DNA of 34,697 bases from a virus, in IMG/VR virus record IMGVR_UViG_3300011113_000338, positions 1 through 34,697 of that record, one strand, 5' to 3'. The translations under genes were made by a program, and so were the position numbers. The notes beneath the pieces are model-generated. The model did not search any database. It was not told the DNA's origin and saw only the letters and a list, made by a program, of their open reading frames with translations. How positions within the stretch are numbered: the first letter of the stretch is position 1; the number at the start of each line of letters is the position of its first letter. Shown piece after piece: positions 1 through 34,697 of the stretch.

Positions 1-127
1 AAGCTAAAGTTGAAAACCTAGAGGCCGTCACTGCTGGATTATGAGACTAAGGCTTGTCAGAGTATCTGAGTACAACGGGGCTACATGTGGCGTGCTATGC
101 GTCAATGATAGCCCTGAGTTTGTTACT
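1..127. repeat. Terminal direct repeat, left copy (circular contig overlap)
   Basis: Bases 1-127 are identical to 34571-34697. The left copy carries the last 44 bases of the tail-fibre gene and the start of the DUF5675 gene, which overlap by ATGA at 41-44. Reading across the join restores one continuous operon, so the molecule is circular or circularly permuted with a 34,570-bp unique length. An overlap of exactly 127 bp is what a de Bruijn assembler with k=127 leaves on a circular path. It is therefore probably an assembly overlap and not a biological terminal repeat (inference). Confidence 0.95.
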
Positions 128-457
128 CTAGAGGATGCTTGGCGAGCTAATGAGCGACAAATTAGCTGCATACCAGTAGGCAGATACAAGGTTAGGCCAA
201 GAGTAAGTCCTAAGTTTGGCCGTACCTGGCAGGTAATGGATGTACCTGAACGTGACCATATTTTGTTTCACGCAGGTAACACGCATAAGGATACGCATGG
301 TTGTATCTTGCTTGGTATGCAGTTTGGTAGAATTGGGGAAGAGTCGGCTATCTTAGCTAGCAAGTCGGCGTTTAATCGCTTTATGGACTTGATGGCAGGT
401 ACTCCCGAGGCAGAGTTAGTAATTATTGATGCTTACGGAGGAGGCCGTGTCCACTGA
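41..457 (+). CDS. DUF5675 family phage protein
   Basis: A 138-aa protein that resembles the DUF5675 family, small phage proteins commonly found near tail-fibre and lysis genes. Visible family features are an N-terminal beta-rich start ending in LEDAWRANERQISCIPVGRY (residues 30-49), and a later H-x-GN-x3-DTHGCILLG segment whose His and Cys recall L,D-transpeptidase-like folds. The role is uncertain, possibly cell-wall related. The ATG overlaps the tail-fibre stop as ATGA, so translation is coupled to the late operon. Its stop codon region overlaps the next gene by one base at 457. The first 87 bases occur again at the right end of the window because of circular overlap. Confidence 0.8.
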   Translation: MRLRLVRVSEYNGATCGVLCVNDSPEFVTLEDAWRANERQISCIPVGRYKVRPRVSPKFGRTWQVMDVPERDHILFHAGNTHKDTHGCILLGMQFGRIGEESAILASKSAFNRFMDLMAGTPEAELVIIDAYGGGRVH

Positions 458-696
458 TGACCAGCGATATTACAGAATTACGCTATTGGATAGACATAGC
501 TATCAAGATGGCTATTGGCGTTCTCGTATCGATTATTGGATTAGACTACAGGAGCGTAAAAAACAGCTTGCAGGAGTTACAGGACAATCGGTACCGCACG
601 ACAGTGGAAGTGCAGGTCCTACAGAGCGAGTTGAGCAACATCAAGATCCGGCTTGATCGTATAGAAAGCAAGCTAGATAGAGCGCTATCAAAATGA
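457..696 (+). CDS. Small membrane-anchored coiled-coil protein, holin- or spanin-like
   Basis: A 79-aa protein with one hydrophobic segment at about residues 13-30 (IAIKMAIGVLVSIIGL) followed by a charged heptad-patterned helix to the end (VQVLQSELSNIKIRLDRIESKLDRAL). This layout resembles XhlA-type haemolysin/holin accessory proteins, and also short inner-membrane spanin subunits. It lies between DUF5675 and a secreted lysis protein, which favours a lysis role. No lipobox-containing o-spanin partner is visible in any frame nearby. Start and stop overlap both neighbours by 1-4 bases. Confidence 0.7.
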   Translation: MTSDITELRYWIDIAIKMAIGVLVSIIGLDYRSVKNSLQELQDNRYRTTVEVQVLQSELSNIKIRLDRIESKLDRALSK

Positions 697-1499
697 GGTG
701 GCTACTAGTAGTGCTGTTTAGCATTACAAACGCCTATGCAGCGCCTAGCTTGCTAGGTATTTGCCACAAAGATTTTCCCTGTAACCGTGTCAATGACTTG
801 TATCAGGGATTGGCACAGGTGGAGCTAGGCTGGTTAGAAAATACCTTTGGCAGGGAATGCAAGTGCGTTGACGGCCTCTTAAACGACGCTAGGCCAAAGA
901 TAATTAGAGCCCACCTGATACAAAGCCCATGCATGAGAAACAAGCGCTGTGGCCGTTATGAGGCCTTATGGGGCTATACAGCAGCGTCGGCTAGCAGGGC
1001 AGCGCTCCAGCCAAGAAGCAGGTTACGACGTAGGTTTACCAGGATACTAGAAACGTTTAGGCAGCGCATAGAAGGTAAGGAGCTTACTTGCTACGTGTCG
1101 CCATGTTTGGAGTGTGACTTGTATGAACCAGCTAGAAGAATACTTACCAATCTTGTATCTGTTGCTGTGCCTAGCTGTAATATCGTGGACAATCCGTACC
1201 GACGCCGCTGCCTTGCCGGATATACCTGCGAAAAACACGGACCAAGTCCTAAGCTGTCTAAGCCGTGTATAGTGGATTTAGACGGCGTAGACGGCTCTAC
1301 AGTCGATGTAAAATCGTATGTTGAGCAATACCGTCATTGTGACTTAACCTATTACTGGGAGCCTTGGATGAACTGTATTCGAGGCGAGTTTGTAGATCCC
1401 AGGAGCCGTAACTGTAAGTACAGGGCTGCTACGTTTAACGCTACAAGGGAAACATTATGCCGATATTTTTATCCATTGTCAGACACTTGCTCACTCTAG
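693..1499 (+). CDS. Secreted Cys-rich protein, candidate endolysin
   Basis: A 268-aa protein with a clear Sec signal peptide (MRWLLVVLFSITNAYA, cleavage likely after residue 16-17). It has roughly twenty cysteines, as expected of a disulfide-bonded periplasmic protein. I do not recognise a standard endolysin family. Conserved-looking blocks include RAHLIQSPCMRNKRCGRYE, YVSPCLECDLYEP and ECKC. A late CEKHGP block contains an acidic residue next to His that could belong to a TIM-barrel glycosidase active site (inference). It sits between two small membrane proteins at the end of the late operon, where a lysis enzyme is expected. The start overlaps the previous gene by ATGA at 693. Confidence 0.55.
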   Translation: MRWLLVVLFSITNAYAAPSLLGICHKDFPCNRVNDLYQGLAQVELGWLENTFGRECKCVDGLLNDARPKIIRAHLIQSPCMRNKRCGRYEALWGYTAASASRAALQPRSRLRRRFTRILETFRQRIEGKELTCYVSPCLECDLYEPARRILTNLVSVAVPSCNIVDNPYRRRCLAGYTCEKHGPSPKLSKPCIVDLDGVDGSTVDVKSYVEQYRHCDLTYYWEPWMNCIRGEFVDPRSRNCKYRAATFNATRETLCRYFYPLSDTCSL

Positions 1500-1639
1500 C
1501 CGCTGGTAGCTTGCTTACTATCGGCGTTACTGAAGAGGCCGCGGACGGCTTGGTGCGTGCTGCAGAGCCTGTGGTAGCTGGTGCAGTGCTGTACGGAGCT
1601 TCTCAGGTTTGGTCGGTCCTTGAGAAGAAGAAGCGCTAG
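1457..1639 (+). CDS. Holin-like small membrane protein (Pam3-gp28-like)
   Basis: A 60-aa protein starting IFLSIVRHLLTLAAGSLL and ending YGASQVWSVLEKKKR. It has two hydrophobic stretches joined by a short acidic turn (EEAADGLV) and a basic C-terminal tail, typical of small two-helix phage holins of the Pam3-gp28 type. It starts inside the end of the candidate endolysin gene in another frame, behind an AAGGGA ribosome binding site. It is the last gene of the late operon. Its TAG stop shares a CTAG with the stop of the convergent leftward gene. Confidence 0.7.
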   Translation: MPIFLSIVRHLLTLAAGSLLTIGVTEEAADGLVRAAEPVVAGAVLYGASQVWSVLEKKKR

Positions 1640-1950
1640 TAGTGGCTCTTAAACGAACGAGCCCTGACAAACTCCGCTTCTGTAATGTTTGATGCTTTAA
1701 GCTTTTCTATCCGCTTTAGTATTTGACTGGCCATCGCCTGGTCAGCGAACAGAAGCTCGCAGATGTACAGCAGGTTATTTGGCTCTGGCTTTTCACTAAA
1801 GAAGAACCAGTGCAAGCTTCGCCGGTGGTCGATGTTTACATCCTTAGTAGGCCAGCAATAATCGATAATCGCTTTCTCGATTACCGCGAGCCACAGAACG
1901 TGTTCCGGCGGCACGTTAAACCGCGATTCTGAAGCAACCTCTGCGATCAT
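1636..1950 (-). CDS. Conserved phage protein of unknown function
   Basis: A 104-aa protein. I chose the ATG at 1950 because it overlaps the TAA of the upstream gene as TAATG. The longer reading (to 1998) would run 49 bp into the nuclease gene. The pattern PPEHVLWLAVIEKAIIDY, then SLHWFFFSEKPEPNNLLYICELL, recurs in many phages without a known function (recalled, not searched). It is soluble with no signal or membrane segment. It is the last gene of the leftward early block and converges with the holin gene, the two stops sharing 4 bp. Confidence 0.7.
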   Translation of the reverse strand: MIAEVASESRFNVPPEHVLWLAVIEKAIIDYCWPTKDVNIDHRRSLHWFFFSEKPEPNNLLYICELLFADQAMASQILKRIEKLKASNITEAEFVRARSFKSHY

Positions 1951-2258
1951 TACTTTACCAGCTTTAGCCAATCTTCTAAGTAGAGTGTGACCAGCCAAGG
2001 CCTGTTGTTCTTTCTGTGAATTACTACTGGAGTCTTATCGTGGCAGTCTGCCGTGGCTTGGTCTATTGCTCTATCCACATTAAGGTTTTGCACTCGTTTA
2101 CATTCGATGTGCCAATCTGTCAATTCGGTGCAGGTTACGTCGGAGTCTCCAGCCTTGCCACAGAACTGCTGCGTTCGCCTGGCAGAGAAGCCATATTCTT
2201 TTAGTTTATTAGCAAGCTCTCTTTCACCTGCCGCGCCCTTCGCTCTCGAGTTTACCAT
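1950..2258 (-). CDS. Holliday-junction-resolvase-like PD-(D/E)XK nuclease
   Basis: A 102-aa protein with the layout of small Hjc-like phage resolvases/endonucleases. It has KGAAGERELANKLKEYGF at the N-terminus (Glu12/Glu14), Asp40 in GDSDV, and the E-x-K pair Glu52/Lys54 in HIECKRV. It then has a helix with DRAIDQA and a strand PVVIHRKNNRPWLVTL. It probably cleaves branched DNA formed during recombination-type replication or before packaging, working with the RecT protein encoded at 7175-7822. The start has an AGGAG site 6 nt upstream. Confidence 0.8.
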   Translation of the reverse strand: MVNSRAKGAAGERELANKLKEYGFSARRTQQFCGKAGDSDVTCTELTDWHIECKRVQNLNVDRAIDQATADCHDKTPVVIHRKNNRPWLVTLYLEDWLKLVK

Positions 2259-2289
2259 AGTCTCCTAATGAGGTGAGCTAGGCAGGTGT

Positions 2290-2370
2290 TTAAAACCGTA
2301 CTTTATGGGCGTCAGGCATCGTGCCGTCAGCTGTAGTTACATTCGGTAAAACCTTTCCTGCTTCGCTCAT
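2290..2370 (-). CDS. Possible 26-aa microprotein
   Basis: A 26-codon frame that starts 3 bases after the stop of the 47-aa gene and encodes MSEAGKVLPN followed by TTADGTMPDAHKVRF. The tight spacing and the phage-like 'TMPDA-K-' ending support a real product, but the ribosome binding site is only a weak GAAG within the preceding Lys codons. Nothing is visible in 2259-2289. Confidence 0.35.
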   Translation of the reverse strand: MSEAGKVLPNVTTADGTMPDAHKVRF

Positions 2371-2373
2371 AAG

Positions 2374-2517
2374 CTACTTCTTTTTCTTTTTCTTCTCTGC
2401 GCCTGTAATTTTGCCTTTGTTGATTGATGCGTAGAGAACTTCTTCGGCCTTCTCTCGGCTACCGTAGTGCTTTTCCATCGACTCTCGTATCTTTAATCCC
2501 TTCTTTGTAAGCGGCAT
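2374..2517 (-). CDS. Small Lys-rich phage protein
   Basis: A 47-aa basic protein beginning MPLTKKGLKIRESMEKHYGS, then EKAEEVLYASINKGKITG, and ending in a run of seven lysines. Very similar small proteins (MPLTKKGxKI...YGxxKG..VFYASINKGKI) occur in many phages, function unknown (recalled, not searched). The ribosome binding site AAGGAGA lies 5-6 nt before the ATG. It was found by direct reading of the leftward strand. Confidence 0.75.
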   Translation of the reverse strand: MPLTKKGLKIRESMEKHYGSREKAEEVLYASINKGKITGAEKKKKKK

Positions 2518-2526
2518 ATCTCTCCT

Positions 2527-2601
2527 TTAATCACAAGACGCATCCTCCATTAGAGTGATTAAAAACATAAAGAAGAACAAGGATAAAATTACGTTGCTCA
2601 T
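2527..2601 (-). CDS. Possible 24-aa membrane microprotein
   Basis: A 24-codon frame whose ATG overlaps the TGA of the upstream gene as ATGA, the same coupling used throughout this block. It starts MSNVILSLFFFMFLITLM and ends in an acidic EDASCD, giving one membrane-spanning helix with an acidic tail. The coupling is the main evidence. Function is unknown. Confidence 0.45.
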   Translation of the reverse strand: MSNVILSLFFFMFLITLMEDASCD

Positions 2602-2798
2602 TCATCCTCTGTTATTAAAGATTGTGCATAGCATAGCCTTTCAAGTCGTTCTGTTATTTCTTGCATACCTGCTTTCATAGCCGCTTCGTAGCCTGCGATG
2701 AAGGCATCTTCAACGTACTCTTTCCAATCAAATGGCTCTGGAGATTCTGGCAATTTATCAACGTATTGCTTTGCTTCAGTCCAGCAGAAAACTGTCAT
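2598..2798 (-). CDS. Small phage protein with AFIAGY-AG motif
   Basis: A 66-aa protein of unknown function. Its centre (VEDAFIAGYEAAMKAG, residues about 29-44) matches the motif seen in three other small genes of this block at 3493, 4066 and 4992. It has a good AGGAG site. Its stop overlaps the next ATG by ATGA, and its own ATG overlaps the stop of the upstream gene the same way. Confidence 0.7.
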   Translation of the reverse strand: MTVFCWTEAKQYVDKLPESPEPFDWKEYVEDAFIAGYEAAMKAGMQEITERLERLCYAQSLITEDE

Positions 2799-3076
2799 TG
2801 ATTCTCCTGGTTAAATACCTTTACTGGAATAAGCTCATCCAAAGACACACCATACACGGTGCGTGGAAACATTCCGTTTAGTCCTTCAGTTTCAAGTATT
2901 ACTGTAGGTGGCAACTCTGGAATCTCTGCCTCTGTATAACCTACAAGCAAATAGTCCAAAGGCACTTCGTTGTTTTTCAAGCGATATATGCCTGGAGGAT
3001 AAGTTTTTGCCACTGCCTGAATCTCAGGCGGTCTAGTTGCAAGCCACTCGTTCCATACTTTTTGTTCTTCTGTCAT
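2795..3076 (-). CDS. Hypothetical early phage protein
   Basis: A 93-aa protein of unknown function. The ATG at 3076 is preferred because it overlaps the upstream TGA (ATGA) and follows AGAGGA. The in-frame ATG-like start at 3133 would lie inside the DUF551 gene. It is soluble, with a Pro-rich middle (TRPPEIQAVAKTYPPGIYRL) and PELPPTVILE. It has no recognised domain. Confidence 0.65.
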   Translation of the reverse strand: MTEEQKVWNEWLATRPPEIQAVAKTYPPGIYRLKNNEVPLDYLLVGYTEAEIPELPPTVILETEGLNGMFPRTVYGVSLDELIPVKVFNQENQ

Positions 3077-3336
3077 TTTTCCTCTGGCATTTTTGGAAAA
3101 GGCATCCAGTGAGTAAAATCGGAAATTTCCCAAACACCATCTGGCTTATGTATGTCACAAATGCCTTCTATTCCATCCTTATCGTTTTTATCGATTGTAT
3201 ACATCATGGCATGATAGCCGAGTACAAACGGACAAATATGACCTTCTTCTATCCAAGAACTTTTTCTTAGCCATACTTGCGTTATTCCATCCTGACTATC
3301 CGGCAACTTATCGCTTATTTTAATCCACTTACTCAT
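3073..3336 (-). CDS. DUF551 domain protein
   Basis: An 87-aa protein with the DUF551 signature at both ends: WIKISDKLPDS at the start and THWMPFPKMPEEK at the end. The family is common in the early regions of phages of Gram-negative bacteria and has no known function. A second DUF551 copy lies at 3493-3852. Its ATG overlaps the 3' end of the upstream membrane-protein gene by 8 bp, and its TGA is coupled to the next ATG. Confidence 0.8.
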   Translation of the reverse strand: MSKWIKISDKLPDSQDGITQVWLRKSSWIEEGHICPFVLGYHAMMYTIDKNDKDGIEGICDIHKPDGVWEISDFTHWMPFPKMPEEK

Positions 3337-3496
3337 TTTCTATTATTTCTCCCTTCATACATTGATGACCATGCACAGTTCGTACATAAACACCGCCTTT
3401 GCCAGCGCACTCTTCTATCGCTTTGCTATAATGCGTAAAGCTAAAACCTATAAACAGAATAGCAAGAATTAAAATTGCGATGGTAAAATCTTTCAC
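3329..3496 (-). CDS. Single-pass membrane protein
   Basis: A 55-aa protein that starts with GTG at 3496 and overlaps the upstream TGA as GTGA behind a strong AGGAGG site. It has one hydrophobic helix (FTIAILILAILFIGFSF) at residues 3-19, then a short outside or cytoplasmic domain with two cysteines (ECAGKGGVYVRTVHGHQCMKG). Function is unknown. The longer 67-codon reading starts inside the previous gene and is unlikely. Confidence 0.65.
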   Translation of the reverse strand: MKDFTIAILILAILFIGFSFTHYSKAIEECAGKGGVYVRTVHGHQCMKGEIIENE

Positions 3497-3852
3497 TCTT
3501 CCTCCTTCGGCGGCGCTGGTAGCGGCATCCAATAGGATGGATTACGCTCAAATCCTTCGTCTGAATCCCACCAATACTTTGTCAGTTCTGAAATTGAATT
3601 GACTCTGTAACATTCGCCATCTTCAAATGTAAGTACATCTTCAAAATGTTCCGGCAGCCTATCCTTAACGCTGATCCACTGTGGTTTACCTAACAACTCT
3701 CTGATAGTTTTCTCGCCAACAGCAAGTTGCGTTTGCGTGTTTTCGCAGCCAGCCTTGTAGCCAGCGAGGAAGTCTAGCTGGTGATTGATAGCGCTATATC
3801 CATAATGCTTCCACACATACTCCTCCGCCATCTCTTCTGGTGTTTTGCTCAT
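3493..3852 (-). CDS. Fusion of AFIAGF-type region and DUF551 domain
   Basis: A 119-aa protein. The N-terminal half has AEEYVWKHYGYS and LDFLAGYKAGCEN, a variant of the motif found in the neighbouring small proteins. The C-terminal half is a DUF551 domain (WISVKDRLPEHFEDV to YWMPLPAPP). I chose the ATG at 3852 because it overlaps the upstream TGA as ATGA and has AAGG upstream. The start at 3969 lies well inside the preceding gene. Function is unknown. Confidence 0.75.
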   Translation of the reverse strand: MSKTPEEMAEEYVWKHYGYSAINHQLDFLAGYKAGCENTQTQLAVGEKTIRELLGKPQWISVKDRLPEHFEDVLTFEDGECYRVNSISELTKYWWDSDEGFERNPSYWMPLPAPPKEEE

Positions 3853-4073
3853 TTTACCTTTCTCCAAAGAATGCCTAAACAGAGTCGCTGCATAACTCGG
3901 TGAAACCAACACGGAGCCGACGTGCTTTGCACACGAAAGCTCCACGAGCCTGATAGCGAGCACTCCCACATGTTTTTAGGAGGCGTGTAAACTGCGTAGC
4001 TTTGTCCAGTGCTGACATGCTCATAAGCTTTCTGCTCGAGCTTCTTGCTTGTTAAATCAACTACCTTACTCAT
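3849..4073 (-). CDS. Small hypothetical phage protein
   Basis: A 74-aa protein. The N-terminus (VVDLTSKKLEQKAYEHVSTG) is helical. The C-terminus has the pattern W-x-CSLSGSWSFRV followed by PCWFHRVMQRLCLGILW, which I recall from other uncharacterised short phage proteins. ATG 4073 is preferred over 4118, which would run into the upstream coding region. It overlaps the upstream gene by 8 bp and is coupled downstream by ATGA. Confidence 0.6.
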   Translation of the reverse strand: MSKVVDLTSKKLEQKAYEHVSTGQSYAVYTPPKNMWECSLSGSWSFRVQSTSAPCWFHRVMQRLCLGILWRKVK

Positions 4074-4311
4074 TCTGCTCCTTTTGCATTCTTTCAAGCT
4101 CATGCTCAAAATCAGCAATTCTATTTTTGATATGTTCGCTAATACCTAGCAGACACGCTCGAGCACCAGCGAACTCTGCATAATCGCTACCTGTCGTAGC
4201 GCCTGCTTTAAATCCAGCGATAAACGCATCCTCTGCCAGCAGCATTTCTGCGTGCGACGAGAACGCTAGCTTTTGGCTAAACTCTCTAGCCTTTTCTTTT
4301 GCTTTGTTCAT
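4066..4311 (-). CDS. Small phage protein with AFIAGF-AG motif
   Basis: An 81-aa largely helical protein of unknown function. LLAEDAFIAGFKAGA (residues about 24-38) is the shared motif of this block. The C-terminus is a charged helix (IADFEHELERMQKEQNE). A GGAG site lies 7 nt upstream in the leader ATTGGAGA that many early genes here share. Confidence 0.7.
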   Translation of the reverse strand: MNKAKEKAREFSQKLAFSSHAEMLLAEDAFIAGFKAGATTGSDYAEFAGARACLLGISEHIKNRIADFEHELERMQKEQNE

Positions 4312-4329
4312 ATTTCTCCAATAGGTGTT

Positions 4330-4670
4330 GGTTGGTGAGTTAAGGCAGAGTAGGAAACCTGGGGCTTGGTTAGTCGGACTATGTCTAAACTAAGTTCTCT
4401 TGTTAGCATAATCGGTCATTAAGGCGTTAGTTGTTCACAGTTCAGGTAATCGGACTTCCCTCGATTTCCCATATCCACAGTATGGTGCAAATGATTGGAC
4501 TCGAACCAATGCTTCCAGATTAGGCATCTAGTGCTCTACCAGCTGAGCTACTTTTGCTTTTGCCATTTTCTAATGACGAACTGCTACGGACTCGCGCAAG
4601 ACCTACGTGATTAAGCACACGAGCATGCTTTTCCCCAACGCTTTTCCCTCCCTGCACTAACTCACCAACC
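4330..4670. repeat. 13-bp inverted repeat flanking the tRNA interval
   Basis: GGTTGGTGAGTTA at 4330-4342 recurs as its exact reverse complement at 4658-4670, with partial pairing continuing inward (GGCAG against GTGCAG). The interval between holds the tRNA and no credible protein gene. In a leftward transcript the arms could pair and enclose the tRNA as a processing stem. A small inserted cassette is an alternative. A related GTTGGTTAGTTA occurs near 4987. Confidence 0.6.
4483..4557 (-). tRNA. tRNA-like gene, apparent anticodon CCT (Arg), atypical
   Basis: A 75-nt cloverleaf with encoded 3' ACCA. The acceptor is GCAAAAG/CATTTGC with one A-A mismatch. The D arm is GCTC/GAGC with GGTA in the loop. 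The anticodon stem is CTAGA/TCTGG and the T arm is ATTGG/CCAAT around TTCGAGT. The seven-base anticodon loop is TGCCTAA, placing CCT at 34-36 (decoding AGG, Arg). Position 33 is G instead of the near-universal U. The mismatch and G33 suggest either an unusual or a decaying tRNA. It lies leftward inside the early block. Confidence 0.75.
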
Positions 4671-4677
4671 TTGTTCA

Positions 4678-4974
4678 TTACGCCTTGTAGTCGCTCATTA
4701 CCGTCTGATCGACTTCAATCTCACACGTCCAGTTAGCCTGCTGTATTGCAGCATCTACTAGACGAAGCTGCCTAGCATGCCAGTCATACTCCGCAGTCAC
4801 TTGCGATGCTGTGAGCTTGGGAACCTGAGCGATGATGTCGTCAAGGCTCTCTGTCACCTGACGGCGCTGAGCCTTAACCTCAAACAAATTCTTATCTTGA
4901 ATGTGCTTGAGCATATCTACCTTACCTTGAAGCTCCTTACGCCTAAGAAGTGCTTCTGCTAATTTTACTTTCAT
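4678..4974 (-). CDS. DIP1984-like (septicolysin-related) helical protein
   Basis: A 98-aa almost wholly alpha-helical protein. The N-terminal pattern MKVKLAEALLRRKELQGKVDML resembles DIP1984/DUF6847 family proteins, which share 'KLAEAL..R..LQ...' and end in an 'I..AN' type helix, here VDAAIQQANWTCEIE. It is shorter than typical family members (about 150 aa), mainly between the first and last helices. Molecular role is unknown. A strong GGAGGA site lies before the ATG. Confidence 0.55.
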   Translation of the reverse strand: MKVKLAEALLRRKELQGKVDMLKHIQDKNLFEVKAQRRQVTESLDDIIAQVPKLTASQVTAEYDWHARQLRLVDAAIQQANWTCEIEVDQTVMSDYKA

Positions 4975-4991
4975 ACATCCTCCTTTGTTGG

Positions 4992-5246
4992 TTAGTTACC
5001 AAATACTGCTACAATTTTCTCTTCAACTTTCTTCAAAGCTGTCTCGAGGTCATCTAAGTTAATGGGACTCATCGTACCGGCATGAAATCCAGCTATAAAC
5101 GCTCTCTGCAGGTCCATCACTGTTAGTGGCTCGCCTGGAGCTGCCTTAACAATGTGCTCGCAGTATTGGAACGCAAGCTTTGTGGCTTTTTGGTCCAACT
5201 GCTCCATTAAATCTCCCATATCTTTTATCTCTTTGTACTCGTCCAT
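4992..5246 (-). CDS. Small phage protein with AFIAGF-AG motif
   Basis: An 84-aa protein. The ATG at 5246 follows GGAGAGTAAG and begins 1 bp past the upstream TAA. The longer reading starts at TTG and overlaps the ribosome binding site. VMDLQRAFIAGFHAGTMSP is the shared motif, followed by a helical tail (LDDLETALKKVEEKIVAVF). Function is unknown. Confidence 0.7.
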   Translation of the reverse strand: MDEYKEIKDMGDLMEQLDQKATKLAFQYCEHIVKAAPGEPLTVMDLQRAFIAGFHAGTMSPINLDDLETALKKVEEKIVAVFGN

Positions 5247-5247
5247 C

Positions 5248-5601
5248 TTACTCTCCAAACCTTAACATTCCGATTAACTCATCCCTGTAAATCTGACCTC
5301 CGTTCCAGTACGCCTTGCCGTCTAGTGGGCTAGTCTTCTCAAACTGCACCAGATGAAAGCCACAGAACGTAGGATCGTTTTTACAGGCCGCTACGACTCT
5401 CTCAATCAACTTATTTTGCGAGAACGTAATACCTGACATGTATCGTTTCTCTTCAATTAGCATCCACTTGTTACGCTTATAATCGCACCAAATGTAGTCT
5501 ATGTTGGTAGCTGCGTAGCCTAGATTGCTTGCTATTTCAGGTTGCTCTCTAAGCCAGATACCAAACTCGGTTGAGTGGTCGTCGTTTCTTGGCCTAGTCA
5601 T
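5248..5601 (-). CDS. Putative PD-(D/E)XK nuclease
   Basis: A 117-aa protein. It begins RPRNDDHSTEFGIWLREQPEI, then NIDYIW with Asp35, then WMLIEEKR with Glu50 and Lys52, giving the E-x12+-D-x14-E-x-K spacing of PD-(D/E)XK enzymes. The later segment FCGFHLVQFEKTSPLDG is a conserved-looking core strand. Similar proteins are frequent in phages of Gram-negative bacteria but uncharacterised. I infer a nuclease or DNA-processing role. Its ATG overlaps the upstream gene by 8 bp. Confidence 0.6.
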   Translation of the reverse strand: MTRPRNDDHSTEFGIWLREQPEIASNLGYAATNIDYIWCDYKRNKWMLIEEKRYMSGITFSQNKLIERVVAACKNDPTFCGFHLVQFEKTSPLDGKAYWNGGQIYRDELIGMLRFGE

Positions 5602-5845
5602 TTTCTATCATCTTAAAAAAGTCATCCTCCTGCTGCTGCGTAGGGCTTCCCCACGTAATAGCTTCGTCGATAAGCTTTCTTAAGATTTCTAGTTCTTCTT
5701 TGAAGAAGTTCTTGGTTTCTTTGTACTCTCCAGACGCCTTGTCTTTGTACGTCTTGCGGAAAGTAAATGCGTGGCCACCGTTGCGTGTGGTCCACATAGC
5801 GACATCAATTCCCTTTTCTCTAGCTGCTTTTATAGGCTTACTCAT
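5594..5845 (-). CDS. Small nucleic-acid-binding-like protein (PC4/YdbC-like)
   Basis: An 83-aa protein with the order AMWTTRNGGHAFTFRKTYKD, GEYKETKNFFKEELEILRKLIDEAI. This strand-strand-helix pattern ('FTFRK-YKD..GE.K.T....EEL..L..L') resembles small PC4/YdbC-like single-stranded DNA binding proteins (inference). It starts with the ATG at 5845 behind a GGAG site. The longer reading crosses the divergent promoter region. It is the first gene of the leftward block, 55 bp from the divergent regulator gene. Confidence 0.6.
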   Translation of the reverse strand: MSKPIKAAREKGIDVAMWTTRNGGHAFTFRKTYKDKASGEYKETKNFFKEELEILRKLIDEAITWGSPTQQQEDDFFKMIEND

Positions 5846-5859
5846 AATTAGTCTCCAAA

Positions 5860-5888
5860 TAGGTTGCTTACTGCAAGAAAAGAACCTA
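5860..5888. promoter_or_regulatory. Inverted repeat in divergent intergenic region
   Basis: TAGGTT (5860-5865) and AACCTA (5883-5888) form a 6-bp inverted repeat in the 55-bp gap between the leftward early block and the rightward helix-turn-helix gene. It is a reasonable binding site for that regulator, but the arms are short and no clear -10/-35 pair stands out. Confidence 0.35.
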
Positions 5889-5900
5889 ACATGCCTCATC

Positions 5901-6110
5901 ATGACAATCAACACTAAAAGAGACCAAAAAGAACTATACGTGGATTCTCTCGAGGTGATGAAGTACTTGAGTGTATCAAAGAGTACGCTCGAGCGCCTAG
6001 TCGCTGACGGGATGCCCCACGTCAAGATTAACCGGAGCAGGCGTTACAAGCTGTCGGAGATAGACCGATGGCTTAACAAGCGCCTGTCTTACAACCTTAA
6101 GCATGAATAG
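5901..6110 (+). CDS. Excisionase-like helix-turn-helix DNA-binding protein
   Basis: A 69-aa protein with an HTH_17/MerR-type winged helix: LYVDSLEVMKYLSVSKSTLERLV, then MPHVKINRSRRYKLSEIDRWL. This pattern is that of excisionases and small phage regulators. There is no integrase in the genome, so it more likely acts as a transcription regulator than as a recombination directionality factor. The start was set at 5901 because upstream codons overlap the divergent gene. No strong ribosome binding site is visible, suggesting weak or leaderless-type translation. Confidence 0.7.
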   Translation: MTINTKRDQKELYVDSLEVMKYLSVSKSTLERLVADGMPHVKINRSRRYKLSEIDRWLNKRLSYNLKHE

Positions 6111-6118
6111 GAGACCTC

Positions 6119-6400
6119 ATGAAATACCAAGCGAAAGACAAGTCGGACTTACACAAGAGATTGGCGTGTATTCTGCCTCAATATCCACTCATCTCTACCT
6201 TCAAGGGCAGGAGTGGCGTTTATAAGGCCGTAAACGCCGATGGTAACGTTTTTTTGGTCACCTGGACCATAGAGGAAGGTCAGGACGCAAAACGCACTGA
6301 GAGGCTTTATATGGACTATAACAAGCTGGTCAGGGAATCGGATGCTCAGGGAGCTGGCTGGTTGAAGCCTGATGAGGGCTGGAGCTTTGAAGACTATTAA
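6119..6400 (+). CDS. Hypothetical early phage protein
   Basis: A 93-aa soluble protein of unknown function with strand-rich segments (SGVYKAVNADGNVFLVTWTIEEG) and a Trp-rich acidic end (GWLKPDEGWSFEDY). It lies 8 bp after the regulator stop with a strong AGGAG site, so the two genes form a short rightward operon. The AT-rich palindromic region follows directly. Confidence 0.6.
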   Translation: MKYQAKDKSDLHKRLACILPQYPLISTFKGRSGVYKAVNADGNVFLVTWTIEEGQDAKRTERLYMDYNKLVRESDAQGAGWLKPDEGWSFEDY

Positions 6401-6600
<200 letters not shown>

Positions 6601-6640
6601 GCTGATTTATCAAGAAAATTCAAAGATTGTGATTGATACT

Positions 6641-6753
6641 TAGAGAGCTATCGTGATAGCTTTGGGGAGTCCAGCAAAGGCTTCACAGCTTTCGTATGGT
6701 CTCCAATGGGCAAGGCGTAAGAGCGTAAAAAACTCCTACGCCTTGTTTTTTTT
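6641..6753 (+). ncRNA. Candidate small RNA or structured 3' UTR
   Basis: This unassigned stretch between the AT-rich region and the next gene has two clear stem-loops on the rightward strand. One is AGCTATC-GT-GATAGCT (6646-6661). The other is a rho-independent terminator (6711-6753). Between them is an imperfect AAAGGCT/AGCTTT stem and the unpaired-looking GGTCTCCAATG (6698-6708), complementary to early-gene ribosome binding sites. A weak -10 (GATACT, 6635-6640) has no good -35, so the RNA could also be the processed end of the 5901-6400 transcript. Confidence 0.45.
6711..6753 (+). terminator. Rho-independent terminator
   Basis: CAAGGCGTA (6711-6719) pairs with TACGCCTTG (6737-6745), followed by eight T (6746-6753). 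The T-run is on the rightward strand only, so it ends transcripts from 5901-6400 or from the candidate small RNA. It touches the stop codon of the convergent leftward gene. Confidence 0.85.
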
Positions 6754-6949
6754 AGTGCAACTCATCCTCGATGATGACGTCATAGCCTAAAGAAGCAAAA
6801 ATCTCCTTTGGCGTTAAAAGCTCCCAGGATGAGCCAGGAAGCTGACTCCAGTTCAGGACGACTCCTTTATCGTCCGAACCAAAGATAAACGTTTCTGCGC
6901 CATCCTGGAGCCTTAGAGCGGATACTATGACGTGCTTGTATCCCTCCAT
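6752..6949 (-). CDS. Small conserved phage protein
   Basis: A 65-aa protein starting at the ATG 4 bp after the upstream TGA. The domain-like region begins right at this start: YKHVIVSALRLQDGAETFIFGSDDKG, then LNWSQLPGSSW and ASLGYDVI. This 'HV(I/V)VSA....ETFIFG......W..LPGS......LGY' pattern is familiar from small uncharacterised phage proteins. A longer reading (start at 7024) would overlap the upstream gene by about 70 bp and adds sequence outside this pattern. The ribosome binding site is weak, so translation is probably coupled. Confidence 0.65.
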   Translation of the reverse strand: MEGYKHVIVSALRLQDGAETFIFGSDDKGVVLNWSQLPGSSWELLTPKEIFASLGYDVIIEDELH

Positions 6950-6953
6950 CGGC

Positions 6954-7199
6954 TCACTTAAGCTGAAAAGAGTGGCGTCTCCTGCGAAGTTCTTTAAGCA
7001 CTTCTTTAGTTTTGCGGTCTTCATTTTCCATCCATTCCTTAATAGCCTGGTTAATTGACTGGTAGTAAACTCGGTTTTCCTTACGGCAGAACTCCTTAAA
7101 CTCATCCCACAGGTCAACATCAACATAAGTTTTTATCTGACGGTGGCCTGGAGGAGGAGCGGTCCACCACTCCCTTACTTCTCCTTTCTTGGTGCCCAT
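6954..7199 (-). CDS. Small basic hypothetical protein
   Basis: An 81-aa protein. The middle (QIKTYVDVDLWDEFKEFCRKENRVYYQSINQAIKEWMEN) has the strand-helix-helix look of a ribbon-helix-helix/CopG-like DNA-binding unit. It ends in a strongly basic helix (TKEVLKELRRRRHSF). It overlaps the 3' end of recT by 25 bp and is read from a GAGGAGG site inside recT. A regulatory role is possible but unproven. Confidence 0.6.
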   Translation of the reverse strand: MGTKKGEVREWWTAPPPGHRQIKTYVDVDLWDEFKEFCRKENRVYYQSINQAIKEWMENEDRKTKEVLKELRRRRHSFQLK

Positions 7200-7822
7200 G
7201 GAATGTCATCCTCCTCTAAAGTTTCTGGATATTTCTTCTCGAGTACTTCACCTGTCTTCTCATCAACCTTTTCAAAGACAATATCCTCGGTCACTACAGC
7301 CTTGTTAGCGTAGGTAGCAGGCATCTCTTCAGCCGTGTAAAGGCCTCCAAGCTCCTGAGCAAACGCCTTACGCAGAGCGATACTCTCGGCCACCTTCTTA
7401 ATCATAATCCTTGGCTTATGCTTCCACAGGCCAACGCCGCTATTGTAGTCAGCCATCATCGCCTCGCCTTCCATAGGATACTTTCTATCCTTGCGGTACA
7501 CACGACACCAAGCGCCGATAAAGTCATTACCAGGTACAGACTTGGTCCAGTTACCATCTTTGTCTATAAGGCCTCCCTCTGCCCCGTCAAAGGCCGGATG
7601 GTCGTTAGCGATAGTCCAGTAGCCGTTAATGCCAGTCATCAACTGGAGCCTATCTCCAGCCTTTATAAACCAAATTTCTTTCTTAAACGGATTAAGCTTA
7701 GTGCTCTTACAGTACTCGACAAACAGAGCAAACTCTGCGTCGGTAGCGCCTTTAGCTACGGTGTGTTTAAGCACCTTAAGGACGTGGTTATCTTTATAAT
7801 CAATTATGCTTAGCTGATTCAT
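7175..7822 (-). CDS. recT: RecT/Bet family single-strand annealing protein
   Basis: A 215-aa phage recombinase of the Bet/RecT family, which coats single-stranded DNA and anneals complementary strands during recombination-dependent replication or end repair. Family signatures are DAEFALFVEYCKSTKLNPF, KEIWFIKAGDRLQLMTGINGY, and KKVAESIALRKAFAQELGGLYTAEEM. The ATG at 7822 follows AAGGAG. Upstream codons in frame belong to the Cys-rich gene region. No partner exonuclease (RecE/lambda Exo) is visible. The two PD-(D/E)XK proteins at 1950 and 5248 are possible partners. Confidence 0.92.
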   Translation of the reverse strand: MNQLSIIDYKDNHVLKVLKHTVAKGATDAEFALFVEYCKSTKLNPFKKEIWFIKAGDRLQLMTGINGYWTIANDHPAFDGAEGGLIDKDGNWTKSVPGNDFIGAWCRVYRKDRKYPMEGEAMMADYNSGVGLWKHKPRIMIKKVAESIALRKAFAQELGGLYTAEEMPATYANKAVVTEDIVFEKVDEKTGEVLEKKYPETLEEDDIPWAPRKEK

Positions 7823-7985
7823 CGCTGTCTCCTTTACAAGTATGTACTTCTCTGTTGTTCCACCACTCATAATCACAGTGAACACATACACAACCGCAGT
7901 GGTCATGACACGAGTGGCAAATCATCATATCGTCATCAACTCCAGTGCCGCAGCACGAGGACACTATTTCTAATTTTCTGTTCAT
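7800..7985 (-). CDS. Small Cys-rich zinc-binding-like protein
   Basis: A 61-aa protein with CC at residues 11-12, then CHSCHDHCGCVCVHCDY, giving several C-x2-C pairs likely to bind zinc. Start at ATG 7985 with GAGGTG six bases upstream. The annotated longer frame begins at the GTG inside that ribosome binding site. Its 3' end overlaps the recT start by 23 bp. The role may be DNA or protein binding, unknown. Confidence 0.6.
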   Translation of the reverse strand: MNRKLEIVSSCCGTGVDDDMMICHSCHDHCGCVCVHCDYEWWNNREVHTCKGDSDESAKHN

Positions 7986-8043
7986 AAATTTCACCTCAAC
8001 GAATTTTAGATTCCAAATTTCCGTCGAAAAATTTCACCTCAAC
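7986..8043 (-). repeat. 15-bp direct repeat of a ribosome-binding-site region
   Basis: AAATTTCACCTCAAC occurs at 7986-8000 and 8029-8043. On the leftward strand each copy reads GTTGAGGTGAAATTT. The first is the ribosome binding site of the Cys-rich gene. The second lies in the frameshifted small gene, where the same codons give VEVKF. This looks like a local duplication. Confidence 0.7.
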
Positions 8044-8116
8044 AAACGTGCCGCGATTTTCAATCTCATCGGCCAGCGTTTGGGGAACATGGCCTGGTAA
8101 AGGGGGCTGGAGCCAA
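7996..8116 (-). pseudogene. Frameshifted or +1-recoded small gene
   Basis: A TTG at 8116 sits 7 nt after a strong GGAGG (8128-8124) but its frame closes after 16 codons. A +1 shift at the CCCCC run opens a frame to a TGA at 7996 that reads PLPGHVPQTLADEIENRG then TFVEVKFFDGNLESKIR and looks coding. The joined product would be 40 aa. The frame has no ATG of its own. Explanations are a one-base assembly error in the five-base run, real decay, or programmed +1 frameshifting at CCC-T. It ends at the ribosome binding site of the next gene. Confidence 0.45.
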
Positions 8117-8156
8117 AATTAGACCTCCAGGCATCGCCCAGAACGGCGCGTAGCCT

Positions 8157-8222
8157 GCCTAAAATCGCCTAGAATCGGCGATCGTTGCCCTGCCTATGGT
8201 GTGGCATGCCTAGCCTAGCCTA
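8157..8222. repeat. Cluster of six GCCTA repeats
   Basis: GCCTA occurs at 8157, 8167, 8192, 8208, 8213 and 8218, the last three in tandem. ATCGCC/GGCGAT within the cluster forms a stem-loop (about 8164-8182) followed on the leftward strand by TTTT, a weak terminator or operator. The cluster covers the end of a 25-aa microprotein gene. Spacing is irregular, so it is only a possible iteron or operator array. Confidence 0.4.
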
Positions 8223-8287
8223 CCGGTTTCCTGAAGGTAAACCACTAAAGCTATGCTCGCTAATGTCGTTATTGCTGCTATTATCAT
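8210..8287 (-). CDS. 25-aa membrane microprotein
   Basis: An ATG at 8287 lies 8 nt after GGAGA in the TTGGAGAT leader shared by early genes. It encodes 25 residues with a single membrane helix (IIAAITTLASIALVVYL) and a short QETGRLG tail. It is the first frame after a clean promoter and operator and before the recT group, so it is probably expressed. Function is unknown. The overlapping 69-codon frame in the same interval has no such start signals and crosses the operators, so it is left out. Confidence 0.55.
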   Translation of the reverse strand: MIIAAITTLASIALVVYLQETGRLG

Positions 8288-8304
8288 GATGTCGATCTCC
8301 AATA

Positions 8305-8326
8305 ACGTTAGAGAAATTTCTAACGT
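8305..8326. promoter_or_regulatory. Operator-like 8-bp inverted repeat
   Basis: ACGTTAGA (8305-8312) and TCTAACGT (8319-8326) are exact inverted arms around GAAATT. It lies just downstream of the leftward promoter and upstream of the microprotein ribosome binding site, so it could be a repressor site or a 5'-UTR hairpin. Confidence 0.6.
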
Positions 8327-8332
8327 AAAAAG

Positions 8333-8361
8333 ACTGTAACATGTTACCTGGTACCATGCAA
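8333..8361 (-). promoter_or_regulatory. Leftward promoter with overlapping operators (recT group)
   Basis: On the leftward strand TTGCAT (8361-8356), a 17-bp spacer and TACAGT (8338-8333) form a sigma-70-type promoter, four of six matches in each box. The perfect palindrome GTAACATGTTAC (8336-8347) overlaps the -10. The spacer holds CATGGTACCAG (8358-8348), identical to the spacer element of the promoter at 10073-10101. The terminator of the upstream gene ends about 12 bp before the -35. Confidence 0.6.
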
Positions 8362-8372
8362 CAGTATAAGAG

Positions 8373-8412
8373 AAAAAAATAGGCTACCGCATAAAATTTT
8401 ACGCGATAGCCT
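8373..8412 (-). terminator. Rho-independent terminator (leftward)
   Basis: On the leftward strand AGGCTATCGCG (8412-8402) pairs with TGCGGTAGCCT (8391-8381) through AAAATTTTA. It is followed by ATTTTTTT (8380-8373). It ends the transcript of the 8423-10033 genes before the next promoter. Confidence 0.85.
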
Positions 8413-8422
8413 AGCGAGCTCC

Positions 8423-8662
8423 TTAGCAATCGTAACAGTGGTACGCGTTCTCAAAATACCAATCCGCGACTAGTTCGTCTGCGTAGGCGTCATAGACCTC
8501 AAGAGGTAACCTATCGTAAGGATGGATCGCTTCGTAGTACTCTCGAATCGCCTCAACTAATAGAGCTTTCGGCCGTGTTATGTACGATTGTATCAACTCA
8601 ACAGCGCATCTATCACTAGTACAGAAATGACGTAAGCGCCTATTCCAACTATTGCAATCCAT
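8423..8662 (-). CDS. Hypothetical early phage protein
   Basis: A 79-aa protein. ATG 8662 follows TTGGAGAT; the longer frame begins at the TTG within that site. It is Tyr- and acid-rich (EAIREYYEAIHPYDRLP, YDAYADELVADWYFENAYHCYDC) with no recognised fold, and looks like an acidic small early protein (DNA-mimic or inhibitor class would be a guess). A terminator follows directly. Confidence 0.6.
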   Translation of the reverse strand: MDCNSWNRRLRHFCTSDRCAVELIQSYITRPKALLVEAIREYYEAIHPYDRLPLEVYDAYADELVADWYFENAYHCYDC

Positions 8663-8707
8663 AACATATATCTCCAATGTAAACGGGATCTGAATTGATT
8701 CCCGGGA

Positions 8708-8760
8708 CTAGTGTCCAGTATACGCCGACACAACAGCATCGGCGTATCGTTGCACACTAG
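8708..8760. other. Two-tier stem-loop between early genes
   Basis: CTAGTGT (8708-8714) pairs with ACACTAG (8754-8760). Inside it ATACGCCGA (8720-8728) pairs with TCGGCGTAT (8739-8747) around a 10-base loop. It starts at the stop codon of the 8757-8969 gene. There is no T-run in either direction, so it is probably an RNA stability or processing element, or a protein site, more than a terminator. Confidence 0.6.
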
Positions 8761-8969
8761 CCAAGGTAGTAATCAACTAGATCCCACAGAGCCTCGCCTA
8801 AATCATGCCGATCTACGTTTACAGCATGCTCGATATCGCTCAGAGCCTCGGTGAATTTGATTGATTCCTTATCTTTCGACAGTAACGCAACGAAAGAACG
8901 TTGGTTAACTGTAACGATAAGACGATATTCCGTCTCAGTCTCAGATAATGCCTTTAACTTGATTTCCAT
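8757..8969 (-). CDS. Hypothetical small early protein
   Basis: A 70-aa protein beginning MEIKLKALSETETEYRLIVT with a strand-rich first half (VNQRSFVALLSKD) and helical acidic second half (LSDIEHAVNVDRHDLGEALWDLVDYY). No known domain. GGAGATC lies 6 nt before the ATG. Confidence 0.6.
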   Translation of the reverse strand: MEIKLKALSETETEYRLIVTVNQRSFVALLSKDKESIKFTEALSDIEHAVNVDRHDLGEALWDLVDYYLG

Positions 8970-8982
8970 ATTTTGATCTCCT

Positions 8983-9717
8983 TTATGCTGCTAATACAAA
9001 TAATGAAGACGGCTTAAGAGCTCGCCTTGTACGCTTAGAGAATGCCATTTTATAGCGTAGACCTCTTATTGATCCTGGTGGCGCTAGATGGATTAGATCG
9101 TTAGTGTCGCCGTCATAGACCGGGAAGCGCTTACCGTTTACCTTGAAAGATTCCGGTAGTGGCTCCCCTTTCTTGACATTAAACACTACAGCAGCTGTGC
9201 CACCATGCGTTAACAGATTGCGGAGTTCGCGGTAGTCGGTACGCTCGGATACGCTATAAGTCACATAGTAGTTGGCTATACCAAGCTTAGCCCTATGCAA
9301 GATTTTCGTGTAATCCAGAAATTGAATCCCGGGATGTCTCTCGAATACGCTCTTTCCGTCCCTATCAAGATATGTTTCCCATGCGAGATCGGATAAGCAG
9401 TTAAGCCTAGCCGTGGGCAATAGTCCAAGCTTATTAGCCTTATGCTCATGCGCATGTAAATCAGCATCGAGCAGAGCGAAAAACAATTCCGGATTGTCCC
9501 GAAACATATGAGTTCTACGCAGCCTAGCCTGTTGCGCATTGTCGAATCTGTTTTGGCCAGTGTAACCAATACATGTACCAGCACACACTCCGCGCATTGG
9601 GCAAGTATTGACACCAGGGAACAGCTCATAAGCTGGTTCCAGCTGTAGCGCTGTACTGAGGTATCCAAATTCTACGCTCTTATCCATCTTTGTTTGCTTT
9701 GTAGATAATAAATGCAT
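8983..9717 (-). CDS. Gp88-family phage protein
   Basis: A 244-aa protein of the phage gp88 type, whose function is unknown. Signature features are an N-terminal region ending in a Cys cluster (NTCPMRGVCAGTCIGYTGQN), then ARLRRTHMFRDNPELFFALLDADL, RLNCLSDLAWE and GIQFLDYTKI, then VYDGDTNDLIHLAPPGSIRGLR near the end. The Cys cluster may bind metal. ATG 9717 was chosen because it follows GGAGACCTATC; the frame upstream of it overlaps the next gene. This leader contains the exact 11-mer complementary to the candidate small RNA at 6698-6708. Confidence 0.8.
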   Translation of the reverse strand: MHLLSTKQTKMDKSVEFGYLSTALQLEPAYELFPGVNTCPMRGVCAGTCIGYTGQNRFDNAQQARLRRTHMFRDNPELFFALLDADLHAHEHKANKLGLLPTARLNCLSDLAWETYLDRDGKSVFERHPGIQFLDYTKILHRAKLGIANYYVTYSVSERTDYRELRNLLTHGGTAAVVFNVKKGEPLPESFKVNGKRFPVYDGDTNDLIHLAPPGSIRGLRYKMAFSKRTRRALKPSSLFVLAA

Positions 9718-9739
9718 GATAGGTCTCCAATGAAAATTG

Positions 9740-10033
9740 TTATCCAATAAGGTTAGATGTACGAAATGAGGGAAGTGATCTAATTCTAGATCGTTTTTCG
9801 TATCGGTCTGGACTACTCCAGCAAGGCAAGTATTCCCGGGAAATTTTTAATGCCTCAGTGACAAGAGGCATATCACAATCTTCCTCGAGGTATAGAATGT
9901 TCCCTGCTTTGCTTTGGTAAGAATAAGCAGAGATCCGTTCTAAGATGCCTAATTTTTCAGCATCTTTACGTGATATGCGTAGCCAACCATGCCCGGCATC
10001 ATAGCAATACCGTAAGTATATGTTTTTGCTCAT
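9740..10033 (-). CDS. Conserved phage/plasmid small protein
   Basis: A 97-aa protein of a family common on phages and plasmids, function unknown: YLRYCYDAGHGWLRISRKDA, LGILERISAYSYQ, NILYLEEDCDMPLVTEAL. The 'GHGWL...SYSY....YLEEDCD' order is the recognisable part. ATG 10033 follows TTGGAGACTATACAT; the annotated longer frame starts at the TTG inside this site. It is the first gene after the leftward promoter at 10073-10101. Confidence 0.7.
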   Translation of the reverse strand: MSKNIYLRYCYDAGHGWLRISRKDAEKLGILERISAYSYQSKAGNILYLEEDCDMPLVTEALKISREYLPCWSSPDRYEKRSRIRSLPSFRTSNLIG

Positions 10034-10052
10034 ATGTATAGTCTCCAACTAT

Positions 10053-10066
10053 GGACAACAGTGTCC
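10053..10066. promoter_or_regulatory. Small inverted repeat at predicted transcription start
   Basis: GGACA-ACAG-TGTCC (10053-10066) is a perfect 5-bp inverted repeat that begins about where transcription from the adjacent leftward promoter would start. It could be an operator or a 5' hairpin protecting the mRNA. Confidence 0.4.
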
Positions 10067-10072
10067 GATCCC

Positions 10073-10101
10073 AGTGTATCGCATCTGGTACCATGTGACA
10101 A
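10073..10101 (-). promoter_or_regulatory. Leftward early promoter
   Basis: On the leftward strand TTGTCA (10101-10096), 17 bp, TACACT (10078-10073). The spacer contains CATGGTACCAG (10095-10085), the same 11-mer as in the promoter at 8333-8361, with the palindromic core TGGTACCA. It drives the 10033-8423 genes. Confidence 0.6.
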
Positions 10102-10115
10102 CTAGAAAGGATATT

Positions 10116-10137
10116 TCTCAACTATCGTGAAATGAGA
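10116..10137. promoter_or_regulatory. Possible operator upstream of the Xre gene
   Basis: TCTCA (10116-10120) and TGAGA (10133-10137) form a short inverted repeat just before the Xre-like gene, between it and the leftward promoter. It is a candidate autoregulatory site, with short arms only. Confidence 0.3.
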
Positions 10138-10150
10138 TAAGTTTTAGGCT

Positions 10151-10423
10151 ATGGCGTATGTTAGGATCGATCGTGATTTTCTGTTAGCAGTGAGGCGAGT
10201 GCATGAAAGAACTCCGCATCGAGGGAATCTTTATAGGGCTATACGCCTAGCGCATCGCGCAACGCAGAAACAAATAGCGCGTAAAGCTGGAATAAAAACA
10301 TATAACTGGGCGTTTCGTGAGCAGAGCAAACGCAAGTATCAGCTCGGCGAGATCTTAGCACTAAAGCAACTATGCAAGTTAGACTGGGAACAGTTTGGTC
10401 GCATCATAGAGGCATGCGCATGA
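10151..10423 (+). CDS. Xre/Cro-like helix-turn-helix regulator
   Basis: A 90-aa basic protein with a helix-turn-helix: LYRAIRLAHRATQKQIARKAGIKTYNWAFREQS, where TQKQIARKAGI is the first helix and turn, followed by QLGEILALKQLCKLDWEQFGRI. It is divergent from the leftward early block, as expected of a Cro/CI-type switch protein. No cleavage or dimerisation domain is present, so it is more Cro-like. No strong ribosome binding site precedes it. The perfect parS-like palindrome begins at the base after its stop codon. Confidence 0.7.
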   Translation: MAYVRIDRDFLLAVRRVHERTPHRGNLYRAIRLAHRATQKQIARKAGIKTYNWAFREQSKRKYQLGEILALKQLCKLDWEQFGRIIEACA

Positions 10424-10439
10424 TGTTCCACGTGGAACA
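10424..10439. promoter_or_regulatory. parS: Perfect parS-type palindrome (ParB site)
   Basis: TGTTCCACGTGGAACA is a perfect 16-bp palindrome and matches the near-universal chromosomal parS pattern (G)TTnCACGTGnAA(C) recognised by ParB. Chance occurrence of all 16 bases in a 34.6-kb genome is very unlikely. No parA or parB is present here, so the natural ligand would be host ParB. It is placed right after the Xre stop and before the late operon. Confidence 0.85.
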
Positions 10440-10449
10440 CTTAAGCATC

Positions 10450-10466
10450 TGTCCCACGGTGGGACA
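10450..10466. promoter_or_regulatory. Second, variant parS-like palindrome
   Basis: TGTCCCAC-G-GTGGGACA is a perfect inverted repeat with one central base. Each half differs from the first site by the same symmetric T-to-C change, with one extra central G. The centres of the two sites are about 26.5 bp apart. The extra central base may prevent ParB binding, so it could be a decayed or differently recognised copy. Confidence 0.6.
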
Positions 10467-10812
10467 CTATTATCAAACACGGTTTTACAATCAAGGATTA
10501 CCGGCCAAGTGGCAGTGGTATCGCGACCATCGATGCAATAGCAACTGCCGCTCGCCACGCCGTTACATCGGTAGGCAACGGAAGCTTAACCGCTTTCCAC
10601 TTAAAAGCCGGCTGTCAGGCGCGCAAGCGCCGCACAATAAAGATATATACAATGCCGAAGGCATTTCCAAAATTGTTTCCAGGCTGTCGGCTGTTATAGG
10701 CTCTATTAGGGATTTTCGTTTCTCAAACGTTTTCAAAATCATGGGACTCCCTCGGGGAGGTGGGCTCCTCTCTCTCATATAAAAATCTTTAAAAACCAAT
10801 TAAACCAAGATT
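10467..10812. other. Structured intergenic region before the late operon
   Basis: No convincing gene. Hairpins on either strand: GGCGC-GCAA-GCGCC (10618-10631, GNRA loop), AATGCC-GAA-GGCATT (10651-10665), a nested GATTTT..AAAATC with CGTTT-CTC-AAACG inside (10711-10740), and CTCCC-TCG-GGGAG (10747-10759). TATAAA at 10778-10783 is the only decent -10 and has no -35, so the late promoter may need an activator. The region could be a leader, an origin or a packaging site. Confidence 0.5.
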
Positions 10813-11256
10813 ATGACTGACAAAACAAAAGCAATAGAATTAGAAGTAGTTGAGGGACCAACGCCTAACCATATTAGGCATAAGACGACGGCAGGTTTAT
10901 CGATAATTCGTGATGAGAATGTAGCGACTCAGGTGAAGCGATTATCTGCGTTAGGCTTGAGTAAGACGTCGATAGCTGTCTTCCTTGGAATGTCACTGGA
11001 TAGTTTTAACAAGTACTACGCTAGTGACATGGTTGAGGGAGTTCACAAGATGAGTGTGAAGCTAGCGGAGTTGGCATGGGGCGTAGCTGAGTCTGGCGAT
11101 CCGAAGATGATTCAGTTTCTTTGTAAGGTGTTACTGAAGTGGACTGAGACGAGTACAGTCGAGCATGTAGGCGAGGTTAGAGCTATAGTTAGTGCTCAAC
11201 CTATGACTGAGGAGGAGTTTGAAAAGAGGTTCCTACAGAAAGACTCCGACGATTGA
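10813..11256 (+). CDS. Putative small terminase subunit
   Basis: A 147-aa protein at the head of the late operon, three genes before terL. It has an N-terminal helix-turn-helix (VKRLSALGLSKTSIAVFLGMSLDSFNKYY, about residues 41-70) followed by helices (VKLAELAWGVAESGDPKMIQFLCKVLLKW) and a flexible acidic tail (PMTEEEFEKRFLQKDSDD). This HTH-plus-oligomerisation-helix order fits small terminases that recognise the packaging site. I rely on position and architecture, not a clear sequence family. Confidence 0.7.
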   Translation: MTDKTKAIELEVVEGPTPNHIRHKTTAGLSIIRDENVATQVKRLSALGLSKTSIAVFLGMSLDSFNKYYASDMVEGVHKMSVKLAELAWGVAESGDPKMIQFLCKVLLKWTETSTVEHVGEVRAIVSAQPMTEEEFEKRFLQKDSDD

Positions 11257-11413
11257 GTACTACCGTTGCAGTTGGTGCGGTTATGTTAGTTTGGTAGTAA
11301 CTGAGAAGAAGTTCGTAGAGTGTGGATGGAAAAGATGCGGAAAAGTAATCAATCTGGAGAAATGTAGAATAAGTAAGGATACTTACTATCGTTATTGGGG
11401 ATTAATTAGGTAA
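11219..11413 (+). CDS. Small zinc-ribbon protein
   Basis: A 64-aa basic protein with YRCSWCGYVSLVV and ECGWKRCGKVI, giving C-x2-C and C-x4-C pairs of a zinc ribbon. The best start is TTG at 11219 just after GGAGGAG inside the end of the terminase gene. An alternative is a non-standard start near 11252. It resembles the other zinc-ribbon gene at 11495 in type and may be a paralogue. Confidence 0.5.
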   Translation: MKRGSYRKTPTIEYYRCSWCGYVSLVVTEKKFVECGWKRCGKVINLEKCRISKDTYYRYWGLIR

Positions 11414-11422
11414 AATGGAGAT

Positions 11423-11463
11423 GGGGTGGGGATGGGGGGATAATAAGGGGGGAAGGGGGGGGG
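11423..11463 (+). other. G-tract, very strong G-quadruplex motif
   Basis: Five G-runs of 4, 4, 6, 6 and 9 bases on the rightward strand are separated by loops T, AT, ATAATAA and AA. This exceeds the usual four-run G-quadruplex rule. It lies in the only real gap (11414-11494) between the two zinc-ribbon genes, two genes before terL. Possible roles are packaging start, replication pause or mRNA structure. Confidence 0.85.
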
Positions 11464-11494
11464 ATGTCAAGAGGTTTTAAAGGAAAATATTTTT

Positions 11495-11704
11495 ATGGGA
11501 ATTGAGCACATGGTTAAAGATGAGTCTGTAGAGAGTCAGAGGTGTCCTAGCTGTGGTCATGTAAGTACGTTAAAGGCTGGTGAGCCTACAACGGCGTATG
11601 GCTTGTATGCTGGGATTAGTGGTGAGTACTTTTACTGTCAAAATCCTAAGTGCTCTGTAGAGCGAATCTACGGCGATAATATGGTTATGGTGAGTGGGAA
11701 GTGA
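11495..11704 (+). CDS. Small zinc-ribbon protein upstream of terL
   Basis: A 69-aa protein with CPSCGHVSTL (residues 17-26) and a distal FYCQNPKCSVERIY, the two C-x2-C/C-x4-C knuckles of a zinc ribbon. It may help the terminase or bind DNA. An AAAGGA site lies about 10 nt before ATG 11495. A second in-frame ATG is at 11510. The stop overlaps the terL GTG as GTGA, so the two are translationally coupled. Confidence 0.65.
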   Translation: MGIEHMVKDESVESQRCPSCGHVSTLKAGEPTTAYGLYAGISGEYFYCQNPKCSVERIYGDNMVMVSGK

Positions 11705-13125
11705 CTGAAACACACGAATCAGTGGATACGCACGAGCGAATTGTTTGGTCACCTCAAAAAGGTCCGCAGGAGATGCTTATTCACTGTCCTTTGCCTCTTA
11801 TAGGCTATGGAGGCGCTCGAGGTGGCGGTAAAACTGATGGTGTGCTCGGTAAGTTCGCTATTAAGCAAGAACAGCTTGGCGCTGATTTTAACGCCATCTT
11901 CTTTCGTAAAGAGCTTCCCCAGGCAGATGACCTTATTGAGCGAGCTAAGCAGATTTACTTACCTCTTAAAGCTCACTGGCAGGACCAGAAAAAGCAATTC
12001 ACCTTCTTATCAGGTGGAAGATTGCGTTTTAGGCCTCTGGCTAATGATGCTGATGCTGAAAAGTATCAAGGTCAAAATTTATCCGATTGCGCTATAGAAG
12101 AAGCTGGAAACTATAGCGATCCAAGCTGCATTTGGAAGCTTTTTGGAGCTATTCGAGGAAAGGGAAACGGTCAGGTTATTCTCACTTTCAATCCTGGCGG
12201 TGTTGGTCATAGCTGGCTAAAAGAGGTGTTTGTCCGTCCAGCGCCGATGGGCAAGAAAATACTGGTTAAAAAGTTACCTACCGGTAAGGAAATTAAGTAC
12301 ATTTACATACCGAGTAGAGTTTACGATAACAAAATCCTACTTGCTCAAGATCCGGAGTACATTAACCGCTTGCACATGGTAGGCAGTCCGGAGCTGGTGC
12401 GAGCTTGGCTAGAAGGAGACTTTGAAATCCATGAAGGTAGTTACTTTCCTGAGTTTAGCTCTAAACATATCGTTGCTCCTTTTAACATCCCTAAACACTG
12501 GCCCCGTTACCTTGGTTATGACTGGGGCTATCGCTCTCCTTTTGCTGCTGTCTGGGGCGCTGTTAGTTCTGGACGTGATGACCGAGGTAATGAAGTACCG
12601 TATCCTAAAGGAGCAATTGTCGTATATCGAGAGATGTGGGGAAAAGGAGTTGATAACGTCGAACAGGCCAACAGAATCGCATCTGTTTCAGTAGGCGAAA
12701 ATCCCATTGCTGTGGCTGATCCTAGCATCTTTAGCCATGAGGGAGGTCCCAGCATTAACGACCAATTCACTGCCGTCTTTGCCAAGTACAAGCATCCTGC
12801 GTTTAGAGCTGCAGATAACGACCGATTGTCTGGCTGGGCGCAAATTAGACAGCGCTTGGTAGGCAAGGAGCCTCTCCTATACATTTTCGCTACTTGCCCA
12901 TACCTTATAGAAACTTTACCATCCTTAACGATAGACAAGCGCAGGCCAGAAGATTTGGATACGAGCGGAAACGATCATGCCGCAGATGCCTTACGTTATA
13001 TGTGTAAAGCAAGGCTTATAGATGCCAAGTGGGAGCAGCCAAAAGAGGTGTTTAATAAAGGAATTATTAAGTTACAGAGTTATATAGCACAAGTTAGGTC
13101 ACAACAAGGCAGAGCTAGAATATGA
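11701..13125 (+). CDS. terL: Terminase large subunit (packaging ATPase/nuclease)
   Basis: A 474-aa motor that pumps DNA into the prohead and cuts the concatemer. The ATPase domain has Walker A GGARGGGKT (residues 37-45), Walker B CAIEE (130-134) and the coupling motif ILTFNPGG (160-167). The RNase H-like nuclease has Asp274 in YDWGYRSP, Asp340 in VADPS, and Asp425/Asp429 in NDHAADALRY. GTG is the start, overlapping the upstream stop. The last bases overlap the portal ATG as ATGA. The length is normal for headful-type podovirus terminases. Confidence 0.95.
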   Translation: MTETHESVDTHERIVWSPQKGPQEMLIHCPLPLIGYGGARGGGKTDGVLGKFAIKQEQLGADFNAIFFRKELPQADDLIERAKQIYLPLKAHWQDQKKQFTFLSGGRLRFRPLANDADAEKYQGQNLSDCAIEEAGNYSDPSCIWKLFGAIRGKGNGQVILTFNPGGVGHSWLKEVFVRPAPMGKKILVKKLPTGKEIKYIYIPSRVYDNKILLAQDPEYINRLHMVGSPELVRAWLEGDFEIHEGSYFPEFSSKHIVAPFNIPKHWPRYLGYDWGYRSPFAAVWGAVSSGRDDRGNEVPYPKGAIVVYREMWGKGVDNVEQANRIASVSVGENPIAVADPSIFSHEGGPSINDQFTAVFAKYKHPAFRAADNDRLSGWAQIRQRLVGKEPLLYIFATCPYLIETLPSLTIDKRRPEDLDTSGNDHAADALRYMCKARLIDAKWEQPKEVFNKGIIKLQSYIAQVRSQQGRARI

Positions 13126-15695
13126 AAATTGCGCCACTATCACAAAAGTACTCGCCTAGATGGTGGAAAAGTCAGATTACTGACGCAGAAGAGCGCAGAA
13201 AGAAGTTCATCGAGTACGCAGAAGAGTCAATCCGAGTTTATAACGCTCAAAAGCAGGTTGGAGTTCTAAACGATGTAGAGCGTCGTCTTAACGTTTGGTG
13301 GTACGTTAATAATACTCTCCTCCCTGCTTACTTTTCCTCCACTCCAAAGGCTGAAGTAAACCTAAGAAAGCGAACTGGTGGCTTAGCTGCTGAGTTCGGT
13401 AGCGTTATTCTCGAGCGAAACATTCAGTACGCTATGGATGTTCACTTTGACTTTGACATTCTAGGCTATAACGCTGCGATGCAGCTCTTACTTACCGGCC
13501 AGTCCGTCCTGTGGGCTAGGTACGTGCCTAAAATCGAAACTATCCTTCAGGAAATCGCTCTAATTAAAGATCCAAGCGGTCTGCTTATCGACGGGGAGGG
13601 CAAACCTTATGATGGGGATACGAGCAATCTTCGCGGTGGCCCTGGCGGTATTATGCTTAGTAGCCTTGAAGTTGAGCAAAAGACTGACGAAAAGGCGATT
13701 CTTGAGGTGGTTCAGTATTCTGACTACTACTGCTCAGACGCACGAAACGAGCAAGAAATCGAATGGCAGGCGCGCCGTGCCTTCCTGGATAGGGCCGAAG
13801 CAGAGGAGAAGTTTGGCAAGGAAATCGCCAAAAACCTAAAGTATGATTCCTATCCTGAAGTCGTTAAGAAGGATATTGCTCGCAAAGATGACAAGTTCGA
13901 AGGCAAGGCAGAAATTTACGAGGTTTGGTGCCAAGCTACAGAGAAAGTCTACTGGATGCAAAAAGGTGGCGATAAGTCAGTTATAGAGACTTCAGAGCCT
14001 CCAACTAAATTTGATAGATTCTATCCTTGCTCCGTCATTCGGCAGACCGCAGATCCTGATTCTGTTATTCCAGTGTCTGACTACGCTCATGTTAAGGACC
14101 AAATTCTCGAGGTGGAGCGCCTTACAACTCGTATCCATGCTGTTACTCAGGCTATCCGCACTAACCAGCTTTATGATGCCACTTTAGGCAACCAGGTAGA
14201 GCAGCTCTTTACCGGCGATTTAAAGCTTATCCCAACAACTAACTGGCCAAGCTATAAGCAGCGTGGCGGCCTCGCTAACGGCATTGAGGGCGTTAATATC
14301 GAGCCATACATCAACGCTCTAAACGTGCTTCAGGGAGCCAGAGAGAAGGCCTTACAGCAGTTATACGAAACACTAAAGGTGTCTGACCTGCTTCGTGGCA
14401 CATCAGAACAATACAAGAGTGCTACGGCTAATAGACTTGAAAATCAGTGGTCCTCTCTTGGCCTAATCGTTCGTCAGAACATGTTTGCCAAGTTCATTTC
14501 TGATGCCATTTCCAACTTAGGCACAATCATCTGCGAGCATTTCGATGAAGCAAGAATCTTTGAGGTTGGCGACGCCGACGAGCTTATCTATCCAGCAATC
14601 TTTGTCCCTCAACCTCCTCCCCCACCACCACCTGCGGAAGGTATGGAAAACATGCCTCCACCTCCGCCTCCTCAAATGCCGCAACCAGAAGAAATGCTAG
14701 CGCAAATGAAGCAGCAGATTATGCAGCTCTTGCGTGATCCAAAGCTTCGTTGCTACCGCATTCAGATTGCGTCTGACTCTATGGTCGCTCTAGACCAAGC
14801 TCAGCAGCAGCAGGAGGGCCAGGCTCTTATCGGTGCAGCAGGACAGTTCTTTGACCAAATGAGAGGCTTGGTAGAGCAGTATCCTCCGCTACTCGAGTTT
14901 AGTATCGGCTTTTTCCAAAACATGATGAAGCGTTACAAGGGAGGCAAGGAGCTGGATGGATTATTTACTAAGGCTATGCAGCAAATTGGCGAGATTGCTA
15001 AGGCGAAAGAGGAGGCAGCTAAACAACCGCCTCCACCTGATCCAGTCATGCAAGAAATGCAGGCCAGGATGCAAATTGCACAAATAGAGTCGCAGACAAG
15101 ACTGCAGCAAGCTCAAATGGAAGCTCAAGACAAGGCGATGAAGAATCAGCTTGAGATGCAAAACCAGCAGCTTAAAATGCAGCGTGACCAACTCGAGGCG
15201 CAGCTCTCTGTTCAAGACCAGCAGTTTAAAGAGTTTATCGAGCAGCAAAAGCTTGGTATTGCTCAACAAGAAGTGCAGATTAAGGCGCAGAGCGTTCAGG
15301 TTGACATGCTTAAAGTTCAGTCTACCGCTCAAAGCGAGGCTGATAAGGCTATCATCAAGCAGGAAAGCTCGCAGATGCAGCACATCCTTGAGATTCAAAA
15401 GCTTGAGCTTGAGCAAATGCGTATGCGGTTATCTGAGTCTGAAAAGCTTATGGAAGAACGTAGACTTGCTTCAGAGCAGCAGTTAGAGCGTATTAGATTA
15501 CAAATGGATAGCATTAACCAATCGCCTAAGATTATGAGTATGGGCGGTATGAGTGGTCGAAAAAAGTCAGGAAAAATAGTTACTGACGAGAACGGCAATC
15601 CAACTGCTATTGAGATAACAGAACAACCAGAAGTTAAAGTACAGCGCATAACACTTGATGAAGAAGGCAATCCTTCAGGGATTGAGTTAGAATAA
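13122..15695 (+). CDS. Portal protein with long Pro/Gln-rich C-terminal extension
   Basis: An 857-aa portal that forms the dodecameric DNA channel. The N-terminal 480 residues have portal-type features (WWKSQITDAEERRKKFIEYA, WWYVNNTLLPAYFSSTPKAEVN, and the DLLRGTSEQYKSATANRLENQW segment near the channel helices). After it come two poly-Pro stretches (about residues 499-507 and 514-522). A long Gln/Met-rich coiled coil follows (about 610-800) and then a short basic-acidic tail. The extension recalls the P22 portal barrel, but is unusually Gln/Pro-rich. The start is ATGA-coupled to terL. Confidence 0.9.
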   Translation: MKIAPLSQKYSPRWWKSQITDAEERRKKFIEYAEESIRVYNAQKQVGVLNDVERRLNVWWYVNNTLLPAYFSSTPKAEVNLRKRTGGLAAEFGSVILERNIQYAMDVHFDFDILGYNAAMQLLLTGQSVLWARYVPKIETILQEIALIKDPSGLLIDGEGKPYDGDTSNLRGGPGGIMLSSLEVEQKTDEKAILEVVQYSDYYCSDARNEQEIEWQARRAFLDRAEAEEKFGKEIAKNLKYDSYPEVVKKDIARKDDKFEGKAEIYEVWCQATEKVYWMQKGGDKSVIETSEPPTKFDRFYPCSVIRQTADPDSVIPVSDYAHVKDQILEVERLTTRIHAVTQAIRTNQLYDATLGNQVEQLFTGDLKLIPTTNWPSYKQRGGLANGIEGVNIEPYINALNVLQGAREKALQQLYETLKVSDLLRGTSEQYKSATANRLENQWSSLGLIVRQNMFAKFISDAISNLGTIICEHFDEARIFEVGDADELIYPAIFVPQPPPPPPPAEGMENMPPPPPPQMPQPEEMLAQMKQQIMQLLRDPKLRCYRIQIASDSMVALDQAQQQQEGQALIGAAGQFFDQMRGLVEQYPPLLEFSIGFFQNMMKRYKGGKELDGLFTKAMQQIGEIAKAKEEAAKQPPPPDPVMQEMQARMQIAQIESQTRLQQAQMEAQDKAMKNQLEMQNQQLKMQRDQLEAQLSVQDQQFKEFIEQQKLGIAQQEVQIKAQSVQVDMLKVQSTAQSEADKAIIKQESSQMQHILEIQKLELEQMRMRLSESEKLMEERRLASEQQLERIRLQMDSINQSPKIMSMGGMSGRKKSGKIVTDENGNPTAIEITEQPEVKVQRITLDEEGNPSGIELE

Positions 15696-16093
15696 TGGCA
15701 AATGCAATTTATCCAAAAGCTAAACAGAAGTTTCTTGATGCGCTGATTGATATGCCGACGGACACAATCAAAATAGCTTTGATTGATACTGCTTTGTATA
15801 CATACAGTGCAGCGCACGAATTTTACTCTTCTGCGTCTGCTGCACAAGTAGGAACTCCTGTAACTTTGGCGTCAAAAACCATTACAAGCGGTGTGTTTGA
15901 TGCTGACAATGTTACCTTCACTTCAGTAACTGGAGCCTCTGTAGAAGCGCTAATTATCTACAAAGATACAGGCTCCGCAGCTACTTCACCGCTAATTATG
16001 TACATTGACGTAGCAGCAAGTGGTTTACCTGTAACGCCAAACGGTAACAATATCGATGTTCAGTTTAACGCTTCAGGAATCTTTGCTTTATAG
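15695..16093 (+). CDS. Small virion-associated beta protein
   Basis: A 132-aa protein with a pattern common in many tailed phages: IYPKAKQKFLDALIDMPTDT, then IKIALIDTALYTY, VTFTSVTGASVEALIIYKDTG, and SGLPVTPNGNNIDVQF. It is Thr/Ser/Ala-rich and beta-rich. Family members lie in head or tail modules and are probably structural. The exact role is unknown. ATG overlaps the portal TAA (TAATG). Confidence 0.65.
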   Translation: MANAIYPKAKQKFLDALIDMPTDTIKIALIDTALYTYSAAHEFYSSASAAQVGTPVTLASKTITSGVFDADNVTFTSVTGASVEALIIYKDTGSAATSPLIMYIDVAASGLPVTPNGNNIDVQFNASGIFAL

Positions 16094-16101
16094 GATAAGT
16101 C

Positions 16102-16533
16102 ATGCCAGATAATGTCGGATATACACCTGGAACTGGAGCAACTATAGCCGCTGATGATTTGAGCGGAGTTCTTTATCAGCGTGTAAAAATCTCAGAAGGT
16201 GCTGACGGTAGTGCTACTGATGTATCTGCTGCTAATCCAATGCCTGTGTCAGTACCAGGTGCAGTATCAGTTACAATAATGAGCGTAACTACCGCCGCTG
16301 TAGGCACTAACTACACTGCATTTAGTTCTCAAACTTGTAATTGTCTGGACATCGTAAACACATCTTCTGTAGCTATAGAATATCGCCGTGGAGCTACTGG
16401 CACAGCTATGACAATACTCAGCGGCTCATCAAGACTTGTAGTAGGCATTACAAACGCTAACCAGATTGACGTAAGACGAGTTGATACAAGCAATACGCAG
16501 ATAACTATACCTGCTGAGGCTATCGTAATATGA
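16102..16533 (+). CDS. Small virion structural protein
   Basis: A 143-aa beta-rich protein beginning PDNVGYTPGTGATIAADDLS and containing VLYQRVKISEGADGSATDV and NPMPVSVPGAVSVTI. Similar proteins sit near portal or capsid genes in podoviruses, and may be decoration or minor head proteins. It ends in a strand-rich IDVRRVDTSNTQITIPAEAIVI. Its stop overlaps the next start as ATGA. Confidence 0.6.
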   Translation: MPDNVGYTPGTGATIAADDLSGVLYQRVKISEGADGSATDVSAANPMPVSVPGAVSVTIMSVTTAAVGTNYTAFSSQTCNCLDIVNTSSVAIEYRRGATGTAMTILSGSSRLVVGITNANQIDVRRVDTSNTQITIPAEAIVI

Positions 16534-17471
16534 CGGGCACTCTTACTAGGCTTCCTGGTGGTGGTCAGCAAATCATCCGTGAATACACTGCTGGCGCTAC
16601 TTGGACTAAACAACCAGGACTTAAATATGTCTATGTAGTTGCTATTGGCGCTGGTGGTGGAGGCGGTGGTGGCGCTCGTTATGCTCTTGGAGTTTTAAGA
16701 ACTGGCGGCGGTGGTGGTGGTGGTGGTGCAACGGCTTCTAGATACATATTAGCTACGGCATTAGGAGCCACTGAAACTGTTACCGTTGGCGCTGGTGGCA
16801 CCGCTGGAGCAGCAGCAACCGTTGATAGTACAAACGGAGGCAATGGAGGCAACGGAACTGCATCATCATTTGGGACATGGGTATCAGCTAGATTTGGCGG
16901 TGGTGGTGGTGGTGGTACGAATACCGCTGCTGGTGCTGCTGGAACTGGTGGAGCTTTAGCTAACTGTACGCCTCCGCAACTACCATCGCTTGCAGGAGTA
17001 GCAGGAGCATCTGGCGGTAACGTAAACGGCGCTGCTGGCTCTACAACTCAAATGCTTTCTGCGGCTGGTGGTACCGGTGGTGCTGGCGGTGGTGGTATCA
17101 ATATATCTAACGCAACTGGTAATGGTGGAGGTTGTAGTCGTCCTTATAACATTAACGGCGTTCAAGACGCTGTTCGTGCTGGCGGCACAAATGGTACTGG
17201 AGGTAACGGTTCTGATGGTCTTGATAATCGTGCGTTACAAATTATAAATGAATACAACGTAACAGCGCAGGTCACCAGAGGTTTTGGTAGCTCTGGTGCT
17301 GGAGGTGGAAGTGGCAGCGGTACAGGTGCTACAATCGCAGGTGGAAACGGTGGTAGAGGTGGCAACTACGGTCAAGGCGGTGGTGGTGGTGGAGCTTCTA
17401 CTAACGGTATAAACAGTGGCGCTGGAGGCGTTGGTGGCGATGGTCTAGTAGTCGTGGTGGAGTACTACTAA
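16530..17471 (+). CDS. Glycine-rich adhesin-like protein
   Basis: A 313-aa protein in which Gly runs dominate, for example at about residues 44-51, 63-70 and 122-130, with repeated GGNGG, GGAGG and GGSG blocks. It begins with a short domain (QQIIREYTAGATWTKQPGLKYVYVVAIGAG) and closes with GDGLVVVVEYY, as in glycine-rich domain proteins. Similar proteins in T2/S16-like phages are polyglycine-II adhesins at fibre tips. Here it lies between portal and scaffold, not in the tail-fibre region. I infer receptor binding or head decoration. Confidence 0.65.
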   Translation: MTGTLTRLPGGGQQIIREYTAGATWTKQPGLKYVYVVAIGAGGGGGGGARYALGVLRTGGGGGGGGATASRYILATALGATETVTVGAGGTAGAAATVDSTNGGNGGNGTASSFGTWVSARFGGGGGGGTNTAAGAAGTGGALANCTPPQLPSLAGVAGASGGNVNGAAGSTTQMLSAAGGTGGAGGGGINISNATGNGGGCSRPYNINGVQDAVRAGGTNGTGGNGSDGLDNRALQIINEYNVTAQVTRGFGSSGAGGGSGSGTGATIAGGNGGRGGNYGQGGGGGGASTNGINSGAGGVGGDGLVVVVEYY

Positions 17472-17653
17472 TGAAATACTACGCCGTTATATATCAAGGT
17501 AAGTGTGTTGCTAAGATTGTTATTGATCCAACCGTGCCGTACACGTGTCCATTTTTGTACGATGAGCTTGTAGAAGATCCGCTTAACGAGATTCCTGTAC
17601 ATAACGGAGATGAGCCAATATATCCTCCAGAGGCCGAGTTGGATGAAGCATGA
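17471..17653 (+). CDS. Small acidic protein after the Gly-rich adhesin
   Basis: A 60-aa acidic protein (MKYYAVIYQGKCVAKIVID, then FLYDELVEDPLNEIPVHNGDE) of unknown function. It starts at the TAATG of the adhesin and is coupled to the next gene by ATGA. It may be a chaperone or attachment factor for its neighbour (inference from position only). Confidence 0.55.
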   Translation: MKYYAVIYQGKCVAKIVIDPTVPYTCPFLYDELVEDPLNEIPVHNGDEPIYPPEAELDEA

Positions 17654-18489
17654 CGTTAGTCACGTTACTCAGCAATCAAGGTTCAACTACTCAAACCATA
17701 ACGCTTAATCGACTTGAGTCGACAGCGCAGACTTTCAATCCTACTGTAGTTCTTCAATCATCATCTGTTATTAGCCTGAACAGGCTAGAGTCTACGGCAC
17801 AGATATTCCTACCTACTGTTATTCAAGCAGGTGGCACTCAAACCATAACGCTTAACTTACTAGGCTCTACAGCACAGATATTTCTGCCGACTATTAACCT
17901 TGTAGGCGCAATTACTGATACCTCAGACATTCTTGACCGATACCGTAGAAAGCGTTCCGAATCAAAAGAAGAAGAAGAAGTAGCAGCGCAACTGCTAAAA
18001 GCTAGGCAAAAGCGGCCTCAAGTACAAAAGCAGCGCAAAGAACTTACCGACTGGAAGCGCCTTATTTACAAGGCCATTAACGGTGCAGACTCCGAAGAAG
18101 AACTGCAAGCAATATCTGTTGCTACTATTCCTACAGACTCTCCAGAAGTTGTAGCTGCTATATTTGCAGAAATAGAGCAGCGCAAAGAAGCAAGGCGTTT
18201 AGAACTAAAGCTAAAAATGGAAGAAGCTGCATTGCAATCAGTGCAGCTAGAAAACGCCATTGCTAGTAAGCAAGAAGAGCAACGCAAGGCAGTTGAAGCA
18301 ATACGCAAGCTACAAGAGGAAGTATTAGCTAGACATGCTATAGCTATGCAAGAAGCTGAAGCTATAGAACGCCAAGCTTTGCTAGAGCTACAGGCAGCAG
18401 AGCAAAAGGCTGCTGAGTTTACACGCAAAAGAAACAATCGTATTAAACGACTAAAAGCGCTAATGTGGTTAGCTAAATTGGACTTATGA
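17650..18489 (+). CDS. Repeat-containing coiled-coil virion protein
   Basis: A 279-aa protein with two parts. Residues about 14-82 hold three imperfect copies of a 19-24-residue unit, (T/I)xLNRLESTAQIFxPTV. Residues about 95-279 form an acidic then Gln/Glu-rich long coiled coil (EEEEVAAQLLKARQKRP, REAE-like heptads to QKAAEFTRKRNNRIKRL). It looks like a structural rod or minor head protein, and no homologue is recognised. Overlaps both neighbours by 4 bp. Confidence 0.6.
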   Translation: MTLVTLLSNQGSTTQTITLNRLESTAQTFNPTVVLQSSSVISLNRLESTAQIFLPTVIQAGGTQTITLNLLGSTAQIFLPTINLVGAITDTSDILDRYRRKRSESKEEEEVAAQLLKARQKRPQVQKQRKELTDWKRLIYKAINGADSEEELQAISVATIPTDSPEVVAAIFAEIEQRKEARRLELKLKMEEAALQSVQLENAIASKQEEQRKAVEAIRKLQEEVLARHAIAMQEAEAIERQALLELQAAEQKAAEFTRKRNNRIKRLKALMWLAKLDL

Positions 18490-18806
18490 AATACCAGCTA
18501 TTCCAATACTGTCCCGTCGCAGAAAAAGTTGTTCCAATCGCAGAGGTTCAACGCCGTGTGCAATCCAATGCTCGTGACCTGTTTATCCAGGACGAGATGG
18601 AGCCAACACGCAATCCGTTGAATCCGAAGGAAGTCTATACCAGTAAATCAAAGCTCAGGGCGGCTTATAGGGCTGCTGGAGCTGTTGAGGTTGGTGATGC
18701 CTACGATAAAGGATACATCCCAGATCGTGAGTCTGGCGCATCCGAACGAAGGCTAGTCAGCAATATGAAAGAACGTCTAATAGACAGGTATAGAAATGGA
18801 AGATAA
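18486..18806 (+). CDS. Head-module protein before the scaffold
   Basis: A 106-aa protein in the usual podovirus position between portal and scaffold. Pattern: CPVAEKVVPIAEVQRR, then DEMEPTRNPLNPKEVYTSKSKLR and AYRAAGAVEVGDAYD. The 'MEPxxxPLxxxxVxSKSxxRxxxxxxGxVEVG' motif is familiar from proteins in this location. It is perhaps a head-assembly factor. Start overlaps the previous gene by ATGA, and its end overlaps the scaffold start by 11 bp. Confidence 0.65.
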   Translation: MKYQLFQYCPVAEKVVPIAEVQRRVQSNARDLFIQDEMEPTRNPLNPKEVYTSKSKLRAAYRAAGAVEVGDAYDKGYIPDRESGASERRLVSNMKERLIDRYRNGR

Positions 18807-19833
18807 TACTCTAGAAACAAGCGTAGAAGATACCGAAGTAACAGTAGAGCGTGAGCCTGCCGATATTTCTATTCGCCAATCTTTAAAACAAAATCTCAAA
18901 AATGCATCTGTAGAGGAAGATGGCGATGACAGCAGAACAGAGACAGAAGACTCTTCCGATGAGGACTCCGTAGCGACTGAAGAACCTACTCAATCGGCAC
19001 CGATTCCTATGGCGCCACCGGCGGATATGAATGCCGCTGAAAAAGAGGCGTTTTTGAATCCAACTCCAGCTAACGCTCATATCTTACAGTCCTATCTTAA
19101 TAGACGTGCTTATGAGACACGCTCTGACTATAGCCGCAAAATGGCGGAAGTGGAACAATTAAAACGGCAGTCGGCTGGCCTGTACGACACGATTAAACAG
19201 TACGAGGACGAGTACGCTAGGGACGGCATAGCCATATCTGACGTAGCTAAGCGAGCTATTGCATGGGACAGGCAGATGCAAACTAATCCCGTAGAGACTG
19301 CTTTAGACTGGCTAGATTCATACGGCGTAAGTCTAGATGAATTAAGTAATTACGCTTACCAACAGCCCCAGGAGGCTCCGCAATACTTGACCAAAGAAGA
19401 CGCTGAGCGAATAGCAGAGGAGCGTTTTCAGTCAATTCAGTCTGAACAGCAAAAAAAGGCTATTGAGTACTACAATCAGCAGGTTGTAAACTCCTTTGTA
19501 AGTAGTAAGCCTCTGTTCCGCGATCCAGAGACAGCTTCGCAGTTAGAAGCTGAAATGGCTCCAGTGGTACAAGCGCTAAATGCTACTGGGCGGTATACCT
19601 CCCCAGAGCAGGTGCTTGAGACGGCTTACAACTATGTAGTTAATGGCAATCCGACTTTCTCCGGTCTTGCTCAAAAAATGACCGCAAAGTCTGCCGTAGA
19701 ACAGCAGCAGCAAGTCGTACAAAAGGCTAAAGCAGCTGCTAAATCAATATCTGGCTCCGCAGGTAGCGGTTCTCCCAGGATAGTCGCAAAAAGTTTACGG
19801 GATAACCTGCAGCGTCGGCTAGGCGGCGAATAG
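18796..19833 (+). CDS. Scaffolding-like protein
   Basis: A 345-aa protein directly before the capsid gene. The N-terminal 70 residues are very acidic (EEDGDDSRTETEDSSDEDS), followed by helical sequence. Later come PVETALDWLDSYGVSLDELS, EEAPQYLTKEDAERIAEERFQS and a Gln-rich helix, then a basic C-terminal end (RIVAKSLRDNLQRRLGGE). Acidic, helical, with a basic tail next to the capsid gene is typical of phage scaffolds. The basic tail would contact the capsid protein. Confidence 0.8.
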   Translation: MEDNTLETSVEDTEVTVEREPADISIRQSLKQNLKNASVEEDGDDSRTETEDSSDEDSVATEEPTQSAPIPMAPPADMNAAEKEAFLNPTPANAHILQSYLNRRAYETRSDYSRKMAEVEQLKRQSAGLYDTIKQYEDEYARDGIAISDVAKRAIAWDRQMQTNPVETALDWLDSYGVSLDELSNYAYQQPQEAPQYLTKEDAERIAEERFQSIQSEQQKKAIEYYNQQVVNSFVSSKPLFRDPETASQLEAEMAPVVQALNATGRYTSPEQVLETAYNYVVNGNPTFSGLAQKMTAKSAVEQQQQVVQKAKAAAKSISGSAGSGSPRIVAKSLRDNLQRRLGGE

Positions 19834-19851
19834 GCTCTAAAGCCATAGCGG

Positions 19852-19874
19852 TTATCCCAAATCATAAGGGATAA
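19852..19874 (+). promoter_or_regulatory. Hairpin covering the capsid-gene ribosome binding site
   Basis: TTATCCC (19852-19858) pairs with GGGATAA (19868-19874). The second arm contains the AAGGGA ribosome binding site of the capsid gene, whose ATG is at 19880. A smaller GGCT/AGCC stem precedes it. It may tune translation or mark an RNA processing end. Confidence 0.5.
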
Positions 19875-19879
19875 TTAAA

Positions 19880-20836
19880 ATGGCAAATTTAGAGGAAGCA
19901 ATTGTAGCGACCTTGTTTGACCAGTCGGACCAGATTGCTGATGAAGTTCTTCATCACAATCCACTTTTGGCTTCGCTGGATGATCAAGGTCTTATTCGTA
20001 AGTTCTCCGGTGGATATGAGCTTCGCAAGCCGATTATGTACAATGATACGGCTGTTGGAGGTTTCTACTCCGGATATGATTCGTTTGACCTTTCGGCAAT
20101 CGATGATGCAACAGCATTCCGTTTCGCTATCAAGCAGGTTTATGAGCCTGTAGCAATATCGGGACGTGAGCGCCGTGGCAACACTGGTGAGGCTCAGCTT
20201 ATTGACCTCGCCGAGATGAAGATGAAGGCAGCTATCAGCCGTCTTAAGAACACAGTGTCAACCTCGCTTCGTGGCGATGGAACTGGCTCGAGTGGTCTTG
20301 AGTTCGACGGTATTAAGAAGGCTGTGTCCACTTCGCCTGGTTCTGGAACATACGGAACTATCGACCGTGGAACAAACCTTTGGGCAAGAAACCTTGCCAT
20401 CAACGTAACTCTTTCCGCTTCAAACGTTCAGGAGCAGATTACGGACGCTCTCAGCCAGGTAACTCGTGGCGATGAGCAGCCTGATCTTGGTCTTATGGAC
20501 CGTACTGCGTGGAAGTATCTTCATAGCTCTCTCACGGCTATTCAGCGTATTCAGCTTCCTACCAAGAAAGCTGTAGCTGGTTTCCGTGTTCTTAGCTACG
20601 ACGGATGCGACTTCGTATTCGACGGCGGATTCGGTTCAGCAGTGCTTGAGACAAACTCATGCCGACTTCTCAATACTAAGTATTGGTCGTTTGACATGGT
20701 TCGTGGCGCAGACTTCAAACCGCTTGCTCCAGAGATGGCGCGACCGGTTGACCAGGATGCTTTCTTCACGGTTATTATCGTGGAAGGTAACCTGTGCTGC
20801 TCTGCTCCTGCACTTCAGGCTGTAATTTACGCTTAA
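19880..20836 (+). CDS. Major capsid protein
   Basis: A 318-aa capsid protein of the HK97-fold type, beginning MANLEEAIVATLFDQSDQIADE. Visible features are GFYSGYDSFDLSAIDDATAFRFAIKQVYEPVAI (E-loop region), IDLAEMKMKAAISRLKN (spine helix), LMDRTAWKYLHSSLTAIQRIQ, and DGCDFVFDGGFG near the P-domain loop. Position right after the scaffold supports the call. The codons look more uniform than in neighbours (many CTT, CGT, GAG, AAG), as for a highly expressed gene. Confidence 0.92.
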   Translation: MANLEEAIVATLFDQSDQIADEVLHHNPLLASLDDQGLIRKFSGGYELRKPIMYNDTAVGGFYSGYDSFDLSAIDDATAFRFAIKQVYEPVAISGRERRGNTGEAQLIDLAEMKMKAAISRLKNTVSTSLRGDGTGSSGLEFDGIKKAVSTSPGSGTYGTIDRGTNLWARNLAINVTLSASNVQEQITDALSQVTRGDEQPDLGLMDRTAWKYLHSSLTAIQRIQLPTKKAVAGFRVLSYDGCDFVFDGGFGSAVLETNSCRLLNTKYWSFDMVRGADFKPLAPEMARPVDQDAFFTVIIVEGNLCCSAPALQAVIYA

Positions 20837-20854
20837 TAGTGGAGGAAACAGAAT

Positions 20855-21340
20855 ATGTCACAAGTAGGATCATTTGGAATCAATGGTAAGAAAGTTTGGG
20901 ACGGAACTACAATCCCTCTTCCGGCGCATCTTGGAGCCGTAGGCTCTACGCCAGAAGGAGATTATATGTTTGTTCAGGCAGATGGTGCTGTCGCTCAGTA
21001 TGCTTTTGTCAAAATCAGTGATGATGGACAAGCTGCCGAGCTTACTACCACTAACGCTGGCTCAAACAACCTTCAGGTTGGCGTAGCGCAAATTGGCGCA
21101 GCTGACAATGAATACCTGTGGGTGTGGGTCGGTGGAGTAGGTGGAGGTGGAGTTGGTTCAGGAGTTAGAGGAAAGTGTGCTGCATCGTATGCTGCAGATG
21201 CTAACCTCAATACTACTGCAACTGCTGGCGTAGCTGATGATGCTTCGACAACTAAAATTCAGAACGTAGTAGGTCTTACTACGCTTACTGGAGCTGGAAC
21301 TGTCGAGCTTAAGTCAACTGGACACCTCAGAGTGAACTAA
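20855..21340 (+). CDS. Capsid-associated (decoration-like) protein
   Basis: A 161-aa beta-rich protein, 18 bp after the capsid gene and before a strong terminator, with a GGAGG site. The sequence is Gly/Ala/Thr-rich (AELTTTNAGSNNLQVGVAQIG, VWVGGVGGGGVGSGVRG, TALTTLTGAG). Position and composition suggest a head decoration or capsid-stabilising protein. No family is recognised. Confidence 0.65.
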   Translation: MSQVGSFGINGKKVWDGTTIPLPAHLGAVGSTPEGDYMFVQADGAVAQYAFVKISDDGQAAELTTTNAGSNNLQVGVAQIGAADNEYLWVWVGGVGGGGVGSGVRGKCAASYAADANLNTTATAGVADDASTTKIQNVVGLTTLTGAGTVELKSTGHLRVN

Positions 21341-21347
21341 CCTAATC

Positions 21348-21371
21348 GGGGGGCGTAACAGCCCCCCATTT
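21348..21371 (+). terminator. Strong C/G-hexamer terminator
   Basis: GGGGGGC (21348-21354) pairs with GCCCCCC (21361-21367) around GTAACA, then ATTTT. It ends the capsid-module transcript or reduces expression into the following genes. Confidence 0.85.
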
Positions 21372-21382
21372 TGCGAGGATTT

Positions 21383-21703
21383 ATGCCAAGCGTAACAAAT
21401 TTGATTGGTCTTGGTATGCCACCTGAGCAGGCATCAGAGGTGTCTAACGGTACATTTACCACCGTTACTAGCACCAATGCTGTCGTAGCTACCGCAGGTG
21501 GTGTGCGCACTAAAATGGCTATCAATAACGTAAACGATACCACACCAACAGCAGCAGAGCTTACCACTTCGTTTGGTGCTCCAGCGTCAGTTGGTACTGG
21601 TTTTGTAGGTATTGTTAAAGATAACGATGCTGATACTAACTGCTTTATAGTTGTATCAAATGGAGTGTCTTACTTTTACCATAAGTTTACTAAAGCCGTT
21701 TAG
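21383..21703 (+). CDS. Small virion protein after the capsid module
   Basis: A 106-aa protein. ATG 21383 is preferred over the TTG at 21371; GAGGATTT precedes it. It is beta-rich and Thr/Val-rich (NLIGLGMPPEQASEVSNGT, VVATAGGVRTKMAINNVND, FVGIVKDNDADTNC). Similar proteins follow capsid genes in many podoviruses and are taken as minor structural proteins, the exact role unknown. Confidence 0.6.
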   Translation: MPSVTNLIGLGMPPEQASEVSNGTFTTVTSTNAVVATAGGVRTKMAINNVNDTTPTAAELTTSFGAPASVGTGFVGIVKDNDADTNCFIVVSNGVSYFYHKFTKAV

Positions 21704-21709
21704 TTAAAC

Positions 21710-21733
21710 GGGGGGAGCAATCCCCCCAATTTT
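21710..21733 (+). terminator. Second C/G-hexamer terminator
   Basis: GGGGGGA (21710-21716) pairs with TCCCCCC (21721-21727) with a GCAA loop, followed by AATTTTA. Almost the same stem as the one at 21348. Confidence 0.8.
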
Positions 21734-21744
21734 ATAGGTGATTT

Positions 21745-21999
21745 ATGCCAGATTTTACTCCTTCCAATCCTGGTGCTTTATTCTCAGCTTTTAAACTTAC
21801 AGCAGTTACTCCTAGTGATAGTACGGTGCTTACTGGAGTCAGGGCACTCTGGATAGGTGGCGCAGGTACTGTAAGTGTAATAGCTACTGATGATACCTCT
21901 GCGGTATCTCTTACTGTGCCAGCAGGAACTCTACTGCCTATCTTCGCTAAGAAGGTAATGGCAGCAACTACAGCGACTGGAATTGTAGCGTTTTACTAA
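21745..21999 (+). CDS. Head spike base-like protein (RCAP_Rcc01079-like)
   Basis: An 84-aa protein whose pattern FKLTAVTPSDSTVLTGVRALWIGGAGTVSVIA then SLTVPAGTLLPIFAKKV resembles the capsid spike base of the Rhodobacter gene transfer agent and of other phages. Such proteins sit on head vertices and hold spike fibres that bind the host capsule. The next gene could be the spike. A GGTGAT site precedes ATG, and the TAA overlaps the next ATG. Confidence 0.7.
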   Translation: MPDFTPSNPGALFSAFKLTAVTPSDSTVLTGVRALWIGGAGTVSVIATDDTSAVSLTVPAGTLLPIFAKKVMAATTATGIVAFY

Positions 22000-22568
22000 T
22001 GTTTATCGGACTTTCACCTGCATGTGTCAGTAACGTTCAAGAAGGCGGCGAAACTGCCAACTCTAATGTTATTGGCACAACAGTAAACGGTAATTATCCA
22101 GCAAACATACAGGCTGGTGACGTAATTATAACAGCGCTTTCTAGCCTTACTTTTGTTGCTGCTTCAATAGATTTCGTACAAGTGACAAGTGGCGTATCAG
22201 GTGGTGTTAATTACGGTGTGTATCGCCGAGTAGCTGATGGCACTGAATCAGGTAGCACTGGTTGTACAGGAGATTCTCAAAGCACTTTAGTATTGAGGAA
22301 TGTCAATGTGGCAAATCTGGTTGTTTCTGTCAGTGATTCTGCGTGGGACAGCCTTGCAGGTTTAACCAATGGAAGCACGATAGTTGCTATGGGCTATAGC
22401 AGTAATAATGCTGGTGCCACTATACCATCTGGTTTTACTGTTTACGATCCTGGTACAAGTTCAATTCTTGCAGTTAAGAATGAGCCAAACTCTGGAACGA
22501 CGTTTACGTTTACAGGTTTTGCCATTAGCGGTCTATTCACAATGTGCTACTCTATAGGTATTGCTTAG
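21999..22568 (+). CDS. Beta-rich virion protein, possible head spike
   Basis: A 189-aa Ser/Gly/Thr-rich protein coupled to the spike-base gene by TAATG. Strand-rich patterns (NGNYPANIQAGDVIITALSSLTF, STLVLRNVNVANLVVSVSDSAWD, PSGFTVYDPGTSS) suggest a carbohydrate-binding or jelly-roll-type domain. With the preceding gene it may make a head spike. This is inference from neighbourhood. Confidence 0.5.
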   Translation: MFIGLSPACVSNVQEGGETANSNVIGTTVNGNYPANIQAGDVIITALSSLTFVAASIDFVQVTSGVSGGVNYGVYRRVADGTESGSTGCTGDSQSTLVLRNVNVANLVVSVSDSAWDSLAGLTNGSTIVAMGYSSNNAGATIPSGFTVYDPGTSSILAVKNEPNSGTTFTFTGFAISGLFTMCYSIGIA

Positions 22569-22585
22569 CGGAATAATCCGCTTTT
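22567..22585 (+). terminator. Terminator after the head-spike genes
   Basis: AGCGGA (22567-22572), loop ATAA, TCCGCT (22577-22582) and TTT. It is weaker than the two C/G-hexamer stems. It begins at the stop of the 21999-22568 gene, so the third terminator separates head from connector genes. Confidence 0.65.
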
Positions 22586-22597
22586 ATAAGGAGAAGT

Positions 22598-23284
22598 ATG
22601 GCACAAATTGATTGGCAGTCCATAATGTCGGGCAATTCCCAACCGAAAAAGCGCTATTCTGGTGCTAATATCAAGTTTTTCTATTCTTATAATGAGAATA
22701 GAGAGAAGTCATTAAAGGCAGGTCGTCCTGTCTATGACGAGATTCCATCCATTAGTATTCAGTGGCCTGGAATGGATGAGACTGTTCGACGCATCGAGCA
22801 GAGGGACATTGAAGAGTATCCTGAGCTTTACGCTCGCTTTAAGGCTGGCAGCGAGCCTGTCCTCGAGGGAACTCCTCTGGCTGAATGGCCAATGATGTCT
22901 GGCTCTGCCATGAGAGAGCTTCAGTACTTTGGCTTTAAGACTGTAGAGCAGTTGGCTGCGGCTACTGATGAAACAAAGAGAAAGCTTGGTCCATTGTCTA
23001 AGCTTTGCAAGCTAGCTAAGGAATGGCTTGATGCTGCCAACTCTGACCAAAACGCTGTAGTCACTCTCAAGCAGCAGCTTGAGGCTGAGACTAAAAAGCG
23101 TATTCAGTTGGAAGAGAAGTTGGACCTATACTTGCAGAGGATTGAGGCTGTTGAAGGCACCGATCTTCGCGATGCTCGCAGGTCAATTCGGCAGGAGCCA
23201 ATAGAGGAGACTGCAGACTTTGATGTTGATTACGGCGCTGAAGTTGAAGAGCCTAAACGTAGAGGACGACCTAGAAAAGTATGA
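22598..23284 (+). CDS. Head-completion-type protein with C-terminal AT-hook
   Basis: A 228-aa protein. It has an N-terminal region with FFYSYNENREKSLKAGRPVYDEIPSISIQWPG, then ELQYFGFKTVEQLAAATDETKRKLG (helix-hairpin-helix-like), a coiled-coil helix (VVTLKQQLEAETKKRIQLEEKLDLYLQ) and a basic KRRGRPRKV tail. RGRP is the AT-hook core. The family is common in podovirus head-to-tail modules. DNA binding in the head is a reasonable inference. Confidence 0.65.
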   Translation: MAQIDWQSIMSGNSQPKKRYSGANIKFFYSYNENREKSLKAGRPVYDEIPSISIQWPGMDETVRRIEQRDIEEYPELYARFKAGSEPVLEGTPLAEWPMMSGSAMRELQYFGFKTVEQLAAATDETKRKLGPLSKLCKLAKEWLDAANSDQNAVVTLKQQLEAETKKRIQLEEKLDLYLQRIEAVEGTDLRDARRSIRQEPIEETADFDVDYGAEVEEPKRRGRPRKV

Positions 23285-24144
23285 GTTTAGCCACGGTTAT
23301 ACAGAATGTTGCTAATGAGGCTGGCTACACTGTTGAGTCAAATATACTGACGTCGACAGAGACTACGACCAAGCAGTTACTAGCAATAACCAACCGTATG
23401 AACCGTGAGATTTTTGAGGCTTATCCGTGGCCAAAGTGTTACGCCTCTGGCGCAATTACTCTGGTCAACGGACAAGCCACTTATCAGCTTCCTGCTGCAT
23501 TTTCCTATTATCACTACGAGACGTTTTGGAATAGCTCAACTCGCTGGAGAGTGCTGGGGCCGATGACGGCGCAGGAATATGCAGAGATTAGAGGTTTTGG
23601 CCTTAATACTACGGTATATCAAAGATTTCAGATTAGAGGCGTTAGCAATTCTCAACTCCTCATCAGTCCGACTCCTGGCCCTTCTTACAGTGGCGATATT
23701 ATTATTTTTGAATATATTGCTGACCGCTCTGTACGACCTAAACAGTGGACAACAAGCACATCATTTGCAGCAGGAGCATACTGCTTCAATAACGGAAATT
23801 ACTACAAAACTACAGCAGGTGGCACGACGGGCGCGACGGCTCCAACGCATACTACAGGCTCGGCGTCGGACGGCGGAGTAACATGGGATTACTATGATGG
23901 TATATACGATCAATTTCTTGCTGATACTGATGTTAGTTTGTTTAATGAAAAACTATTAGAGCAGGCAGTATTAGAGCGATTTGCTGAGATTCACGGCTTA
24001 GACAGCATTAAGCCACGATTTGAAGTGCAGCTAAATGAAGAGTTCAGTAGGGATCAGAACGGCAAGATTATTTTTGCTGGCGGTCAGACGCGAGGCAACT
24101 TGTTTGCTCGTAACGGTGTAGCAGTATTTGGGACTTGGATATAG
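23281..24144 (+). CDS. Head-to-tail connector protein (P22 gp4-like)
   Basis: A 287-aa protein resembling the tail accessory factors of P22-like phages. N-terminal helix: VIQNVANEAGYTVESNI, then TKQLLAITNRMNREIFEAYPW (the typical 'LL...N...EI...YPW' start). It has FWNSSTRWRVLGPMTAQEYAE, PTPGPSYSGDIIIFEYIADRSV in the middle, and LEQAVLERFAEIHGLDSI at the end. It plugs or extends the portal. The start is ATGA-coupled to the previous gene. Confidence 0.75.
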   Translation: MSLATVIQNVANEAGYTVESNILTSTETTTKQLLAITNRMNREIFEAYPWPKCYASGAITLVNGQATYQLPAAFSYYHYETFWNSSTRWRVLGPMTAQEYAEIRGFGLNTTVYQRFQIRGVSNSQLLISPTPGPSYSGDIIIFEYIADRSVRPKQWTTSTSFAAGAYCFNNGNYYKTTAGGTTGATAPTHTTGSASDGGVTWDYYDGIYDQFLADTDVSLFNEKLLEQAVLERFAEIHGLDSIKPRFEVQLNEEFSRDQNGKIIFAGGQTRGNLFARNGVAVFGTWI

Positions 24145-24146
24145 TT

Positions 24147-25340
24147 ATGGAATTTGAGCCTGGAGTACCACCATTAGCGCAACAGAGTAGAGGTAATTAC
24201 TACGTATATCTTACAAGCCAAGGTATCCCGCATAGACAAGCGTATGACATGGCAATACAGCGATTTGGTCCTCCTAAATCACCAAAGGAGCTTGCAGACG
24301 ACAAAGCTAAAGCGGAGCAGATTGGAGGTTTAGCGCAGGCAGCCGGTGTTATCGGCGGTGCTTATGGTGCTAGTAAAATAGCTGGTTTGTTTGGTAGTGG
24401 CGCTGCTGCTAGTGGAGCCGGTGCCGCAACAGGCGCAGCTGGAGCCGCTGGTGCTGCTGGCACTGCCGGAGCAGCAGGAACAGCTGGAGCCGCCGGAACA
24501 GCAGGAGCCGCCGGAACAGCAGGCGCTGGTGCTGCTGGAACAGCAGGAACAACTGCTGGAGCTTCTACACTTGGTTCTATAGGTTCTGTTGCATTGCCAG
24601 TGGCAGCTGCAATTGCAGCCATAAGCAATGCTTGGGAAACAGGCATGAAAGATATTGTGCGTGGTCGTGGCGATAGAGCCGATTGGACTAACCAAGCATT
24701 TAATGTTTTTACTGGAGGCGCTCCAAATATAGCTTTGCGGCTAATGGGCAAGCGTTCTATCGGCGCAATGATGAAGTCTGGCAAGTCGGAAGCTCAAGCA
24801 CTTCGAGATGATTTTAGAGGTAAGTTAAAAGAGTCAGGTGTAGCAGATGACAATTACCATGTGACGTTAGCCGACGGAACAAAGTTTAATATTGGTTTAG
24901 ATGGTAAAACCAAATACACCAATGCCGATGGTAAAACTAAGCGCAACGCTTGGGACGTAGACTTTAGCAATCCATTAGCTAAATACGCTTCTGACAAAAT
25001 TGATCCAATGATTCGCAGCATATACGGAGAAGATGCTGTGAAGGCTGGAATTAAGCCAGAACAATATACTGGTATGCTTGTTAATGCTGTTACTAGCAAC
25101 GCTAAAAGCAACGAAGATATTGAGCGAAACATACAAACAGTTTTAGGCAAGTCAGACTTTGCTAAGCAAGCTGGCGTTGGCGTTACGCCTCCACCTCCTG
25201 CAAAAGCTCCAAAAGGGCAAGTTGTTCGTGTGTCCCCTGGCATGTATGTAAATGACAAGGGCCATGTAGGACCAGCAAAAACAGTTCGTGAAGCGTTAAA
25301 AGCAAATTACGATTCAACAAAAAGAAGAGGGAGAAAGTAA
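24147..25340 (+). CDS. Internal virion protein with Ala-Gly repeat
   Basis: A 397-aa protein starting at ATG 24147 just after the preceding TAG. The first ~80 residues are mixed. Residues ~88-135 are an Ala/Gly/Thr collagen-like repeat. The next ~20 residues are hydrophobic (SIGSVALPVAAAIAAI), then a mixed C-terminal half (GMLVNAVTSNAKSNEDIERN). The ending RVSPGMYV resembles the next gene. Membrane-active and flexible segments suit an ejected protein. Gene order supports this, but the family is not recognised. Confidence 0.55.
   Translation: MEFEPGVPPLAQQSRGNYYVYLTSQGIPHRQAYDMAIQRFGPPKSPKELADDKAKAEQIGGLAQAAGVIGGAYGASKIAGLFGSGAAASGAGAATGAAGAAGAAGTAGAAGTAGAAGTAGAAGTAGAGAAGTAGTTAGASTLGSIGSVALPVAAAIAAISNAWETGMKDIVRGRGDRADWTNQAFNVFTGGAPNIALRLMGKRSIGAMMKSGKSEAQALRDDFRGKLKESGVADDNYHVTLADGTKFNIGLDGKTKYTNADGKTKRNAWDVDFSNPLAKYASDKIDPMIRSIYGEDAVKAGIKPEQYTGMLVNAVTSNAKSNEDIERNIQTVLGKSDFAKQAGVGVTPPPPAKAPKGQVVRVSPGMYVNDKGHVGPAKTVREALKANYDSTKRRGRK
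24440..24560 (+). repeat. Tandem Ala-Gly-Thr coding repeat
   Basis: Repeated 18-bp units (GGAACAGCAGGAGCCGCC and close variants) encode GTAGAA-type hexapeptides in the internal virion protein. The repeat region could expand or contract by replication slippage. Confidence 0.8.
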
Positions 25341-26128
25341 TGGCACGTCGTGGAGCAATGGCAAAGAATCCTCCGCTAAGAGGCAAAGCAAGAAGAGATT
25401 TTAGACAGACACAGCGTGAGGCTATAGCATCTGGTGGATCAGCACCAACACAGGACCAGTTTAGGCCACAACCGCAATTGCAGTCACAGCCGCAGTCGCA
25501 GCCACAGCAACAGTCGTACGACCAAGCTCGACAAGCAGCACTTGGCGCTGCACAGCAAGCAATGCAGCAACAGCCTGCACCAGACCAAGGTGGTCAAATG
25601 CCTCCAGATAAGATGTACAGATTTCCAAAGCCTGCTGGTGGGCAAGGCGCTGCACTAGGCGCAGCAATGGGGAACCTTGCTGGCTCAAGGCAGGAAGGCT
25701 CGCCACTGGCCCAGCAGTATATGCAGCAACAGCCAAAGCGTCCACCTGTATTTAACGCTTTCCCTGGCAACAATCCTGCTAACTTAAATCAAGGCAACTT
25801 GAGCAATTCTGGCGATGTGATGTATCCAGGTGGTTCGGCGACGTTCGATGAAACTGGTGGTAATCGAGGATTTAGTTTCGATCAGCTTGGAGCTTTAATA
25901 CAAAAAGGCCAAGTGCAAAACGGTTTAGGTAATTCCATTCAAATGCCTCAACCGTCAGCAAATAACGGCGGCAAGTACCGTTTAAGTCCTGGTGTTTATG
26001 GAACCAGAGAGCAAGCTATGGGACAATGGGCTAGACAGCCAGCGGTTCAAGGGGCGGTAAATGCACCAGGTAGTTTGTCGCAATTTGATTTAAGTCAAAT
26101 AGTGCCGTACGGACAACGTAGAAGGTAA
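25340..26128 (+). CDS. Gln/Pro-rich internal virion protein
   Basis: A 262-aa protein, low complexity and Gln/Pro/Gly-rich (PQPQLQSQPQSQ, QQPAPDQGGQMPPDKMYRF). The N-terminus ARRGAMAKNPPLRGKARRD matches that of the 27667 gene. YRLSPGVYGTREQAMG near the end resembles the end of the preceding gene. It is probably an internal or flexible virion component, function unknown. TAATG overlap with the preceding gene. Confidence 0.55.
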   Translation: MARRGAMAKNPPLRGKARRDFRQTQREAIASGGSAPTQDQFRPQPQLQSQPQSQPQQQSYDQARQAALGAAQQAMQQQPAPDQGGQMPPDKMYRFPKPAGGQGAALGAAMGNLAGSRQEGSPLAQQYMQQQPKRPPVFNAFPGNNPANLNQGNLSNSGDVMYPGGSATFDETGGNRGFSFDQLGALIQKGQVQNGLGNSIQMPQPSANNGGKYRLSPGVYGTREQAMGQWARQPAVQGAVNAPGSLSQFDLSQIVPYGQRRR

Positions 26129-26131
26129 TGA

Positions 26132-27664
26132 ATGGCTTTTCAAGGTTTCACAATGTCACCGCCGTATGCGGGATTGGACCTAGTGAGTCCAATAGACAAT
26201 ATGGAGCCTCAGTACGCCTTGGAACTTGTAAATGTGTTTCCTGGCGGTGGGGCTCCTACTGTTAGACTTGGCTATGAGCAGTTTGCTGATGTTGGTGTTA
26301 GTACGCCAATAAAGCTTGTGGCACCACTATACCTTAAAGATGGCTCTCAGCAGCTTATAGCCTGCACAGGAAGCAAAATTTATAGCGTATCCACTACTGG
26401 TGCGGTTACAGACAAAACAGGCACTACAACGCCTACAAACGGCGATTGGCAGTGGGTCACATACGCCAACAATATGTACCTGTGTAACGGTCAGGATAAT
26501 GCACAGGTTTATACAGGAGCCGGTAACTTTACTGACGTTACATTTACAGGCGTTACTAAGAACTTGCTTGTTAATGTTACTGCCTACAAGGAGCGGTTGT
26601 ATTTTGTAGAAAAGGACAGTGCAAAGGTATGGTATGGCGGCTTACAAGTTACTGGTACAGGCGGCACTCCTGCTCTTACTTCTTTTGATTTTCAGTACGT
26701 CTTTAATCGGGGCGGTTACCTTGTTGGCATTGGCAGTTATAGCAATAGCGCCAATGTAGCAGCACAAGATTACTTCTGGGCATGTAGCTCACAAGGCGAG
26801 ATTGTATTCTACAGTGGAACGTACGCTGGCGATGCTACTACTTGGGGACTCGTAGCTAGGTATTACATTGGCAAACCACTTGGTTATAGAGCGTTTGTTC
26901 GTGTTAATCAGGATGTTTGGATAATTACCGAGCAGGGAATTGTGCCAATTTCAGCACTGTTTCAGTCTGATCCTGAAGCGGCGTTACAGGCTGTAAGTTA
27001 CCGCATCAATCCAATTATTTCTGAGGCTGCTACACAGTTTCCGTTTGACCATCAATGGAGCGGATTCTTTTGGGGGGCTGGAAGAAGAGTTTATATTAGC
27101 TATCCGACTGCTGGTAACTCATGTAAGTTTTTGGTGTATTCGATTGATACCAAAGGCTGGACGCAGTTTCAGCTATACACAGACGAACATGCTTTAGCCT
27201 CTACTACGTTTAACGGCTATCCCTATTACGCCTCTTCGACTGGTGTAATTTGGAAAGGAGAGACTGGCCAAGCGGATGCCAAGACAGCGACGGATAGCCA
27301 AGCGATAACCTATGCAGGGCGCAGCGCATTTAGCTTTTATGGCAGCCGGTCCAACTACAAAGCTTTTAAGGATATACGCCCTATAATTAAGACTAAGCGT
27401 GGCATAACGCTATCCCTTGGCTTGGATGTGGATTTTAAGCGTAGTCCTACAGTAACTACAGTAACAAGTCCGGTAGGTGTTTATACGCCTTGGGGGAGTC
27501 CTTGGGGCAGTCCTTGGTCAGCCGATATAGAGTACATTTTTGACCGGTACGCAGTAAAAGGACAGGGACATTGTGCAGCTATTCGTTTTGGCGGTTCCGT
27601 AAAAAACTCAACTATGCAAATACTAGGATTTGAAATCCGGTACGATATGGGCGGACAGGTGTAA
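26132..27664 (+). CDS. Tail hub/DNA-stabilisation protein (P22 gp10-like)
   Basis: A 510-aa beta-rich protein with the start GFTMSPPYAGLDLVSPIDNM, then YALELVNVFPGGGAPTVRLGYEQF and repeated 'CTGSKIYSVSTTGAV', 'NNMYLCNGQDNAQVYTGAG' blade-like units, as in gp10-like packaged-DNA stabilisers that close the portal and hold the spike. C-terminal segments include PWGSPWSADIEYIFDRY and CAAIRFGGSVKNSTMQILGFEIRY. It follows a gp4-like gene, with two internal-protein genes between. Confidence 0.75.
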   Translation: MAFQGFTMSPPYAGLDLVSPIDNMEPQYALELVNVFPGGGAPTVRLGYEQFADVGVSTPIKLVAPLYLKDGSQQLIACTGSKIYSVSTTGAVTDKTGTTTPTNGDWQWVTYANNMYLCNGQDNAQVYTGAGNFTDVTFTGVTKNLLVNVTAYKERLYFVEKDSAKVWYGGLQVTGTGGTPALTSFDFQYVFNRGGYLVGIGSYSNSANVAAQDYFWACSSQGEIVFYSGTYAGDATTWGLVARYYIGKPLGYRAFVRVNQDVWIITEQGIVPISALFQSDPEAALQAVSYRINPIISEAATQFPFDHQWSGFFWGAGRRVYISYPTAGNSCKFLVYSIDTKGWTQFQLYTDEHALASTTFNGYPYYASSTGVIWKGETGQADAKTATDSQAITYAGRSAFSFYGSRSNYKAFKDIRPIIKTKRGITLSLGLDVDFKRSPTVTTVTSPVGVYTPWGSPWGSPWSADIEYIFDRYAVKGQGHCAAIRFGGSVKNSTMQILGFEIRYDMGGQV

Positions 27665-27666
27665 TT

Positions 27667-28800
27667 ATGGCAAGAAGAAGAGGCGCATTAGCAAAAGATC
27701 CACCGTTGAGGGGGCAGGCAAGGCGAGAAGCTAAGGCTAAAGCCAGAGGGGAAGCGCCGCCGCAGCAACAGACTCAACCACGCAAAGACAACAGACAGGG
27801 CGGTCAAAGGACACAAGGCAGGCAGGCTAGGCCGTCTGGTAATAAGGCTGGCAGAGAGCCAGGGAAATTTAAGCATGCAGAAAACCAGGCTGCTTATGAT
27901 TCGCTAAATCCAAAACAACAGGCAAGGTACCGTAAGATTTTAGCTAATAAGGGCCGTGCGGCAGCTAATGCTGAATTGGCTAAAATGTCAGGTAAACAGA
28001 CAATAATGCCAGGCCAAAAACCTGCGCCAGCTGCGCCTACTGGTCCTGCTAATGAACCACCTCCAGGCACACCGTTAGAGCAGCTTACGCCTGAGCAGCA
28101 AGGCCAGGAAATGGGAGATGTTGGAGCTGGTATATTTGTAGACATGGGCGAAAAAGCAAGGCAGTTTGATCCAGCTACAATGCAGCAGAATTACGAAATG
28201 CAGTTTGGTCAAGAAAGAGAACGCTACACGCAAAATTTAATGGATCAATTTGAACGTCGTAATCAGCGTCAATTTGAGCAGCAACGGTTGGCAACGCAGC
28301 AGCAAATTGCAGAACGTGGATTAGATCCAGCATCACCTGCTGCACAAGAACTTATGCGCCAGCAAAATGAGCGTGAAGATATGGCTAGACAGGAAGCTAT
28401 GTCACAAGCTGTACAAGGTTCGTATGGTGTCCAAGCGCAAGCATTCGGACAGGCTAAAGAACAGGGCCTTATGTATGGACAAATTGCTGGTCAGTTTATG
28501 GAGCCTGCAATGCTTGGATACCAGCAAGCTGGGGCTATGAATCTTGCAGAACAGCAAGCAGCGGCAGCTATGGAGCAGCAGCGGTTAGAAGGTAGACAGC
28601 GATTGCAACAAATTCGAGCTACTCCACGAGGTGGTAGTGGAGGCGGTGGCGGTGCTCCGCAAATGTCACCATTTGAAATTCTTGAACGCAACTCTTTAAT
28701 GCAAGGTGAGCAGCCACAAATAAATCCTATTGCTGCTGGCGCACAAGGACTTGTACAGGGAGCAACAGGGCAAATAACCAGCAATTTAAATAGGCGTTAG
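27667..28800 (+). CDS. Internal virion protein (Gln-rich, shared N-terminal tag)
   Basis: A 377-aa protein. It begins ARRRGALAKDPPLRGQARRE, closely matching the start of the 25340 gene, and then has basic, Pro- and Gln-rich stretches. The middle is a strongly helical, Gln-rich region (NLMDQFERRNQRQFEQQRLATQQQIAERGLDPASP) and a Gly-rich loop near residue 323. It is probably an ejection/internal core protein because it lies between gp10-like and transglycosylase genes. Family is not recognised. Confidence 0.6.
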   Translation: MARRRGALAKDPPLRGQARREAKAKARGEAPPQQQTQPRKDNRQGGQRTQGRQARPSGNKAGREPGKFKHAENQAAYDSLNPKQQARYRKILANKGRAAANAELAKMSGKQTIMPGQKPAPAAPTGPANEPPPGTPLEQLTPEQQGQEMGDVGAGIFVDMGEKARQFDPATMQQNYEMQFGQERERYTQNLMDQFERRNQRQFEQQRLATQQQIAERGLDPASPAAQELMRQQNEREDMARQEAMSQAVQGSYGVQAQAFGQAKEQGLMYGQIAGQFMEPAMLGYQQAGAMNLAEQQAAAAMEQQRLEGRQRLQQIRATPRGGSGGGGGAPQMSPFEILERNSLMQGEQPQINPIAAGAQGLVQGATGQITSNLNRR

Positions 28801-28801
28801 C

Positions 28802-30019
28802 ATGGCAACGTTAGAAGAAGCATTATACGGCCTTAACTTTACACCAGCAGAAAATCCCTACGGTATTGCTGCAACTTCGCTAGGCCAGATAACACCAAAG
28901 CTTATCAATCCATATGGCTCTACAGGTCAAGCGATTGGTATTAGTTTAGGTTCTATATTGCTTCAATCGTTGCTAGGCTATCAGGCACGTTCACAGGCTG
29001 CACAAGAAACACTACAGCTTAACACTCTAGCCAATCAGATGCAGGAACTAACCACGCCACAAGCTAGGACTGATTTTATTACCGGCGTAGAAGATCCAAT
29101 GTACCAGAGCAGGCTATCTACGCTTGCTACAGCGTTAGGCGCTCAGGAAAGAAAAAATCTACTTGATGTAGAAAAAGCTAAGCAGTTAAAACTTGCAGAG
29201 CTTGAAGCAGCCGTATCTCCAGAAGGTAGAGCTAAGCAAGCTATGGATTTAGAGCTGCTAGCTAAGCAAGTAGGCTTACGATCTGCTGGTCAAATAGAAG
29301 TAGAAAATGTGCGAGCGCAAAATAAAGCTGCTTATCAAGCAAGACAAGCAGATATTAACAAAGCTCAAACTGAGTTTAGACAAAAACTATCTGACGCTGC
29401 TACTAAAAATAGGCTGACTGCTGCAGAGGCTGATAGTCTTGGAAAGGATTATAACGCTGCTGGAGAACTTGAAAAGTTAGCAGATGATTTATCTGCAATG
29501 TCAGAACTAGATGCAAAAGCTTCACTAAGTAGTGTTCTTGGTTCGCAGTTAGCTCAACAGACAGGAACTTTTGCAAGATATAACAGATTAAAAGCTGACT
29601 TTAGAAACAAACTGTTTGGACAATCTTTAAGCGGCGGTGAGGCTGGTTCTGCAAATTCTATTTTTGGTGAAAGTCCATTAGCAACTAAAGAAACGGCAAT
29701 TCTTGCTTTGCGAGGAATAAGTAATCAGCTTATTAATCAAGCTAAAAATAGATTGGCAGCCAAGCAAACTAATGTTCCTGATTTGTATAATATGTTTGAT
29801 GCTGCTTCTCGTGGCGAATGGCAACCAATGCAGCTTCCTAAAGAGGAGGAGGACCAGATTATCGCAGGCTCTGCTGGACCTGCCGTAACTCCTACTCCTG
29901 TAGCAATAGCGCCAGAAGAGCTTGCTAAAGTTAGAGACGCCTTAGTAAATCCTGCTGTTCCAGATACAGTTAAACAAAAAATGCGTGAAAGATTAAGACA
30001 ACTTGGCTTAAAGGAATAA
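28802..30019 (+). CDS. Internal virion (ejection) protein
   Basis: A 405-aa mostly helical protein (SILLQSLLGYQARSQAAQETLQLNTLANQMQELT, ARQADINKAQTEFRQKLSDAATKNRLTAAEADSL). Its C-terminal end is a helical bundle (KVRDALVNPAVPDTVKQKMRERLRQLGLKE). Neighbours are another internal protein and the transglycosylase-containing protein, so a role in forming the inner core or trans-envelope channel is inferred. A hydrophobic stretch (GISLGSILLQSLLG) is present near residues 48-60. Confidence 0.6.
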   Translation: MATLEEALYGLNFTPAENPYGIAATSLGQITPKLINPYGSTGQAIGISLGSILLQSLLGYQARSQAAQETLQLNTLANQMQELTTPQARTDFITGVEDPMYQSRLSTLATALGAQERKNLLDVEKAKQLKLAELEAAVSPEGRAKQAMDLELLAKQVGLRSAGQIEVENVRAQNKAAYQARQADINKAQTEFRQKLSDAATKNRLTAAEADSLGKDYNAAGELEKLADDLSAMSELDAKASLSSVLGSQLAQQTGTFARYNRLKADFRNKLFGQSLSGGEAGSANSIFGESPLATKETAILALRGISNQLINQAKNRLAAKQTNVPDLYNMFDAASRGEWQPMQLPKEEEDQIIAGSAGPAVTPTPVAIAPEELAKVRDALVNPAVPDTVKQKMRERLRQLGLKE

Positions 30020-30020
30020 C

Positions 30021-33000
30021 GTGGGAGTTTTTGACGACCTATTAGCAGAAGCTGGTTACTCTACCGAGACTCCTGGGATCTCTCCAGTTGGTCAGGCTAT
30101 AGCTACAGGCTCAGCTTTACCGTCGTACGGCACTCCGCGAATGACGCCATTTGAGGCGCAAACGTATCAGACAATGACCCCGCTCGAGGGAGCACTAATG
30201 ACGCCAGCTACGTTTGGCCAGCTACCTGCTGAGCAGCGTAGTGCTATAGAGCTTGAGTCTGAGCTTAGGCGGCAACAATTACTTGAGGCTGCACAACCAA
30301 GTTTAGCTACTCGACTAGCAGATCCGAGTGCTGCGTTTTTAATGAATCTTGGCGATACCGCAGCGCTTGGTTTTGGCTCTGAGCTTGCTTCAGCTCTAGA
30401 AGCTCCTTTTACGTCTGAAAAAACGTATGGCGACCTTATACGAGAGGCTGGAACAGCCAAGGAGCGTTTGTTTGAAACCAATCCACTAGCTTCTATAGGC
30501 GGAACTATTACAGGCGCTGCGCTACCTATATTCTTAGGTGGAGGATTGGCAGGCGCTGCAGCTACTCAGGGACGCCTCGCTCCTACGCTCGCAGAGCAGG
30601 TGGTCGCTGGCACAACTACAGCAGATATTTTAAACGCAGCTAAAGCAGCTAAGGATACTATCAACCTTGCCAAGCTTGCCGAGCTTACCAAGATTGGAGC
30701 GCTCCAAGGCGCTATTACAGGCGCTGGTGCTGCTGAGCCTACCGTAGGTGAGGATGTTCAAACTGGTCTTACCAAGCGAGCTATTGGAGCTGGCCTTGGT
30801 ACTGCGTTAGGCGCTGCTGCTCCTAGCGTAATCTCTGGAGGTCTTGCAGCAGGTAAAGGAGCTATAAGCCTAGTTACTGATTTTAAAAATACTCTTGGCA
30901 ACGTGGCAGAAAAGTTTGGCTTAAGAGAGATGTCCAAGCTTCAGGCTAATGCGGCAATTGCCGATGTTGCGGAGGGCGCTGGCATAACTGAAGCTGGTCT
31001 TAGAGCAGCTAAAGAGCAGGTTGATGCGTCTGGCAATCCACTGCTTAAACAGCTTACTACAGATGAGCTTGTCCCTACTCCAGGCGTTCAAGCATTGCGT
31101 GAGGTAGCGCAAAGTAAATCCGAAGCAGGAAGAGAAGGTTTTTGGGCGCAGGAGCAGCAGCAAATTGGCCGAGTCATGCTCGAGCTTGATAAGATTACTG
31201 ACAATATCGACATGACTGATCCTGCTGCCGCTCGAGCGGCTCAGGACAAAGCTCAGCGTTATGTTAGGCTGCGAGCACAGGAGCTAGCTAAGGAAGGCAA
31301 TAAGAAATACGAGGCGCTTCCCGATAATATTGAGTTCTCTCGTAACGCAATTAGAGAAAAGCTCGCCGATGTTTACGACAGAGTATTTGCTCCTGGTAGA
31401 GGAAAAGTATCAGAGAGCATCCAATATGCTTTTGACTACATTAACAAGCGCATGTTTCAGGAAGGCGGCAAGCTTAGCCGTAGAATGTTTGGAAAGGCTG
31501 AAGCTGCTCCAACAACTATTTCAGCTAGAGAGCTTATCGACCTGCGTAGCGGTTTACTTGCTGCTGGTAGAGATTTAGCAGAGCGTAATCCAGAGCAGGC
31601 TAGACTTGCTAATCAACTTGCTAGAGAGGTCCACGATTTTATCAAAACAGATCCTAGAATAGCTGATAAGTTTGGTGAGGCTAATAAGTTCTGGGATGAC
31701 TACATCGATACTTTCCATTCAAAGCAATTTGCTACGACAAGGGATCCAGACATTATCTCTCCTGAAAATCTCAACGCTCACATTACTGCTAATGTTTCTG
31801 CTTGGAAGAAGTGGACTAAGCAGACTGGCGGCAATCCAAAGTTATTTAAAGAGCAGCTAGCAATCGCGTTCCAAAGGTTTAGAGAGGCTGGCGTTGATGA
31901 GAAGACAATAGGCGCTCAGATTAAAGCAAAAGCGAAAGCTTTAGACGATTTAAAAAAGCTGGTCGAAAACTCTCCTGTTGCTCCGCAGCTTAAAAAAACA
32001 TACGAGCTAGCACGAGCTACACTTGATAACGTAGAAGCTTTCCTTACTAGAGCTAAAGAAGCAAAAGAGATGCTCCCAAGCTATACGGAGGCGCTGCTTA
32101 AACAGAGTGACATATCTGAGTACGCTGCTATTGCTGCTACAAATAATCCAAAAGCTGCTGGGGCTGGAAGAAAGGCATTTGATGCTGCACTGAGACAATT
32201 TGCTCGAGATAAGCTTCGTCAAGGTTTAAGCAAGGGCCTTATGGCCACTGGAGGCCTTGGTCTAGTCGGAGCTGGTTTATATGGTGGCTTCGGAGGCTCT
32301 CCAATAAGCGTTGGAGCTACAGCAGGAGCCGCAGGTTTACTAGCTGCAGCAGGTTTTCGCTCTGGTGCTGTAATGTCACGCAATGCTCAGTTGCTTAATG
32401 AGACTTTAGTAAGTGCGCTACGCAGTCCAGAAAGAATGCTTCAAGCATTTGCATCTAGAGATGCGTTACAAGCTGCTCCAAAGTCTGGAATAATTTCTGC
32501 TTTGAGTACTACTGGTAAAGGTAAGGCAACCACAAGAGGAGCTACCACGCTAGGTGCTGCTTTAGCTGGTGAGGCCGCTGATACTTATGGCGGAAAGAAA
32601 GAGCAGAAAGCTACGCCTACTCCTGCTGCTACTCCTACGCCGATAGGCTTTGAAGACTTGCTAAAAGAAGCTGAGCAGTATACTGCAAAGGCACCAGCAT
32701 CAGAAGCTGAGCCTAAGAGAACGCCATCAACTATAGAGAAGGTTGCTAATGCCTTAGTAACATCTGCAGCTAGCGAAGAGCCCAAAAAGAAATCTGCATT
32801 CCCTGTGCTTTCTGATGACAAACTAGCAAAAGTAGCTAAAGGCTACGCAATGAGTCGTGCTAAGCAGAAAGAAATTCTTGCTAAGCATTACACGCCTGCT
32901 GACGTGGAAAAGGCTGCAAGCAAACATGATAGGCTTACTCGTGCTCAAATTGCCGTGGAGAGCAATTTTAATCAGGCAGTAATAAGCAAGGCTGGCGCTA

Positions 33001-33314
33001 TTGGCGCTATGCAGATTATGCCTAAAACTGCTCAGGCTTTTAAAATTAATCCGTTTAATCTTGACGACAATATTAAAGCCGGTAAGGCGTACAGAGAGAA
33101 GCTTACCGATAGATTTAAAGACTATCGACTTGCTTTAATGGCGTACAACTGGGGAGAAGGCAACGTAAGTAAATCTCTAAAGTGGCTTAAGTCGAAAGAT
33201 ATAAAGCCGACTTACGAAAACGTGATTAGGTACGCAACTGTTTTGAAGGTACCGAAAGAGGCAAAGCAATACGCTGCTAAAGTACAAAAAGCTTACAACA
33301 AATTAGGAGAGTAA
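30021..33314 (+). CDS. Ejection protein with C-terminal lytic transglycosylase domain
   Basis: A 1097-aa internal virion protein started by GTG behind AAAGGA. Most of it is helical, with two hydrophobic Gly-rich regions at about residues 150-185 and 745-785 that could cross membranes during ejection. The last ~150 residues are an SLT transglycosylase: LTRAQIAVESNF (catalytic Glu980), KAGAIGAMQIMPKTAQAF, and LALMAYNWGEGNVSKSL. It likely cuts peptidoglycan as DNA enters. Comparable to T7 gp16, though with the enzyme at the C-terminus and not the N-terminus. Confidence 0.85.
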   Translation: MGVFDDLLAEAGYSTETPGISPVGQAIATGSALPSYGTPRMTPFEAQTYQTMTPLEGALMTPATFGQLPAEQRSAIELESELRRQQLLEAAQPSLATRLADPSAAFLMNLGDTAALGFGSELASALEAPFTSEKTYGDLIREAGTAKERLFETNPLASIGGTITGAALPIFLGGGLAGAAATQGRLAPTLAEQVVAGTTTADILNAAKAAKDTINLAKLAELTKIGALQGAITGAGAAEPTVGEDVQTGLTKRAIGAGLGTALGAAAPSVISGGLAAGKGAISLVTDFKNTLGNVAEKFGLREMSKLQANAAIADVAEGAGITEAGLRAAKEQVDASGNPLLKQLTTDELVPTPGVQALREVAQSKSEAGREGFWAQEQQQIGRVMLELDKITDNIDMTDPAAARAAQDKAQRYVRLRAQELAKEGNKKYEALPDNIEFSRNAIREKLADVYDRVFAPGRGKVSESIQYAFDYINKRMFQEGGKLSRRMFGKAEAAPTTISARELIDLRSGLLAAGRDLAERNPEQARLANQLAREVHDFIKTDPRIADKFGEANKFWDDYIDTFHSKQFATTRDPDIISPENLNAHITANVSAWKKWTKQTGGNPKLFKEQLAIAFQRFREAGVDEKTIGAQIKAKAKALDDLKKLVENSPVAPQLKKTYELARATLDNVEAFLTRAKEAKEMLPSYTEALLKQSDISEYAAIAATNNPKAAGAGRKAFDAALRQFARDKLRQGLSKGLMATGGLGLVGAGLYGGFGGSPISVGATAGAAGLLAAAGFRSGAVMSRNAQLLNETLVSALRSPERMLQAFASRDALQAAPKSGIISALSTTGKGKATTRGATTLGAALAGEAADTYGGKKEQKATPTPAATPTPIGFEDLLKEAEQYTAKAPASEAEPKRTPSTIEKVANALVTSAASEEPKKKSAFPVLSDDKLAKVAKGYAMSRAKQKEILAKHYTPADVEKAASKHDRLTRAQIAVESNFNQAVISKAGAIGAMQIMPKTAQAFKINPFNLDDNIKAGKAYREKLTDRFKDYRLALMAYNWGEGNVSKSLKWLKSKDIKPTYENVIRYATVLKVPKEAKQYAAKVQKAYNKLGE

Positions 33315-33315
33315 A

Positions 33316-34614
33316 ATGGCTTGGTCAGGTGGAACCTACACTAAAGGCAATAACGGTACAGGCGGTTGGGTTGGAGATGCGGCGTTAGGCATTACCATTG
33401 AACCTACTCGCCACGATACTCAGGATAATGACTTTGCTGCTGGCATTAACAACTGCTTAGCTAAGGACGGTCAGAACAGCATGACTAACAACCTCAACTT
33501 TGGAGGTTTTAGGCCATCAAACATTGCTGCTGGTACTGCTGCTGCTCCTGCTATCTGCGCTGGTAATGATGTTAATACAGGTATGTATTCGCCTGGTGCG
33601 GATAGAGTTGGTATTGCTACTAATGGAGTGCAAAGAGTTGAGATTGGCAGTAGCGGCGCTGTTGGAATTGGTATTGGAGGTGATGCAGATCCAGAAGGAT
33701 TTCCTGCTTACGGCGGTCCAGCTTTAACAGTAAAAGGCACAAATACTTACTCTTCGCTAAATTGTATTAGCAGAACAAACACTTCAGTAGGTTCCGCTTT
33801 ACATCTCGCTCACAGTCGTGGAACTACAGCAGGTTCAATGACTGTTCCAAATAGCGGAGATACATCTGGAATGGTTCGTTGCGTTATTGCAAATGGAACT
33901 GATTTTTATGAATGTGCGTCAATACGTTTTCTTGTTGACGGGACTCCATCAGCTACTTCAACGCCTGGCGCAATAGATTTTATGACAACAGTCGCAGGCA
34001 CTCTCGGTGTGCCTGTGCGCAGGATGCGTATTGGTGCTGATGGTTCCGTTGCAGTTGGTCGTTTTCCAACGTCAACCTTTCGTTTTGAAGTTGAAGGTTC
34101 GGACTCTACAAGTTCTAACTTTTCTTTTCGTGCTAGAAGCTCTACGGCAACGGTGTTGGCCGTTAGAAATGATGGTAGAGTTGGAATAGGAACAGAAGCT
34201 CCAAGTAATCAGCTTACGCTATCAACTGATTCGGCAGCAAAGCCAACTACCAACACATGGACAATTACATCTGATCAGCGCATTAAAACTAATGTGCAGC
34301 CATACGCAAAAGGACTTGCTGAAATCTGCCAGGTAAATCCAATTACGTATGACTATAACGGGAAAGGTGGTATCCCTGCTGGTCCTGGTGGAGTGTCGAT
34401 ACTAGCTCAAGAATTGCAGCCGATATTTCCTGAGTGTGTTGGTTCTTACAGAGCTAAACTAAATGAGGACGATGAGGCGGAAACTGACATTCTAAATTAT
34501 AACGGTCACGCTATAACGTTTGCTTTGATTAACGCAGTTAAAGAGCTAAACGCTAAAGTTGAAGCGCTTGAAGCTAAAGTTGAAAACCTAGAGGCCGTCA
34601 CTGCTGGATTATGA
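33316..34614 (+). CDS. Tail fibre/spike with S74 intramolecular chaperone
   Basis: A 432-aa host-binding protein. It has an N-terminal attachment region (SGGTYTKGNNGTGGWVGDAA), then beta-repeats with RPSNIAAGTAAAPAICAGND, TGMYSPGADRVGIATNG and repeated VGIG units. The C-terminal Peptidase_S74 chaperone has the auto-cleavage site at T318-Ser319 in ITSDQRIKTNV, then KGLAEICQVNPITYDYNG and SILAQELQPIFPECV. It ends in a coiled-coil heptad helix (VKELNAKVEALEAKVENLEAV). The S74 domain trimerises and folds the fibre, then is cut off. Stop overlaps DUF5675 ATG. Confidence 0.9.
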   Translation: MAWSGGTYTKGNNGTGGWVGDAALGITIEPTRHDTQDNDFAAGINNCLAKDGQNSMTNNLNFGGFRPSNIAAGTAAAPAICAGNDVNTGMYSPGADRVGIATNGVQRVEIGSSGAVGIGIGGDADPEGFPAYGGPALTVKGTNTYSSLNCISRTNTSVGSALHLAHSRGTTAGSMTVPNSGDTSGMVRCVIANGTDFYECASIRFLVDGTPSATSTPGAIDFMTTVAGTLGVPVRRMRIGADGSVAVGRFPTSTFRFEVEGSDSTSSNFSFRARSSTATVLAVRNDGRVGIGTEAPSNQLTLSTDSAAKPTTNTWTITSDQRIKTNVQPYAKGLAEICQVNPITYDYNGKGGIPAGPGGVSILAQELQPIFPECVGSYRAKLNEDDEAETDILNYNGHAITFALINAVKELNAKVEALEAKVENLEAVTAGL

Positions 34615-34697
34615 GACTAAGGCTTGTCAGAGTATCTGAGTACAACGGGGCTACATGTGGCGTGCTATGCGTCAATGATAGCCCTGAGTTTGTTACT
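34571..34697. repeat. Terminal direct repeat, right copy (circular contig overlap)
   Basis: Exact copy of 1-127. It holds the end of the complete tail-fibre gene (to 34614) and the first 87 bases of the DUF5675 gene (34611 onward). The window ends inside that gene, which is complete at 41-457. Confidence 0.95.
34611..34697 (+). CDS. DUF5675 protein, partial duplicate at the contig end
   Basis: The first 29 codons of the DUF5675 gene, repeated because of the circular overlap. This is not a second gene. Confidence 0.9.
   Translation, partial: MRLRLVRVSEYNGATCGVLCVNDSPEFVT

What the first reader, a model, noticed from the sequence alone, without database searches (positions are those of the whole stretch)
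6641..6753. Possible phage small RNA complementary to the phage's own early ribosome binding sites
A structured, terminator-ended stretch on the rightward strand carries GGTCTCCAATG (6698-6708) just before its terminator. The same 11 bases occur on the rightward strand at 9722-9732, so the RNA would pair perfectly over the ribosome binding site of the leftward gp88-family mRNA. Shorter matches (TCTCCAA, 7-9 nt) cover the sites of the genes starting at 4311, 5246, 5845, 8287, 8662 and 10033. It could act as a broad repressor of early translation. A relic of a lost leftward gene leader is the alternative.
Basis: partly seen in the sequence, partly recalled or inferred. Interest (0 to 1): 0.75.

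Follow-up and report, generated by a model that had tools for sequence, protein, structure and literature searches.

The report
Phage RNA matching its own early genes
A family of uncultured freshwater-type phages appears to make a tiny RNA that pairs with the ribosome-binding sites of the phage's own early genes, and the RNA and those sites change together from phage to phage, so it is probably a self-made off-switch for early protein synthesis.

Summary
GGTCTCCAATG at 6698-6708, just before a rightward terminator, recurs exactly once more, over the RBS of the leftward gp88-family gene; 7-9-nt versions cover six other early RBSs. Among relatives found by portal and RecT homology (IMG/VR), about half of the RecT loci carry a comparable RNA gene at the same place, antisense to the end of the leftward recT operon: a hairpin (18 sequences, no mispair, up to five pair types per position), a C/U-rich anti-Shine-Dalgarno (anti-SD) segment, a terminator, and often a sigma70-like promoter. 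The segment differs between phage groups (CUCCUAGUU, CUCCUUAGUUAG, GAUCUCCAAGUU, GUUUGUCUCC, UGUGUCUCC, GGUCUCCAAUG), and each group's early RBSs carry the matching complement; late RBSs do not (21/120 versus 1/136, P=1e-6; swapped RNAs 0/20000). Identity outside the pairing stretch is background (28%), arguing against a relic leader. Best explanation: a phage-encoded, multi-target anti-SD sRNA repressing early translation, an RNA counterpart of T4 RegA. Expression and direction of effect are untested; in the window's own copy the anti-SD is predicted to be largely hidden by internal pairing.

The parts
6641..6753 (+). sRNA gene (predicted RNA about 6645 to 6750, about 105 nt)
   Evidence: fold z -4.7; analogues at the same place in relatives
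6635..6640 (+). GATACT, possible -10 element; a similar TTTGATAC precedes the RNA in L093 and L068
   Evidence: sequence comparison; not found by the consensus scan, so weak
6644..6663 (+). 5' hairpin
   Evidence: fold
6666..6704 (+). second hairpin with UUCA loop; its base pairs GGAG with the CUCC of the anti-SD
   Evidence: folds
6698..6708 (+). anti-Shine-Dalgarno segment GGUCUCCAAUG
   Evidence: exact second copy at 9722-9732; co-varies with early RBSs in relatives
6708..6753 (+). Rho-independent terminator: 12-bp stem then T-tract
9722..9732 (-). target: RBS of the GP88-family gene (start 9717), CATTGGAGACC, 11-nt match
   Evidence: Pfam PF17338
10041..10048 (-). target: RBS of the gene starting at 10033, TTGGAGAC, 8-nt match
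8671..8679 (-). target: RBS of the gene starting at 8662, CATTGGAGA, 9-nt match
8296..8303 (-). target: RBS of a small ORF starting at 8287, ATTGGAGA, 8-nt match
   Evidence: and sequence
5851..5858 (-). target: RBS of the gene starting at 5845 (family whose relatives lie beside the sRNA), TTGGAGAC, 8-nt match
5252..5258 (-). target: RBS of the gene starting at 5246, TTGGAGA, 7-nt match
4315..4322 (-). target: RBS of the gene starting at 4311, ATTGGAGA, 8-nt match
6110..6116 (+). possible further target: RBS of the rightward gene 6119-6400, GGAGACC, 7-nt match

Best explanation
6641-6753 encodes a phage small RNA: 5' hairpins, a C/U-rich anti-SD segment (GGUCUCCAAUG), and a Rho-independent terminator. 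It acts in trans on several mRNAs of the phage's own leftward early block by pairing over the Shine-Dalgarno sequence and its flank, which should exclude the 30S subunit and probably speed decay of the mRNA, so that early protein synthesis is damped or shut off. Shown by computation: the RNA gene is conserved at one place in many related phages; its hairpin co-varies; its anti-SD co-varies with the RBSs of the same phage's early genes and not with late ones. Inferred: transcription, pairing in the cell, repression as the sign of the effect, and timing.
For: Conserved element. Eighteen hairpins, zero mispairs, 2-5 pair types per position. Sigma70-like promoter elements upstream in several groups, such as TAGACA-17/18-TATCCT and TTGTGG-18-TAGAAT/TACAAT (read). 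Early RBSs match own sRNA: 21/120 versus 1/136 late or opposite-strand, P = 1e-6; among GGAG-containing RBSs 18/54 versus 0/23. Own-versus-swapped sRNA over 12 families: 0/20000 permutations. Flank shuffles: 38 observed, mean 3.1, max 12 in 1000. Orthologous genes carry leaders that follow their own sRNA. One-base co-variation inside one group, P = 0.014; AACTAGG before ATG 42 times on the early strand and 0 on the other. A 17-mer scan of IMG/VR found 7 stretches, all at such elements, including L182, not used before, with five 9-11-nt targets. Cofolding with window targets gains 10-12 kcal/mol at four of them.
Against: No transcript data. In the window's copy the CUCC is paired within the second hairpin in the MFE fold (opening costs about 9 kcal/mol). 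The window's promoter is poor. Some loci with the RNA show no match of 8 nt or more among the genes held (L156, L168, L126, L135, L133, L090, L065), though most hold only part of the early region. Genes were called by a simple ORF script.
Confidence: 0.78

Rival explanations
1. Relic: the element is the leftover leader of a lost leftward early gene, which is why its other strand looks like an early RBS; no RNA acts.
For: The leftward strand does read CATTGGAGACC, like a live RBS.
Against: Similarity to the leaders ends at the pairing stretch (28% identity outside it, 85 pairs). Terminator and promoter-like elements point rightward. The hairpin is conserved with compensatory changes, and the element persists at one place in many diverged phages.
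Confidence: 0.05
2. Ordinary 3' end: the stretch is the terminator-bearing 3' UTR of the rightward genes 5901-6400, without a trans role.
For: In the window two rightward genes lie upstream and could read into it.
Against: In relatives inspected (for example L016, L031, L168) the upstream gene runs leftward and the RNA has its own promoter-like elements; co-variation with early RBSs is unexplained.
Confidence: 0.07
3. The RNA pairs with the early RBSs but its main effect is not repression: early mRNAs could titrate it away from host targets, or pairing could stabilise them.
For: Sponge relations between sRNAs and mRNAs are known; only pairing, not sign, is inferred here.
Against: Pairing covers the SD itself at nearly every target listed, which ordinarily blocks initiation; the RBS side co-varies with the RNA, as expected if the pairing benefits the phage through those genes.
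Confidence: 0.1

Closest known systems
c4 antisense RNA of phages P1 and P7 (Rfam RF01695)
   Same: Phage-encoded RNA that blocks translation by pairing around a ribosome binding site; involved in P1/P7 heteroimmunity (review PMC12197685).
   Different: c4 controls one target, ant, in temperate phages; here many early genes are matched by one short anti-SD. No Rfam match. The accession is from memory.
T4 RegA translational repressor
   Same: One phage factor competes with the ribosome at the initiation regions of about 30 mRNAs (PMC3014915).
   Different: RegA is a protein that binds A+U-rich sites; here the agent is an RNA and the code is base pairing.
SisA-D sibling sRNAs of Caulobacter crescentus
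   Same: sRNAs with a shared 10-mer anti-Shine-Dalgarno motif; [quoted passage not shown]
   Different: Chromosomal host sRNAs acting on host mRNAs, not a phage RNA with co-varying phage RBSs.
Lambda OOP and aQ RNAs
   Same: Phage antisense RNAs made opposite to phage genes (PMC12197685).
   Different: Each acts on one gene encoded opposite to it (cII, Q).

Membership tests
Trans-acting anti-SD small RNA | Independent short gene with Rho-independent terminator | tested here: met
Trans-acting anti-SD small RNA | C/U-rich segment complementary to the SD of several mRNAs beyond chance | tested here: met
Trans-acting anti-SD small RNA | Anti-SD accessible in the free RNA | tested here: inconclusive
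   mostly open in L016, L061, L100 and L068; mixed in L031, L093 and L123; largely paired in the window copy
Trans-acting anti-SD small RNA | Transcribed as a discrete RNA | not testable with these tools
   no RNA-seq held
Trans-acting anti-SD small RNA | Represses its targets | not testable with these tools
   needs reporters
c4 antisense RNA | Matches the Rfam covariance model | tested here: not met
   no hit at gathering threshold; in the window element not even at E<=5
Any Rfam family | Match to any of 4227 models at gathering score | tested here: not met
   only tRNAs; all E<=5 matches to the elements lie far below gathering scores

The most novel reading that the evidence does not exclude
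The RNA and the early RBSs form a private, fast-diverging pairing code, so the RNA of a resident phage would silence the early genes of incoming kin with the same code but not of phages with another code: an RNA incompatibility (superinfection exclusion) system combined with an early-gene shut-off in lytic phages.
Probability: 0.25. Interest if true: 0.92.

Novelty: new variant of a known kind. Interest (0 to 1): 0.82.

Why it matters
Phage early-to-late control is usually described through transcription factors, or proteins such as RegA. A widespread phage RNA that regulates a set of the phage's own early genes, with ribosome-binding sites that co-evolve with it, would be an RNA-based translational regulator of a phage regulon. 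It also makes the co-evolution of an sRNA with its targets directly testable, since about a dozen natural versions of the code exist.

Tried and rejected
DNA similarity search of the region in annotated phages: no match. RNA and flanking-gene searches in viral contigs: none, because the flanking genes diverge. gp88 as bait gave only distant phages; portal and RecT as bait worked. Host identification failed: no RecT or portal relative confirmed in 84,980 species genomes. Duplex energy over all early versus all late RBSs is not significant in the window alone (P = 0.21), because most early RBSs are not targets; the contiguous-match test is. MAFFT misaligned the short hairpins, so pairs were counted directly from the sequences. 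No family assignment for most predicted target proteins.

Full report
Observation. The 11-mer GGTCTCCAATG is present exactly twice in the window, at 6698-6708 and 9722-9732, both on the + strand. The stretch 6641-6753 folds into two hairpins and a terminator with a T-tract (z = -4.7). TTGGAGA is 2.7-fold enriched (11 versus 4.0 expected, 0 of 100 shuffles); ten of the 11 copies are on the leftward strand, and seven of those sit at RBSs of leftward genes. The window is an uncultured virus record of 34,697 bases with a leftward block carrying RecT and GP88 and a rightward block carrying terminase and portal. 'Early' is used here for the leftward block by analogy; it is inferred.

Relatives. The RNA itself finds nothing by DNA similarity. 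The portal protein finds 80 related contigs. Reading the DNA at the left end of the leftward recT operon in those that reach it showed a similar rightward element in L016, L031, L041, L061, L065, L068 and L093. A RecT alignment brought 80 more loci; about half carry the element some 300-1,400 bases downstream of recT on the opposite strand. L090 may hold a short degenerate version.

Anatomy. In the largest class the RNA is a 5-6-bp hairpin, a largely unpaired CUCCUAGUU, and the terminator, usually preceded by TAGACA-like and TATCCT-like hexamers at sigma70 spacing. Across 18 hairpins from this class and two related ones there is no mispair, with 2, 5, 4, 3 and 4 pair types at the five positions. 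The few wobble pairs are G-U in the rightward RNA. Other classes keep an anti-SD before the terminator but place it in the 5' tail (L061, L065) or near or within a hairpin (L121/L123/L129, the window). The window's anti-SD is internally paired in the MFE structure; opening it costs about 9 kcal/mol, but cofolding with four target leaders is still favourable by 10-12 kcal/mol.

Targets. The anti-SD differs between groups and the early RBSs of each group match it: L016 TAACTAGGAGG, L031 CTAACTAAGGAG, L041 GTAACTAGGAGG, L166 CAACTAGGAGG, L101 TTGGAGATC and TAACTTGGAGA, L123 TGGAGACAAAC, L061 GGAGACACAA three times plus a 9-nt version. The sRNA segments were defined from the RNA side only. Matches of 8 nt or more: 21 of 120 early RBSs and 1 of 136 others in seven contigs that hold both kinds (P = 1e-6). 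Restricted to RBSs with GGAG: 18/54 versus 0/23 (P = 8e-4). Shuffling the bases around CTCC: 38 observed against 3.1 +/- 2.1, maximum 12. Exchanging sRNAs among 12 families: 0 of 20,000 permutations reach the observed mean. Orthologous genes carry leaders that follow their own sRNA: in one cluster L068 CATGGAGA, L105 GATTGGAGA, L123 TGGAGACAAAC, L143 TAACTAGG, L155 CAACTAGGAG. Inside the main class one flanking base co-varies (P = 0.014), a second is not significant (P = 0.15), and AACTAGG lies within 20 nt of an ATG 42 times on the early strand and never on the other. Related genomes are not independent, so gene-level P values are optimistic; the family-level permutation is the safer test.

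Independent check. A 17-base pattern of the main class, scanned over all viral contigs, hit seven stretches. Four are contigs already seen; the three others also have hairpin, terminator and recT sequence nearby. L182, new to the analysis, has five early leaders with 9-11-nt matches; L181 has one and L185 none among the genes held.

Relic test. For 85 RNA-leader pairs, identity in the 15 bases on each side beyond the match is 28%, which is background. Common descent of leader and element would leave longer similarity; selection for pairing would not.

Mechanism. Pairing over the SD is expected to exclude the 30S subunit; RNase-mediated decay may follow. Function is therefore likened to T4 RegA (PMC3014915), with the agent being an RNA, and to the P1/P7 c4 RNA (PMC12197685), with many targets instead of one. 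Bacterial anti-SD sRNAs such as SisA-D (PMC12559287) show that such a motif can repress many mRNAs. No Rfam family matches, and eight literature searches over the held library returned no account of a phage sRNA with this property among the titles, abstracts and passages read; subscription papers are mostly not covered.

Limits. No transcript, no host, and no phage isolate. Gene starts were called by script. The promoter of the window's copy is weak. Sign and timing of regulation are inference.

Noticed in passing
window 6410-6600: A+T-rich tract with repeated TATGCATA/TAATTAGATC words between the rightward genes and the sRNA; possible replication origin or regulatory region.
   Followed up: no
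window 4483-4557 (-): tRNA-Arg(CCT) gene. In L068, L105 and apparently L093 and L065 a tRNA lies directly next to the sRNA terminator on the opposite strand.
   Followed up: partly
window 4678-4974 (-) and L058 3215-3502 (+): A 98-aa protein is 100% identical over 96 aa in L058, at another place and in the other orientation, while shared core proteins are only about 49-76% identical: recent transfer or mobility.
   Followed up: no
L124 4720-4850, L126 6369-6499, L127, L131, L135 (-): Two terminator-ended elements in tandem about 100 bases apart, suggesting two small RNAs side by side.
   Followed up: no
portal-family contigs L013-L092: No relative of this RecT or portal was confirmed in 84,980 species genomes, which fits lytic phages of unsampled hosts.
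   Followed up: partly

Follow-up and report, generated by a model that had tools for sequence, protein, structure and literature searches.

The Locus and Its Surroundings

We analyzed a 34.7-kb virus record (34,697 nt, hereafter the window) with terminase, portal, capsid, RecT, and GP88 genes. Read directly, its sequence carries a perfect inverted repeat, TGTTCCACGTGGAACA (10424-10439), which begins at the base after the TGA stop (10421-10423) of a small Xre-like gene, and ten bases beyond it a second one, TGTCCCACGGTGGGACA (10450-10466), hereafter the twin; both have 8-bp arms, with a spacer of 0 in the former and of 1 in the latter (table 1). The first agrees at all positions (0 mismatches) with the 16-bp chromosomal-type parS palindrome with central CG, TGTTNCACGTGNAACA, and is identical to the Pseudomonas chromosomal parS (PMC5450999). 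The site lies at the point where transcription turns from the early genes on the minus strand to the packaging operon, and the cumulative GC skew has its minimum close by. An open reading frame of 136 aa (10372-10782) overlaps the non-coding stretch and reads through it, with no support as a gene. The Xre-like protein gives weak matches to HTH_3 and Xre-like HTH domains, in its relatives only, and HipB and P22 C2 are among its weak PDB profile matches.

Table 1. Coordinates of the genes and elements around the parS site of the window
Feature	Position	Strand	Remarks
Small Xre/Cro-like HTH protein, 90 aa	10151..10423	+	Immediately precedes the element; conserved across the phage family
Non-coding stretch, Xre-like gene to packaging operon	10424..10812	.	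Other inverted repeats (types A, B, C) occupy its first ~65 bp in relatives
parS	10424..10439	.	Exact 16-bp chromosomal ParB site, Pseudomonas type (TGTTCCACGTGGAACA)
Spacer cttaagcatc, 10 bp	10440..10449	.	Sequence read directly
Companion palindrome (twin), TGTCCCAC-G-GTGGGACA, 17 bp	10450..10466	.	Not a predicted ParB site; identical copies adjoin parS in contigs L214 and L233
Putative small terminase subunit, gene 1 of packaging/late operon	10813..11256	+	Inferred from position; weak match to phrog_12540, which does not give the function
Terminase large subunit	11701..13125	+	phrog_2, 1.3e-41
Portal protein	13122..15695	+	phrog_12082, 3.2e-102

The 16-mer is the sole position in the 34,697 nt to match parS at up to 3 mismatches, and base composition gives an expectation of 7.6e-6 exact copies in the window. 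Two palindromes with arms of 8 and at most 20 bp apart occurred in 1 of 100 simulated windows, related half-sites not being required. Several parS or half-parS sites are common among the example phages discussed below, although they may not define the class; the window has one exact parS and no half-parS cluster beside it. Compared with the chromosomal site of Pseudomonas, the window shares the same 16-mer and its central CG, yet its copy is phage-borne, single, and unlinked to parAB or oriC.

A domain search of the window record, which is linear and may be incomplete, recovered neither ParB_N (PF02195) nor the ParA-type AAA_31 domain (PF13614); the same ParB_N search works on viral records, having recovered ParB domains in phage BUCTxx99. 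A phage-encoded ParABS system, with parA and parB genes, was accordingly not found, and the window combines a genuine phage genome (terminase, portal, and capsid), an exact site, and no detected parA or parB, the features of a stand-alone phage parS. A preliminary description of this DNA had reported just this arrangement, namely, a perfect parS directly after the Xre-like stop, a variant twin ten bases on with one symmetric base change and an added central G, and no ParA or ParB, and in these respects it holds. Its suggestion of a plasmid-like prophage does not: no replication or partition gene was recognized in the window, the PF00589 integrase is absent from 34 records including the window, and lysogeny is without support.

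Searches gave no prophage relatives for host assignment among the genome contigs searched, no DNA match of the window region to isolate phages, and, with Rfam, a tRNA only. A tRNA-Arg (CCT) lies among the early genes on the minus strand (4483-4557). A likely replication origin is at 6400-6610, a very AT-rich, non-coding segment with nested palindromes (ATGATCATATGATCAT, TAATTAGATCTAATTA, and ATATGCATAATATGCATAT), a TA run of 28 bp, and recurrent GATC and ATGCAT motifs. A 98-aa open reading frame at 4678-4974 is identical over 96 aligned residues (100%) to one in the relative L167 (3215-3502); since the other proteins of that relative are far more diverged and the frame is located elsewhere, this points to a mobile gene that was exchanged recently.

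The Twin, Probably a Separate Element

The twin differs from parS by the changes T4C/A13G plus an inserted central base, and is 17 bp long. In SPR assays of chromosomal parS, symmetrical changes abolish binding except at positions 1-16 and 5-12 (PMC5450999). A chromosomal parS has 16-bp spacing, a central CG, and variation at those two position pairs only, and the twin departs from this pattern; with position 4-13 changed and a central base added, it should not be a ParB site, contrary to the preliminary description, which had taken it for a variant of such a site. Its heptamer GTCCCAC is not enriched near viral parS. Nor did we retain it as a chromosomal site, as it occurs in 0 of 398 genomes of one phylum and in 0 of 10 other genomes; exact parS is present in 4 of 40 genomes of the phylum surveyed for the twin.

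In viral contigs the twin was found in 30 stretches, and in several of these it is multicopy and sits inside longer hairpins with complementary flanks. The form TGTCCCACNGTGGGACA is repeated up to ten times per stretch (L212, L215, L218, L220, L226, L234, and L235), with hairpin flanks that differ and yet stay complementary (ggggag..ctcccc, gatggg..cccatc), as in a multicopy phage hairpin element. An identical twin lies 22 bp from an exact parS in L214, upstream of terminase and portal genes, with a third, related palindrome (TGTTCCAgtTGGAACA) between the two; another lies 4 bp from a parS with one end base changed in L233, upstream of a polymerase processivity factor (clamp) gene. Neither contig has protein similarity to the window in the stretches compared. 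Three pairings among ~30 twins are most unlikely by chance, and thus we take the twin to be a real companion of parS; as read from these contigs, parS plus twin is a recurrent composite.

The Same Spot in Related Phages

Relatives of the window were collected by portal protein (80 loci), by Xre-like protein (56 loci), and as 38 whole family records. The parS 16-mer is absent at the portal and the Xre-like loci alike, and among the whole records only that of L159 has a parS site at 1 mismatch, elsewhere in its genome. The preliminary description had named loss of the palindrome in close relatives as grounds for refutation, and this is in part what we see, the relatives found being without the site; the nearest of them, however, show only ~45% identity in the neighboring Xre-like protein, and nearer records may lie outside the set searched. 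Conservation would be expected of a stand-alone phage parS but does not define it.

At the position of the window parS, in the ~65 bp that follow the Xre-like gene, relatives carry other inverted-repeat elements. Type A (14 of 63 loci; e.g. L155, L257, and L270) spans 28 bp and consists of the inverted repeat TGACYGATAA-N6-TTATCGGTCA, whose center varies; type B (39 of 63; e.g. L125, L252, and L259) is a 34-bp element, TTACYTWACKAGAANYAGAAAACTARTWARSTAA, found in either orientation; type C is that of the five nearest relatives. Individually these repeats are only weakly significant, and as a statistically strong feature of each relative they fail: types A and B are recognizable by alignment only. 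Types A and B swap between phages with near-identical Xre-like or TerS-like proteins (L125/L155, L257/L283), and for this reason neither neighbor is a likely reader of the elements. Type A resembles the dif sites of XerCD in its 11-6-11 layout, invariant ATAA/TTAT, and variable center. As a dif-like site it was rejected, center plus arms occurring in only 22 scattered genomes, about as expected by chance, with no PF00589 in 34 records. Overall, the spot after xre has the look of a docking site whose cis-elements can be exchanged, and parS plus twin would be the window's version.

Stand-Alone parS Sites across Viruses

The exact parS 16-mer occurs in at least 120 IMG/VR viral stretches, against 10 for a control palindrome of the same composition (TGTCTCACGTGAGACA), an excess of at least 12-fold in viral contigs; five of the ten control copies belong to one homologous gene. 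In isolate phages a parS 30-mer matches 158 records and a control 30-mer 8, and here it is the ratio that counts and not the number, since palindromes were scored on both strands and some records are host contamination. Among the matches listed, 50 of 127 viral parS copies are intergenic, against 1 of 10 for the control. Within 150 bp of viral parS, the half-parS GTTYCAC reaches 4.7 times the density that it has in the remainder of those contigs, and six similar 7-mers show no enrichment there; the heptamers GTTCCAC and GTTTCAC are bound in vivo by the ParB of Pseudomonas aeruginosa (PMC10419367). ParB_N was found in 0 of 50 other parS-bearing viral records tested.

Contamination does account for some of the viral matches. 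The genes adjoining intergenic viral parS are, however, mainly of phage type, capsid and terminase being the commonest, and because of these neighbors we regard the contigs as real phages. One phage-filed contig in INPHARED, CAKLQF020000012.1 (Acinetobacter phage MD-2021a), carries mutY and lytM-type genes and is probably bacterial chromosome. Elsewhere (L012, L019, L025, L028, L041, L042, L046, L120, and others) parS often lies within phage open reading frames in the frame VPRGT, in many cases in linkers of apparently low complexity, as though placed where coding tolerates it. In five phage contigs that are distant relatives of pelagiphages (L049, L071, L099, L108, and L109), TGTTCCACGTGGAACA and TGTTTCACGTGAAACA stand ~10 bp apart. 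Taken together with the isolates described next, sequence comparison argues strongly that parS on phages without ParB is in general under selection.

Among isolates, phi29 has four exact parS sites (TGTTTCACGTGGAACA), Pseudomonas phage SYP five plus one near-match, Pseudomonas phage XD2 three plus one near-match, Pseudomonas phage M5.1 three near-matches, and a 5-kb microvirus two sites, all without ParB_N; of the isolates checked only BUCTxx99 has that domain. KPP25 is a further isolate with parS, and mycobacteriophage Fortunato has a near-match. Stenotrophomonas phage BUCT555 (MW291508.1) is a distant relative of the window (capsid 32%, portal 27%) in which ParB_N was likewise not found. It has five parS-like sites at up to 2 mismatches (37884, 39380, 78, 472, and 2370), which fall within ~4 kb if the genome ends are joined, in an early region without annotated function; 40 runs of simulation gave no site of this kind. 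At least two of these sites are inside open reading frames, encoding LFHVE. Thus BUCT555 resembles the window in its related capsid and portal, its parS-like sites, and its lack of ParB_N, and differs in having five clustered sites, some within open reading frames, and no twin.

Relation to Known Systems

Some phages, e.g. P1 and N15, carry their own partition genes; like the window they have a centromere on phage DNA, whereas in the window no parA or parB was found. Two other systems are closer. Entrapment of the phi29 genome in the spore has been reported to use the host Spo0J (Meijer et al. 2005, as cited in PMC9437464). This virulent phage shares with the window an exact stand-alone parS and the lack of ParB_N, but its four sites are dispersed over 19 kb and its host sporulates, whereas the window has one parS and a non-parS companion. 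The parS-like sites of SGI1 hijack the ParABS of IncC plasmids (PMC10954446), so that this mobile element, which has parS mimics but lacks parAB, uses the ParB of another replicon for its own stability; SGI1, however, is an integrative mobilizable element, deals with a plasmid-type ParB, and is experimentally proven.

The central proposal of the preliminary description, that a phage lacking parA and parB carries a host-type parS on its own, finds comparative support in the enrichment in ParB-less phages, the half-parS clustering, and BUCT555. The novelty that it had suggested for such a strategy does not: given phi29, with four exact parS and no ParB_N, and SGI1, which does the like with plasmid parABS, a stand-alone phage parS is not new in kind. 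In the literature searched, with incomplete coverage, we found no survey of these sites. What is of interest here is the broader pattern of parS in phages and the recurrent pairing of parS with the twin.

What Reads the Two Palindromes?

We consider it more probable than not that the 16-mer is a functional stand-alone parS loaded by host ParB, which would tie the phage genome to the segregation apparatus of its host. Several readings compete with this. The two palindromes may be an operator pair for one dimeric regulator, of the phage or its host, acting on the downstream packaging operon, the parS match being incidental. That is a clearly less probable account, but one to be taken seriously, as the half-sites are related (TGTTCCAC and TGTCCCAC), the pair stands between a regulator gene and a late operon where relatives have other inverted repeats, and L214 adds a third related palindrome between twin and parS. 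It leaves the excess of exact parS among phages unexplained, and it has to face the different sequences that the closest Xre-like relatives carry there, the fact that each palindrome occurs only once in the window, xre promoter region included, and the swapping of element types between near-identical Xre- and TerS-like proteins, which makes neither neighbor an obvious reader. The Xre-like protein in particular was rejected as the one that binds: the motif does not recur in its promoter region, a shared-word test in the window was not significant, and the types do not follow Xre. 

The element may act as RNA, with the xre mRNA carrying at its 3' end a pair of neighboring hairpins (stems of 6-7 bp) for stability, processing, or attenuation. 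Both palindromes do fold as hairpins, and in other phages the twin core sits in longer hairpins with complementary flanks, but in the window the flanks are not complementary, folding is not unusual (z -1.45), no Rfam family is found there, and the GC-rich hairpin with T-tract of an intrinsic terminator is lacking, there being no T-tract and no terminator-like site; a hairpin, moreover, needs no 16-bp identity to parS, and we hold this to be improbable. Recognition of the inverted repeats by the terminase, as a pac/cos element upstream of the TerS-like gene, is more doubtful still. It would suit the location directly ahead of the packaging operon, which the window shares with its relatives and L214, but not the pair in L233, which precedes a polymerase clamp gene, nor L257 and L283, whose TerS-like proteins are 89% identical and whose elements are of type A and type B. 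Least credible of all is a chance match, picked from many windows examined for famous motifs: the window was chosen after the fact and the site is missing in relatives, yet the expectation is 8e-6 per window, an identical twin stands beside parS in two unrelated contigs, and viral contigs show the excess of at least 12-fold.

A Model for the Use of Host ParB

If the 16-mer is a functional parS, the chromosomal ParB of the host, a CTP-dependent clamp, would load at 10424-10439 during infection and slide onto the flanking phage DNA, as established ParB biochemistry leads us to infer, and would thereby link the phage DNA to the ParA/SMC machinery of host segregation. By analogy with phi29, the phage would most likely benefit in that its genomes, while unreplicated or replicating slowly, are positioned or inherited where lysis is delayed, i.e. 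in slow-growing or dividing cells, in a carrier or deferred-lysis state such as that described for phi29 and Spo0J. The twin would be a separate element, which, as a guess, may bind another protein or halt the sliding of ParB into adjacent genes. With a single site on each genome, titration of ParB is less likely as long as copy number is not high.

Some observations run against this model. The window has a single parS without a half-parS cluster, unlike phi29 and BUCT555, and its relatives are without the site. Given the different inverted repeats that relatives carry at this position, the palindrome could be another version of the family element with a non-ParB reader, and the half-sites of twin and parS, which match at 7 of 8 bases, would suit one shared non-ParB protein.

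A bolder version, which we put forward as an unlikely speculation, would make of parS and TGTCCCACGGTGGGACA a two-part docking element used by unrelated phages: ParB would load at parS, and a second factor at the twin would stop or position the clamps, so that ParB would coat one side of the genome and couple late-gene expression or genome placement to the segregation cycle of the host. It would then be one design in a wide exploitation of host ParB by phages lacking parAB, most of which has yet to be described.

Should host ParB load on the DNA of phages without parAB, phages across many hosts would tap the bacterial centromere machinery, gaining positioning, inheritance, or silencing for 16 bp. 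The case of phi29 and Spo0J would then become a general strategy, and a readily testable one, with phi29, KPP25, BUCT555, and Fortunato available as bench isolates, and the recurrent pairing of parS with the twin points to a second factor.
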